DNA of 31,739 nt, taken from positions 1-31,739 of IMG/VR virus record IMGVR_UViG_3300020196_000151, one strand, 5' to 3'. Both the position numbers and the translations under genes were made by a program. This document shows, piece by piece, positions 1 to 31,739 of this stretch (within the stretch, counting starts at the first letter, position 1; the number at the start of each line of letters is the position of its first letter). The notes under the pieces were generated by a model, which was not told where the DNA came from, did not search any database, and saw only the letters and a program-made list of their open reading frames with translations. The stretch is from a virus.

Positions 1-259
1 CTAAGGGATATAATTTATCAATATCTGTTTTCCAAACAAAGGCATGAATAGGTAATTTATCAAATAAAGCACCATAATCATGTATAAATGATTCAAAATA
101 TAATGCCTGGTTTGGAATTGATTTTGTAGTAATCCAATGTGCTGATTCATACTCACCTTTACCAAGGGGAGTATTGTTTTTGTCTTTTTGAAAATCGTAT
201 AAAAATTCCTTTCTTACAAAAACTTCTATTGGTGGGATATTAGCTACTAAATAGCTCAT
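1..259 (-). CDS. Hypothetical phage protein, C-terminus outside the window
   Basis: An open frame of 86 codons starts at the ATG at 259 and runs off the left edge, so only the N-terminal part is visible. It begins MSYLVANIPPIEVFVRKEFL and contains YESAHWITTKS and HAFVWK. It looks like a soluble alpha/beta protein with no signal peptide, transmembrane segment or N-terminal IL(N/K)E tag. I do not recognise the family. The next gene upstream on the minus strand ends three bases before this start, so the two are almost certainly co-transcribed with the internal-virion-protein run. The frame is clean and the spacing tight, so it is very likely a real gene; its function is unknown. Confidence 0.75.
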   Translation of the reverse strand, partial: MSYLVANIPPIEVFVRKEFLYDFQKDKNNTPLGKGEYESAHWITTKSIPNQALYFESFIHDYGALFDKLPIHAFVWKTDIDKLYPL

Positions 260-262
260 ATT

Positions 263-580
263 TTATTTTTCTCTAATAAGTAATTCACCTAAAACTTCCA
301 TACGGCCCACTTGTCTTTGAAATTCATTTTGGTTCATATCTAAAGAGATACTTTTTAGAATTTCATCAAATTCTTTTTTAGCAGCTTCTTTATCAAATTT
401 ACCATCTACAACTTTTTTGTAATAAGGTGCTTTTACATAAAAGTGATTATAGGTTAACATTGCTAAACCACCTTTTTCTTTAGCTGTTTCAGCTATTTTA
501 GCGGCGCCTTTAGCACGTGTAGTAGCAAAATCTTCAAAAGTTTCTTTTGCTTCTTTTAATATATCAGTTAATTTAATCAT
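263..580 (-). CDS. Small putative internal virion protein with N-terminal ILKE tag
   Basis: A 105-residue, lysine- and alanine-rich, probably helical protein. Residues 1-10 (MIKLTDILKE) match the first ten residues of the next gene upstream (MIKLLDILNE) and of the 601-residue fusion enzyme (MIDLNTILNE). In T4, capsid-targeting peptides of internal proteins are removed by the gp21 prohead protease after a Leu/Ile-x-Glu motif, and ILKE fits that rule. The inferred mature protein would start at Ala11. The rest shows no known domain. Its start codon overlaps the stop of the upstream gene as ATGA, indicating translational coupling. The role as a head-internal protein is inference from the tag and neighbours. 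Confidence 0.8.
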   Translation of the reverse strand: MIKLTDILKEAKETFEDFATTRAKGAAKIAETAKEKGGLAMLTYNHFYVKAPYYKKVVDGKFDKEAAKKEFDEILKSISLDMNQNEFQRQVGRMEVLGELLIREK

Positions 581-1203
581 TTTTTTGTTTTTTTAACACA
601 ATTAGGATATCTTTTACCAAACATTTTTTTAAATCCTTTTTGGGTATATCCTTTCCAACATCTTTCTTTTAATAAATCTTCATTTTGTTGTATTGGAGCA
701 TATCCTGAACCATATGGCGCTGCTTTACCTGATTGTGGATCTGAAGTTTCTTTATTTAAACGTTTAGTTTTTTCTTTTGATGCTTCTCTACGTTTTTCAA
801 TATAATCTAAAGCACGTTTTAAACGTTTTTTTACTTCAGGATCTTTAGATCTTCCATAAGCAGCTCTAATACGTTGATGAATCACATTTATAATTTGTGA
901 TTTACGAGCATGTGGTTTAGCTTTAAATGATTTTTTAGCTAATGTATCTTTAACATCTTGAGCTGTCTTAAATTTTATACGCACAGTGTCTTTTGGATCT
1001 TCATCTGTGTATAAACGACGACTTGATCCTTTAGGTTTTTTACCTGTACCTTTTTTAGGTTCATCACCTTCTAGATATCCTTTTTTTACAGCTAAATCTT
1101 GGTCATTAGTCCAAATATCAGATGTTTTATATCTAACTTTTGACACCATATTTGATTTATATGGTGGATACATTTCATTTAATATATCTAATAATTTAAT
1201 CAT
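577..1203 (-). CDS. Basic putative internal virion protein, ILNE tag plus C-terminal CWKGY...PNC module
   Basis: A 208-residue, very basic protein. Residues 1-10 are the tag MIKLLDILNE, with a predicted Leu-x-Glu cleavage after Glu10. A Lys/Arg-rich middle part (about 45-160) would suit DNA contact inside a capsid. The C-terminus carries a compact two-cysteine module, CWKGYTQKGFKKMFG followed by RYPNCV. From memory this kind of module recurs at the C-termini of structural and hypothetical proteins of marine T4-like phages, where its function is unknown. The gene is coupled by ATGA to the downstream small tagged gene and sits one base from the upstream one. DNA-binding head-internal protein is an inference. 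Confidence 0.8.
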   Translation of the reverse strand: MIKLLDILNEMYPPYKSNMVSKVRYKTSDIWTNDQDLAVKKGYLEGDEPKKGTGKKPKGSSRRLYTDEDPKDTVRIKFKTAQDVKDTLAKKSFKAKPHARKSQIINVIHQRIRAAYGRSKDPEVKKRLKRALDYIEKRREASKEKTKRLNKETSDPQSGKAAPYGSGYAPIQQNEDLLKERCWKGYTQKGFKKMFGKRYPNCVKKTKK

Positions 1204-1204
1204 A

Positions 1205-2065
1205 TTACCAAAACCCTGAAAATGTTGTTTTAAATCCTAGTAGTTTAGCATAACGAGGTAAACGGCAACTCCAATATGAAGCTTTAGTTTTGTCTTTTTT
1301 ATTAGGACAATTATGGCGTTTAGAAAATGCCGCTCTAGCTTTTGGATTGTTTAATTTAGCTCTTAAACCACCACCTGCCATACCAAATGATACTTTCTTT
1401 ACTTTACCTTTATCTCTAACATAAACATAGAATTTTTTAGAACCACCACGTTTTGGTTTTCCAATTGGTGGTGTTTTCTTTTTCTTATCTGCTTCAGTTA
1501 GTTGTCCTGTTACTTTAGTAGTTAAACCATCTCTTTTTAATTTAGCAGCCATTTCAGCTACATTATCAGCAGTCATATCATAATCAGGATCACCTTCAAC
1601 TTGAGCGTAGTAAGTACCATCAGCCATTTTGTAAACATTGGCTACACCATTAGGACTTGAAAATATGGCTATATGTTCTTTAGAATCAAATGTACCTTCA
1701 CCTAATGCTTCTGTTAAGAATTCCTCAGTCAGAGGTAAGTCTAGTGGTACTTTAATATCATTATACTCGCCAAATGTACCTACATCTGTGTTATCAAAAT
1801 AATATTTATCTGATTCACATAACTGTATTCTACCATTATTATATAAGTTTCTTACTTCAGCAAATAATTTTAAAAACATTGCTGATTGAGGACGGTATAT
1901 AGATTCATTAACTGGTAAGTTATTTTCAATATGATAGTATAAGCCTTCAGAAATGAAGACTGGTTCTTTAGATTCATTAATAACTAATTTAGGGCCATGA
2001 TTATATTCTTGACCTACATAGTTAATAATTTTTTCAATATGTTCTTTGAGTTGAATCTTGTTCAT
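1205..2065 (-). CDS. Putative virion protein with conserved C-terminal Cys-rich module
   Basis: A 286-residue protein. The N-terminal third is helical and acidic and contains several Val/Ile-x-Glu steps (VINE, FISE, PVNE, then LTEE, FLTE) that could be prohead-protease sites. A small domain at about 125-185 contains YKMADGTYYAQVEGDPDYD. From about 205 the protein becomes Lys-rich and ends in a conserved module (YVYVRDKGKVKKVSFG, then HNCPNKKDKTKASYWSCRLPRY) with two visible cysteines and aromatic residues. Similar modules occur at the ends of marine T4-like phage proteins. The stop and start overlap as TAATG with the next gene. The precise function is not recognisable. Confidence 0.8.
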   Translation of the reverse strand: MNKIQLKEHIEKIINYVGQEYNHGPKLVINESKEPVFISEGLYYHIENNLPVNESIYRPQSAMFLKLFAEVRNLYNNGRIQLCESDKYYFDNTDVGTFGEYNDIKVPLDLPLTEEFLTEALGEGTFDSKEHIAIFSSPNGVANVYKMADGTYYAQVEGDPDYDMTADNVAEMAAKLKRDGLTTKVTGQLTEADKKKKTPPIGKPKRGGSKKFYVYVRDKGKVKKVSFGMAGGGLRAKLNNPKARAAFSKRHNCPNKKDKTKASYWSCRLPRYAKLLGFKTTFSGFW

Positions 2066-2493
2066 TAGTAAGATATTAAATCATTGTCATAACAATATTG
2101 CAAAAGATCTTTTACTTCTTTTTCAGATAATTCACCTTCATACACATCATACATGTTTTTAAAGTCACCAAATAATTCATGACTTTGCTCAGCATTGGCT
2201 ATAAACGATTTCATAAAATTTTTATCACTTATATATTGCTGAAGTGAATTTTTATTTATACCAAGCTTACTAACAATTTTTTCTATTTCACTATCCATAC
2301 CTTTATGTTCAGGATATTGAGAAATAAAAAATTCAGTATCCCATTCAGCCTCATATTCTCCATCACTTTGGGCAGCATCGTCTTGTTGTGTACCCCAAAA
2401 ATCTAGAATATCTTGTTCTAAATTACTTGAATTTTCTTTTAGGATACCAGCTAATTGCTGCATTCTTCTAATTTCATTAATTTGTCTTTTCAT
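2065..2493 (-). CDS. Acidic putative internal virion protein with RMQQLAGILKE tag
   Basis: A 142-residue protein if translation starts at the ATG at 2493. The frame stays open to 2541, but that extension overlaps the upstream gene and uses a non-ATG start. The chosen start follows the upstream stop (2495) by one base, the normal spacing here. Residues 1-20 (MKRQINEIRRMQQLAGILKE) form a basic amphipathic helix ending in ILKE, the same cleavage-type ending as the ten-residue tags nearby. The remainder is strongly acidic and helical (WGTQQDDAAQSDGEYEAEWD) with no recognised domain. By analogy to T4 internal proteins, the tag would direct it into the prohead and be removed. Confidence 0.8.
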   Translation of the reverse strand: MKRQINEIRRMQQLAGILKENSSNLEQDILDFWGTQQDDAAQSDGEYEAEWDTEFFISQYPEHKGMDSEIEKIVSKLGINKNSLQQYISDKNFMKSFIANAEQSHELFGDFKNMYDVYEGELSEKEVKDLLQYCYDNDLISY

Positions 2494-2494
2494 A

Positions 2495-2869
2495 TTAATA
2501 TGGAGTTGTTTCTTTTGCTTTTGGTAGTATCTTAAATTCAACTACACCTTCTATATTCTTAATATCTTCAACTATTTTCTTGATGGCGGCTTTAATGTCA
2601 CCTTCAAGTGCTGAAGTGTCAATTTTAATATCAACATTAGTCTTATAACGTAATTGTCCTTCTGAATTTGAACCAGGAACAGCAGCTTGTGAATTAACAA
2701 TAGTAACACCTGGTAAAGCACGCATAGCTGATAATATATTAGTTTGATCATTAACTTTAGTGTTAGTGATCATTGATGCTAATAATTGAAATTGTTTAGC
2801 AGCTGGTTTTTTTTCTTTTGGATTTTCTATTGGTGTGAAATCCTCTTCTTTTACTATGCGTATTTTCAT
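2495..2869 (-). CDS. Conserved phage protein, possible ferredoxin-like fold
   Basis: A 124-residue protein with a charged start (MKIRIVKEEDFTPIENPK) and then two similar halves: ILSAMRALPGVTIVNSQ near 45-61 and a helix plus strand around 95-117 (IKKIVEDIKNIEGVVEFKIL). The alternation of a helix, a Gly-Val turn and a strand suggests a small ferredoxin-like or ACT-like fold. I recall similar conserved proteins of unknown function in marine T4-like phages. It overlaps the upstream gene as TAATG and precedes the tagged protein by one base, so it belongs to the same translationally coupled cluster. No catalytic motif is visible. Confidence 0.75.
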   Translation of the reverse strand: MKIRIVKEEDFTPIENPKEKKPAAKQFQLLASMITNTKVNDQTNILSAMRALPGVTIVNSQAAVPGSNSEGQLRYKTNVDIKIDTSALEGDIKAAIKKIVEDIKNIEGVVEFKILPKAKETTPY

Positions 2870-3441
2870 TACTGCAAGTTTACTAATTTATATTTAGTTG
2901 ACTCAATTAATTCAACAAATGTATCTATTTGATTTTGAATATATGAGTCTTGAGGTAAAGAAGTACGATTTTTTTCAACATACATACATAATGCTTCAAA
3001 ATATTTAATCACATCATTATTTTCAATCCATTGTCCTTCGCCTTTATAACCAGTAATAATACCATAGCGGCCTTGAAATGACTCAACTAAAGCATCAATT
3101 AATGGTAATATACCCTCATAATATCCTTGTAAGGCTATATGAGCAGCATAAGCACCTGGTCCTTTAACTTGTAAATGAAATATATGAGCTTGTGTACGAG
3201 AAGCAAAAAAAGTTGATATAAATGAAGCCATCAACTGTATTGGGTTTGGTAGCTCAATAGATATGGCTAGTTCTGGTTGATTTGGATCAATAGTATCTAT
3301 TCCAAAACCTTCTTTAAGATTACCATCTTCAGCGGCATATAAAGCTCTCATGTATTTTTCAGCTGCCTTAGCATCTTTAGAACAGCCCATTTTTTTACCT
3401 GTTTCTTTATATACGCAATTTCCTTTACGATTATATGGCAT
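2869..3441 (-). CDS. Ferritin-like phage protein (DUF5856-like) with N-terminal two-Cys module
   Basis: A 190-residue protein in two parts. Residues 1-47 form a short module (MPYNRKGNCVYKETGKKMGC, then KYMRALYA) of a type repeatedly found on marine phage virion proteins. Residues 60-190 look like a four-helix ferritin/Dps-like domain: SRTQAHIFHLQVKGPGAYAA, then GYYEGILPLIDALVESFQGR. This resembles the viral family DUF5856 from memory. His, Glu and Asp residues lie where a di-iron site would be expected, but metal binding is not proven. The gene is the first of its cluster, behind an ATATTTAT box and a 7-bp inverted repeat in its leader. A DNA-protective or head-internal role is conjecture. 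Confidence 0.75.
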   Translation of the reverse strand: MPYNRKGNCVYKETGKKMGCSKDAKAAEKYMRALYAAEDGNLKEGFGIDTIDPNQPELAISIELPNPIQLMASFISTFFASRTQAHIFHLQVKGPGAYAAHIALQGYYEGILPLIDALVESFQGRYGIITGYKGEGQWIENNDVIKYFEALCMYVEKNRTSLPQDSYIQNQIDTFVELIESTKYKLVNLQ

Positions 3442-3444
3442 AAT

Positions 3445-3466
3445 TATGTAGAATTTGTCCTACATA
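3445..3466 (-). promoter_or_regulatory. 7-bp inverted repeat in the leader of the ferritin-like gene
   Basis: TATGTAG and CTACATA flank an 8-base loop. The element lies between the ATATTTAT box (which it overlaps by three bases) and the start codon at 3441. It could be an operator or an RNA hairpin near the start. There is no U-run typical of a terminator. Confidence 0.4.
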
Positions 3467-3471
3467 AATAT
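3464..3471 (-). promoter_or_regulatory. Putative late promoter box ATATTTAT
   Basis: On the coding strand this reads TATATTTATG and lies 22 bases upstream of the ATG at 3441. It is one of nine intergenic copies of the same 8-mer. It lacks an obvious -35 element, as expected for a gp55-type sigma. Confidence 0.5.
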
Positions 3472-3493
3472 ATCCAGATCCAATAATAAATAA

Positions 3494-3802
3494 TTACTTA
3501 CGAGAATTTTTAGCCTTAACAGTGGTTATAGGCATTTTATTTTTTTCAAAAAATTCAACTTTAACACGTAATGAAGCTACTTCTCTAGTCAATTCTAAAA
3601 CCATTTTACGTAACTCATCTTTTTCACGAGAAGATTCAACAAGTAGTGCTTCTAATTTAGAAATACGGTCTTTGCAATCATGGCGAATAAATTCCTCATC
3701 ACGTTCTCTACGCATTGATTTTTTTTCATAGAATCTAAAGGCTGCAGCGCTACCTAATACTGTGATAGCGGTCATGAGGACAGTGTAAATGTTATCTATC
3801 AT
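3494..3802 (-). CDS. Single-pass membrane protein with long coiled coil
   Basis: A 102-residue protein. Residues 4-24 form one hydrophobic segment (YTVLMTAITVLGSAAAF). A charged heptad-rich stretch follows at about 28-90 (ISKLEALLVESSREKDELRK), and the tail is basic (KAKNSRK). The topology of a short N-terminus, one membrane helix and a cytoplasmic or periplasmic coiled coil is found in some phage lysis proteins (i-spanin or holin-associated) and in membrane anchors. No lysis function can be assigned from sequence alone. Its own ATATTTAT box lies only seven bases upstream of the ATG, and the gene is separated from the downstream gene by about 50 bases. It may therefore be an independent late transcript. 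Confidence 0.75.
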   Translation of the reverse strand: MIDNIYTVLMTAITVLGSAAAFRFYEKKSMRRERDEEFIRHDCKDRISKLEALLVESSREKDELRKMVLELTREVASLRVKVEFFEKNKMPITTVKAKNSRK

Positions 3803-3809
3803 GTTGGAA

Positions 3810-3817
3810 ATAAATAT
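3810..3817 (-). promoter_or_regulatory. Putative late promoter box ATATTTAT, nearly leaderless
   Basis: The coding strand reads CATATTTATT, seven bases upstream of the ATG at 3802. If it acts as a -10 element, transcription would start only a few bases before the start codon. Confidence 0.45.
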
Positions 3818-3819
3818 GA

Positions 3820-4395
3820 CTATATTTGTGTTTCACGCAACTTTTTAATATATTCTTTAACTTGTTTTATCTCATCTTCATTTATTTTGCCACCACTCCA
3901 TGTTTCAATATCTCCTTGTTCACTAAAATATGAATCTGTTTTACTAGTATAAAAATCTTCAATAGCTTTTTCAAAATCATCTACCTCAGCATTTTTATTA
4001 GCATTCATCATTTTCTTTTCATACTCATCCCACTTACCTTCTAATTTAATTTTAGCCTCCATTTCAATAACACAATCAAAACACATGTGATGTATATTCC
4101 ACATTTTTTTATTTAAATTATTATTAGCCATTGGTTTATTACAACTAGGACAAGCTAGAGGCATAGTGATTAACTGTCTTAATTTATCATGTTTAGTAAT
4201 AGTTTGTTTAATACTATTTTTAATAGTCCATTTTTTACCATTTTCTTCCCACACATCTCCTTCTTTATAGTCTTGTTGTTGTTTACTATAACCTACTTGT
4301 GTACTTATAGAACCACCAGCATTGCCAGTGATAATATTTCTCATTCTTTGTACATCACGTTTTGAAAACTCTTTTTTTAAATTTGTATCACTCAT
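3820..4395 (-). CDS. Conserved phage protein with a CxxC...CxxC zinc-binding motif
   Basis: A 191-residue protein. The N-terminus (FSKRDVQRMRNIITGN) resembles a conserved family seen in marine T4-like phages. A likely zinc site is formed by Cys82 and Cys85 (CPSC) with Cys105 and Cys108 (CFDC); His102 and His103 lie beside the second pair. A WTIKNSIKQTITK strand-turn segment lies just before it. The C-terminal part is acidic and helical. The start overlaps the stop of the fusion-enzyme gene as ATGA, so the two are probably made together. The zinc ribbon suggests nucleic-acid or protein binding, but I cannot name a function. Confidence 0.8.
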   Translation of the reverse strand: MSDTNLKKEFSKRDVQRMRNIITGNAGGSISTQVGYSKQQQDYKEGDVWEENGKKWTIKNSIKQTITKHDKLRQLITMPLACPSCNKPMANNNLNKKMWNIHHMCFDCVIEMEAKIKLEGKWDEYEKKMMNANKNAEVDDFEKAIEDFYTSKTDSYFSEQGDIETWSGGKINEDEIKQVKEYIKKLRETQI

Positions 4396-6197
4396 AAACC
4401 TAAATCTTTCAATTGTTGTATTGTGTCAGCAGCTGAAGTATGATGAATACCTATTCCACCAGCATCTTTCCAACGTTGTATATTATCTTTTCTATCATCA
4501 ATTAAAATAGAGTTTGGTGTAGCAAATTCTTGTTTACGTTCTGCTTGACGTAATATAAGTTTAGTACCAGGTACATTTCTTTTTACCCAAACAAACTTAC
4601 CAATTTTAGATGATTCTTCTCTTGATGGGGCTGATAGTAAATCTGGATTATATGGTTTAATATAACTCCATAGTTGTTTTCCATCAGGCATCCAATCTAA
4701 TTTAATCCAAAATTTAACTCCTGCTTTAGTTATTGAATCCCAAAATTCTTCTTTTGGTGTATCAAAACTAGCTTCTTTACCTGTTAATTCTTTATATCCT
4801 TTATCAAAATCAACTAACACACCATCCATATCACAATATATTTTATAGTTAGTTTTTTCTTTTACATCTTCTTCAAATATTTCTGGTCTATATTCACCAA
4901 ATTTTCTTAATAAAACACCAGCAGCTGCATTAGCTTCATTTTCAACTGGTGAACCTGTTTTACCATCTTCTTTATTTAATGGTGTTAATTCATTTTGTTT
5001 ACGATGTACTAATTCATGAGCTAGTGTACGTAATATATCTGCTGTTAATCTTGGTCCTCTAATCACTAATAACTCATCAGTTTTAGGTTGATAAGCTCCT
5101 AATGAATGTATTTGTTTAGCTAATTGCTCATCATCACTAAAAGTAATTTTAGGTACTTTTTGTAAATCAAGTGCTTTAGAAGCAAAATCAATAAAGTCAG
5201 CTATAGTGTTGTCTGTATTACTCTCAGGTTCAGTTAATGTTTCTTCTAAAGATGATTTCCACCAATTAATAGTAAATAAATCTTCTTCTATATTAACTGG
5301 AATGTTATGTTTAGAAAAATAATTTAATACTTTTTCACGCTGATTAGGATTATCATTTAAATTAGGAATTAACATACGACGTTCTTTACCACCAAAAGCC
5401 TGTTGAGAATACTCAAATGGTATAAGCATTGTGTTTAAAAAATTCTCAATTTTATTTGTTAAAGCATAAGGTACACGTATAATTAAATTACCATCAGCTT
5501 GATTTTCTTGTAATGAATCAACATTTAAAACTGGTATTCCTAATATTTTAAGTATATCATCATATTGTCCTTTTTGAACAACCGCCTCTGGAAAACAACC
5601 TTCAAGTGCTTTATATGTGTTTAGATATTCATTTCTAGCTTTAGAATATTCAGTTGATGACTTATCAGTCACTGAACGTAATGCTAAAACATTCTTTTTA
5701 AGTTGTGTCACTAAACCACGTACTTCAGTTCCTGATAAGCGTTTACCCCCTGTTATTATTTTTTCCTCAATAGATAAAGGCATTACTCTAGTACTAAATG
5801 CTTTTTGTAGTGGTGTAAAATAATCTTGTTCTTCTACTTCATTTTTAGCACCAGCAACATATGCTTTTAACTCTAAATCATCATCAAAAGCTGAAAATAA
5901 ATCTTTAATTGGTGAGGCATCTGTACTGATTCTAACAGTTACTTTAGCCATTGGAGATGTGGCTAAATATAAATCCCAAATACGTTTACTTTGTTCTTTA
6001 GTTATACCATCACGTGTTTTATGTCCTATAAGTACTATTACTTTAGTAACATAAGAACGAGCAGCTAATTCTTTAACTACCTCAAAATGTCCTTCATGTG
6101 GTGGTTTAAATCCACCTGGATAGTAACAGATAGCAGGAGGAGTTTTTTGTTCATTTTCCTCATTTAACTCATTCAATATTGTATTTAAATCAATCAT
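4392..6197 (-). CDS. Tagged multi-enzyme fusion: nucleotidyltransferase, HExxH metallopeptidase-like and HAD phosphatase
   Basis: A 601-residue protein with at least three enzyme-like domains. Residues 1-10 are the capsid-type tag MIDLNTILNE. Residues 22-165 form a HxGH nucleotidyltransferase fold (NMNAT/cytidylyltransferase superfamily): GGFKPPHEGH with His34 and His37, and the late motif SGTEVR at 155-160. Residues 235-315 are an unassigned alpha/beta segment. Residues 330-435 resemble a zinc metallopeptidase: HELVH at 394-398 and a downstream ENEAN (419-423) that may give the third ligand. Residues 450-601 are a HAD phosphatase of the deoxyribonucleotidase kind, with DMDGV at 456-460 and LIDDRKDN near 565-572. 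Linkers contain Leu-x-Glu steps (SLQE 228-231, LTE 321-323), so it may be a polyprotein cut during head maturation. Substrates are unknown. It is coupled by ATGA to the kinase upstream. Confidence 0.85.
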   Translation of the reverse strand: MIDLNTILNELNEENEQKTPPAICYYPGGFKPPHEGHFEVVKELAARSYVTKVIVLIGHKTRDGITKEQSKRIWDLYLATSPMAKVTVRISTDASPIKDLFSAFDDDLELKAYVAGAKNEVEEQDYFTPLQKAFSTRVMPLSIEEKIITGGKRLSGTEVRGLVTQLKKNVLALRSVTDKSSTEYSKARNEYLNTYKALEGCFPEAVVQKGQYDDILKILGIPVLNVDSLQENQADGNLIIRVPYALTNKIENFLNTMLIPFEYSQQAFGGKERRMLIPNLNDNPNQREKVLNYFSKHNIPVNIEEDLFTINWWKSSLEETLTEPESNTDNTIADFIDFASKALDLQKVPKITFSDDEQLAKQIHSLGAYQPKTDELLVIRGPRLTADILRTLAHELVHRKQNELTPLNKEDGKTGSPVENEANAAAGVLLRKFGEYRPEIFEEDVKEKTNYKIYCDMDGVLVDFDKGYKELTGKEASFDTPKEEFWDSITKAGVKFWIKLDWMPDGKQLWSYIKPYNPDLLSAPSREESSKIGKFVWVKRNVPGTKLILRQAERKQEFATPNSILIDDRKDNIQRWKDAGGIGIHHTSAADTIQQLKDLGL

Positions 6198-6919
6198 TTA
6201 ATAAATGCCTTTATTTTGGATATAGCTTGGTCTTTAGAAGTGAATTTTGGTTTTTGTTTAAGTAGTTGTTGAATATTCTTATTCATAGCTTCAACTTCAG
6301 CTTTTCTTTTAGCTATCTCTTCTGGTGTTTTTGGTTTACCTTTAGCTTTAGATGTATCAAAAAATCTACGCTTTATTTCTTCTGGATTAAAACTTTTATC
6401 AGCATCTTTTGGATCATTGTTTATTAAAATAAATTTATCACCAAATGCTTGTTGATATGTTTCAATGTTTTGATTTACTTTTTCCCATGTATTTAACACT
6501 TGACCAGGCATTAATGAACGATCTCTATTTACATTACGTTCAAGTGATGTTACAGGAGAAACATATATCATTATCATCATAGTTTCATATCCTAATGCCT
6601 CTAATTCTGTCTTTTTTTTAAGTAAAGGACGTGAGGCTGCACCTGTACCATCAATAATAATATCCTTTAAATTTTTAAATGCTTTAGTGTATTTATCCTT
6701 AGTTGTTTTTTGAGCTTGACTCATTAATTTAGCGGCTTGTGATAATTGATCTGGTGTGAAATCTTTAATTTTAGTACCAATACCTGCTGCTTTAAGTAAA
6801 TCTTCATAAGTGTCATCAACATTAATCACCTTGAATTTAGATAATGGTAAAGCCTTAGATACAAAGGATTTGCCCGCACCTGCGGGCCCAGCCATGAATA
6901 TTGCTTGAGGAGTACTCAT
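6194..6919 (-). CDS. P-loop kinase, zeta-toxin / polynucleotide-kinase-like
   Basis: A 241-residue protein. Walker A is GPAGAGKS at 11-18, directly after strand AIFMA. INVDD (33-37) and IIIDGTGAASR (near 88-98) fit the acceptor-binding and second strands of zeta-toxin/AAA_33 kinases. NVNRDRSLMPGQV near 130-142 supplies lid arginines. A Lys-rich helical tail follows. The family includes phage polynucleotide kinases, chloramphenicol phosphotransferases and zeta toxins, so the substrate is open (nucleic-acid end, nucleotide or nucleotide-sugar). It lies directly upstream of, and overlaps by ATGA, a gene encoding a nucleotidyltransferase and a HAD phosphatase. That suggests a joint nucleotide or nucleic-acid-end pathway. 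The Walker A codons are unusually GC-rich. Confidence 0.85.
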   Translation of the reverse strand: MSTPQAIFMAGPAGAGKSFVSKALPLSKFKVINVDDTYEDLLKAAGIGTKIKDFTPDQLSQAAKLMSQAQKTTKDKYTKAFKNLKDIIIDGTGAASRPLLKKKTELEALGYETMMIMIYVSPVTSLERNVNRDRSLMPGQVLNTWEKVNQNIETYQQAFGDKFILINNDPKDADKSFNPEEIKRRFFDTSKAKGKPKTPEEIAKRKAEVEAMNKNIQQLLKQKPKFTSKDQAISKIKAFIK

Positions 6920-6925
6920 ATGTCA

Positions 6926-6933
6926 ATAAATAT
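6926..6933 (-). promoter_or_regulatory. Putative late promoter box ATATTTAT
   Basis: The coding strand reads AATATTTATT, six bases upstream of the kinase ATG at 6919. One base of the box is shared with the TAA stop of the AT-hook gene. Confidence 0.45.
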
Positions 6934-7412
6934 TAACTGTTCTTTTTTGGGCGCCCACGCTTACCTCCGGTCTTAACATACACTGTTGATTTTTTAAGTG
7001 CTGGATCCATTTTAGGTCTACCACGTTTACCACCAGTTGGTACATAAACTGTAGGTGTTTTCTTTAATGCTGGATCCATTTTTGGGCGACCACGTTTACC
7101 TTTTGGTTTATTTAATATAGCTTGTGCTTTTGCTTTACGTTTAAAATAACGTGGATGTACAATTAATGAATCTAAATAAAACGCTCGTACAGCACCATTT
7201 TCTTCTACACATTCATGACCACCATCTTTCCATCCTGGTGTATTTGGTTCATGTTTTTTACGGTAATAAAATTTAACACCAGGATCACTTTCATAATACA
7301 TGGCTGGTAATACCTCAATACCGTTTGTAAATTCTAGATATTGTTGTTCATCAGATTCCACCACATATGCTTTACGTGGTACAATGTTTGCTTCAATTTC
7401 AATTATTTTCAT
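6933..7412 (-). CDS. Triple AT-hook protein
   Basis: A 159-residue protein. Residues 1-95 form a compact domain (KAYVVESDEQQYLEF, then YYRKKHEPNTPGWKDGGHEC). Residues 96-159 form a basic tail with three AT-hooks, GKRGRPK at about 104-111, 127-134 and 149-156. The first two are each followed by MDPALKK and a TVYV spacer. AT-hooks bind the minor groove of AT-rich DNA, which suits this AT-rich genome. The tail is encoded by an imperfect 66-69 bp tandem repeat, so its copy number could vary. It sits between the small membrane-protein gene and the kinase. Roles in phage chromatin, transcription or host-nucleoid takeover are possible, but none is shown. Confidence 0.85.
   Translation of the reverse strand: MKIIEIEANIVPRKAYVVESDEQQYLEFTNGIEVLPAMYYESDPGVKFYYRKKHEPNTPGWKDGGHECVEENGAVRAFYLDSLIVHPRYFKRKAKAQAILNKPKGKRGRPKMDPALKKTPTVYVPTGGKRGRPKMDPALKKSTVYVKTGGKRGRPKKNS
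6942..7100 (-). repeat. Tandem repeat encoding AT-hooks
   Basis: Two full units (69 bp at 7032-7100 and 66 bp at 6966-7031) and one partial 24-bp unit (6942-6965) each begin GGTAA(A/G)CGTGG and encode GKRGRPK. The units differ at synonymous sites, so the array is not a very recent duplication. Confidence 0.85.
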
Positions 7413-7422
7413 AACGTGTTTT

Positions 7423-7584
7423 TTAAAGTTCTTCTACTATCCCAAGTAGTTCAGCTAATATAAATAATAATCCTGCTGTGGTGAAGCTCTGTCCTATTAA
7501 AGCAAGAGCCGCAAAAATTCTAATACAAGATTTAATAAAGCTGATCCAGAAGTGCCAATTTGTTTTACTTTCTTTTTGTTGCAT
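7423..7584 (-). CDS. Small membrane protein (53 aa)
   Basis: A short gene, ATG at 7584 and TAA at 7423. It encodes a 53-residue protein with a charged start (MQQKESKTNWHFW) and two adjoining hydrophobic segments: roughly 14-30 (ISFIKSCIRIFAALALI) and 36-48 (AGLLFILAELLG). The end is acidic (IVEEL). It fills the space between the AT-hook gene and the small gene at 7594, with nine bases to that gene's stop. Codon use and spacing match the neighbours. I recall similar small proteins annotated as hypothetical in Bacteroidota and their phages. Lysis, membrane remodelling or exclusion are possible, and none can be assigned. Confidence 0.75.
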   Translation of the reverse strand: MQQKESKTNWHFWISFIKSCIRIFAALALIGQSFTTAGLLFILAELLGIVEEL

Positions 7585-7593
7585 ATACTTTAT

Positions 7594-7803
7594 TTAAATG
7601 TCCCATTGTTCTAATATAGCCTCTTCACCTTGTTTTTGTTTGTTATACCAATCCAACACCATATCAATTTCTTCAGATGTTAGGTTATCAAACATATTTT
7701 CCAAATCATTAACCAGTTCAGGGTCAGCACTCTCATATTTGTCAATTTGATGATTGACCATGAGTTGTAAATTAATTGCTCTTTGAGCGTTTTCGGTGTA
7801 CAT
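7594..7803 (-). CDS. Small acidic protein, paralogue of the adjacent gene (69 aa)
   Basis: A 69-residue helical acidic protein starting MYTENAQRAINLQLMVNHQ. The frame can be extended three codons to a TTG, but the ATG at 7803 is preferred. The same ATG position is used in the neighbouring gene, and the shared leader ends exactly there (AAAATTGAAGGTTATG). A GAAGG a few bases upstream may act as a ribosome site, which is unusual in this window. Sequence pattern M-T-x3-Q-x-A-x2-L at the start and a later T-x2-E-x-D are shared with the next gene, suggesting an old duplication. It has its own early-type promoter. Function unknown; a small host-takeover protein is a guess. Confidence 0.75.
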   Translation of the reverse strand: MYTENAQRAINLQLMVNHQIDKYESADPELVNDLENMFDNLTSEEIDMVLDWYNKQKQGEEAILEQWDI

Positions 7804-7826
7804 AACCTTCAATTTTTATTATAATT

Positions 7827-7854
7827 AAATATAGTAAATGAATTGCGGTCAATC
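7827..7854 (-). promoter_or_regulatory. Early-type promoter, TTGACC - 13 nt - TATATTT
   Basis: The coding strand reads GATTGACCGC, then a TATATTT box 13 bases after TTGACC, then 23 bases to the ATG at 7803. The same elements and distances occur before the next gene (8071-8098). TATATTT fits the TAnnTTT part of the Bacteroidota -7 consensus TAnnTTTG. This contrasts with the box-only sites of the late genes. Confidence 0.65.
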
Positions 7855-8047
7855 AATAACCTCGTAATTTTATAACCGCTTTACGATATGTGTCATGTTC
7901 ATTCTCTGTCATATGACCAAACAATTCAAATATTTTACACTCTTTCTCATACAATTCATTAAACATCGGATGGTCAGCGGCCATATTTTCTAACGGCATT
8001 GTTTGAACAAATAAATCTAATGCTTCTTGTACTAATGGTGTGTTCAT
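7853..8047 (-). CDS. Small acidic protein, paralogue of the adjacent gene (64 aa)
   Basis: A 64-residue helical protein starting MNTPLVQEALDLFVQTMPL at the ATG at 8047. A TTG three codons upstream is in frame but less likely. It shares the start pattern and a C-terminal (L/M)T-x2-E-x-D motif with the gene at 7594-7803, and both have the same promoter and leader architecture. Its TGA stop overlaps the GATTGACC element of the next promoter. No known domain. Tandem small acidic genes under host-type promoters are typical of phage early regions that modify host functions, but that is context only. Confidence 0.75.
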   Translation of the reverse strand: MNTPLVQEALDLFVQTMPLENMAADHPMFNELYEKECKIFELFGHMTENEHDTYRKAVIKLRGY

Positions 8048-8070
8048 ATCTTTCAATTTTCTTATATAAT

Positions 8071-8098
8071 AAAGATATGTCGAGAGTCGCGGTCAATC
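8071..8098 (-). promoter_or_regulatory. Early-type promoter, TTGACC - 13 nt - TATCTTT
   Basis: The coding strand reads GATTGACCGC, 13 bases from TTGACC to TATCTTT, then 23 bases to the ATG at 8047. It is the second copy of the duplicated promoter-leader unit, and the leader ends AAAATTGAAAGATATG. TATCTTT also fits TAnnTTT. Confidence 0.65.
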
Positions 8099-8109
8099 TA
8101 GTTAAATAT

Positions 8110-9288
8110 TTAAAAATTAATCTGTCCCTGAATTCTTAAAAGTTTACCTTTTTGTAGATTGTCTTGTTTAACAAAGTCTTCAAATCGACGTTGTGAAATG
8201 GTATACATCATTACAAGTTCAAATTGCTTTATAGGTTGCCATTCTAAACCTATTTCTAATTCTTTTACGTTATAACTACGGGAATCAAGTTCATGTTTTT
8301 TACCACCATTATAAAAATGATATCTAGTAAAAGGAATTATTGTTTGATTATTTAATTTTTTCATGTAAGACGCCATTATATATCCTCCTGATAATGGCAT
8401 AGTAGAGATAGAATCTTTAATTTTATCAAATTGTGGACCACGGCCTACATTATATTCAGCTTGTATCCCAAATGGTTTAGGATATAAAATAAATGACATA
8501 GCCATTCGTTGATCTAGATAAGTCATATTTGAATTTATCTTGGTTCCATTTGATAGTTGATCCTTAGAAAATGTATATAGACCTCTATAGGCTTGGATTG
8601 ATGGTTCTATAATTTGGTTATTAAGTTGTATAGGCCACGTAAATCTAATTACTTTATGTAAATTATTATTTGCTTCCGGTCTATTAGCTGTTTGCCCATT
8701 GTATAATCCAATTCCAAAAATCCCATAATCACCACTTCCTTTTAGTCCATCTTTAACTAAATCGGCAAATAATTTTCTTTGCTTTGGTGGAGCCCAATAA
8801 AAAAAACCACCTATATCTCTTTCATTACTAACAGCACTATTTAATCCATCTGTTCTATCAAGTGGAAGTCGATTCTGACTTGATTGCATATTTTCAAACC
8901 CATACGGCACTTTACTTTGTCCTAATCGTATGCGAAATGAATTTGTTTTATCTAATCCTAAGTCAAAATAGGCATCACGTATTTGTCCAAAGTGTTGAGA
9001 AGATGATGAAGCATTACTTGCAAAGTCAGGTTGGATATAAAAATAAACACGTTGGTTTATTTGTCCTGAAAATATTAGCCTTAGTCGTCTAATAAAAAAT
9101 CCACTATTCTCTCCCCAGGATCTGTCGCATTGTTCACATCTTAATTTAGGATTAGTTTCAAAAAGCCTATTGTATCTAACTTGTGTATATCCTCTTAAAT
9201 TTATAGATTCGTACCATTTGTTAGTAGCTGTCTGACTGAAGGATAAAATTGGAGAGATTAATAGTAGAAAAAATAATAAATATTTCAA
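8110..9288 (-). CDS. Outer-membrane porin, phosphate-selective (OprO/OprP, Porin_O_P) type
   Basis: A 392-residue protein. Residues 1-19 (MKYLLFFLLLISPILSFSQ) form a Sec signal peptide of the style common in Bacteroidota. The mature part is a beta-barrel: LRGYTQVRYNRLF at about 31-43, FFIRRLRLIFSGQI near 64-77, RIRLGQSKVPYG near 119-130, many aromatic-ended strands, and a final strand ending QGQINF with a C-terminal Phe. This matches OprO/OprP-like porins in length and pattern; the substrate is not certain. The start codon is TTG (9286-9288), with no in-frame ATG nearby. The neighbours on both sides are phage genes. It probably inserts in the host outer membrane, altering nutrient uptake or receptor exposure. 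A bacterial gene captured by the phage is the simplest reading. Confidence 0.9.
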   Translation of the reverse strand: MKYLLFFLLLISPILSFSQTATNKWYESINLRGYTQVRYNRLFETNPKLRCEQCDRSWGENSGFFIRRLRLIFSGQINQRVYFYIQPDFASNASSSSQHFGQIRDAYFDLGLDKTNSFRIRLGQSKVPYGFENMQSSQNRLPLDRTDGLNSAVSNERDIGGFFYWAPPKQRKLFADLVKDGLKGSGDYGIFGIGLYNGQTANRPEANNNLHKVIRFTWPIQLNNQIIEPSIQAYRGLYTFSKDQLSNGTKINSNMTYLDQRMAMSFILYPKPFGIQAEYNVGRGPQFDKIKDSISTMPLSGGYIMASYMKKLNNQTIIPFTRYHFYNGGKKHELDSRSYNVKELEIGLEWQPIKQFELVMMYTISQRRFEDFVKQDNLQKGKLLRIQGQINF

Positions 9289-9291
9289 CAG

Positions 9292-9318
9292 AGTGATTTT
9301 TAATTCACTTATACGTAT
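9292..9318. promoter_or_regulatory. Inverted repeats upstream of the porin gene
   Basis: The 37-base gap before the porin holds two symmetrical elements. One is AGTGA with an 8-base spacer and TCACT (9292-9309). The other is the 8-bp palindrome ATACGTAT (9311-9318). They could be operator half-sites for porin control. The short lengths make chance a fair alternative. Confidence 0.3.
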
Positions 9319-9325
9319 GACGTTT

Positions 9326-10114
9326 TTAATCGGTCTTTATTTTAACACTCACAGGTAATGATTCCGTCATAGGCTTGAAATTTGGGTTTTCAAGTTTATA
9401 TATCTTATAGATATTCATAAACATTTCAAAATTAGTTTCAATATCACTTATAACTTTTAATTCCCATCCTTTACCTTGTATTTTATCTTTTTTACCTTCA
9501 CTACGTGTGTTAGCTTTCAACCATAAAATACCTGTTTCTTCTATTTTATCAGTATGTGTTTCATTCCATGCTTTAGAGTAAGCAGCTAATTGTAAGTCAT
9601 ATGATGTATGGAGTGAGTTAGATGTTTTAATATCTAATAACCATAATTTTTTATCCATTCTAACAATTAAGTCAGCTGTACCAGCATACTTATGTTCATC
9701 AGAAAATAAATGATATTCACTCACTATAAGTTCTGGTTTGTATGTGTTCCAAAATTCAGCAAATTTTAAAATCATTTTCCATACATCCATACTATATTCT
9801 GCTCTACCATCTTCATTTAACCAATTAATTTCTTCTCCATTTAAAAAACAATCTATAGCTGTATGTACTTGAGTACCTTCAGCAGCTGCTTTAGAGGCAA
9901 TAATATCACTATTATGCCCTACATCTTTAAGCCAATTATGGAAAAATTGATTTTTAGGAAAATAATTTAATATTGATGTTACTGATGGATAATATTCTTC
10001 TCCACGTCTATAAAAACGAGAGTCTAATACATTTACTTGCCTATCTCCTTCATTGTAATCTACAATGCGTTTGATTTTTGGGTCTTTAATGATGTTGACG
10101 TTTCTATCAATCAT
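9326..10114 (-). CDS. PD-(D/E)XK nuclease, RecB/Cas4-like
   Basis: A 262-residue protein. The catalytic core is visible: GTADLI at 145-150 (Asp148), LLDIKTS at 159-165 (Asp161, Lys163) and QLAAYSKAW at 175-183. That is the motif order of RecB-family exonucleases (PDDEXK_1). An N-terminal helical part contains SVTSILNYFPK. No Cys cluster is seen, so it lacks the iron-sulphur site of Cas4 proper. It overlaps the primase stop/start as ATGA, which places it with DNA replication. A role in recombination, end processing or host DNA degradation is likely; the exact substrate is unknown. Confidence 0.85.
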   Translation of the reverse strand: MIDRNVNIIKDPKIKRIVDYNEGDRQVNVLDSRFYRRGEEYYPSVTSILNYFPKNQFFHNWLKDVGHNSDIIASKAAAEGTQVHTAIDCFLNGEEINWLNEDGRAEYSMDVWKMILKFAEFWNTYKPELIVSEYHLFSDEHKYAGTADLIVRMDKKLWLLDIKTSNSLHTSYDLQLAAYSKAWNETHTDKIEETGILWLKANTRSEGKKDKIQGKGWELKVISDIETNFEMFMNIYKIYKLENPNFKPMTESLPVSVKIKTD

Positions 10115-11046
10115 GCTAATTCTAGCTTTTTGTATATTAGTTCACCTAGAGATAACTGCTCGGCTTCATGAACTAATTTGGTGAATTTTTCGAAGCCCAT
10201 TTCTGATGGATCTTTGTCTTGTAGATCCACTAAATAAACATCTTTGCCTAAGTTAAGAAGTTCCTCAGCATATTTTAAAGCATCTTTTAAAGCATCCCTA
10301 TCTAAAGACACATATACTGTTTTTACATTATTTTGAACTAGTTTCAACATTAATGCTTTAGAAAATGTTTTTCCAAGTAATGGTATAGCATTACGTTTAA
10401 TAGCAATAGCATCAAAAATACCTTCACATAATATAACAGGTACATTCCAATTAATAAAATATTCTAGTCCTATAATCTCATTTTTATTACATTTAGGAGC
10501 ATCATATTTTTTCTTAGAGTCTGGATTAATGTCTCTGGCTATAAAATAATTTAAGTCACCATTAACATCATATGATGGTATTATAACTCTACCCTCATAC
10601 CTGCCTTCTTCACAATATCCTATATTATACTTAAGGATATCTGATTTAGTAATACCTCGTTTTTTTAAATATGCTAAAACGTGTTTAGCCATAATATCAG
10701 TACGAGATATATTAATTAGTGGTTTATATTCTTTAGGTAATTCAACTTTAGTTTTGTCACTAACAGTTTCCTCTTTTTGTGTATAACCAAGTATTGATTT
10801 TAATTCAGCTATTTTTTCAGGAATAACTTTTATTTTCTTAAATAAACCAATCAGTGTTCTTCCTTTTTTATTACACACCCAACAATGCCATGGATTTTCT
10901 CCTTTCATATTAGGTACCATGTTCACCTCTAGTTTTGGCTTATGGTGGTTGCAAAAAGGACATTTATACGCATAGTTATTACTACTTGTTTCTTTTCCTT
11001 TTCCTAATACACTATTTACTGTATGCAGTAGGGCCGCATTAATCAT
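10111..11046 (-). CDS. DNA primase, zinc finger plus TOPRIM (T4 gp61-type)
   Basis: A 311-residue protein. A CHC2-like zinc ribbon is formed by Cys29/Cys32 (CPFC) and Cys55/Cys58 (CWVC), with the conserved GRTLIGLFK after it. A TOPRIM domain spans about 200-285: VILCEGIFDA with Glu208, and VYVSLDRDAL with Asp249 and Asp251. The length is close to T4 gp61 (about 340). It would make RNA primers at the replication fork with the replicative helicase, which is outside this window. It is translationally coupled to the nuclease. The start ATG at 11046 follows an A/T-rich leader without a clear late box. Confidence 0.9.
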   Translation of the reverse strand: MINAALLHTVNSVLGKGKETSSNNYAYKCPFCNHHKPKLEVNMVPNMKGENPWHCWVCNKKGRTLIGLFKKIKVIPEKIAELKSILGYTQKEETVSDKTKVELPKEYKPLINISRTDIMAKHVLAYLKKRGITKSDILKYNIGYCEEGRYEGRVIIPSYDVNGDLNYFIARDINPDSKKKYDAPKCNKNEIIGLEYFINWNVPVILCEGIFDAIAIKRNAIPLLGKTFSKALMLKLVQNNVKTVYVSLDRDALKDALKYAEELLNLGKDVYLVDLQDKDPSEMGFEKFTKLVHEAEQLSLGELIYKKLELA

Positions 11047-11073
11047 AACTAATAATATAGTTAAAATATTTTA

Positions 11074-11502
11074 TTAAACCAAATCTTTAGTGAAAAACTT
11101 ACCTAGTATATTGTCATTATAGCTGTTAGTTCCTGGGATTAAACACTCATACTTACATTGATAATGCATTTCATAGTATGTGAGTTGTTTTTTAGTTTTA
11201 CAAGGCATAAGTATCATACACTCAAAAAACATTGGACTTAGTTCATTAATATCATTGAGTAATTCTTTTGATGAACCCCAATATGTTTTCCAGTCACTTT
11301 CAACACGAATAACTTCATGTGTTGGTTTGCGGCCTGGAGTTGGTGGTAATTCAGCGAGTTGTTTTTTGGTTAGTTTTTTCTTTTTGTTGTACCAAAAATA
11401 CTTTTTACCAACATAAAATTTACCATCTGTTAAATTAGTGATTTTGTAAACAAAACCAATGTAGTCTTCAGGATTTAATTTATCCCAGTAGTTCCATTTC
11501 AT
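11074..11502 (-). CDS. GIY-YIG-type endonuclease
   Basis: A 142-residue protein. GFVYKITNLTDGKFYVGKK near 16-34 is the GIY-x10-YIG signature in the form GFVY...FYVG. WKTYWGSS near 71-78 and a following helix with YYEMHYQ (about 109-115, Glu as likely metal ligand) complete the core. The single short domain could be a free-standing homing endonuclease or a phage DNA-degrading enzyme. It does not look like T4 DenA outside the core. It has its own ATATTTAT box and sits between the primase and the tail structural block, a common place for a homing gene. No intron is visible around it. Confidence 0.75.
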   Translation of the reverse strand: MKWNYWDKLNPEDYIGFVYKITNLTDGKFYVGKKYFWYNKKKKLTKKQLAELPPTPGRKPTHEVIRVESDWKTYWGSSKELLNDINELSPMFFECMILMPCKTKKQLTYYEMHYQCKYECLIPGTNSYNDNILGKFFTKDLV

Positions 11503-11515
11503 AACATTATTTTAT

Positions 11516-11523
11516 ATAAATAT
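11516..11523 (-). promoter_or_regulatory. Putative late promoter box ATATTTATA
   Basis: The coding strand reads AATATTTATATAAAAT, 13 bases upstream of the GIY-YIG gene ATG at 11502. The longer form ATATTTATATAAAA is shared with the sites at 14812 and 29356. Confidence 0.5.
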
Positions 11524-11536
11524 TAAAAATAGATGT

Positions 11537-11953
11537 TTAGATAGATGATGATAATGGAATATCTTTAAAATTAATATCCCATTTGATCAAAAATGTCATA
11601 TCAGTATTTGATGAGATAGGAATTGGAGTTGCCATTTTACCAACAGCTAATAAATCATTAGTATCATTATATAAACCAACAGTAGACACATATGGTGAAA
11701 ACTCTGAACCTGAAATAGATCCAGTAGTGAAATCTTTTAATATACCATAATTATTTTCTGATGTTGTATAAACAATATTTCCATTAATTGATGAACTATA
11801 TGGTGTTAATATACCTTGTGAACCTGATAATAATGTTGGATTATATGATGTATTAAATTCATAGTCTTTTATAGTACATTTGATAAAAGTCTCATAAACA
11901 ACATGGTTGTTTTTAAAACTAACATCAAAATTTGGTACTATAGTTCTAATCAT
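11537..11953 (-). CDS. Tail/fibre structural protein with C-terminal module shared with a neighbour
   Basis: A 138-residue, beta-rich, Ser/Asn/Thr-rich protein. The C-terminal half (YVSTVGLYNDTNDLLAVGKM, then DMTFLIKWDI) matches the end of the 344-residue protein two genes upstream ([20 protein letters not shown], then LLLRVKLDF). The two therefore share a structural domain of about 45 residues. The gene closes the tail block: the next gene on the minus strand is the GIY-YIG nuclease behind its own promoter box. A virion role is inferred from context and composition; the exact position in the tail is unknown. Confidence 0.75.
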   Translation of the reverse strand: MIRTIVPNFDVSFKNNHVVYETFIKCTIKDYEFNTSYNPTLLSGSQGILTPYSSSINGNIVYTTSENNYGILKDFTTGSISGSEFSPYVSTVGLYNDTNDLLAVGKMATPIPISSNTDMTFLIKWDINFKDIPLSSSI

Positions 11954-11972
11954 TTTATTTTTATTAAATAAA

Positions 11973-13073
11973 TTAACATTGAGCTTGAGATTGTATAGTT
12001 AATCCACCAAAACTTTCTGTTCCATCAATTAAACATCCTGTGCCTACAGTTCCACCTGGACTAACTGTAGTTCCAGTTGGATTTCCATTACAATCTGTGG
12101 CACTCCAAGTAATACTACCACCCGCGTTGTTTACTAAAGTATAAGCTGTACATGTAGGTATTGGTGTTTCTGTTGGTGTTGGTGTTATTGTAGGGGTTGG
12201 AGTTATTGTAGGTGTTGCTGTAGGTGTTGCGGTTGGTGTTGCAGTTGGTGTTGCAGTTGGTGTTGGAGTTATTGTAGGTGTTGCGGTTGGTGTTGCAGTT
12301 GGTGTTGCAGTTGGTGCTACAGTTGGTGTAGGTGTTGCAGTTGGTGTTGCAGTTGGTGTTGCAGTTGGTGTAGCTGTAGGAGTGGATGTTGGTGTTGATG
12401 TTGGAGTAGGAGTTGGAGTAGGAGTTGGAGTGGGAGTAGGAGTTGGGGTTGGCATAAATCCATCAGGAATTATACTTAATACAGCTATATTTTGCTCATA
12501 AAATACATTACCAATATATGAACTTTGAGATAGTAATGTTCCAATAGATGAACTCACATTACTACCACTAAAACGTAAATTATAATTTCCATCATCAAAA
12601 ATTTTATAAGTAGCTGATGAAGCACTTATATATGATAATTCTAAAGTAGTTGGTAATATTTTATCACCAGTTAATTGGCGTGGGAAATTAATAACATAAA
12701 TTAATGATCCATTTCCAGTTGGAAAAAATTTTATTGTATCTAAATTACCTAATTCAATAAATCCATTATAATATGAAGATGTAGATAAAGTACCATCATT
12801 AAAAATAGTACCTTGCATTGAACTTGTATTAACATATGTTGGTAAAAAGTTAGGATAATAAGTTGTGTTTATCATGTCATAAACTAAACGATCATATTGA
12901 CCATTAGTCTCAAGCTCATTATGTGGATCAAATAATGAACTAGTGAACTTAACACCTGCATTTACTGTGATTTGAAAGTCAGTTAAAGACCCAGATAATA
13001 TATTCCAGCTTTTATTTGCTGTATATGGAACTACAAATGAGTCTGATACATTAATTCGTTTAAACACTGACAT
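11973..13073 (-). CDS. Putative tail-fibre/adhesin with long Thr-Pro repeat
   Basis: A 366-residue protein in three parts. Residues 1-206 are a beta-rich domain ([26 protein letters not shown]-like strands). Residues 207-306 are an almost pure Pro-Thr repeat (PTPTPT, then PTATPT and PTITPT). Residues 307-366 form a small Cys-containing domain ([17 protein letters not shown], ending IQSQAQC) with four cysteines, at residues 307, 325, 345 and 366. A stiff extended Pro-Thr stalk carrying a terminal domain suggests a fibre or adhesin that reaches out from the tail. The repeat encodes an obvious slippage-prone tract. It lies ten bases from the upstream structural gene. Confidence 0.8.
12155..12452 (-). 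repeat. Minisatellite encoding (PT)n / (PTAT)n
   Basis: About 300 bp of imperfect 6- and 12-bp units (coding-strand ACTCCT and ACTGCAACACCA types) make the Pro-Thr stalk. Interruptions with Ile, Ser, Val and Glu codons break the array. Length variation by in-frame slippage would alter stalk length without frameshift. Confidence 0.9.
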
Positions 13074-13083
13074 TGGCAGAACA

Positions 13084-14118
13084 TTAGAAATCTAATTTAA
13101 CACGTAATAATAATTCTTTAGTAAAATCTTTTATTAATGGTTTGTTTAATTTAGCAACAGCAATTAAATCACCAACATTATTATACATACCTACAGTTGT
13201 TATAAATGTCTGTGGATTATAAATTAATGATGTATATAATAAATTACCATTTGAATCAATCACAGTTGGATTAGTAGTGTAATTATTATCAGCATTTTTA
13301 ACACGTACAAAGAAATAACGTGATGAAATAGTTTCATAGTTTTGTAAACGGAAACTAGCTCCTGATTTTAATAAATCAAATGTTTTTCTATTATTATAAT
13401 TAAAAGATGGATTAGCTGAAGCCACAGTATTGGAACTATCTTCATTCCAAGTCACATTTAAACCACCTAAACTACCTACTGGATTAGCTAAAGCACGTGG
13501 GTTTAATATGATTAATCCTTCATCAGGAATCATCAATCCATAAGAACCACTTACAGTATAATTTGAAGAAAAAACACTATCAAAAGATCCACTTAATAAT
13601 TGATAAACACGACATGTACCAATATAAGTTGCTGTGGATGTGACAGTTGAATCATCAGTTAATTTTAAAACATTACTACCAGTAGCTAATGTTAATGTTA
13701 TTGAACCAGGATTAAATGATTCTTTAAAACGTGCTCTGTTAATTGATAATACAATAATATCTTTAGATGTATTAACTGATGATCCAAATGTTATATTTGT
13801 ATTTTCATCTCCATAAAGTAATGTTCTAAATTGTCCATAGATATCTCTAGTAGGAGTTTTATCAATAATAGATGGATTAAAATAAGCTGAGCCTGAGCCA
13901 CTTACATGTCCATAAGCTATAGAAAATTGAATTTCAGCACTAGAATCAGATGAAGATGTTTGATAAACATCTAAATAAAATTTACCTGGAGTTGAAGCTT
14001 CTTGAGTTGAACTTGAATGAAAAGTAGTTAAAGTAGTTACATTTCCAGTCCACATTGGAGAAATTGAAACATCTGAACTTATTACTGAGTCTTCAGGATT
14101 AAATGCTATAAATGACAT
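13084..14118 (-). CDS. Tail/fibre structural protein
   Basis: A 344-residue beta-rich protein, rich in Ser, Thr and Asn, with no signal peptide. [17 protein letters not shown] near 96-112 and [17 protein letters not shown] near 122-138 resemble a conserved structural family of marine phages. The C-terminal 45 residues are shared with the small protein at 11537-11953. It stands between the 222-residue conserved structural protein and the Pro-Thr-stalk protein. The role is inferred as a tail appendage or baseplate periphery. It contains no enzymatic motif that I can see. Confidence 0.75.
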
Positions 14119-14125
14119 ATATTAA

Positions 14126-14794
14126 TTAGGTTTTAGTTATAGTTAAAGGTATAGTTATTCTAGCCCCACTATCTCTACCAGTTACAGTTATTGTTGTTGT
14201 GATAGTAGCTCCTGGTAAAGCTGAAGTACCAAATAATGTATTAATTGTTGTTGCAATTAAACTAAATGAAGTACCAATTTGACTTCTAGATAAATTAGCA
14301 CCACTTGAATTTGGAATAGTTGTACTAATTGCCAAACCAGTAGTATCAATACCAGTTCCAGCAAATGTACTTAAGAATCTTGAATCTCCCACAGTCATTA
14401 AGTAACCAGATGGTTCAAAAGTTGAAACAGCTCCTAAGTAATTTAATGTTTGAGGAGTAATATTGATAGCGGCGGCTTGACGTAATGTCACAGTTGTATA
14501 TCCAAGATTTAATACAGGTAATTTAGAAGTACCACGTGGTAAAGTTACTAATTTATATTTTAAGTTTTGAGTATCATCTGTAAATGCTTGTAATAAAGGC
14601 ATTTTTTCAATTGCTTCACCAAAGAAAGCTGAACCAGATGGATGAGTTGGGTTATACAAAGTATAATCAATTTCATCATCTGCTAATGCAAATTGTGTGA
14701 TTTGGAATGAGCCGTCATTACGAGCCATTAATTCACGGCCCTTTTTTGTTAACACGGCATCAATTGTTACTAATTGGTTGTTTAAATATGACAT
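14126..14794 (-). CDS. Conserved phage structural protein
   Basis: A 222-residue protein. The N-terminal part is highly characteristic (TIDAVLTKKGRELMARNDG, then FALADDEIDYTLYNPTHPSG). I recall closely similar conserved structural proteins in uncultured marine T4-like phages. The C-terminus is a Thr-rich Ig-like beta segment (ITTTITVTGRDSGARITIPL). It is preceded by an ATATTTATA box 17 bases upstream and starts a transcript that would include the fibre genes downstream. The molecular position in the tail or baseplate is unknown. Confidence 0.8.
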   Translation of the reverse strand: MSYLNNQLVTIDAVLTKKGRELMARNDGSFQITQFALADDEIDYTLYNPTHPSGSAFFGEAIEKMPLLQAFTDDTQNLKYKLVTLPRGTSKLPVLNLGYTTVTLRQAAAINITPQTLNYLGAVSTFEPSGYLMTVGDSRFLSTFAGTGIDTTGLAISTTIPNSSGANLSRSQIGTSFSLIATTINTLFGTSALPGATITTTITVTGRDSGARITIPLTITKT

Positions 14795-14811
14795 CTTTCA
14801 ATGTGTTTTAT

Positions 14812-14819
14812 ATAAATAT
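14812..14819 (-). promoter_or_regulatory. Putative late promoter box ATATTTATA
   Basis: The coding strand reads TATATTTATATAAAAC, 17 bases upstream of the ATG at 14794. It lies directly after the stop of the 1650-residue gene. Confidence 0.5.
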
Positions 14820-14820
14820 A

Positions 14821-17800
14821 TTATGGAATAAGAACTGTACTAAATATTTTACTCTTTAAGTCACTTACAATATTAGCTAATTTAACATCAACATTAGGTG
14901 CTAAATTAATATTTTTAACAATACCTGCTGATGTTTGTCCTGAGCGTTTTTTATAACTAATAACAATATTTGTTTCATCAGGTATTCTTCTACTAAAAAT
15001 ATATTTACTAATACTACCAGTTAAATTATTAGCTGAAAATGATTGTATGCATCCTAAATCAATATTTCTATTTAATGACAATGACATTGAATCAGTAAGT
15101 GATGTTGGAGTATGAACATTAATTACTTCATATTCTTCTATTATTGAAAATCCTTCAGCTGAAGATGAAAGATTGTGTAATCTAACTAAATCACCAGAAT
15201 TTAAAATAAATGGATAATCAGCTTCACCATACATTGTAATTAATGATTGAGTAAACATATGAGAGTCATCACCATCAAAATAAAATCCTTCACTAACATA
15301 ACTACCACTAATAACATTATAATAAAATTCAGATATTACTTTTGAAGCTATTAATACATTTGATTGACTAACATGTACTTTAAAAAATGGAGATGGATCT
15401 AATGATGAACTTAAGTAAGTGCTAACATTACTTAAACCACCAAATCCACTACCTCCACCTGATTGAAGTAAAACTGATGTTAGGGTAGTTGTAATATTAG
15501 TTACTGTACCAACATGATTTGTATTTAAAACTACTGTATTTGTTAATTGACTAGGAGTGATAGGAATTGAAAAGAATAAGAAGTTTAAACCTATATTTCC
15601 TGGTTGATCAAAAGTAACAACTCCAGTGACATTAACAGCATTACTTAATGGAGTTACTCCAATATAATTTACAGTGACATCAATAAGTTCTACATTAAAT
15701 GGAGCTTGTGTTCCACCAGATTGAGCTGAGCCATTAAAATTAGCAAGTAAACCAGCACCAGCACCACCTTGTGTTGAAACATTAGTTAGTTTAGGTTTAA
15801 CTAAAATATAATTTAAAGTATCATCTCCAAATCTATTCCATAATACAGGATAAAATCTAAATCCACCAGCAAATATAGGTTTATTACCATCTAATATTTG
15901 TTGCTTAGATGGATTTTGGTTATCAAATAATCCTATATTAATTGTTTCTCCTGATTTAAATGTATTTTGTACTTGATATAAATTATACTTTTGATCTTCA
16001 CTTAATAAATCATAATTACGTTTTGTTAGTTCAGTTAAATTACTATTTTCATCAATTAGATATTTAATATAAACATTTGAACGCTCAGGCATTGAGAGTA
16101 AATCAGATCCTGAAGCTGCTACTTCACTAAAGAAAGCAAATTGTCTTGTATTTTTATCTATAGTAGCTGTTTTACCAAATGTAGTATCACCATTTGAAAA
16201 TACATTATATAAAGTACTTGTTGTAGTTGAACCTTCATATCTTGGTCTTGTATGACGTTGGTATGTGTCTGTGAAATCTTGATATTGATAACTTTCAGTT
16301 ACATATTGACTTCCTGATATATAAAAAGCATTACCTGATATAAGTGTTATCTTTTTTTTAATATTTGAATTTTGATTTAATTCAACATTATTTAGCAATG
16401 GATTAAATTCAACATTCCAAATACTCTCAGAGTATGAACTAGTATTCTTTGGTTTAAAATTAATAGCAAAAGGATTAAAATTAGCTATATCAAAATCATC
16501 ATGTATGAATATAGATGATGATGGTAATTCACCTGTAAAGAAATCTCTACCATCAGATGTCATAGTTACTAGTCCTAAATTACTTTTAACAGTGTAATTA
16601 TAAAGTGATTGACTATAATCACCACTATTACTAGCTGTGATAAATAAAGTATTAATAGAACCACTTTGATTATTATGTCTAGCTACTTGAGGAGCTAGTA
16701 TTTTAACATCTGGTCTTTCAAGTAAATGCGGTTTAATAACAATACCTGTAGCTACATTAGTTCTAGCTGGTGTAAAATCTTTAAGTGTTCTGAAGAGTGA
16801 ATTATGAAAATAACTAATTAGTGTTATAAAGTCTTTATAATTAAATGTATTAATATATTTTTTAAAATAATCAAATCTTAAATTATCTAAAGCTTTATAA
16901 CCACTACCTCTAGGATCACCTATAAATTCATCAATTGTATAAGTTGAACCTAATTGAGCTATAATATCTTTATTAATTTCATCTTGTGGTGATAAACCAG
17001 CATCTAGTAAGTGTATATCTTTTGATGTTGGTAAAGTAGGTTGTAAAATAATACTTTTATTAGGTAATAATTGAGTACCATATAAACTACTACTTACAAT
17101 TCTTATTTTATCAGTTACTGGATTAGCATATCCTGAGTTTGGAGTATCAGCATAATATGTTTCTACAAATGAAACATAGTTATTTTGATTAGAAAAATTA
17201 CTAAATGAAGCTGTCCATCCTTGAATTGTTTGATTAGGAGCTGTTGAATTTACTGCTGTTGTGACACTATGATTATAAGTGTATAAGTTATTTCCCAAAG
17301 TAAAACGAGCAGCTAAATCATTATAAGCTGAAGATGTATAATTACCTTCAATTGACTCAGGATTTAATACATGAGAATTAAAAGCTGATTCAGACACATA
17401 ATTAGACCATAATCTTAGTTCTTGTAATGAACCACTAAATGGGTAAGATCCATCTCCAAATGTTATAGCACCTTGTTGATACCATAATGAGTTGGAAACA
17501 GCTGTGTTAGTAGTTAAACTAGCACTTGTCTTATGTCCTACTTCTCCCCAAACATTGTTTTTAACAAAAAATTCATATGTTTGAGAAGAACCAGTCTCAT
17601 TTATTCTTAAATTTGGATTTGTTCTTTGAACTAATACTGAATACCAATCAGTATTATTATTAGAATTAGTGTTTGATCCTGTTTGATAAATAGGAATAGT
17701 AGAAGAAGTGACAGATAATCCACCTAATTTAAATTGAAAATATCCAAAATCACCTACACTACCTGAATATATAGAATTTGCTGAAGCAGTACTAGTATAT

Positions 17801-19773
17801 AATAAATTAAATTGAATATCAGAACCACTATAGAATAATGATTGAGTAGTGAAATTAGATAATAATATATTTGATGCAGTTGGATAAGCTCTAAATCTAA
17901 ATTCAATACCATTTGGAGCAATATCATTATATCCTGTTCTAACTAAACTTTGTGATGTATAATTCCAAGGTATATTTATTGTATTTGAACCACTAACATT
18001 TAAAGCATAAGTAAATCTATCATATTCATATTCACTAGTAGATTCAATTTTATCAACACCACCATATTCAAGATAAGACATTACAGTTGGTGGAATACCA
18101 AATATAGTATTTAAATATTGAATAAAACGAGTTGTACCTTTAGATTTAAGTAATAAAGGTAAGTTATGATATAAACGTTTATAAATACCTTTTTGTTGAT
18201 CTTGACCAGGTATTTGATATTGAGAAGCACTAACTAGTGTTTGGTATGAACTAGTCATTGGTAAATAACTACCATTAGGACTTATACCATATAAATATTT
18301 AAACACATTAGTACCATCTTCATCTGTATAGGTATTAATACCCATGGATTGAAGAGCAAAGTATACTACATCTTTAGATATACCTTGATCTAAAGCATTT
18401 TTAGCCTTATATAAGTCAGTTATAGCTTTAATATGAATCCAAATATCATCAAACATTTGGCCTATTGAAGCTACAAATTTAAATACTAACTCATTGTCAT
18501 TATTCTCAGCTATATAACCAGGCATAGCATATAGTAAATAGTTTTGGTTATTATCATCATACAATGAGGCAGATAAATAACTACCACTATACCAACTTAT
18601 AGCTTGGGAGGATGTAACTGAATAATTTACAAATGGTTTAACTGAATTTTGTTTTGGCCAAGAAAAAGAACCACTTGTATAAAATAAATGTTGTTCAAAA
18701 CCATCAAAATTTTGAATAGTTTGATTTATTTTATTTTTATATAATTGAGCATCTAATTGAGCTGTTGGTGTAGAACTAGCAGCTGCTGAAGATGAAGCAG
18801 ATGAATATAATTCAATATTATTTAATTTATATTTAAATCCTTCTAATCTACGAGCTGCTGATGAAAAATGAACCCACTCAGTATATTCAAAATTATCATA
18901 ATCAATATTAATAGCAAAATTAGAAGCACTTAATTGACCAAGTAATTGTTGTAATGGTCCAAATGATGCTTGTGAACTAGTAATTTGATTAAAATTAAAA
19001 TATGGTGTAGGTCCTACTCTTAAGTTATCTAAATCTAAATCAAAATTAGGTCCACGTAATGTTGGAAATGTAATTGGAACAGGATCAATAGTTATACTAA
19101 CACTAAATTCTTGTGGGTTAGATATTGCATCAACAATACTAACTAAAGTATTTATATCAATATTAGTTGGTAAAGGATTAAGTAATTTAATTAATATTGT
19201 TGGAGTTGGAATATTACTATTTAATACTAAAGATCCTAAATCTAAAGCTATATTAATAGCTGGTATTAATCTATTTTGTCCAAGATTTAGATAAAATTCT
19301 TTAAAATAAGGAGTACTTTGAAAATCATAAATAAAATCAAGAGCAGATTGTTGTAGAACAGAATTTGATATATTATTAGTTGATAATCTAATTTCAGTTC
19401 TATCTGCTGAGATTTCTTTTATAAAAAAAGTTCTATTATAAGTTAGATCTATTTTAGGTCTTAAAATATTATATATTACTTTAAATTCTCCAAATTGTAA
19501 TCCTAAATTTTTTAAATCTAAAGATGGATCAAATAATAATTCTTTTAAAGATATAGATCCAGATGTTGGTAAAAATGTTCCTGGAATTGAATAACCTTTA
19601 AAAGGAATAACAGAATATAAAATATTACCAGCTGGATTAGCAACATGTAATTCAACATAATCTTCAGAGTTACCAAAAACACGCATCATCTCTCTAGATG
19701 GAACTAAAGTGGCTGATGATGATCCTGATAGGATATTATTATTTCTTGGTAATTTTATAACAGTTGTTGACAT
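14821..19773 (-). CDS. Giant baseplate/tail-fibre protein with LamG-like domain (1650 aa)
   Basis: The longest protein in the window. The N-terminus (residues 1-130) is beta-rich, with VPSREMMRVFGNSEDYVELH and a segment describing strands and turns (LPTSGSISLKELLFDPSLDL). Residues about 600-830 resemble a concanavalin/LamG-like sandwich (NGIEFRFRAYPT, then GSLQELRLWSNYVS). A conserved FTPARTNVATGIVIKPHLLE follows near 1010. The C-terminal third is beta-rich with IEEYEVINVHTPTS. Its place after gp6, GH19 and two small structural genes corresponds to the T4 gp7-gp10 region, but I see no sequence proof of identity. It is probably a baseplate-to-fibre scaffold with a carbohydrate-binding module. 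Confidence 0.85.
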   Translation of the reverse strand: MSTTVIKLPRNNNILSGSSSATLVPSREMMRVFGNSEDYVELHVANPAGNILYSVIPFKGYSIPGTFLPTSGSISLKELLFDPSLDLKNLGLQFGEFKVIYNILRPKIDLTYNRTFFIKEISADRTEIRLSTNNISNSVLQQSALDFIYDFQSTPYFKEFYLNLGQNRLIPAINIALDLGSLVLNSNIPTPTILIKLLNPLPTNIDINTLVSIVDAISNPQEFSVSITIDPVPITFPTLRGPNFDLDLDNLRVGPTPYFNFNQITSSQASFGPLQQLLGQLSASNFAINIDYDNFEYTEWVHFSSAARRLEGFKYKLNNIELYSSASSSAAASSTPTAQLDAQLYKNKINQTIQNFDGFEQHLFYTSGSFSWPKQNSVKPFVNYSVTSSQAISWYSGSYLSASLYDDNNQNYLLYAMPGYIAENNDNELVFKFVASIGQMFDDIWIHIKAITDLYKAKNALDQGISKDVVYFALQSMGINTYTDEDGTNVFKYLYGISPNGSYLPMTSSYQTLVSASQYQIPGQDQQKGIYKRLYHNLPLLLKSKGTTRFIQYLNTIFGIPPTVMSYLEYGGVDKIESTSEYEYDRFTYALNVSGSNTINIPWNYTSQSLVRTGYNDIAPNGIEFRFRAYPTASNILLSNFTTQSLFYSGSDIQFNLLYTSTASANSIYSGSVGDFGYFQFKLGGLSVTSSTIPIYQTGSNTNSNNNTDWYSVLVQRTNPNLRINETGSSQTYEFFVKNNVWGEVGHKTSASLTTNTAVSNSLWYQQGAITFGDGSYPFSGSLQELRLWSNYVSESAFNSHVLNPESIEGNYTSSAYNDLAARFTLGNNLYTYNHSVTTAVNSTAPNQTIQGWTASFSNFSNQNNYVSFVETYYADTPNSGYANPVTDKIRIVSSSLYGTQLLPNKSIILQPTLPTSKDIHLLDAGLSPQDEINKDIIAQLGSTYTIDEFIGDPRGSGYKALDNLRFDYFKKYINTFNYKDFITLISYFHNSLFRTLKDFTPARTNVATGIVIKPHLLERPDVKILAPQVARHNNQSGSINTLFITASNSGDYSQSLYNYTVKSNLGLVTMTSDGRDFFTGELPSSSIFIHDDFDIANFNPFAINFKPKNTSSYSESIWNVEFNPLLNNVELNQNSNIKKKITLISGNAFYISGSQYVTESYQYQDFTDTYQRHTRPRYEGSTTTSTLYNVFSNGDTTFGKTATIDKNTRQFAFFSEVAASGSDLLSMPERSNVYIKYLIDENSNLTELTKRNYDLLSEDQKYNLYQVQNTFKSGETINIGLFDNQNPSKQQILDGNKPIFAGGFRFYPVLWNRFGDDTLNYILVKPKLTNVSTQGGAGAGLLANFNGSAQSGGTQAPFNVELIDVTVNYIGVTPLSNAVNVTGVVTFDQPGNIGLNFLFFSIPITPSQLTNTVVLNTNHVGTVTNITTTLTSVLLQSGGGSGFGGLSNVSTYLSSSLDPSPFFKVHVSQSNVLIASKVISEFYYNVISGSYVSEGFYFDGDDSHMFTQSLITMYGEADYPFILNSGDLVRLHNLSSSAEGFSIIEEYEVINVHTPTSLTDSMSLSLNRNIDLGCIQSFSANNLTGSISKYIFSRRIPDETNIVISYKKRSGQTSAGIVKNINLAPNVDVKLANIVSDLKSKIFSTVLIP

Positions 19774-19774
19774 A

Positions 19775-20209
19775 TTATATTTGTGTTCCTGTATTAATAT
19801 TACTTTCTAGTAATATTTGATTTTTTAATTCAATATTTTCTTCTCTTAAGTTAGAGATTTCTGTTGTTAAGTCATCTAAAGATACACCTAAATATTCTAA
19901 ACTACGAGTAGCTAATCCTAGATGAGAATTTTCTGAACCAGAAGGAGGAATATTATAAAATAAGGCATTATATTGTTCAAAAAAGTTTTGAATATCTTGT
20001 TCAATTGTAGCTTCTCCCTCAACAACAGCTGCTTGTGATCTAGCTAATTGTTTAAAATTAGTATTTATAACATTATTAAAACTTTGTAAACCATAAATAG
20101 TTTTTTGTATTTGTATTTGTTCAGATTGATTAGTTTTAGAATTTGGAGATGAAACTGTTAAAGAAGTTCTATTAACTGAGTTATTTACTGTGTTATTATA
20201 AGTTGCCAT
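19775..20209 (-). CDS. Small structural protein with C-terminal coiled coil
   Basis: A 144-residue protein. The first 30 residues are Asn/Ser/Thr-rich and probably flexible. Residues 30-85 are helical (IYGLQSFNNVINTNFKQLAR). Residues 105-135 form a clear heptad coiled coil (LTTEISNLREENIELKNQ). It is separated by one to two bases from the giant gene and its upstream neighbour, so it is made with them. A trimeric linker or chaperone for the giant baseplate protein is a reasonable guess, not shown. Confidence 0.75.
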   Translation of the reverse strand: MATYNNTVNNSVNRTSLTVSSPNSKTNQSEQIQIQKTIYGLQSFNNVINTNFKQLARSQAAVVEGEATIEQDIQNFFEQYNALFYNIPPSGSENSHLGLATRSLEYLGVSLDDLTTEISNLREENIELKNQILLESNINTGTQI

Positions 20210-20211
20210 TA

Positions 20212-21315
20212 TTAAATAGTTTGTAACACTTTAAAATAATAATCATCATCATAAATGTAAGTACCACCATCAATTTGTGATTTAATTTGTACTTTATAAT
20301 AACGATCTGGTTCTAATCCATTCATATATAACATAAAAAAACTACTTGTTGGATCAACACTTAATCGAGTGGCTGAAGTATCAAAATCAATTATTTTAGT
20401 ATTTGACTGTAAATCAATAATAGAATAATATGAAGCTGTTGGTAATAATTTATTATTAATATATAAAGAACTAGTTACAAATGACCTAACTGGATATTTG
20501 TCTTTAGCATATATTCTAAACTTAACAAATTCACTATCATAAAAAATATTTTTATTATTTGATAATGATACTAATATATTATTATCGCCTACATATGATA
20601 ATGATCCTGTATTATTAAAATCTATATTATCCCTCCATTTAAATTCTAAACATGGAGGATAAATTGTGTTAGTATCTCTAGAAAAGAAATTAAATGTATA
20701 TTTGTAGTTTGGATTAAATTCAATTGAACCTGTATTACGAATAATAAATCCATTATTTGAAATCACACTAGCTGTCCAAGCAGCTACAATTGATGTGACA
20801 TTAACATTAATATCTTTAGATGAAAAATAATTAAATGTTTGATACTTATTATAACCAGATGATGTATAATAATTAGCTCCTCCAGCATTACCAGGTAACC
20901 ATGAAGCTGTTATATTAGCTGGAAATCCAGCAGTATCCCAAGCATTTGTTTGATTAGCACTTCTATACTCCCAACTACAACCATCATCTGTTTCAGGAAT
21001 ATTATTAAAACGTCCTGTTCCCATATCCCAACTTTCATAAATTGGATTAATTTCAATATTAAAATTAGTTGGAATCCCATCAACATTGGCATTATATAGT
21101 TTTAAAGAAGCAGTATAATTAACTCCTGATTTAGCTATAACATCAGAAATGTCATCATTATCAAATTGAATTAAAATACGTGCTGTTGATGATGATGGAG
21201 TATTAATAGATAATTTTTTAGATAAATCTAAAATAGCATCTAATCCAGCATTTAAAGTTGGATAATCTGAGTAGATTGTTGTGTCCTGTGAAGGAAATAT
21301 TTTGTAAACACCCAT
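20212..21315 (-). CDS. Baseplate/tail protein with N-terminal DNRLRE-like beta-sandwich
   Basis: A 367-residue protein. The N-terminus (IFPSQDTTIYSDYPTLNAGL, then LDLSKK) matches the start pattern of DNRLRE-type beta-sandwich domains, which are often carbohydrate-associated. IQFD, the strand ASLKLYNA and a W-rich GCSWEYRSANQTNAWDTAG segment follow. The C-terminal part is another beta domain ending YYFKVLQ. A box with ATATTTATA lies 21 bases upstream, so it likely starts the operon that includes the coiled-coil gene and the giant gene. A structural role on the tail, perhaps glycan-contacting, is inferred. Confidence 0.8.
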   Translation of the reverse strand: MGVYKIFPSQDTTIYSDYPTLNAGLDAILDLSKKLSINTPSSSTARILIQFDNDDISDVIAKSGVNYTASLKLYNANVDGIPTNFNIEINPIYESWDMGTGRFNNIPETDDGCSWEYRSANQTNAWDTAGFPANITASWLPGNAGGANYYTSSGYNKYQTFNYFSSKDINVNVTSIVAAWTASVISNNGFIIRNTGSIEFNPNYKYTFNFFSRDTNTIYPPCLEFKWRDNIDFNNTGSLSYVGDNNILVSLSNNKNIFYDSEFVKFRIYAKDKYPVRSFVTSSLYINNKLLPTASYYSIIDLQSNTKIIDFDTSATRLSVDPTSSFFMLYMNGLEPDRYYKVQIKSQIDGGTYIYDDDYYFKVLQTI

Positions 21316-21336
21316 TTATAATAGTATTATTCTAGT

Positions 21337-21344
21337 ATAAATAT
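21337..21344 (-). promoter_or_regulatory. Putative late promoter box ATATTTATA
   Basis: The coding strand reads CATATTTATACTAG, 21 bases upstream of the ATG at 21315. It lies in the 45-base gap between the GH19 lysozyme gene and the DNRLRE-like gene. Confidence 0.5.
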
Positions 21345-21360
21345 GGGCTAATTATAGAAA

Positions 21361-21954
21361 TTATTTCAATAAATTGTAGTATTCTTTAAAGTGTTTTTGG
21401 CGGTCTGGTAAACCAATTGTACCTCCATTAACACATTTAGTCACAGCTAATACAGATGCATCAGAAGCATCAACACATTTACCTAAGCAATTCTTATGAA
21501 AAAACCAAGCAGCTGATAATAATGGATATTTTGTTGCTACTAAATCTGGTGTTTCAACTAAATTTTCAGGAACAACTTTATCAAATTCAATGTAGTTAGC
21601 TTTACCAGTTAATTGAATATAGCCACGGCCACGGAATTTATAACCTTCACCTGTAGCTTCAGCACCATTACCCATACGTCCCCCATAAACTAAATTAGCA
21701 ATTTTTTCTGGTTTACGCTCATATAATTTAGCTTTATCTTCTGTTGGGAAGTATTTTTTAAATATTGTCAATAAACCTTTAGCTCCATAGTTTAAGTTTT
21801 CATTAACTACTTTAAAACCACCTGATTCATGTCCACATTGAGATAAAAAATGAGACAACTTAACAGCTGTGTCAATTTTGAATTTTTCCATTACCTCAGG
21901 AATTTGAGTTATAACACCATCTGGAATGTGTCCTTTAAGTTTATTTAAGTCCAT
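21361..21954 (-). CDS. GH19-type lysozyme / endolysin
   Basis: A 197-residue single-domain enzyme of the chitinase/lysozyme family 19. FLSQCGHESGGFK near 36-48 holds the likely catalytic Glu43, and NENLNYGAKGL follows with Glu52. RGRGYIQLTGKANY near 108-121 is the family's signature core, and WFFHKN lies near 150. No signal peptide or membrane segment is seen, so export would need a holin if it is the endolysin. It is surrounded by baseplate genes, so a tail-associated lysozyme is an equal possibility. A further ATATTTAT copy lies 32 bases upstream, inside the end of the gp6-like gene. Confidence 0.9.
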   Translation of the reverse strand: MDLNKLKGHIPDGVITQIPEVMEKFKIDTAVKLSHFLSQCGHESGGFKVVNENLNYGAKGLLTIFKKYFPTEDKAKLYERKPEKIANLVYGGRMGNGAEATGEGYKFRGRGYIQLTGKANYIEFDKVVPENLVETPDLVATKYPLLSAAWFFHKNCLGKCVDASDASVLAVTKCVNGGTIGLPDRQKHFKEYYNLLK

Positions 21955-21965
21955 ATATTTAAATT

Positions 21966-23840
21966 TTAATAGGTTACTACTTTACCATAAATATCAGTGT
22001 CAGGAAATCTCACTTCAAAAATCATAGGATCAAGTGATGGGTAAATAACACCTTGTTTTGTGGCACCTTTTATATCATATGAGTATGGTGAATAATTACC
22101 TCCAGCTAGATTTGTAATATCAACATTAATTACTGATTGAACACCTTTAACAGCTCCAATTAAATTATATATATTTGAATAAATAATTGGTTGATTAATT
22201 TGCCATTTATCTATATTAAAATAATTTTGTATTTCTGTTATAGCTTTAGTTAATACTTCTTGTGAATTATAAGCTGGTAAAACTGAGATATCAAAATTAA
22301 TTTTTATATTAGCATAATAAGCATCTTTAATAATAATAGCATCACTAGCCATTTTATGATAAGATAAATATGTTTTTAGATTTTGCTTAATAGTATTAGA
22401 AGTTGTAGTTATTTTACCATTTATATCTGTTGATAAAACACAAATTGAAAGTGCTAATGGATTATTAGTGATAAAATTTTGTTTATCAGTGTCATTAGCA
22501 ACTAAATAATTTTGAGATACATAAGCTTTACTTATATAACCAAATTTAGCTGGCATTGATAAAGCACGAACTAAGTAGTCAGCTTTAGTTACATTCCTAT
22601 TTTGAGTTGGAAAATTAGCTAAAGCTTGTAAACGTATTTGTTCTGTTGTTTCACCAGGTCCACCACCTGATGATGGTTCTGGATTATTGAAACGAAGTGA
22701 GTTTTCAACTATTGTTAAAATAGAATTATTTAAATTAAAATTATCTACAGTTATATTAACAACACTTCCTAATCCAATATCATCAGATGGTAAATTAGCT
22801 TCTGCTCCTCCTCCAACTAAATAAGTCACTGTTAAAGTAGTGTTTGAAGGAGCAACACCATATTCATTTGTATATTGAAAGTTAGATGGATCATAAGCCA
22901 TATTTAATTTACTAATACCATCTACTAAACCTATACCAACATTATCTGGATTTGGAATAATAACTTCATCTGGTGATGATGTTACACCACTTCCAAATTC
23001 TAAAAGTAAATTATTATCATCATTAAAACGAGTTACAAAACGTCTATCTACTTTTTTAAGACGTAATAAGAAACAAGCATTATCATTATCATTATAATAA
23101 TTAGGCTCATTCATAGATATATTTAATGTTTCATCAAATATAGTATCTTGAGCTAAATAAGGTACTTCATAATATTGATTATTTTCACTGTCAGTCACAC
23201 TTAATACTTGAATAATATTTGAATCATTAATAACAACAGTTGGAAATTGTTCAGGATTACCAAAATTAAATGTAGTTGTTTTAATTTGTCCTGATATTGC
23301 TTCAACTTGTTTTTTAAGTAAATAATATTGTGGATTAGTAGTACCTGTATAATATTGATATATTGTTATAGTTGTTGGATCAAATGAAGATGAAAATCTA
23401 AAATTAACAAGATCTTGAGTTATAAAAGTAATATTTGGTTTAGATATAGATTTAACACTAGAATTTTTACCTAATCTTAAAGTATATCGAAAATCAGGAG
23501 CATAATTAGGTGCTCCATCAGAAGGTAATAATTGATAAACATCTAAATTAACTGTTGAAACTGATGTTATTTTGGGTCTGTATCCTAAAGCATAAGCTAA
23601 AGCTATAATATTTTTTCTCTCTTGAGCATATAGTAATAATGTTTCTTGTAATTGAGTATCAGTGTAAAATGATAAAATATCACCTATATAAGCAGCCATT
23701 TCTATAAACATATTTCCAGGAGCAGATGGACTAAAGTCCATGTAATTATTCTGGAAGTAGGTTCTAGCATAATTAATTAAGTCTTGCTTTAATGTATTAA
23801 AGTCTTTATCAAAATATTTTATATCAGGTACATTTGCCAT
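21966..23840 (-). CDS. gp6: Baseplate wedge protein, T4 gp6 / baseplate-J-like
   Basis: A 624-residue protein. The N-terminus (DIKYFDKDFNTLKQDLINYA, then FSPSAPGNMFIEMAAYIGD) and LYAQERKNIIALAYALGYRP near 70-90 are typical of T4 gp6 and related baseplate wedge proteins. A central beta region follows, with the baseplate-J-like core near 390-450 (TTEQIRLQALANFPTQNRNV, then KADYLVRAL). The length is close to T4 gp6 (660). It forms dimers that build the wedge ring with gp25 and gp53. It lies two bases from the gp25-like gene, the same gene order as in many T4-like phages. Confidence 0.92.
   Translation of the reverse strand: MANVPDIKYFDKDFNTLKQDLINYARTYFQNNYMDFSPSAPGNMFIEMAAYIGDILSFYTDTQLQETLLLYAQERKNIIALAYALGYRPKITSVSTVNLDVYQLLPSDGAPNYAPDFRYTLRLGKNSSVKSISKPNITFITQDLVNFRFSSSFDPTTITIYQYYTGTTNPQYYLLKKQVEAISGQIKTTTFNFGNPEQFPTVVINDSNIIQVLSVTDSENNQYYEVPYLAQDTIFDETLNISMNEPNYYNDNDNACFLLRLKKVDRRFVTRFNDDNNLLLEFGSGVTSSPDEVIIPNPDNVGIGLVDGISKLNMAYDPSNFQYTNEYGVAPSNTTLTVTYLVGGGAEANLPSDDIGLGSVVNITVDNFNLNNSILTIVENSLRFNNPEPSSGGGPGETTEQIRLQALANFPTQNRNVTKADYLVRALSMPAKFGYISKAYVSQNYLVANDTDKQNFITNNPLALSICVLSTDINGKITTTSNTIKQNLKTYLSYHKMASDAIIIKDAYYANIKINFDISVLPAYNSQEVLTKAITEIQNYFNIDKWQINQPIIYSNIYNLIGAVKGVQSVINVDITNLAGGNYSPYSYDIKGATKQGVIYPSLDPMIFEVRFPDTDIYGKVVTY
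21987..21994 (-). promoter_or_regulatory. Possible promoter box ATATTTAT inside the end of the gp6-like gene
   Basis: This copy lies in the codons for DIYG near the gp6 C-terminus, 32 bases upstream of the GH19 start. It could give the lysozyme a separate transcript, but it may be coincidental coding sequence. Confidence 0.3.
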
Positions 23841-23842
23841 TA

Positions 23843-24262
23843 TTATCTGCTTAAATTAGTTGTTGAAACATTTATCACTAAATTATCATTTTGGTTATTA
23901 ATAGAGTATTCTAAAACTAAATTAATAAGATTTAAATCTGATTGTTTTTTAATTATTATATCTCTAATAATAATATTAGGTATAAATGCTATTATTTCTG
24001 TCTCTAATCTAGCTGCTACACTATCAAAAGTTGTATCTGGTTCAAATAGAGATGCTCTTAAATTTCCACCAAATTGAGGATTAAAAAAACGCTCACCTTT
24101 ATCTGTTAATATATAATTTATTAAATTAGATTTAACTTGTTCTTTAGTTGTAAATGTTTGATTAAAAACATTAGTGTTATTATTAAATAAAACATTAATA
24201 CCAATGCCCTTTTTTTGGCCTACATCTTGTGGGTTAAGTCTATATGCGGGTCTATTTAACAT
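23843..24262 (-). CDS. gp25: Baseplate wedge protein, T4 gp25-like
   Basis: A 139-residue protein of the GPW/gp25 family. NLINYILTDKGERFFNPQFG near 47-66 and LRASLFEP near 69-76 are the family signature. LETEIIAFIPNIIIRDI near 87-103 is the following helix-strand. The length matches T4 gp25 (132). It connects the wedge to the sheath initiation ring. Its start overlaps the stop of the upstream gene (TAATG), and it is followed closely by gp6. Confidence 0.93.
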   Translation of the reverse strand: MLNRPAYRLNPQDVGQKKGIGINVLFNNNTNVFNQTFTTKEQVKSNLINYILTDKGERFFNPQFGGNLRASLFEPDTTFDSVAARLETEIIAFIPNIIIRDIIIKKQSDLNLINLVLEYSINNQNDNLVINVSTTNLSR

Positions 24263-24717
24263 TAGATTTTACCGTCTTGTTTCATTTTACTCATTAAAGC
24301 ACTAAAATCAGGCACAACATCAATTTTAACAGCATTAATATCCCCAGCTGGTCTAGTATTGGCTAACATTTGATCAACACTATTAACAACAGGAATATTA
24401 ATTGGTCCACCAAAGCCTTGAGCCATTGTAGAATCCATATTACCTAATGACTTCCAATCATTAGTAGTAGCTGTTTCATTCAATATCTCATTTAAAATAT
24501 TATTATTAGTAAATGTTTTTGGTTTTAAGGGCTGTGTAGGTTTGGCAGGTTTTATAGATTCAACCATGGAATTTTTCACAGTGGTTTGTTTGGTCTCTGC
24601 CACCACTGGCTTAAGGTCTGGTGCCTCAAGCAATATTCCAAGCTCTTCCCTCACAACAGCTTGTACCTCTTCACGTATAACTTTACGTAATAATTTTACA
24701 AATGTATCAGCTTTCAT
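24262..24717 (-). CDS. Helical phage protein with internal ILNE repeats
   Basis: A 151-residue protein. The N-terminal 32 residues form a charged amphipathic helix (FVKLLRKVIREEVQAVVREE). A Pro/Lys/Thr-rich linker (PTQPLKPKTF) follows, then NILNEILNETATTND near 74-88, which repeats the ILNE motif seen at the N-termini of head-associated proteins. The C-terminal part is a loosely conserved segment (IDVVPDFSALMSKMKQDG). From memory, proteins of this form precede gp25 in marine T4-like phages, with no known function. The promoter box is only four bases upstream of the ATG. Confidence 0.75.
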   Translation of the reverse strand: MKADTFVKLLRKVIREEVQAVVREELGILLEAPDLKPVVAETKQTTVKNSMVESIKPAKPTQPLKPKTFTNNNILNEILNETATTNDWKSLGNMDSTMAQGFGGPINIPVVNSVDQMLANTRPAGDINAVKIDVVPDFSALMSKMKQDGKI

Positions 24718-24721
24718 GTCT

Positions 24722-24729
24722 ATAAATAT
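24722..24729 (-). promoter_or_regulatory. Putative late promoter box ATATTTATA, potentially leaderless
   Basis: The coding strand reads AATATTTATAGAC then ATG: the box ends four bases before the start at 24717. A -10 element here would place transcription start at or next to the start codon. Confidence 0.45.
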
Positions 24730-24734
24730 TTTCG

Positions 24735-25928
24735 TTATCCAAGTATTAACTTAAGTTCTTCAATTAATTCATCAGCTTTACGTATTTTACTAGGAGCTGT
24801 TTGAGTTATTTTCATTTTACTAAAAGTATCATAAGCAATAGCTTGTAAATCACCAGCTGGTGTTGTAATTACTTCAATAGTATAATCACGAGTACCATTA
24901 TTATATATAGTTGAATCAGTATTATCTTGTTTAGATTTACTAGAATCACCATCAACATTTAAAGCTATATTTATGTTTGTGTTAAAACTTAATCTCTCAA
25001 CTTTAAATTTAGCTCTAGTTAATGCTTGTTGAAATGTTCTTAATATAGTTTGAACAAATGTTATTAATAAAATATAATTTTTAATTTTATCTTCTAAGTC
25101 TTTAGTTACTTGATCATCAGATTCTTTGCTGATTAAATATTGACCAGTAATTGGTTTAGATGGTGATGGACTGGCTAACTCAGGACCTGAAGAGATAGCT
25201 GTAGTTAGTAATTTCTTTTTTTTTACTTTTAACTTTAATTGAATAATAGCTAAAGCAGTTTTTATAAGTCTAAGAACAATAACTAAACTATCAAGGATAG
25301 TTTTCATTATCTTTATAACTTTTAATAAATTATTTTTTTTTCTTTCAAATTCTTGTTTATATGGAGAATAATCACCTGAAAATTTAGGATAAAAAACTAT
25401 AGCTACTTTATTTTTAACTTCCACACGACCTTTATTTTTTAATTTTCTTTTTGTTTTTTTAATTAAATTACTAATAGTGGCGTTAATTACTATATCATTA
25501 TTAATAAATTTAGTTAATAAAGATATAACAATACTAACAACAGCTGTTTTAGCTATTGATTTAGCCATATTTGCTTGATCTTGTAAAGAATTTGATAAAT
25601 TATTAAATTTATCTTGTTGTTGTTGAGATATTTGATTTACTTTTTCTTCACTTTGTTTAACATTTTGTTGTTTTTCAGAGATAGAAGAAGCAGCAGGTGT
25701 AGTTGGTAAAGAAGAAGCAGCAGGTGTAGATAAAGTTGGACTTGATACTTTAACCATTTGATCAACACCAGATCCATAATTATCTCTTAAAGCAACTTTA
25801 GCTATTCGTACTAAATCAGCTTCTGTTGATGTTGGAGAATTGTTACTATATATTGATTTTCCATTATCAAAAACTGTAATAGTTTGATTGAAGCCTGATT
25901 TTTTTATTTCATATGTAAATTTGGGCAT
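24735..25928 (-). CDS. Baseplate hub or tape-like protein with membrane-like helices
   Basis: A 397-residue protein. Residues 1-60 form a small alpha/beta domain (FTYEIKKSGFNQTITVFDNG). A low-complexity Ser/Thr/Pro/Ala linker and a Gln/Lys coiled coil follow (NQISQQQQDKFNNLSNSL). Hydrophobic helices are at about 122-142 (AKTAVVSIVISLLTKFI) and 208-230 (LDSLVIVLRLIKTALAIIQL), separated by a very basic stretch (KKTKRKLKNKGR). The C-terminus is soluble. The position between the spike and gp25 suggests hub or tail-tube initiator components such as T4 gp27, gp28 or gp29, but no family match is visible. Hydrophobic helices could act in membrane penetration. Confidence 0.7.
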   Translation of the reverse strand: MPKFTYEIKKSGFNQTITVFDNGKSIYSNNSPTSTEADLVRIAKVALRDNYGSGVDQMVKVSSPTLSTPAASSLPTTPAASSISEKQQNVKQSEEKVNQISQQQQDKFNNLSNSLQDQANMAKSIAKTAVVSIVISLLTKFINNDIVINATISNLIKKTKRKLKNKGRVEVKNKVAIVFYPKFSGDYSPYKQEFERKKNNLLKVIKIMKTILDSLVIVLRLIKTALAIIQLKLKVKKKKLLTTAISSGPELASPSPSKPITGQYLISKESDDQVTKDLEDKIKNYILLITFVQTILRTFQQALTRAKFKVERLSFNTNINIALNVDGDSSKSKQDNTDSTIYNNGTRDYTIEVITTPAGDLQAIAYDTFSKMKITQTAPSKIRKADELIEELKLILG

Positions 25929-25930
25929 AA

Positions 25931-26371
25931 TTAGATTGTAAATGATTTTTCTGATTTGAAATTAATCATATCAGCTTTAACTTGAAATAATTTTCCTTTT
26001 AACATTGTTGTAGCTGGAATTAATAAAGCTGCCATTAGTGGACCTGGTGCTATGGCAGCTGCTTGTACCATGTCACTATATGTTGATATAGCATCTATAA
26101 GATCATTTAATACTCCTTCTAACTCATCTGCTTTAGTAATTGGCTCTGCTTGGCCATTTATATCTAAACCTAACTGCATTTTAGGAGCATTAACTAAAAA
26201 CATATTTTCCTCATTATCACTATCTTCAATACCCACATCAATAGTTACTTTATCACCTGCTGATAAATTAATATAATGTTTAGCAGTTATAAAAATATCA
26301 TTAGAACGAGCATTAAATACTAATCGTCCTGATGATAATAATATTTGTTCTTTATTGTAAGTTTTAGCCAT
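25931..26371 (-). CDS. Putative spike-tip protein (gp5 C-terminal beta-helix-like)
   Basis: A 146-residue protein. Residues 8-60 show regularly spaced strands (ILLSSGRLVFNARSNDIFIT, then YINLSAGDKVTIDVG, MFLVNAP, MQLGLD). This is the short-strand pattern of the triangular beta-helix at the end of T4 gp5-type needles. Residues 78-146 are helical and hydrophobic (MVQAAAIAPGPLMAALLIPA). It follows the two enzyme-bearing spike genes by a few bases, so the spike seems to be split over three genes. The assignment rests on pattern and position, with no enzymatic motif. Confidence 0.65.
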   Translation of the reverse strand: MAKTYNKEQILLSSGRLVFNARSNDIFITAKHYINLSAGDKVTIDVGIEDSDNEENMFLVNAPKMQLGLDINGQAEPITKADELEGVLNDLIDAISTYSDMVQAAAIAPGPLMAALLIPATTMLKGKLFQVKADMINFKSEKSFTI

Positions 26372-26375
26372 TGTT

Positions 26376-28016
26376 TTAAGAAATATAAATTATATCATAG
26401 TTTCTTCCATTATCTGAAGGTTGGTCTGTTCCTAAACATACTGTAGAATTAATAACTTGATCAGAAAAAGCAATTTTTTGTGATGAAGGATTATGAATTA
26501 TAATGTTACCATCTATAGTTATACCTACAGCTGTGACATAATGACCTCTACTAAAATTTGTAGTTCCACGTATTCTTATAACTATAGGTCTTTGAATTTT
26601 TATTAATCTATCTTTATAAGCTTCAAAAATTTGAACTGTAGTTTTTTTAGTTGGATCATTTTCTCTTATTAAACTTGGAAAATCTTCTTTAAGTTTTCTA
26701 AAATTCAAATTATTACCATCTAGAATATATGGAGGTATTCTTTTATAAGAAGGTTTATTATAAAACATCTCTTGAGTTATATTAACATCAGATGCTTGAG
26801 CTATCATTGTAATTGATGTTACAAGACATCCCCAGTTATTATACTGAGGTATATATGGTGTTTTATCTCCAAAATAAAATTGACATTGGTCTGGACTAAT
26901 ACGGTCCCCATCTAGTGTATAATTTTTAGTTAGAGTAGCTTTTTTGTTTACTTTTGATACACGTTCACGTTTTATTGTTTGTCCTTTAATTCTAGTAACA
27001 AAATATTTACTATAAATAGTAGGATTAGTATAGTCAATTGTAAGAACACCTGGATCTGTTGGTGTTATTATATCATATAATTGAGTTGGTTGTTCTTCAA
27101 TTGGAAGATTATTAAATTCATCATCATATAAATTCTCTTCTTCTAATTCAATTATTGTTGATTCTTTTATGTTAGTTTTTTCTATAGTTGTTTTTTGTTG
27201 AGTTTGTTGTTTTATAACAGCGGGAACAAGTGTTGAACTTATAATTTCATCTATTTCTTTACCAACAGCTACTATACCTGGTGTTTTATCATTAGGATGA
27301 TTAGATGAATATCCAATATCATTTTTTAATTTAAAAACTCCAACATCAGTAAATTTCTTATAATAAGGTGTTAAAGTATCAACTTTTGTATTTTTAAGAT
27401 TACCCCATCCATAACTCCCACCAAACACATATAATCCATTAGTAGCACTAGGAAATTTTTCTTTGACTACATCAATAAAATCTTTAATACTAGTTGTTTC
27501 TTGATATCCATCATTAGTACCAATATTGATAAAAACTTTAACTACTTCTTGATTACCAATATATTTTTTTATAGCCTCATTTAAGTTCTTTAAATTCCAA
27601 CCTACTTTCCATAATACACCTTGTGGTCCTATAGGTTCTAATAGTTTAGAGTTAGCTTTAATTGACTCTGTCTGACTATCACCTATTATAATTGCTTTGC
27701 CTGGTTTTTGTGGGATATTATTAGTATTAACTATATCATTATTATTTTGTATATTTAATGATTGTTGATTTGTGTTACCAATATTAACATTAATAGTTCC
27801 TTCTTTAGTTATAGCTATATATGATAATGTATTATTTGGATCAGCAGGTTGTACTTTTTTATTTGGGTCTGGTGTTTGATTAGGATCATCAATTAATGGA
27901 TTATCACCTGAATATATATAAGTGTTTCCATTAGTTAGAGTTATTCCATTAGCATCAGTTCCTTCAATACTTATATTTCCACTACTAACTTGTCTAAAAT
28001 ACTTTTTTTCAGCCAT
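26376..28016 (-). CDS. Spike/hub enzyme: SGNH hydrolase plus C39-like peptidase
   Basis: A 546-residue protein. Residues 1-35 are beta-rich like a spike connection (FRQVSSGNISIEGTDANG). Residues 105-262 form an SGNH-type hydrolase: IIIGDSQTES with Ser114, INIGTNDG with Asn168, and SSNHPND with His240. The usual Asp three residues before His is Ser here, so a Ser-His dyad or an altered site is possible. An acidic linker follows. Residues 375-546 resemble a C39-family cysteine peptidase: QYNNWGCLVTSITMIA with Cys397 and Gln391, and RGHYVTAVGI with His492. Together they could cut acyl or acetyl groups and peptide cross-links of the cell envelope during injection. Confidence 0.8.
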   Translation of the reverse strand: MAEKKYFRQVSSGNISIEGTDANGITLTNGNTYIYSGDNPLIDDPNQTPDPNKKVQPADPNNTLSYIAITKEGTINVNIGNTNQQSLNIQNNNDIVNTNNIPQKPGKAIIIGDSQTESIKANSKLLEPIGPQGVLWKVGWNLKNLNEAIKKYIGNQEVVKVFINIGTNDGYQETTSIKDFIDVVKEKFPSATNGLYVFGGSYGWGNLKNTKVDTLTPYYKKFTDVGVFKLKNDIGYSSNHPNDKTPGIVAVGKEIDEIISSTLVPAVIKQQTQQKTTIEKTNIKESTIIELEEENLYDDEFNNLPIEEQPTQLYDIITPTDPGVLTIDYTNPTIYSKYFVTRIKGQTIKRERVSKVNKKATLTKNYTLDGDRISPDQCQFYFGDKTPYIPQYNNWGCLVTSITMIAQASDVNITQEMFYNKPSYKRIPPYILDGNNLNFRKLKEDFPSLIRENDPTKKTTVQIFEAYKDRLIKIQRPIVIRIRGTTNFSRGHYVTAVGITIDGNIIIHNPSSQKIAFSDQVINSTVCLGTDQPSDNGRNYDIIYIS

Positions 28017-28028
28017 AATTTATATTAA

Positions 28029-28994
28029 TTAAGTCCAATGTAAAAGATCATTAGCATCATTAAATCTATTATAAAAATCATTAGCGTATCTACTTCTTTT
28101 AGAAGGAGAAAATGTGCCACGTTTATGACTTTTTCCAGCTCTGTAAACATCTATTCCTTCAGTACAACCATAACATCTTTCAACTGTAGAAGCAAAAAGA
28201 TAGGCTGCTATATCAGCAGTTAATGGACTTGTATTGCTTACTGCTTTTGTAAAGTCATTATATGATCTTGTAAAAGAGACATCTGTTATAAAAGGTAATT
28301 GATGCTCAATTAATGATGTTCCTTGTGGAGGTGAAGCTAATTTTTTTATATCAAAGTATTTAGCATTCCATTGTATTAAACCATAGCTTGTAAAGCCATT
28401 AAGATCATCATATCCTTCACTTGGTTTAAATCCACATTCAGCTTGAATATTACCCATTATTCCAGCTGTTACTTCCTTAGATAAACCTAAATTTTTAAAA
28501 TAATTTTTAACAATTAATTGATTATTAACTATTTCTTGTTTATTAGATATGGTTGACTTAGTTCCTATATCATTATTACTATATGAATTAGTACTATTAT
28601 CAATATCTCTATTTCCATTTGAAGGTATTGATGAATTATTATTAATAATCTGATTAATAGTAACTGGGTTTAAATAATATGATATTCTTTCATATTGAGA
28701 CAATATGTCACCAACTGTATTGTTTGGTCCTTTTAATAAAGGAACAATATCACCTATTCCAGGTGTTTGAGTATTATTAGTATAAAATGGAACAGCTTTA
28801 CCTGTTACAGTAGATGATAAATTATCTCCTATTGGTTTATAAATTATAGATCGATCTAAATTTGTCTTTACAACAAATCCATATGAGTATGGTTCTTTAT
28901 TTTTATTAAAAATAGAGTTTTTTCCTCCACTAAATCCATTATTATTTTTATATTCAGTTTTTCCTCCAGTAGTTATGGTATTATTAGTTCCCAT
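28029..28994 (-). CDS. Spike protein: OB-like domain plus phage tail lysozyme
   Basis: A 321-residue protein. Residues 35-90 look like the OB-fold head of T4 gp5 (YSYGFVVKTNLDRSIIYKPI, then PGIGDIVPLLKG). An Asn/Ser linker follows (about 115-150). Residues 155-321 match the phage tail lysozyme family (Phage_lysozyme2): KNYFKNLGLSKEVTAGIMGN, QAECGFKPS with likely catalytic Glu186, and SYGLIQWN near 203-210. It would cut peptidoglycan under the tail tip. Its start overlaps the upstream gene by 11 bases. The absence of a beta-helix in this protein is explained by the separate gene at 25931-26371. Confidence 0.85.
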   Translation of the reverse strand: MGTNNTITTGGKTEYKNNNGFSGGKNSIFNKNKEPYSYGFVVKTNLDRSIIYKPIGDNLSSTVTGKAVPFYTNNTQTPGIGDIVPLLKGPNNTVGDILSQYERISYYLNPVTINQIINNNSSIPSNGNRDIDNSTNSYSNNDIGTKSTISNKQEIVNNQLIVKNYFKNLGLSKEVTAGIMGNIQAECGFKPSEGYDDLNGFTSYGLIQWNAKYFDIKKLASPPQGTSLIEHQLPFITDVSFTRSYNDFTKAVSNTSPLTADIAAYLFASTVERCYGCTEGIDVYRAGKSHKRGTFSPSKRSRYANDFYNRFNDANDLLHWT

Positions 28995-29343
28995 TTTCTA
29001 ATTGTTTTGGCTCTTCAATTTTAATACCACTTATTTCTTGAAATAATAATTCTTTATCACGTTCACTTAATATACCTCCATCACCCTCACCTTGAGTGTT
29101 AGATATAGCGCGTTGAACAATACCAGCCATTTTAATTAAGGCCTCATCATTCTTAACAGCTATTTCCATATATTCTTTAAGTAATGGAACAAGCATCATG
29201 GCATCACCTGGCTCTTGAATCATTGGTTTGAGCTGGTCTATTAATGATTTAATTTCCTTTTCTTTACGGTTAGCATTCTTGTATATATCTTCAAGAAGAC
29301 TTGAAAAGGTTTTGTCTTTAAATATAACTTGGTTAAAATCCAT
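28984..29343 (-). CDS. Conserved baseplate-associated phage protein
   Basis: A 119-residue helical protein (MDFNQVIFKDKTFSSLLEDI, then LVPLLKEYMEIAVKNDEALI). I recall close relatives immediately upstream of spike genes in marine T4-like phages. The position would fit a small hub or assembly factor such as T4 gp26 or gp51, but similarity to them is not visible. It is the first gene of the baseplate operon, with an ATATTTATA box 12 bases upstream. Confidence 0.75.
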   Translation of the reverse strand: MDFNQVIFKDKTFSSLLEDIYKNANRKEKEIKSLIDQLKPMIQEPGDAMMLVPLLKEYMEIAVKNDEALIKMAGIVQRAISNTQGEGDGGILSERDKELLFQEISGIKIEEPKQLENGN

Positions 29344-29355
29344 ATTCTATTTTAT

Positions 29356-29363
29356 ATAAATAT
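29356..29363 (-). promoter_or_regulatory. Putative late promoter box ATATTTATA
   Basis: The coding strand reads CATATTTATATAAAAT, 12 bases upstream of the ATG at 29343. It is the extended form of the box, shared with 11516 and 14812, and would drive the whole baseplate operon. Confidence 0.55.
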
Positions 29364-29378
29364 GGAAGGCGAAAAGAG

Positions 29379-30128
29379 TTATAACGCCATAGTGATACGT
29401 CCATGCTCATAAAATTCATTATACTTATGAACATATATGAGTTTTAGACGTTTAATTATTTTAGTAATTTGAGGTGTTGATGCCTCAGTCATTTCTTTAA
29501 TGTAAATATATAAGGCTTTTTTATTGAAAATATCTAAATTTTCACTTTTTCTAAATAATTCCATTATACCATCAGCTATTTGAGCATCACGTTGTTTAGG
29601 AAATAATATAAACATATTATGATCAATATACTTAGTGAATTGTTTCAAAAATGATGTAGGTTCAAGATTATTATTTTTTTCACTAATGTTCACTAAATCA
29701 ATTAATATTGATTTATCTTCATCAACAGCTTCAACAGGTGCTTTATCTTTTAACTTCTTATAATTTGCATTATTATATAGAATAAGATAGCGTTTAGCAA
29801 TAGTACCAAAGTAAGAATAAGCTTTTCCCTTACTTTGATCATATAGGTGTAACTTTTCAAGAAGAAAGGCAACAACCTCATGTTGGAGCTCAGGGATTGT
29901 ATCCACTTCTGTATAATAAAATTTAAAAGTATGAATGATATTTTCAGCCAATTTATGAAAGGCATAATTAATTTTTTCATTAAATATCTTATTTCGTTTT
30001 TTAGGACTTCTTAGTCTTAAATACTCAATGATAGCATCTTCAGTTTCTTGAGTAAAATAAACATTAGCTGTTTTTGGTTTGCGTTTACGGACAGTCCCCT
30101 TCTTAGTTAATAATATTTCTTCACTCAT
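29379..30128 (-). CDS. gp55: Late-transcription sigma factor, T4 gp55-like
   Basis: A 249-residue protein. Residues 1-25 are basic (LTKKGTVRKRKPKTANVYFT). Residues about 50-125 contain a sigma region-2-like block: ELQHEVVAFLLEKLHLYDQS, then KGKAYSYFGTIAKRYLI. No region-4-like helix-turn-helix is evident, as in T4 gp55. T4 gp55 directs host RNA polymerase to late promoters that consist of only a -10 box. The recurrent ATATTTAT boxes before late genes in this window are the natural targets. The gene follows a membrane coiled-coil gene by one base and closes the regulatory block. Confidence 0.85.
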   Translation of the reverse strand: MSEEILLTKKGTVRKRKPKTANVYFTQETEDAIIEYLRLRSPKKRNKIFNEKINYAFHKLAENIIHTFKFYYTEVDTIPELQHEVVAFLLEKLHLYDQSKGKAYSYFGTIAKRYLILYNNANYKKLKDKAPVEAVDEDKSILIDLVNISEKNNNLEPTSFLKQFTKYIDHNMFILFPKQRDAQIADGIMELFRKSENLDIFNKKALYIYIKEMTEASTPQITKIIKRLKLIYVHKYNEFYEHGRITMAL

Positions 30129-30129
30129 C

Positions 30130-30402
30130 TTAGCTTCTTAAATAATGTTTTAATGAATCTTGGATGTTTTGTAAATTACGGAAGAAGAAACCAATTTGAT
30201 CATCTGATTTAAATGCTTCTGTTAATTCAACTTGATTAAGTTGTTTACTTGATTCATCAATAATAGTAGATATACTATCAATAATAGATTTTTGTTTAGA
30301 AGCAATTTGTTCTAATTTAATTACTTTAGTATTTAAGTTCCAAATAATATACCCAAATATTGTGAACACCCAAAGTACAATTGAAATAATTCCTAGTATC
30401 AT
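30130..30402 (-). CDS. Single-pass membrane protein with coiled coil (90 aa)
   Basis: A 90-residue protein. Residues 2-22 are one membrane helix (ILGIISIVLWVFTIFGYIIW). Residues 24-60 are heptad-rich (TKVIKLEQIASKQKSIIDSI), and the end has QIGFFFRNLQNIQD. It overlaps the HD-hydrolase gene as ATGA and precedes the sigma gene by one base. The layout, a membrane anchor plus coiled coil, resembles the protein at 3494-3802, but the sequences are not alike. Function unknown. Confidence 0.8.
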   Translation of the reverse strand: MILGIISIVLWVFTIFGYIIWNLNTKVIKLEQIASKQKSIIDSISTIIDESSKQLNQVELTEAFKSDDQIGFFFRNLQNIQDSLKHYLRS

Positions 30403-31178
30403 ATATTTTTCATTATATCGGCTAAAGCTGGATTAACCATTTTTTTAAGTGCTTTCTGCTTAACAGCCGAATTATTTTTATTTAATTTAAAATTGTCTTT
30501 TTTAGGTTGATAAAGAATTGGTTGGCGTGGGCTAGTTAATTTAAGTAACCACTCAACTTCAAATTCAATTCTGGCAGCTAATAAATCTGCTTGATGTACA
30601 ACATAAATAAGTGATGTGCGTGGTTTAGTCTCTGGATTAAAAGTGATTAAATATGACTTGTTAGCTTCATCATATAAACCATCATGTAACTTAATAGCCA
30701 ATGTCTCATTTTTAGTAGGTAAAATACCATTACTAATAAGTAAATGTAAACCACGATCAGGTACTGACATATATTCTAAACGGTCATTAAACATATAAGT
30801 TTCATTCAACTTATCTCGTCTCCATTGATCTGTTTGTTCTATATACGCTGGTTGCTCTTCATCCCCAAATTTTCCTAAGTCATGATTGATTGCTGAGAAT
30901 ACTAATTCTTCAGTTGTGTAAGTAGCTATCATACCCATTTCTCTCCACACAGCATCAATTTTAAGAGCAGCTGACACAACTCGGTTTACATGGTCAATAT
31001 AACCACCTGGAAAACAGTTGTGGTATTGTGGGCGATGTGAAGCAGGCATCATTACAAAGCGTTCTTCATGTTTCTTATAAAAATCAAGCATTTTAACACC
31101 TCGTTCTCCTGAGATATATTGCTTAATAGTATTAAGAAAATGATGCCAATTAGATTGTATTTGTTCTGGAGTTAGCAT
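30399..31178 (-). CDS. HD-domain phosphohydrolase
   Basis: A 259-residue protein. The metal site is complete: His63 (GGYIDHVNRV), His99-Asp100 (NHDLGKFGDE) and Asp198 (VHQADLLAARIE). YHNCFPGGY just before the first His is a conserved feature I recall in phage HD proteins. HD enzymes hydrolyse nucleotides or cyclic nucleotides, so dNTP-pool control or removal of a host signalling nucleotide are the main possibilities. The tail is basic (KQKALKKMV). It is made with the two small genes around it and the sigma factor. Confidence 0.85.
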   Translation of the reverse strand: MLTPEQIQSNWHHFLNTIKQYISGERGVKMLDFYKKHEERFVMMPASHRPQYHNCFPGGYIDHVNRVVSAALKIDAVWREMGMIATYTTEELVFSAINHDLGKFGDEEQPAYIEQTDQWRRDKLNETYMFNDRLEYMSVPDRGLHLLISNGILPTKNETLAIKLHDGLYDEANKSYLITFNPETKPRTSLIYVVHQADLLAARIEFEVEWLLKLTSPRQPILYQPKKDNFKLNKNNSAVKQKALKKMVNPALADIMKNI

Positions 31179-31184
31179 AACTTA

Positions 31185-31358
31185 TTATTGTTCTGAACTA
31201 ATTAATGTTTTAATTTCTTCAACTTTATCTTTTAATTTACTAATCATTTCTTTAGCTAATAAAAGATTCATTTTTGGATCTGATAATCTAGATTCAAAAC
31301 CAATTAACATATTTTCAAGTTGATCTAGTTTATTTTCTACTGGTTGTTTATATCTCAT
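31185..31358 (-). CDS. Small coiled-coil protein (57 aa)
   Basis: A short gene, ATG at 31358 and TAA at 31185, encoding 57 residues: MRYKQPVENKLDQLENMLIG, then a heptad-patterned helix (LLLAKEMISKLKDKVEEIKT). Its start overlaps the stop of the glutaredoxin-like gene as ATGA, and six bases separate it from the HD gene. This fills the gap exactly. In T4 a small co-activator (gp33) works with gp55. The location near the sigma gene invites that comparison, but length and sequence do not allow an assignment. Confidence 0.75.
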   Translation of the reverse strand: MRYKQPVENKLDQLENMLIGFESRLSDPKMNLLLAKEMISKLKDKVEEIKTLISSEQ

Positions 31359-31660
31359 ATATATTCTTTTATAATATTAACTAATTGTGGTATTGTATCA
31401 AATGTAAGTAAAGTATCTGTTGTCTCCAACTCTGTTTCTGGAGTAATGGTTATTATTTTATTTCCTAGATCAATAAATACAATTGGATATGATTCTGTTT
31501 TAAATTTTTGTTCTATTTGATCTGCAAAATCAGAAAATTGTTCAGCATCAATATTAGTATAGGTTATTCCGCAACCATCTAATTCACTCTTCAACCATGT
31601 ACAATAATCACAATCATTTAATGTTAATAATCTAACTCCTACTTCTTTCTTATCACTCAT
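31355..31660 (-). CDS. Glutaredoxin-like protein
   Basis: A 101-residue thioredoxin-fold protein. The redox motif is CDYC (Cys17, Cys20) after strand VGVRLLTL, and the conserved cis-proline lies in SYPIVFIDLG near 57-66. T4 carries glutaredoxin-like nrdC and nrdH, which supply electrons to ribonucleotide reductase. That is the likely role, although no reductase gene lies in this window. The C-terminal half is less typical (ETELETTDTLLTFDT). It may be coupled to a tiny upstream frame by ATGA. Confidence 0.8.
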   Translation of the reverse strand: MSDKKEVGVRLLTLNDCDYCTWLKSELDGCGITYTNIDAEQFSDFADQIEQKFKTESYPIVFIDLGNKIITITPETELETTDTLLTFDTIPQLVNIIKEYI

Positions 31661-31728
31661 AAATCACTTATTAGTGTTCTAAAAAATATGGAAAATTCTT
31701 TGGGGAACCAAATTTTTTTAATGTTCAT
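31657..31728 (-). CDS. Possible 23-residue leader peptide
   Basis: A frame starting at the ATG at 31728 encodes MNIKKIWFPKEFSIFFRTLI followed by SDL. It ends in TGA overlapping the glutaredoxin ATG (ATGA), the same coupling used by real gene pairs here. The ATATTTAT box lies two bases upstream of this ATG. If that box is the promoter, transcription would begin at or just inside the ATG, which argues against translation. It is short, so it is listed as tentative. Confidence 0.25.
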   Translation of the reverse strand: MNIKKIWFPKEFSIFFRTLISDL

Positions 31729-31730
31729 AT

Positions 31731-31738
31731 ATAAATAT
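31731..31738 (-). promoter_or_regulatory. Putative promoter box ATATTTATA
   Basis: The coding strand reads TATATTTATATATG at the right edge of the window, 70 bases upstream of the glutaredoxin ATG. It would drive the regulatory block ending with the sigma gene. Confidence 0.45.
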
Positions 31739-31739
31739 A

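What the first reader, a model, noticed from the sequence alone, without database searches (positions are those of the whole stretch)
263..6197. A shared N-terminal IL(N/K)E tag on at least four proteins
MIKLTDILKE, MIKLLDILNE and MIDLNTILNE begin three otherwise unrelated proteins, and MKRQINEIRRMQQLAGILKE begins a fourth. All end in Ile-Leu-x-Glu. T4 internal proteins carry short cleaved capsid-targeting peptides with Leu/Ile-x-Glu endings. The tag may therefore define the internal virion proteome of this phage group and allow new cargo to be found by sequence alone.
Basis: partly seen in the sequence, partly recalled or inferred. Interest (0 to 1): 0.7.

Follow-up and report, generated by a model that had tools for sequence, protein, structure and literature searches.

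The report
Capsid-targeting tags on phage cargo proteins
Unrelated proteins of this T4-like phage of Bacteroidota share a short start sequence that looks like a shipping label for being packed into the virus head and then trimmed off, so the proteins a phage injects into its host could be listed from sequence alone.

Summary
Three window proteins start MxxLxxILxE and a fourth carries a 20-residue leader ending ILKE; a fifth (MKIRIVKE) probably belongs. Over 1,171 protein families of related phages the MxxLxxILxE pattern opens about 46 families, against 2 after shuffling and 1 at internal Met. The conserved register (hydrophobic 4, 7, 8; Glu10) equals the residues that direct targeting and cleavage in the T4 capsid-targeting sequence. 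Near relatives encode a gp21-type S77 protease and a gp23 capsid protein with a conserved V-x-E at the presumed propeptide end. A cultured relative, Flavobacterium phage immuto, has the same tagged module beside its head genes. External check: in cyanophage S-CREM2, 5 of 6 proteins with the exact register were found in virions by published mass spectrometry (5/28 detected non-structural proteins versus 1/159 undetected ORFs, p=3e-4). The NMNAT-like proteins detected in three cyanophage virions all carry such a leader, like the window's 601-aa protein. Best reading: capsid-targeting propeptides in a lineage-specific dialect. Cleavage is untested in this group.

The parts
551..580 (-). type I tag MIKLTDILKE
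   Evidence: tag residues L8 and E10 invariant, I2, K3 and L4 at least 90% in 20 aligned homologues
263..580 (-). 105-aa tagged cargo protein, confident all-helical body, no known family or fold
   Evidence: AF2 mean pLDDT 92, tag block 61; no PDB match
1174..1203 (-). type I tag MIKLLDILNE
577..1203 (-). 208-aa tagged protein; its central domain is a separately tagged protein in some phages and an internal domain of long fusions tagged once at their N-terminus in others
2434..2493 (-). type III leader MKRQINEIRRMQQLAGILKE
   Evidence: class seen in about 15 families, 0 after shuffling
2065..2493 (-). 142-aa protein with the type III leader; body has no homologue among the ORFs collected
2846..2869 (-). 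probable short tag MKIRIVKE (fifth, not in the finding)
   Evidence: same MxIRIxKE start on several gene families of relatives G008, G009, G021
2495..2869 (-). 124-aa protein with the short tag
6168..6197 (-). type I tag MIDLNTILNE
   Evidence: same first ten residues in all six close full-length homologues
4392..6197 (-). 601-aa tagged fusion: NMNAT-like nucleotidyltransferase, zincin-like region (HELVH) and 5'-3' deoxyribonucleotidase
   Evidence: N-terminal domain resembles NadD/NMNAT (Foldseek E 4.5e-4; overall model weak)
6194..6919 (-). P-loop kinase (zeta-toxin/AAA_33 like), untagged here; 42 of 58 family members carry a type I tag and one a type V tag

Best explanation
The leaders are capsid-targeting propeptides. 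During head assembly the tag, probably a short amphipathic helix, binds the scaffold core of the prohead and carries the attached protein inside. The phage's S77 (gp21-type) protease then cuts after the terminal Glu (hydrophobic-hydrophobic-x-Glu), removing the tag. The freed protein stays in the head with the DNA and is ejected with it at infection. The tag marks the polypeptide, not the domain: unrelated enzymes gain or lose it between phages, and fused proteins carry it once at the N-terminus. Shown here: tag, enrichment, register, clustering, protease and capsid genes in relatives, and a match to published virion proteomics in a related lineage. Inferred: binding to the core, cleavage, ejection, and action in the host.
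For: Enrichment: about 46 of 1,171 families against 2 shuffled and 1 at internal Met; random viral contigs 2 of 534 ORFs against 180 of 2,417 in relatives; IMG/VR scan at least 120 stretches, 88 of 92 matches at the first ATG, reversed pattern 0. Register: of all 56 hydrophobic triples before Glu10, residues 4, 7, 8 is the commonest, the same residues that mutation assigned to targeting (4, 7) and processing (8, 10) in T4 (PMC9026906). Machinery: S77 and gp23 in close relatives G008, G009, G021; S77 in the cultured relative immuto; gp23 propeptides carry a conserved ENQAKQLVVE-type site; gp21 N-termini read ..LIE as in T4. Module: tagged genes cluster next to the terminase/portal/protease/scaffold/capsid genes. 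Modularity. Virion data: S-CREM2 SAM hydrolase MKDFDSFLEE, APH-like kinase MKRFDAFLTE, cytidylyltransferase MKNFSSFLTE, gp13 MKDLHSFLTE and gp136 MQTFSMFFSE, all MS-detected; 5/28 against 1/159, Fisher p=3e-4; NMNATs in S-SCSM1 (MKSFLQFLKE) and S-SZBM1 (MRFRQFIIE) virions likewise. AF2: tag low-confidence and apart from a confident body.
Against: The window is a fragment without head genes, so its own protease is not seen. S77 co-occurrence by itself is weak: 4 of 8 random viral contigs of 56 kb or more also have one. No mature N-terminus or virion proteome of this phage group is available. Most virion-detected hypothetical proteins in S-CREM2, S-SZBM1 and S-SCSM1 lack an exact-register tag, so the tag is not a complete marker. 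The cyanophage authors could not exclude co-purifying contaminants (PMC10665884, PMC9602691). The S-CREM2 whole-genome test was run after some of its N-termini had been seen, though the register was fixed from T4 and beforehand.
Confidence: 0.88

Rival explanations
1. The tag targets proteins into the virion or to an assembly intermediate but is not cleaved, or it addresses a place other than the head interior (tail lumen, baseplate).
For: No cleavage data in this group; a baseplate-adjacent family (window 24262-24717, immuto 81525-81944) has a similar N-terminus.
Against: L8 and E10, the T4 processing residues, are the only tag positions besides Met1 that never vary in the 105-aa family; Glu would not need fixing for targeting alone; the tagged module sits next to the head genes.
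Confidence: 0.07
2. The shared starts are a DNA cassette spread by recombination, or a translation-initiation preference, with no function as a peptide.
For: Synonymous constraint inside type I tags: Ile7 is ATA in 43 of 46 families (genome 40%) and Asp6 is GAC in 23 of 38 (genome 19%).
Against: Ile2, Lys3, Leu4, Leu8 and Glu10 use codons roughly as the genome does; codon sharing at positions 6 and 7 is about the same in same-contig and different-contig pairs; other classes with other codons share the same ending; cyanophages use a different sequence in the same register.
Confidence: 0.03
3. Compositional artefact of AT-rich genomes, where Met-Ile-Lys-Leu and Ile-Leu-Lys-Glu are cheap words.
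For: The window is 29% GC.
Against: Shuffled N-termini, internal Met windows, random viral contigs and the reversed pattern all fail to reproduce it.
Confidence: 0.01

Closest known systems
T4 capsid-targeting sequence (MKTYQEFIAE of internal proteins IPII and IPIII)
   Same: N-terminal, 10 residues, hydrophobics at 4, 7, 8 and Glu at 10, shared by unrelated proteins, S77 protease in the genome
   Different: Different sequence (I/L instead of Y/F), several tag classes per genome, more cargo families, and enzymes and fusions rather than small basic internal proteins
T4 Alt
   Same: A packaged enzyme with gp21-cleaved propeptides (PMC9026906); a tagged ART-PolyVal protein occurs in relatives (L297, Pfam E 1.3e-27)
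   Different: Different ART family; many other enzyme types are tagged
Virion-associated NMNATs and kinases of T4-like cyanophages (S-CREM2, S-SCSM1, S-SZBM1)
   Same: Same NMNAT-like family as window 4392-6197, with a leader in the same register; MS-detected in virions
   Different: Dialect MKxFxxFLxE; the leader is not mentioned in the passages of the papers read
Polyvalent proteins of phages and plasmids (PMC5512222)
   Same: Multi-domain enzyme fusions predicted to be injected
   Different: That paper has no occurrence of 'capsid targeting'; here a short leader gives a possible entry signal
Propeptide cleavage after Glu in giant phages (phiKZ, SPN3US)
   Same: Prohead protease cuts head proteins after Glu following a short motif (PMC9026906)
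   Different: Divergent protease and unrelated propeptides

Membership tests
T4-type capsid-targeting sequence | About 10-residue N-terminal peptide shared by proteins with unrelated bodies | tested here: met
   (135 greedy representatives without mutual BLAST hits)
T4-type capsid-targeting sequence | Register: targeting residues 4 and 7, processing residues 8 and 10 (hydrophobic; Glu10) | tested here: met
   with PMC9026906
T4-type capsid-targeting sequence | gp21-like S77 prohead protease in the same genome | tested here: inconclusive
   Window is a fragment without head genes; met in close relatives, in all 9 tag-family records of 100 kb or more, and in immuto; base rate in large viral contigs is high
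T4-type capsid-targeting sequence | Capsid protein with a protease-type site at the propeptide end | tested here: met
   Conserved ENQAKQLVVE-type site in relatives, by sequence only
T4-type capsid-targeting sequence | Tagged proteins found inside virions | tested here: inconclusive
   Met in published cyanophage virion proteomes of another lineage; no data for Bacteroidota phages
T4-type capsid-targeting sequence | Cleavage right after Glu10 | not testable with these tools
   needs N-terminal proteomics
Peptidase S77 (gp21) | Pfam PF03420 match over the curated cut-off in relatives | tested here: met
Polyvalent proteins | Several unrelated catalytic domains in one protein predicted to be injected | tested here: met
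   window 4392-6197: nucleotidyltransferase + zincin-like + nucleotidase; injection itself not tested

The most novel reading that the evidence does not exclude
The several tag classes are not synonyms but separate addresses or loading orders within one virion, and type I tags also carry a nucleotide-level signal (GAYATAYTA at codons 6-8), for example to bring late mRNAs or nascent cargo to assembling proheads.
Probability: 0.1. Interest if true: 0.88.

Novelty: new variant of a known kind. Interest (0 to 1): 0.72.

Why it matters
It turns an open question, which proteins a phage injects with its DNA, into a sequence search. Papers on cyanophage virions could not tell packaged enzymes from contaminants; the leader gives an independent criterion, and in S-CREM2 5 of 6 tagged proteins were detected in virions. 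In Bacteroidota phages it nominates over 100 families, including NMNAT, nucleotidase, P-loop kinases, an ADP-ribosyltransferase and a CCA/polyA-polymerase-like enzyme, as likely early effectors, most of them without annotation. It also gives candidate leaders for loading proteins into phage heads in Flavobacteria.

Tried and rejected
S77 co-occurrence as proof: rejected as weak, because 4 of 8 random contigs of 56 kb or more also have S77. Recent cassette copying: not supported by codon comparison. Composition artefact: rejected. A first count of tags in relatives left out loci L003-L099 through a naming slip; the corrected counts are. AF2 of the 601-aa protein gave a weak model (pLDDT 60), used only for its N-terminal domain. 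Foldseek of the 105-aa protein found nothing. Literature: 15 held papers use the phrase 'capsid targeting sequence'; judging by titles and abstracts they concern T4, P1, P22 and a giant phage, and none is about Bacteroidota or marine T4-like phages.

Full report
OBSERVATION. On the - strand the window encodes MIKLTDILKE (105 aa, 263-580), MIKLLDILNE (208 aa, 577-1203), MIDLNTILNE (601 aa, 4392-6197) and MKRQINEIRRMQQLAGILKE (142 aa, 2065-2493). The bodies hit different families or none. A fifth gene (2495-2869) starts MKIRIVKE. The window has baseplate genes, an exonuclease and a primase and is an IMG/VR record of 31.7 kb without head genes.

MORE THAN CHANCE. ORFs of 188 related loci, six larger phage records, the cultured Flavobacterium phage immuto and the window were clustered on their bodies (first 20 residues removed) into 1,171 families. 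One random member per family: the type I pattern opens about 46 families, against 2 after shuffling each N-terminus and 1.1 at internal Met. Four further leader classes are equally non-random: II (MDNFDLKKFLxE), III (RMQxLAGIxxE), IV (MKKSELRQIIREE) and V (WRKFVxE), observed 11/15/28/4.5 against 0/0/0.7/0. Random viral contigs gave 2 tags in 534 ORFs, relatives 180 type I in 2,417.

REGISTER. Without using the motif, I counted for every set of three positions before Glu10 how many families have hydrophobics there; positions 4, 7 and 8 rank first of 56. In T4, suppressor mutagenesis put capsid targeting at residues 4 and 7 and processing at 8 and 10 of a 10-residue leader (PMC9026906). In the 105-aa family, L8 and E10 are invariant and I2, K3 and L4 at least 90% (20 sequences). 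Its AF2 model has a confident helical body and a low-confidence leader apart from it.

MACHINERY AND PLACE. Close relatives G008, G009 and G021, whose copies of the 601-aa protein are 71-84% identical, encode a Peptidase_S77 protease and a gp23 capsid protein. All nine records of 100 kb or more in the tag-bearing sets have S77, but S77 is common in large viral contigs (4 of 8 of 56 kb or more), so this is consistency, not proof. The capsid proteins end a propeptide-like region with ENQAKQ-LVVE, and the proteases start with ..LIE as T4 gp21 does. In immuto the tagged genes lie between primase/exonuclease and terminase-gp20-protease-scaffold-gp23. Tagged genes are clustered in every genome tested (p 0.0002 to 0.02).

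MODULARITY. The P-loop kinase family has a type I tag in 42 of 58 members and a type V tag in one; the window's copy has none. The central domain of the 208-aa protein is separately tagged in some phages and internal in 1,000-residue fusions tagged once in others. 15 of 19 fusions holding the nucleotidase domain carry a leader at their own N-terminus. Unrelated tags of one contig resemble each other more than tags of different contigs (0.294 against 0.236, p about 0.001; control segment no difference), a modest dialect effect.

EXTERNAL CHECK AGAINST VIRION PROTEOMES. S-CREM2 is a T4-like cyanophage with a published virion proteome (PMC10665884). Its MS-detected SAM hydrolase, APH-like kinase, cytidylyltransferase and gp13 start MKDFDSFLEE, MKRFDAFLTE, MKNFSSFLTE and MKDLHSFLTE; gp136 starts MQTFSMFFSE. 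With the register fixed at 4, 7, 8 and 10, 5 of 28 detected non-structural proteins and 1 of 159 undetected ORFs match, and none of 24 structural proteins (Fisher p=3e-4; with all 52 detected proteins as the comparison, p=0.004). The register came from T4 and, but I had seen some S-CREM2 N-termini before the genome-wide test. The NMNATs found in S-SCSM1 and S-SZBM1 virions start MKSFLQFLKE and MRFRQFIIE, the latter one residue shorter. Other virion-detected proteins near them lack the exact register. The window's 601-aa protein has an NMNAT-like first domain. The authors left open whether these enzymes were packaged or contaminants; the leader favours packaging.

CARGO. Tagged proteins of relatives include an ADP-ribosyltransferase of polyvalent proteins, a polyA-polymerase/CCA-type enzyme, an exonuclease domain, a phosphoribosyltransferase domain and P-loop kinases fused to nucleotidase.

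VERDICT. Capsid-targeting propeptides in a dialect of their own; T4-like in working, with cleavage and virion location in this group still to be shown. The principle is known; the dialect, the multiple classes and the breadth of cargo were not found in the literature held here.

UNEXPLAINED. Type I tags are constrained at synonymous sites.

Noticed in passing
type I tags of L003-L190 and L262-L341, codons 6-7: One tag per family: Ile7 is ATA in 43 of 46 (genome 40%) and Asp6 is GAC in 23 of 38 (genome 19%), while the other tag codons roughly follow genome usage. Cause unknown.
   Followed up: partly
upstream of tagged genes, relatives: No Shine-Dalgarno; A-rich at -14 to -12, A at -6 and at -3 to -1, as expected for a Bacteroidota host.
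   Followed up: partly
window 24262-24717: Baseplate-adjacent protein starting MKADTFVKLLRKVIREE, like class IV tags; immuto homologue at 81525-81944. Not clear whether it is a tag or part of a helical tail protein.
   Followed up: no
L465:4205-6814 (S-CREM2 gp12): Virion-detected Cas9-like protein has FxxFMAE-A at residues 19-25 after an N-terminal extension, as if the tag sat behind extra residues or the start is misannotated.
   Followed up: partly
immuto NC_055915 gp082 (112261-112575): Annotated as tRNA(Ile2) agmatinyltransferase but is the homologue of the window's 105-aa protein; probably a wrong name.
   Followed up: partly
window 8110-9288: By eye a signal peptide plus outer-membrane beta-barrel (porin-like) protein, unusual in a phage.
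   Followed up: no
window 6933-7412 and 11973-13073: Repeats: three copies of an RGRPKMDPALKK-like unit in one gene, a long (TPTA/TPTP)n stretch in the other.
   Followed up: no

Follow-up and report, generated by a model that had tools for sequence, protein, structure and literature searches.

Proteins packaged into the head of phage T4 carry a ten-residue capsid-targeting sequence (CTS), in which residues 4 and 7 serve targeting and residues 8 and 10 processing, as described for IPIII (PMC9026906). The prohead protease gp21 of T4 cleaves after L/I-x-E. Both IPII and IPIII start with MKTYQEFIAE, with the glutamate at position 10, and each T4 internal protein provides one mature domain, while Alt is an enzyme that is packaged and ejected. 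In two T4-like cyanophages, mass spectrometry of CsCl-purified virions detected nucleotidyltransferases (NTases), namely an NMNAT in S-SCSM1 (PMC9602691) and a cytidylyltransferase in S-CREM2 (PMC10665884). Each paper refers to additional NMNAT-like examples, and both author teams caution that non-structural virion proteins might be co-purified contaminants. NAD supply is discussed there, and the tag goes unmentioned in the available parts of both papers. In the genomes, the S-SCSM1 NMNAT starts with MKSFLQFLKE followed by AAES and the S-CREM2 cytidylyltransferase with MKNFSSFLTE followed by ADEK, i.e. both N-termini read [LI]8-x-E10 with Phe at positions 4 and 7.

Phage polypeptides combining disparate enzyme domains are known as 'polyvalent proteins' (Iyer et al. 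2017, PMC5512222). They include a zincin-like metallopeptidase (MPTase) of 12 published clades, are predicted to be injected with the DNA, and were already likened by their authors to viral polyproteins released by embedded peptidases. Ejected head proteins of the phiKZ/SPN3US type comprise many packaged proteins that a prohead protease matures by cleaving after a short xxE motif, each propeptide being cut at several places (PMC5694885). Their propeptides are longer, the specificity in phiKZ is S/A-x-E, and joint-cut multi-enzyme fusions are not described in the accessible part of that paper. Finally, NadR-type NAD synthesis enzymes of phages have a HIGH-superfamily adenylyltransferase near a P-loop kinase (PMC9503650).

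The protein analysed here is encoded in a 31,739-bp IMG/VR fragment (the window) of a phage distantly related to T4. The fragment carries genes for the tail, the baseplate, a primase and an exonuclease, followed by a series of ORFs most of which are small, and all of these lie on one strand. Within this series the initial annotation had placed a 601-residue protein at 4392-6197. These coordinates are exact, and we add that the frame lies on the minus strand, uninterrupted from the ATG at 6197 to the stop at 4392; a plus-strand reading of the same interval is full of stops and was ruled out. Two neighbours overlap the ORF, a zeta-toxin-family kinase gene with its stop and a 191-aa ORF with its start. 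Diverse relatives show the same gene order, in which primase, exonuclease and kinase are followed by the fusion, whole or split, and then by the 191-aa ORF. Some dozen further contigs conserve the fusion over its full length at 65-88%. We consider it probable, judging from the sequence, that the fusion is a head-packaged polyprotein from which the prohead protease releases the individual enzymes for ejection. Its parts are as follows.

4392..6197, minus strand: NTase-(middle domain)-zincin-HAD fusion, 601 aa, from ORF reading and relatives
6168..6197, minus strand: T4-CTS-like capsid-targeting tag MIDLNTILNE, residues 1-10, with [LI]8-x-E10 and hydrophobic residues 4 and 7
5526..6140, minus strand: HxGH (HIGH-superfamily) nucleotidyltransferase, residues 20-224, from motifs, profile and fold
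5505..5513, minus strand: predicted prohead-protease site LQE, residues 229-231, at the NTase/middle-domain joint, with E231 inside the segment 231-234 of pLDDT<50
5298..5495, minus strand: small alpha/beta middle domain without a recognised family, residues ~235-300, AlphaFold2 pLDDT about 70-91
5229..5291, minus strand: disordered joint, residues 303-323 (IEE305, LEE319, LTE323), with pLDDT<50 at 304-317 and 319-321
4875..5225, minus strand: zincin-like metallopeptidase, residues 325-441 (HELVH 394-398, E419), from motif and a model of the domain alone
4872..4880, minus strand: predicted prohead-protease site IFE, residues 440-442, before the HAD domain, with pLDDT<50 at 444-448
4395..4853, minus strand: HAD phosphatase of the NT5C / 5'(3')-deoxyribonucleotidase type, residues 449-601, from profile and fold

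A single-sequence PDB search with the whole protein gave nothing useful. The AlphaFold2 model of the fusion, built from an 83-row alignment of relatives, has a mean pLDDT of 87.2 and falls below 50 only at residues 121-123, 231-234, 304-317, 319-321 and 444-448. The initial annotation had read the protein as a HxGH nucleotidyltransferase, an HExxH metallopeptidase-like domain and a HAD phosphatase, and had named structure prediction per domain as a way to check this; all three folds are recovered in the models. It mentioned neither the middle domain nor E442 as a fourth candidate region for cleavage. The middle domain is confined to near relatives; of the first 28 loci, L001-L007 alone gave matches to it.

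The NTase carries the motifs G-F-K-P-P-H34-E-G-H37 and LSGTxxR157-160 (SxTxxR type). In the alignment of relatives K31, G36, H37 and R160 are essentially invariant, and HxGH reads TxGH in 16/45 aligned NTase rows. The modelled fold is the Rossmann-like fold of PPAT/NMNAT (NadD-like) enzymes (VIA Z 14.7, 152 residues aligned, rmsd 2.6), with a best Foldseek match of 8e-5 and a best profile match to PDB sequences of 5e-6. Going by this fold, the most likely task of the enzyme is to make or repair a dinucleotide, for instance NAD, the substrate itself being a guess. The NAD supply proposed for the cyanophage NTases would fit counter-defence ideas.

In the zincin domain the residues H394-E395-xx-H398 and E419 are invariant in 63/63 alignment rows. 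Folded alone, the domain reaches a pLDDT of 93.7 and shows a helix, three strands, the HExxH helix and a helix with the glutamate. This is the topology given for the MPTase of polyvalent proteins, i.e. helix, three strands and two helices with HExxH and then Glu (PMC5512222). Structural matches are Wss1 (Z 8.5), selecase and IrrE, overall at Z 7-8.5, modest in score and consistent in family, and members match the DUF6782 and M78 peptidase models weakly. Outer-surface-protein matches obtained with the sequence profile against the PDB were spurious; folding the domain alone gave zincins instead. From its modelled fold the zincin may cut a host protein, although which one is guesswork.

The HAD domain has the nucleophile motif (DxDG) as DMDGV456-460 and matches PHROG_2643, 5'-3' deoxyribonucleotidase, at E=2e-27. 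Residues 449-600 adopt the 5'(3')-deoxyribonucleotidase fold in the AlphaFold2 model, with NT5C-type structures at Z 15.5. We guess from this fold that the nucleotidase may trim (deoxy)nucleotides or nucleotide signals.

The N-terminus MIDLNTILNE agrees with the CTS of T4 internal proteins position for position, having hydrophobic residues at 4 and 7 and L8-x-E10. It thus has the form of T4-type cargo, a 7-20-aa N-terminal propeptide ending in L/I-x-E. A second [LI]xE ends at E13, and a cut is predicted after E10. Among 2,086 distinct N-termini from the loci the Glu of the first [LI]xE peaks at residue 10, with 227 N-termini vs about 50 at most other early positions, and N-termini with [LI]8-x-E10 are hydrophobic at position 4 in 93% and at position 7 in 92%. 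The strict tag pattern is found in 21/115 cargo-cluster ORFs vs 3/200 others (p=1e-7; background 0.0013 per position), where these statistics, as well as those for the joints, treat related sequences as partly independent. A loose tag ([LI]xE within residues 3-22) is present in 73/115 cargo ORFs vs 57/198 elsewhere, compared with 37.7 in shuffles. The gp21, gp22 and gp23 proteins of relatives also bear an N-terminal [LI]xE.

The tag is common to small neighbouring ORFs, as had been recognised from the start: MIDLNTILNE of the fusion compares with MIKLTDILKE and MIKLLDILNE. The neighbours concerned, together with the kinase gene, are listed here.

263..580, minus strand: small tagged ORF, N-terminal sequence MIKLTDILKE then AK...
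577..1203, minus strand: tagged ORF, N-terminal sequence MIKLLDILNE then MYPPYK...
2065..2493, minus strand: small ORF with an N-terminal LxE, ..QQLAGILKE then NSS
6194..6919, minus strand: zeta-toxin/AAA_33 family kinase gene by family match, directly upstream and overlapping the fusion start

In relatives, the module of the second of these ORFs also occurs as part of polyproteins, where it follows an [LI]xE (e.g. L015, ..LKE then MMYPPYK). All 20 aligned members of the kinase family match Zeta_toxin. The kinase has the tag MIxLxxLLKE in 30/31 nonredundant relatives with an N-terminal extension, whereas the tag is absent in the window and in L064/L065; being CTS-tagged in nearly all relatives, this kinase is possibly packaged. 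Other separate ORFs have a tag of their own in 27/34 cases for NTase-zincin, 10/14 for NTase and 28/45 for HAD, and split-off DUF5872-like ORFs are mostly tagged too. We also observed a DUF5856 / PHROG 'starvation-inducible' protein at 2869-3441 (minus strand), which has LKE at residue 44 before its domain and is possibly packaged as well.

Since three enzyme folds stand behind a T4-CTS-like tag, the protein is probably packaged cargo like T4 Alt. This comparison had been made in the initial annotation, and it gains from the tagged NTases in cyanophage virions. The cyanophage proteins share with the fusion a HxGH-superfamily NTase behind an L8-x-E10 tag, but they are stand-alone and lack zincin and HAD. 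An ordinary cytoplasmic multi-enzyme fusion for nucleotide metabolism during infection, with another role for the N-terminal helix, would be in keeping with the 11/45 nonredundant standalone HADs that have no room for a tag and with the frequency of NT5C-like nucleotidases and NMNATs as metabolic genes of phages. The position-exact T4 CTS match, specific to the cargo cluster, and the detection of similarly tagged NTases in cyanophage virions argue against this explanation, which we regard as very unlikely.

Returning to the packaged polyprotein, we analysed the [LI]xE motifs within the fusion, which end at residues 10, 13, 145, 231, 305, 319, 323 and 442. All but the one at 145 (7/8) lie in ten-residue blocks of the AlphaFold2 model with mean pLDDT<65, and each of the seven low-pLDDT blocks holds one [LI]xE (hypergeometric p=2e-4 against all Glu). 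In near relatives the sites at 231, 319 and 323 are retained in 10/10, that at 442 in 8/10, at 145 in 6/10 and at 305 in 5/10. The new N-termini at residues 11, 232 and 324 predicted by the initial annotation fall right after the motifs at E10, E231 and E323. L004 and L005 carry an additional DUF5661-like module right at the 319-323 joint, with LEE/LTE on both flanks. In the split-ORF clade L008-L010 and L028 the upstream ORF terminates exactly at ..EIFE-stop. That split ORFs generally end at the cleavage Glu holds for this one clade only (4/54 pairs) and was not used as general support.

The association of [LI]xE with module boundaries extends to the relatives. Within 15 aa upstream of an internal HAD the motif is present in 20/28 modules vs a 13% background (p=2e-12), and the corresponding counts for other internal modules are 11/16 for the zinc ribbon, 12/13 for SS and 6/9 for the NTase. 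Short linkers hold 19 [LI]xE vs 8.4 in shuffles, and domain interiors are depleted (112 vs 154). In 25 nonredundant NTase-zincin-HAD fusions the motif occurs between NTase and zincin in 25/25 and between zincin and HAD in 23/25, although long linkers often have one by chance. These patterns suggest that fusions and splits among relatives are module swaps at [LI]xE joints. Some joints may have persisted from the tags of fused ORFs and not be under selection as sites.

The latter point bears on whether the protein is packaged and delivered whole, with only the tag removed and the enzymes working in the new host as a single multidomain 'polyvalent' protein. The N4 virion RNAP and plasmid ArdC/TraC1 (PMC5512222) provide precedents, and internal [LI]xE could be relics of fused tagged ORFs, as in L102, where klhkilnevi looks like an old tag. 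The joints of the window do not resemble tag remnants, yet they retain [LI]xE. They are also disordered, E231, E319 and E323 are kept in 10/10 relatives and domain interiors are motif-depleted, so that delivery in one piece appears unlikely to us.

The initial annotation had further suggested that the metallopeptidase might process the fusion itself. Processing in cis by the zincin would agree with its active-site residues being invariant in all aligned rows and with the MPTase-driven processing proposed for polyvalent proteins (PMC5512222). This role of the zincin is less likely because zincin-free proteins (kinase, HAD, DUF5872-like and SS ORFs) have identical joints and tags. Moreover, the relatives encode an L/I-x-E-specific protease of a kind known from T4. 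Taken together, we consider cis processing extremely improbable; cutting by the prohead protease is predicted instead because of motif, disorder and conservation, the protease being seen in relatives.

A packaged and cut polyprotein would thus work in the following way. The fusion would be produced late, together with the remaining cargo of the cluster, as its position suggests, and MIDLNTILNE would direct it into the prohead core in the manner of the T4 CTS, given the position-exact match. A T4-gp21-type protease would then cut after E10/E13, around E231, at E305-E323 and at E442. The freed NTase, middle domain, zincin and HAD nucleotidase would stay with the DNA and be ejected into the host. 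There the NTase would act towards a dinucleotide such as NAD, the nucleotidase on (deoxy)nucleotides or signals and the zincin on a host protein, all of them guessed substrates. Against this reading we counted the tagless standalone HADs, the loss of the kinase tag in the window, the F-T-E / F-S-E that replaces [LI]xE at the zincin-HAD joint in L002/L007, and E145, which sits inside the NTase.

Relatives are found in hundreds of IMG/VR contigs, with at least 524-587 per domain among the matches listed in the per-domain scans. The 308 distinct complete ORFs among the matches listed comprise NTase-zincin (83), HAD alone (72), zincin alone (54), NTase alone (42), NTase-zincin-HAD (40) and others (17), and relative ORFs among these matches reach 1,765-1,835 aa. 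Bacterial genomes yielded no close relative. The window, 31.7 kb long, stops short of the head genes; a gp21-type protease and a gp23-type capsid protein are seen in relatives and in the cultured Flavobacterium phage immuto. In relatives, which also have terminase and portal genes, the cargo block sits upstream of terminase-gp20-gp21-gp22-gp23. Peptidase_S77, the T4 gp21 family, exceeds its cut-off in 9/28 contigs of a first set of relatives and 25/37 of a second, as against 0/14 control genomes, and among the first 28 contigs 8/8 of those holding gp23 also have the Peptidase_S77 prohead protease. In one near relative the gp21 homologue is encoded at G005 33063-33692.

In immuto a 907-aa ORF (L302 19173-21896) consists of a pol-beta-NTase-like N-terminal region, NTase, zincin and an extra HEIEH motif. 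It is followed by a HAD ORF starting MKKVMGNLADLLLE, with terminase, gp20, prohead protease and gp23 downstream. The 907-aa ORF has an apparent second zincin-like motif, VRHEIEHLTH, after the first, and its NTase motif is HxAH, not HxGH. The Baltic flavophage paper contains no virion proteomics of immuto and does not mention this phage.

How, then, does the fusion relate to the described systems? Like T4 IPI-III and Alt it has a ten-residue tag with hydrophobic residues 4/7 and [LI]8-x-E10, and its relatives share Peptidase_S77 and the gp20-gp23 module; unlike the T4 internal proteins it has several unrelated enzymes per tag, with further [LI]xE between them. As in polyvalent proteins, at least two biochemically disparate domains stand in one polypeptide of a portal-terminase phage (portal and terminase being seen in relatives), and the pol-beta NTase domains of some relatives also recall that group (PMC5512222). 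Whereas release by embedded peptidases was proposed there, the joints of the fusion match a trans-acting prohead protease. The NadR type differs in that the kinase here is a separate zeta-toxin-family gene and the fusion has no ribosylnicotinamide-kinase domain.

The initial annotation knew of no named system for this combination. The general idea has in fact been published as polyvalent proteins, but in the open-access literature (subscription journals being outside the scope) we found no earlier description of the NTase-zincin-NT5C combination in T4-like phages. Neither this combination nor 'HIGH nucleotidyl' was found in the main text of PMC5512222, and no account of prohead-protease sites serving as module joints was found in the open-access literature either. 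Packaged enzymes (Alt) and multi-enzyme injected proteins are known already, and prohead-protease sites as swappable module joints would be the new part.

The chances are about even that T4-like phages of aquatic bacteria have a true polyprotein system, in which proteins of 500 to 1,800 aa with interchangeable modules (NTases of two folds, zincins, HAD nucleotidase, zinc ribbons and others), prohead-protease-site joints and a single tag would be cut inside the head and ejected as a ready early toolkit. If true, T4 head cargo and polyvalent proteins would be joined by one mechanism, with head maturation processing a polyprotein. For a little-understood set of hypothetical genes, found in hundreds of environmental T4-like phages, the reading yields a testable prediction of head cargo, cut sites and the first enzymes in the host, and immuto, a cultured relative with the laboratory host LMO8, makes it directly testable. 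Hydrophobic residues 4 and 7, [LI]8-x-E10 and [LI]xE joints would provide a sequence rule for ejected effectors in viral genomes.

Several further ORFs were seen in the relatives and the window. The ORFs of 1,765-1,835 aa in L206 (2521-7818), L214 and L218 (2293-7800) have an N-terminal FQPFHKGH nucleotidyltransferase and a zincin and are mostly unannotated. A 705-aa ORF in L139 (2975-5092) fuses an N-terminal domain with EKTDGQN, a nucleotidyltransferase/ligase-like motif, to a HxGH NTase. An RNA-repair reading (kinase, HAD and ligase) was rejected: the N-terminal part of L139, the supposed ligase, matched neither a family nor a PDB entry, and zeta toxin is the closest match of the kinase. 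The window encodes a phage-borne Porin_O_P outer-membrane porin at 8110-9288 (minus strand; Pfam 4e-24). At the corresponding position, flanked by exonuclease and kinase, a 1,092-aa outer-membrane beta-barrel (CarboxypepD_reg; L049 6404-9682) occurs in one relative and a lipoprotein-like ORF (L001 3098-4264) in another. Porin_O_P and the swapped outer-membrane genes point to a host among the Bacteroidota and to a hotspot for outer-membrane proteins. A tail-region ORF at 11973-13073 (minus strand) contains a long (PT)n-rich repeat stretch with locally shifted GC skew.
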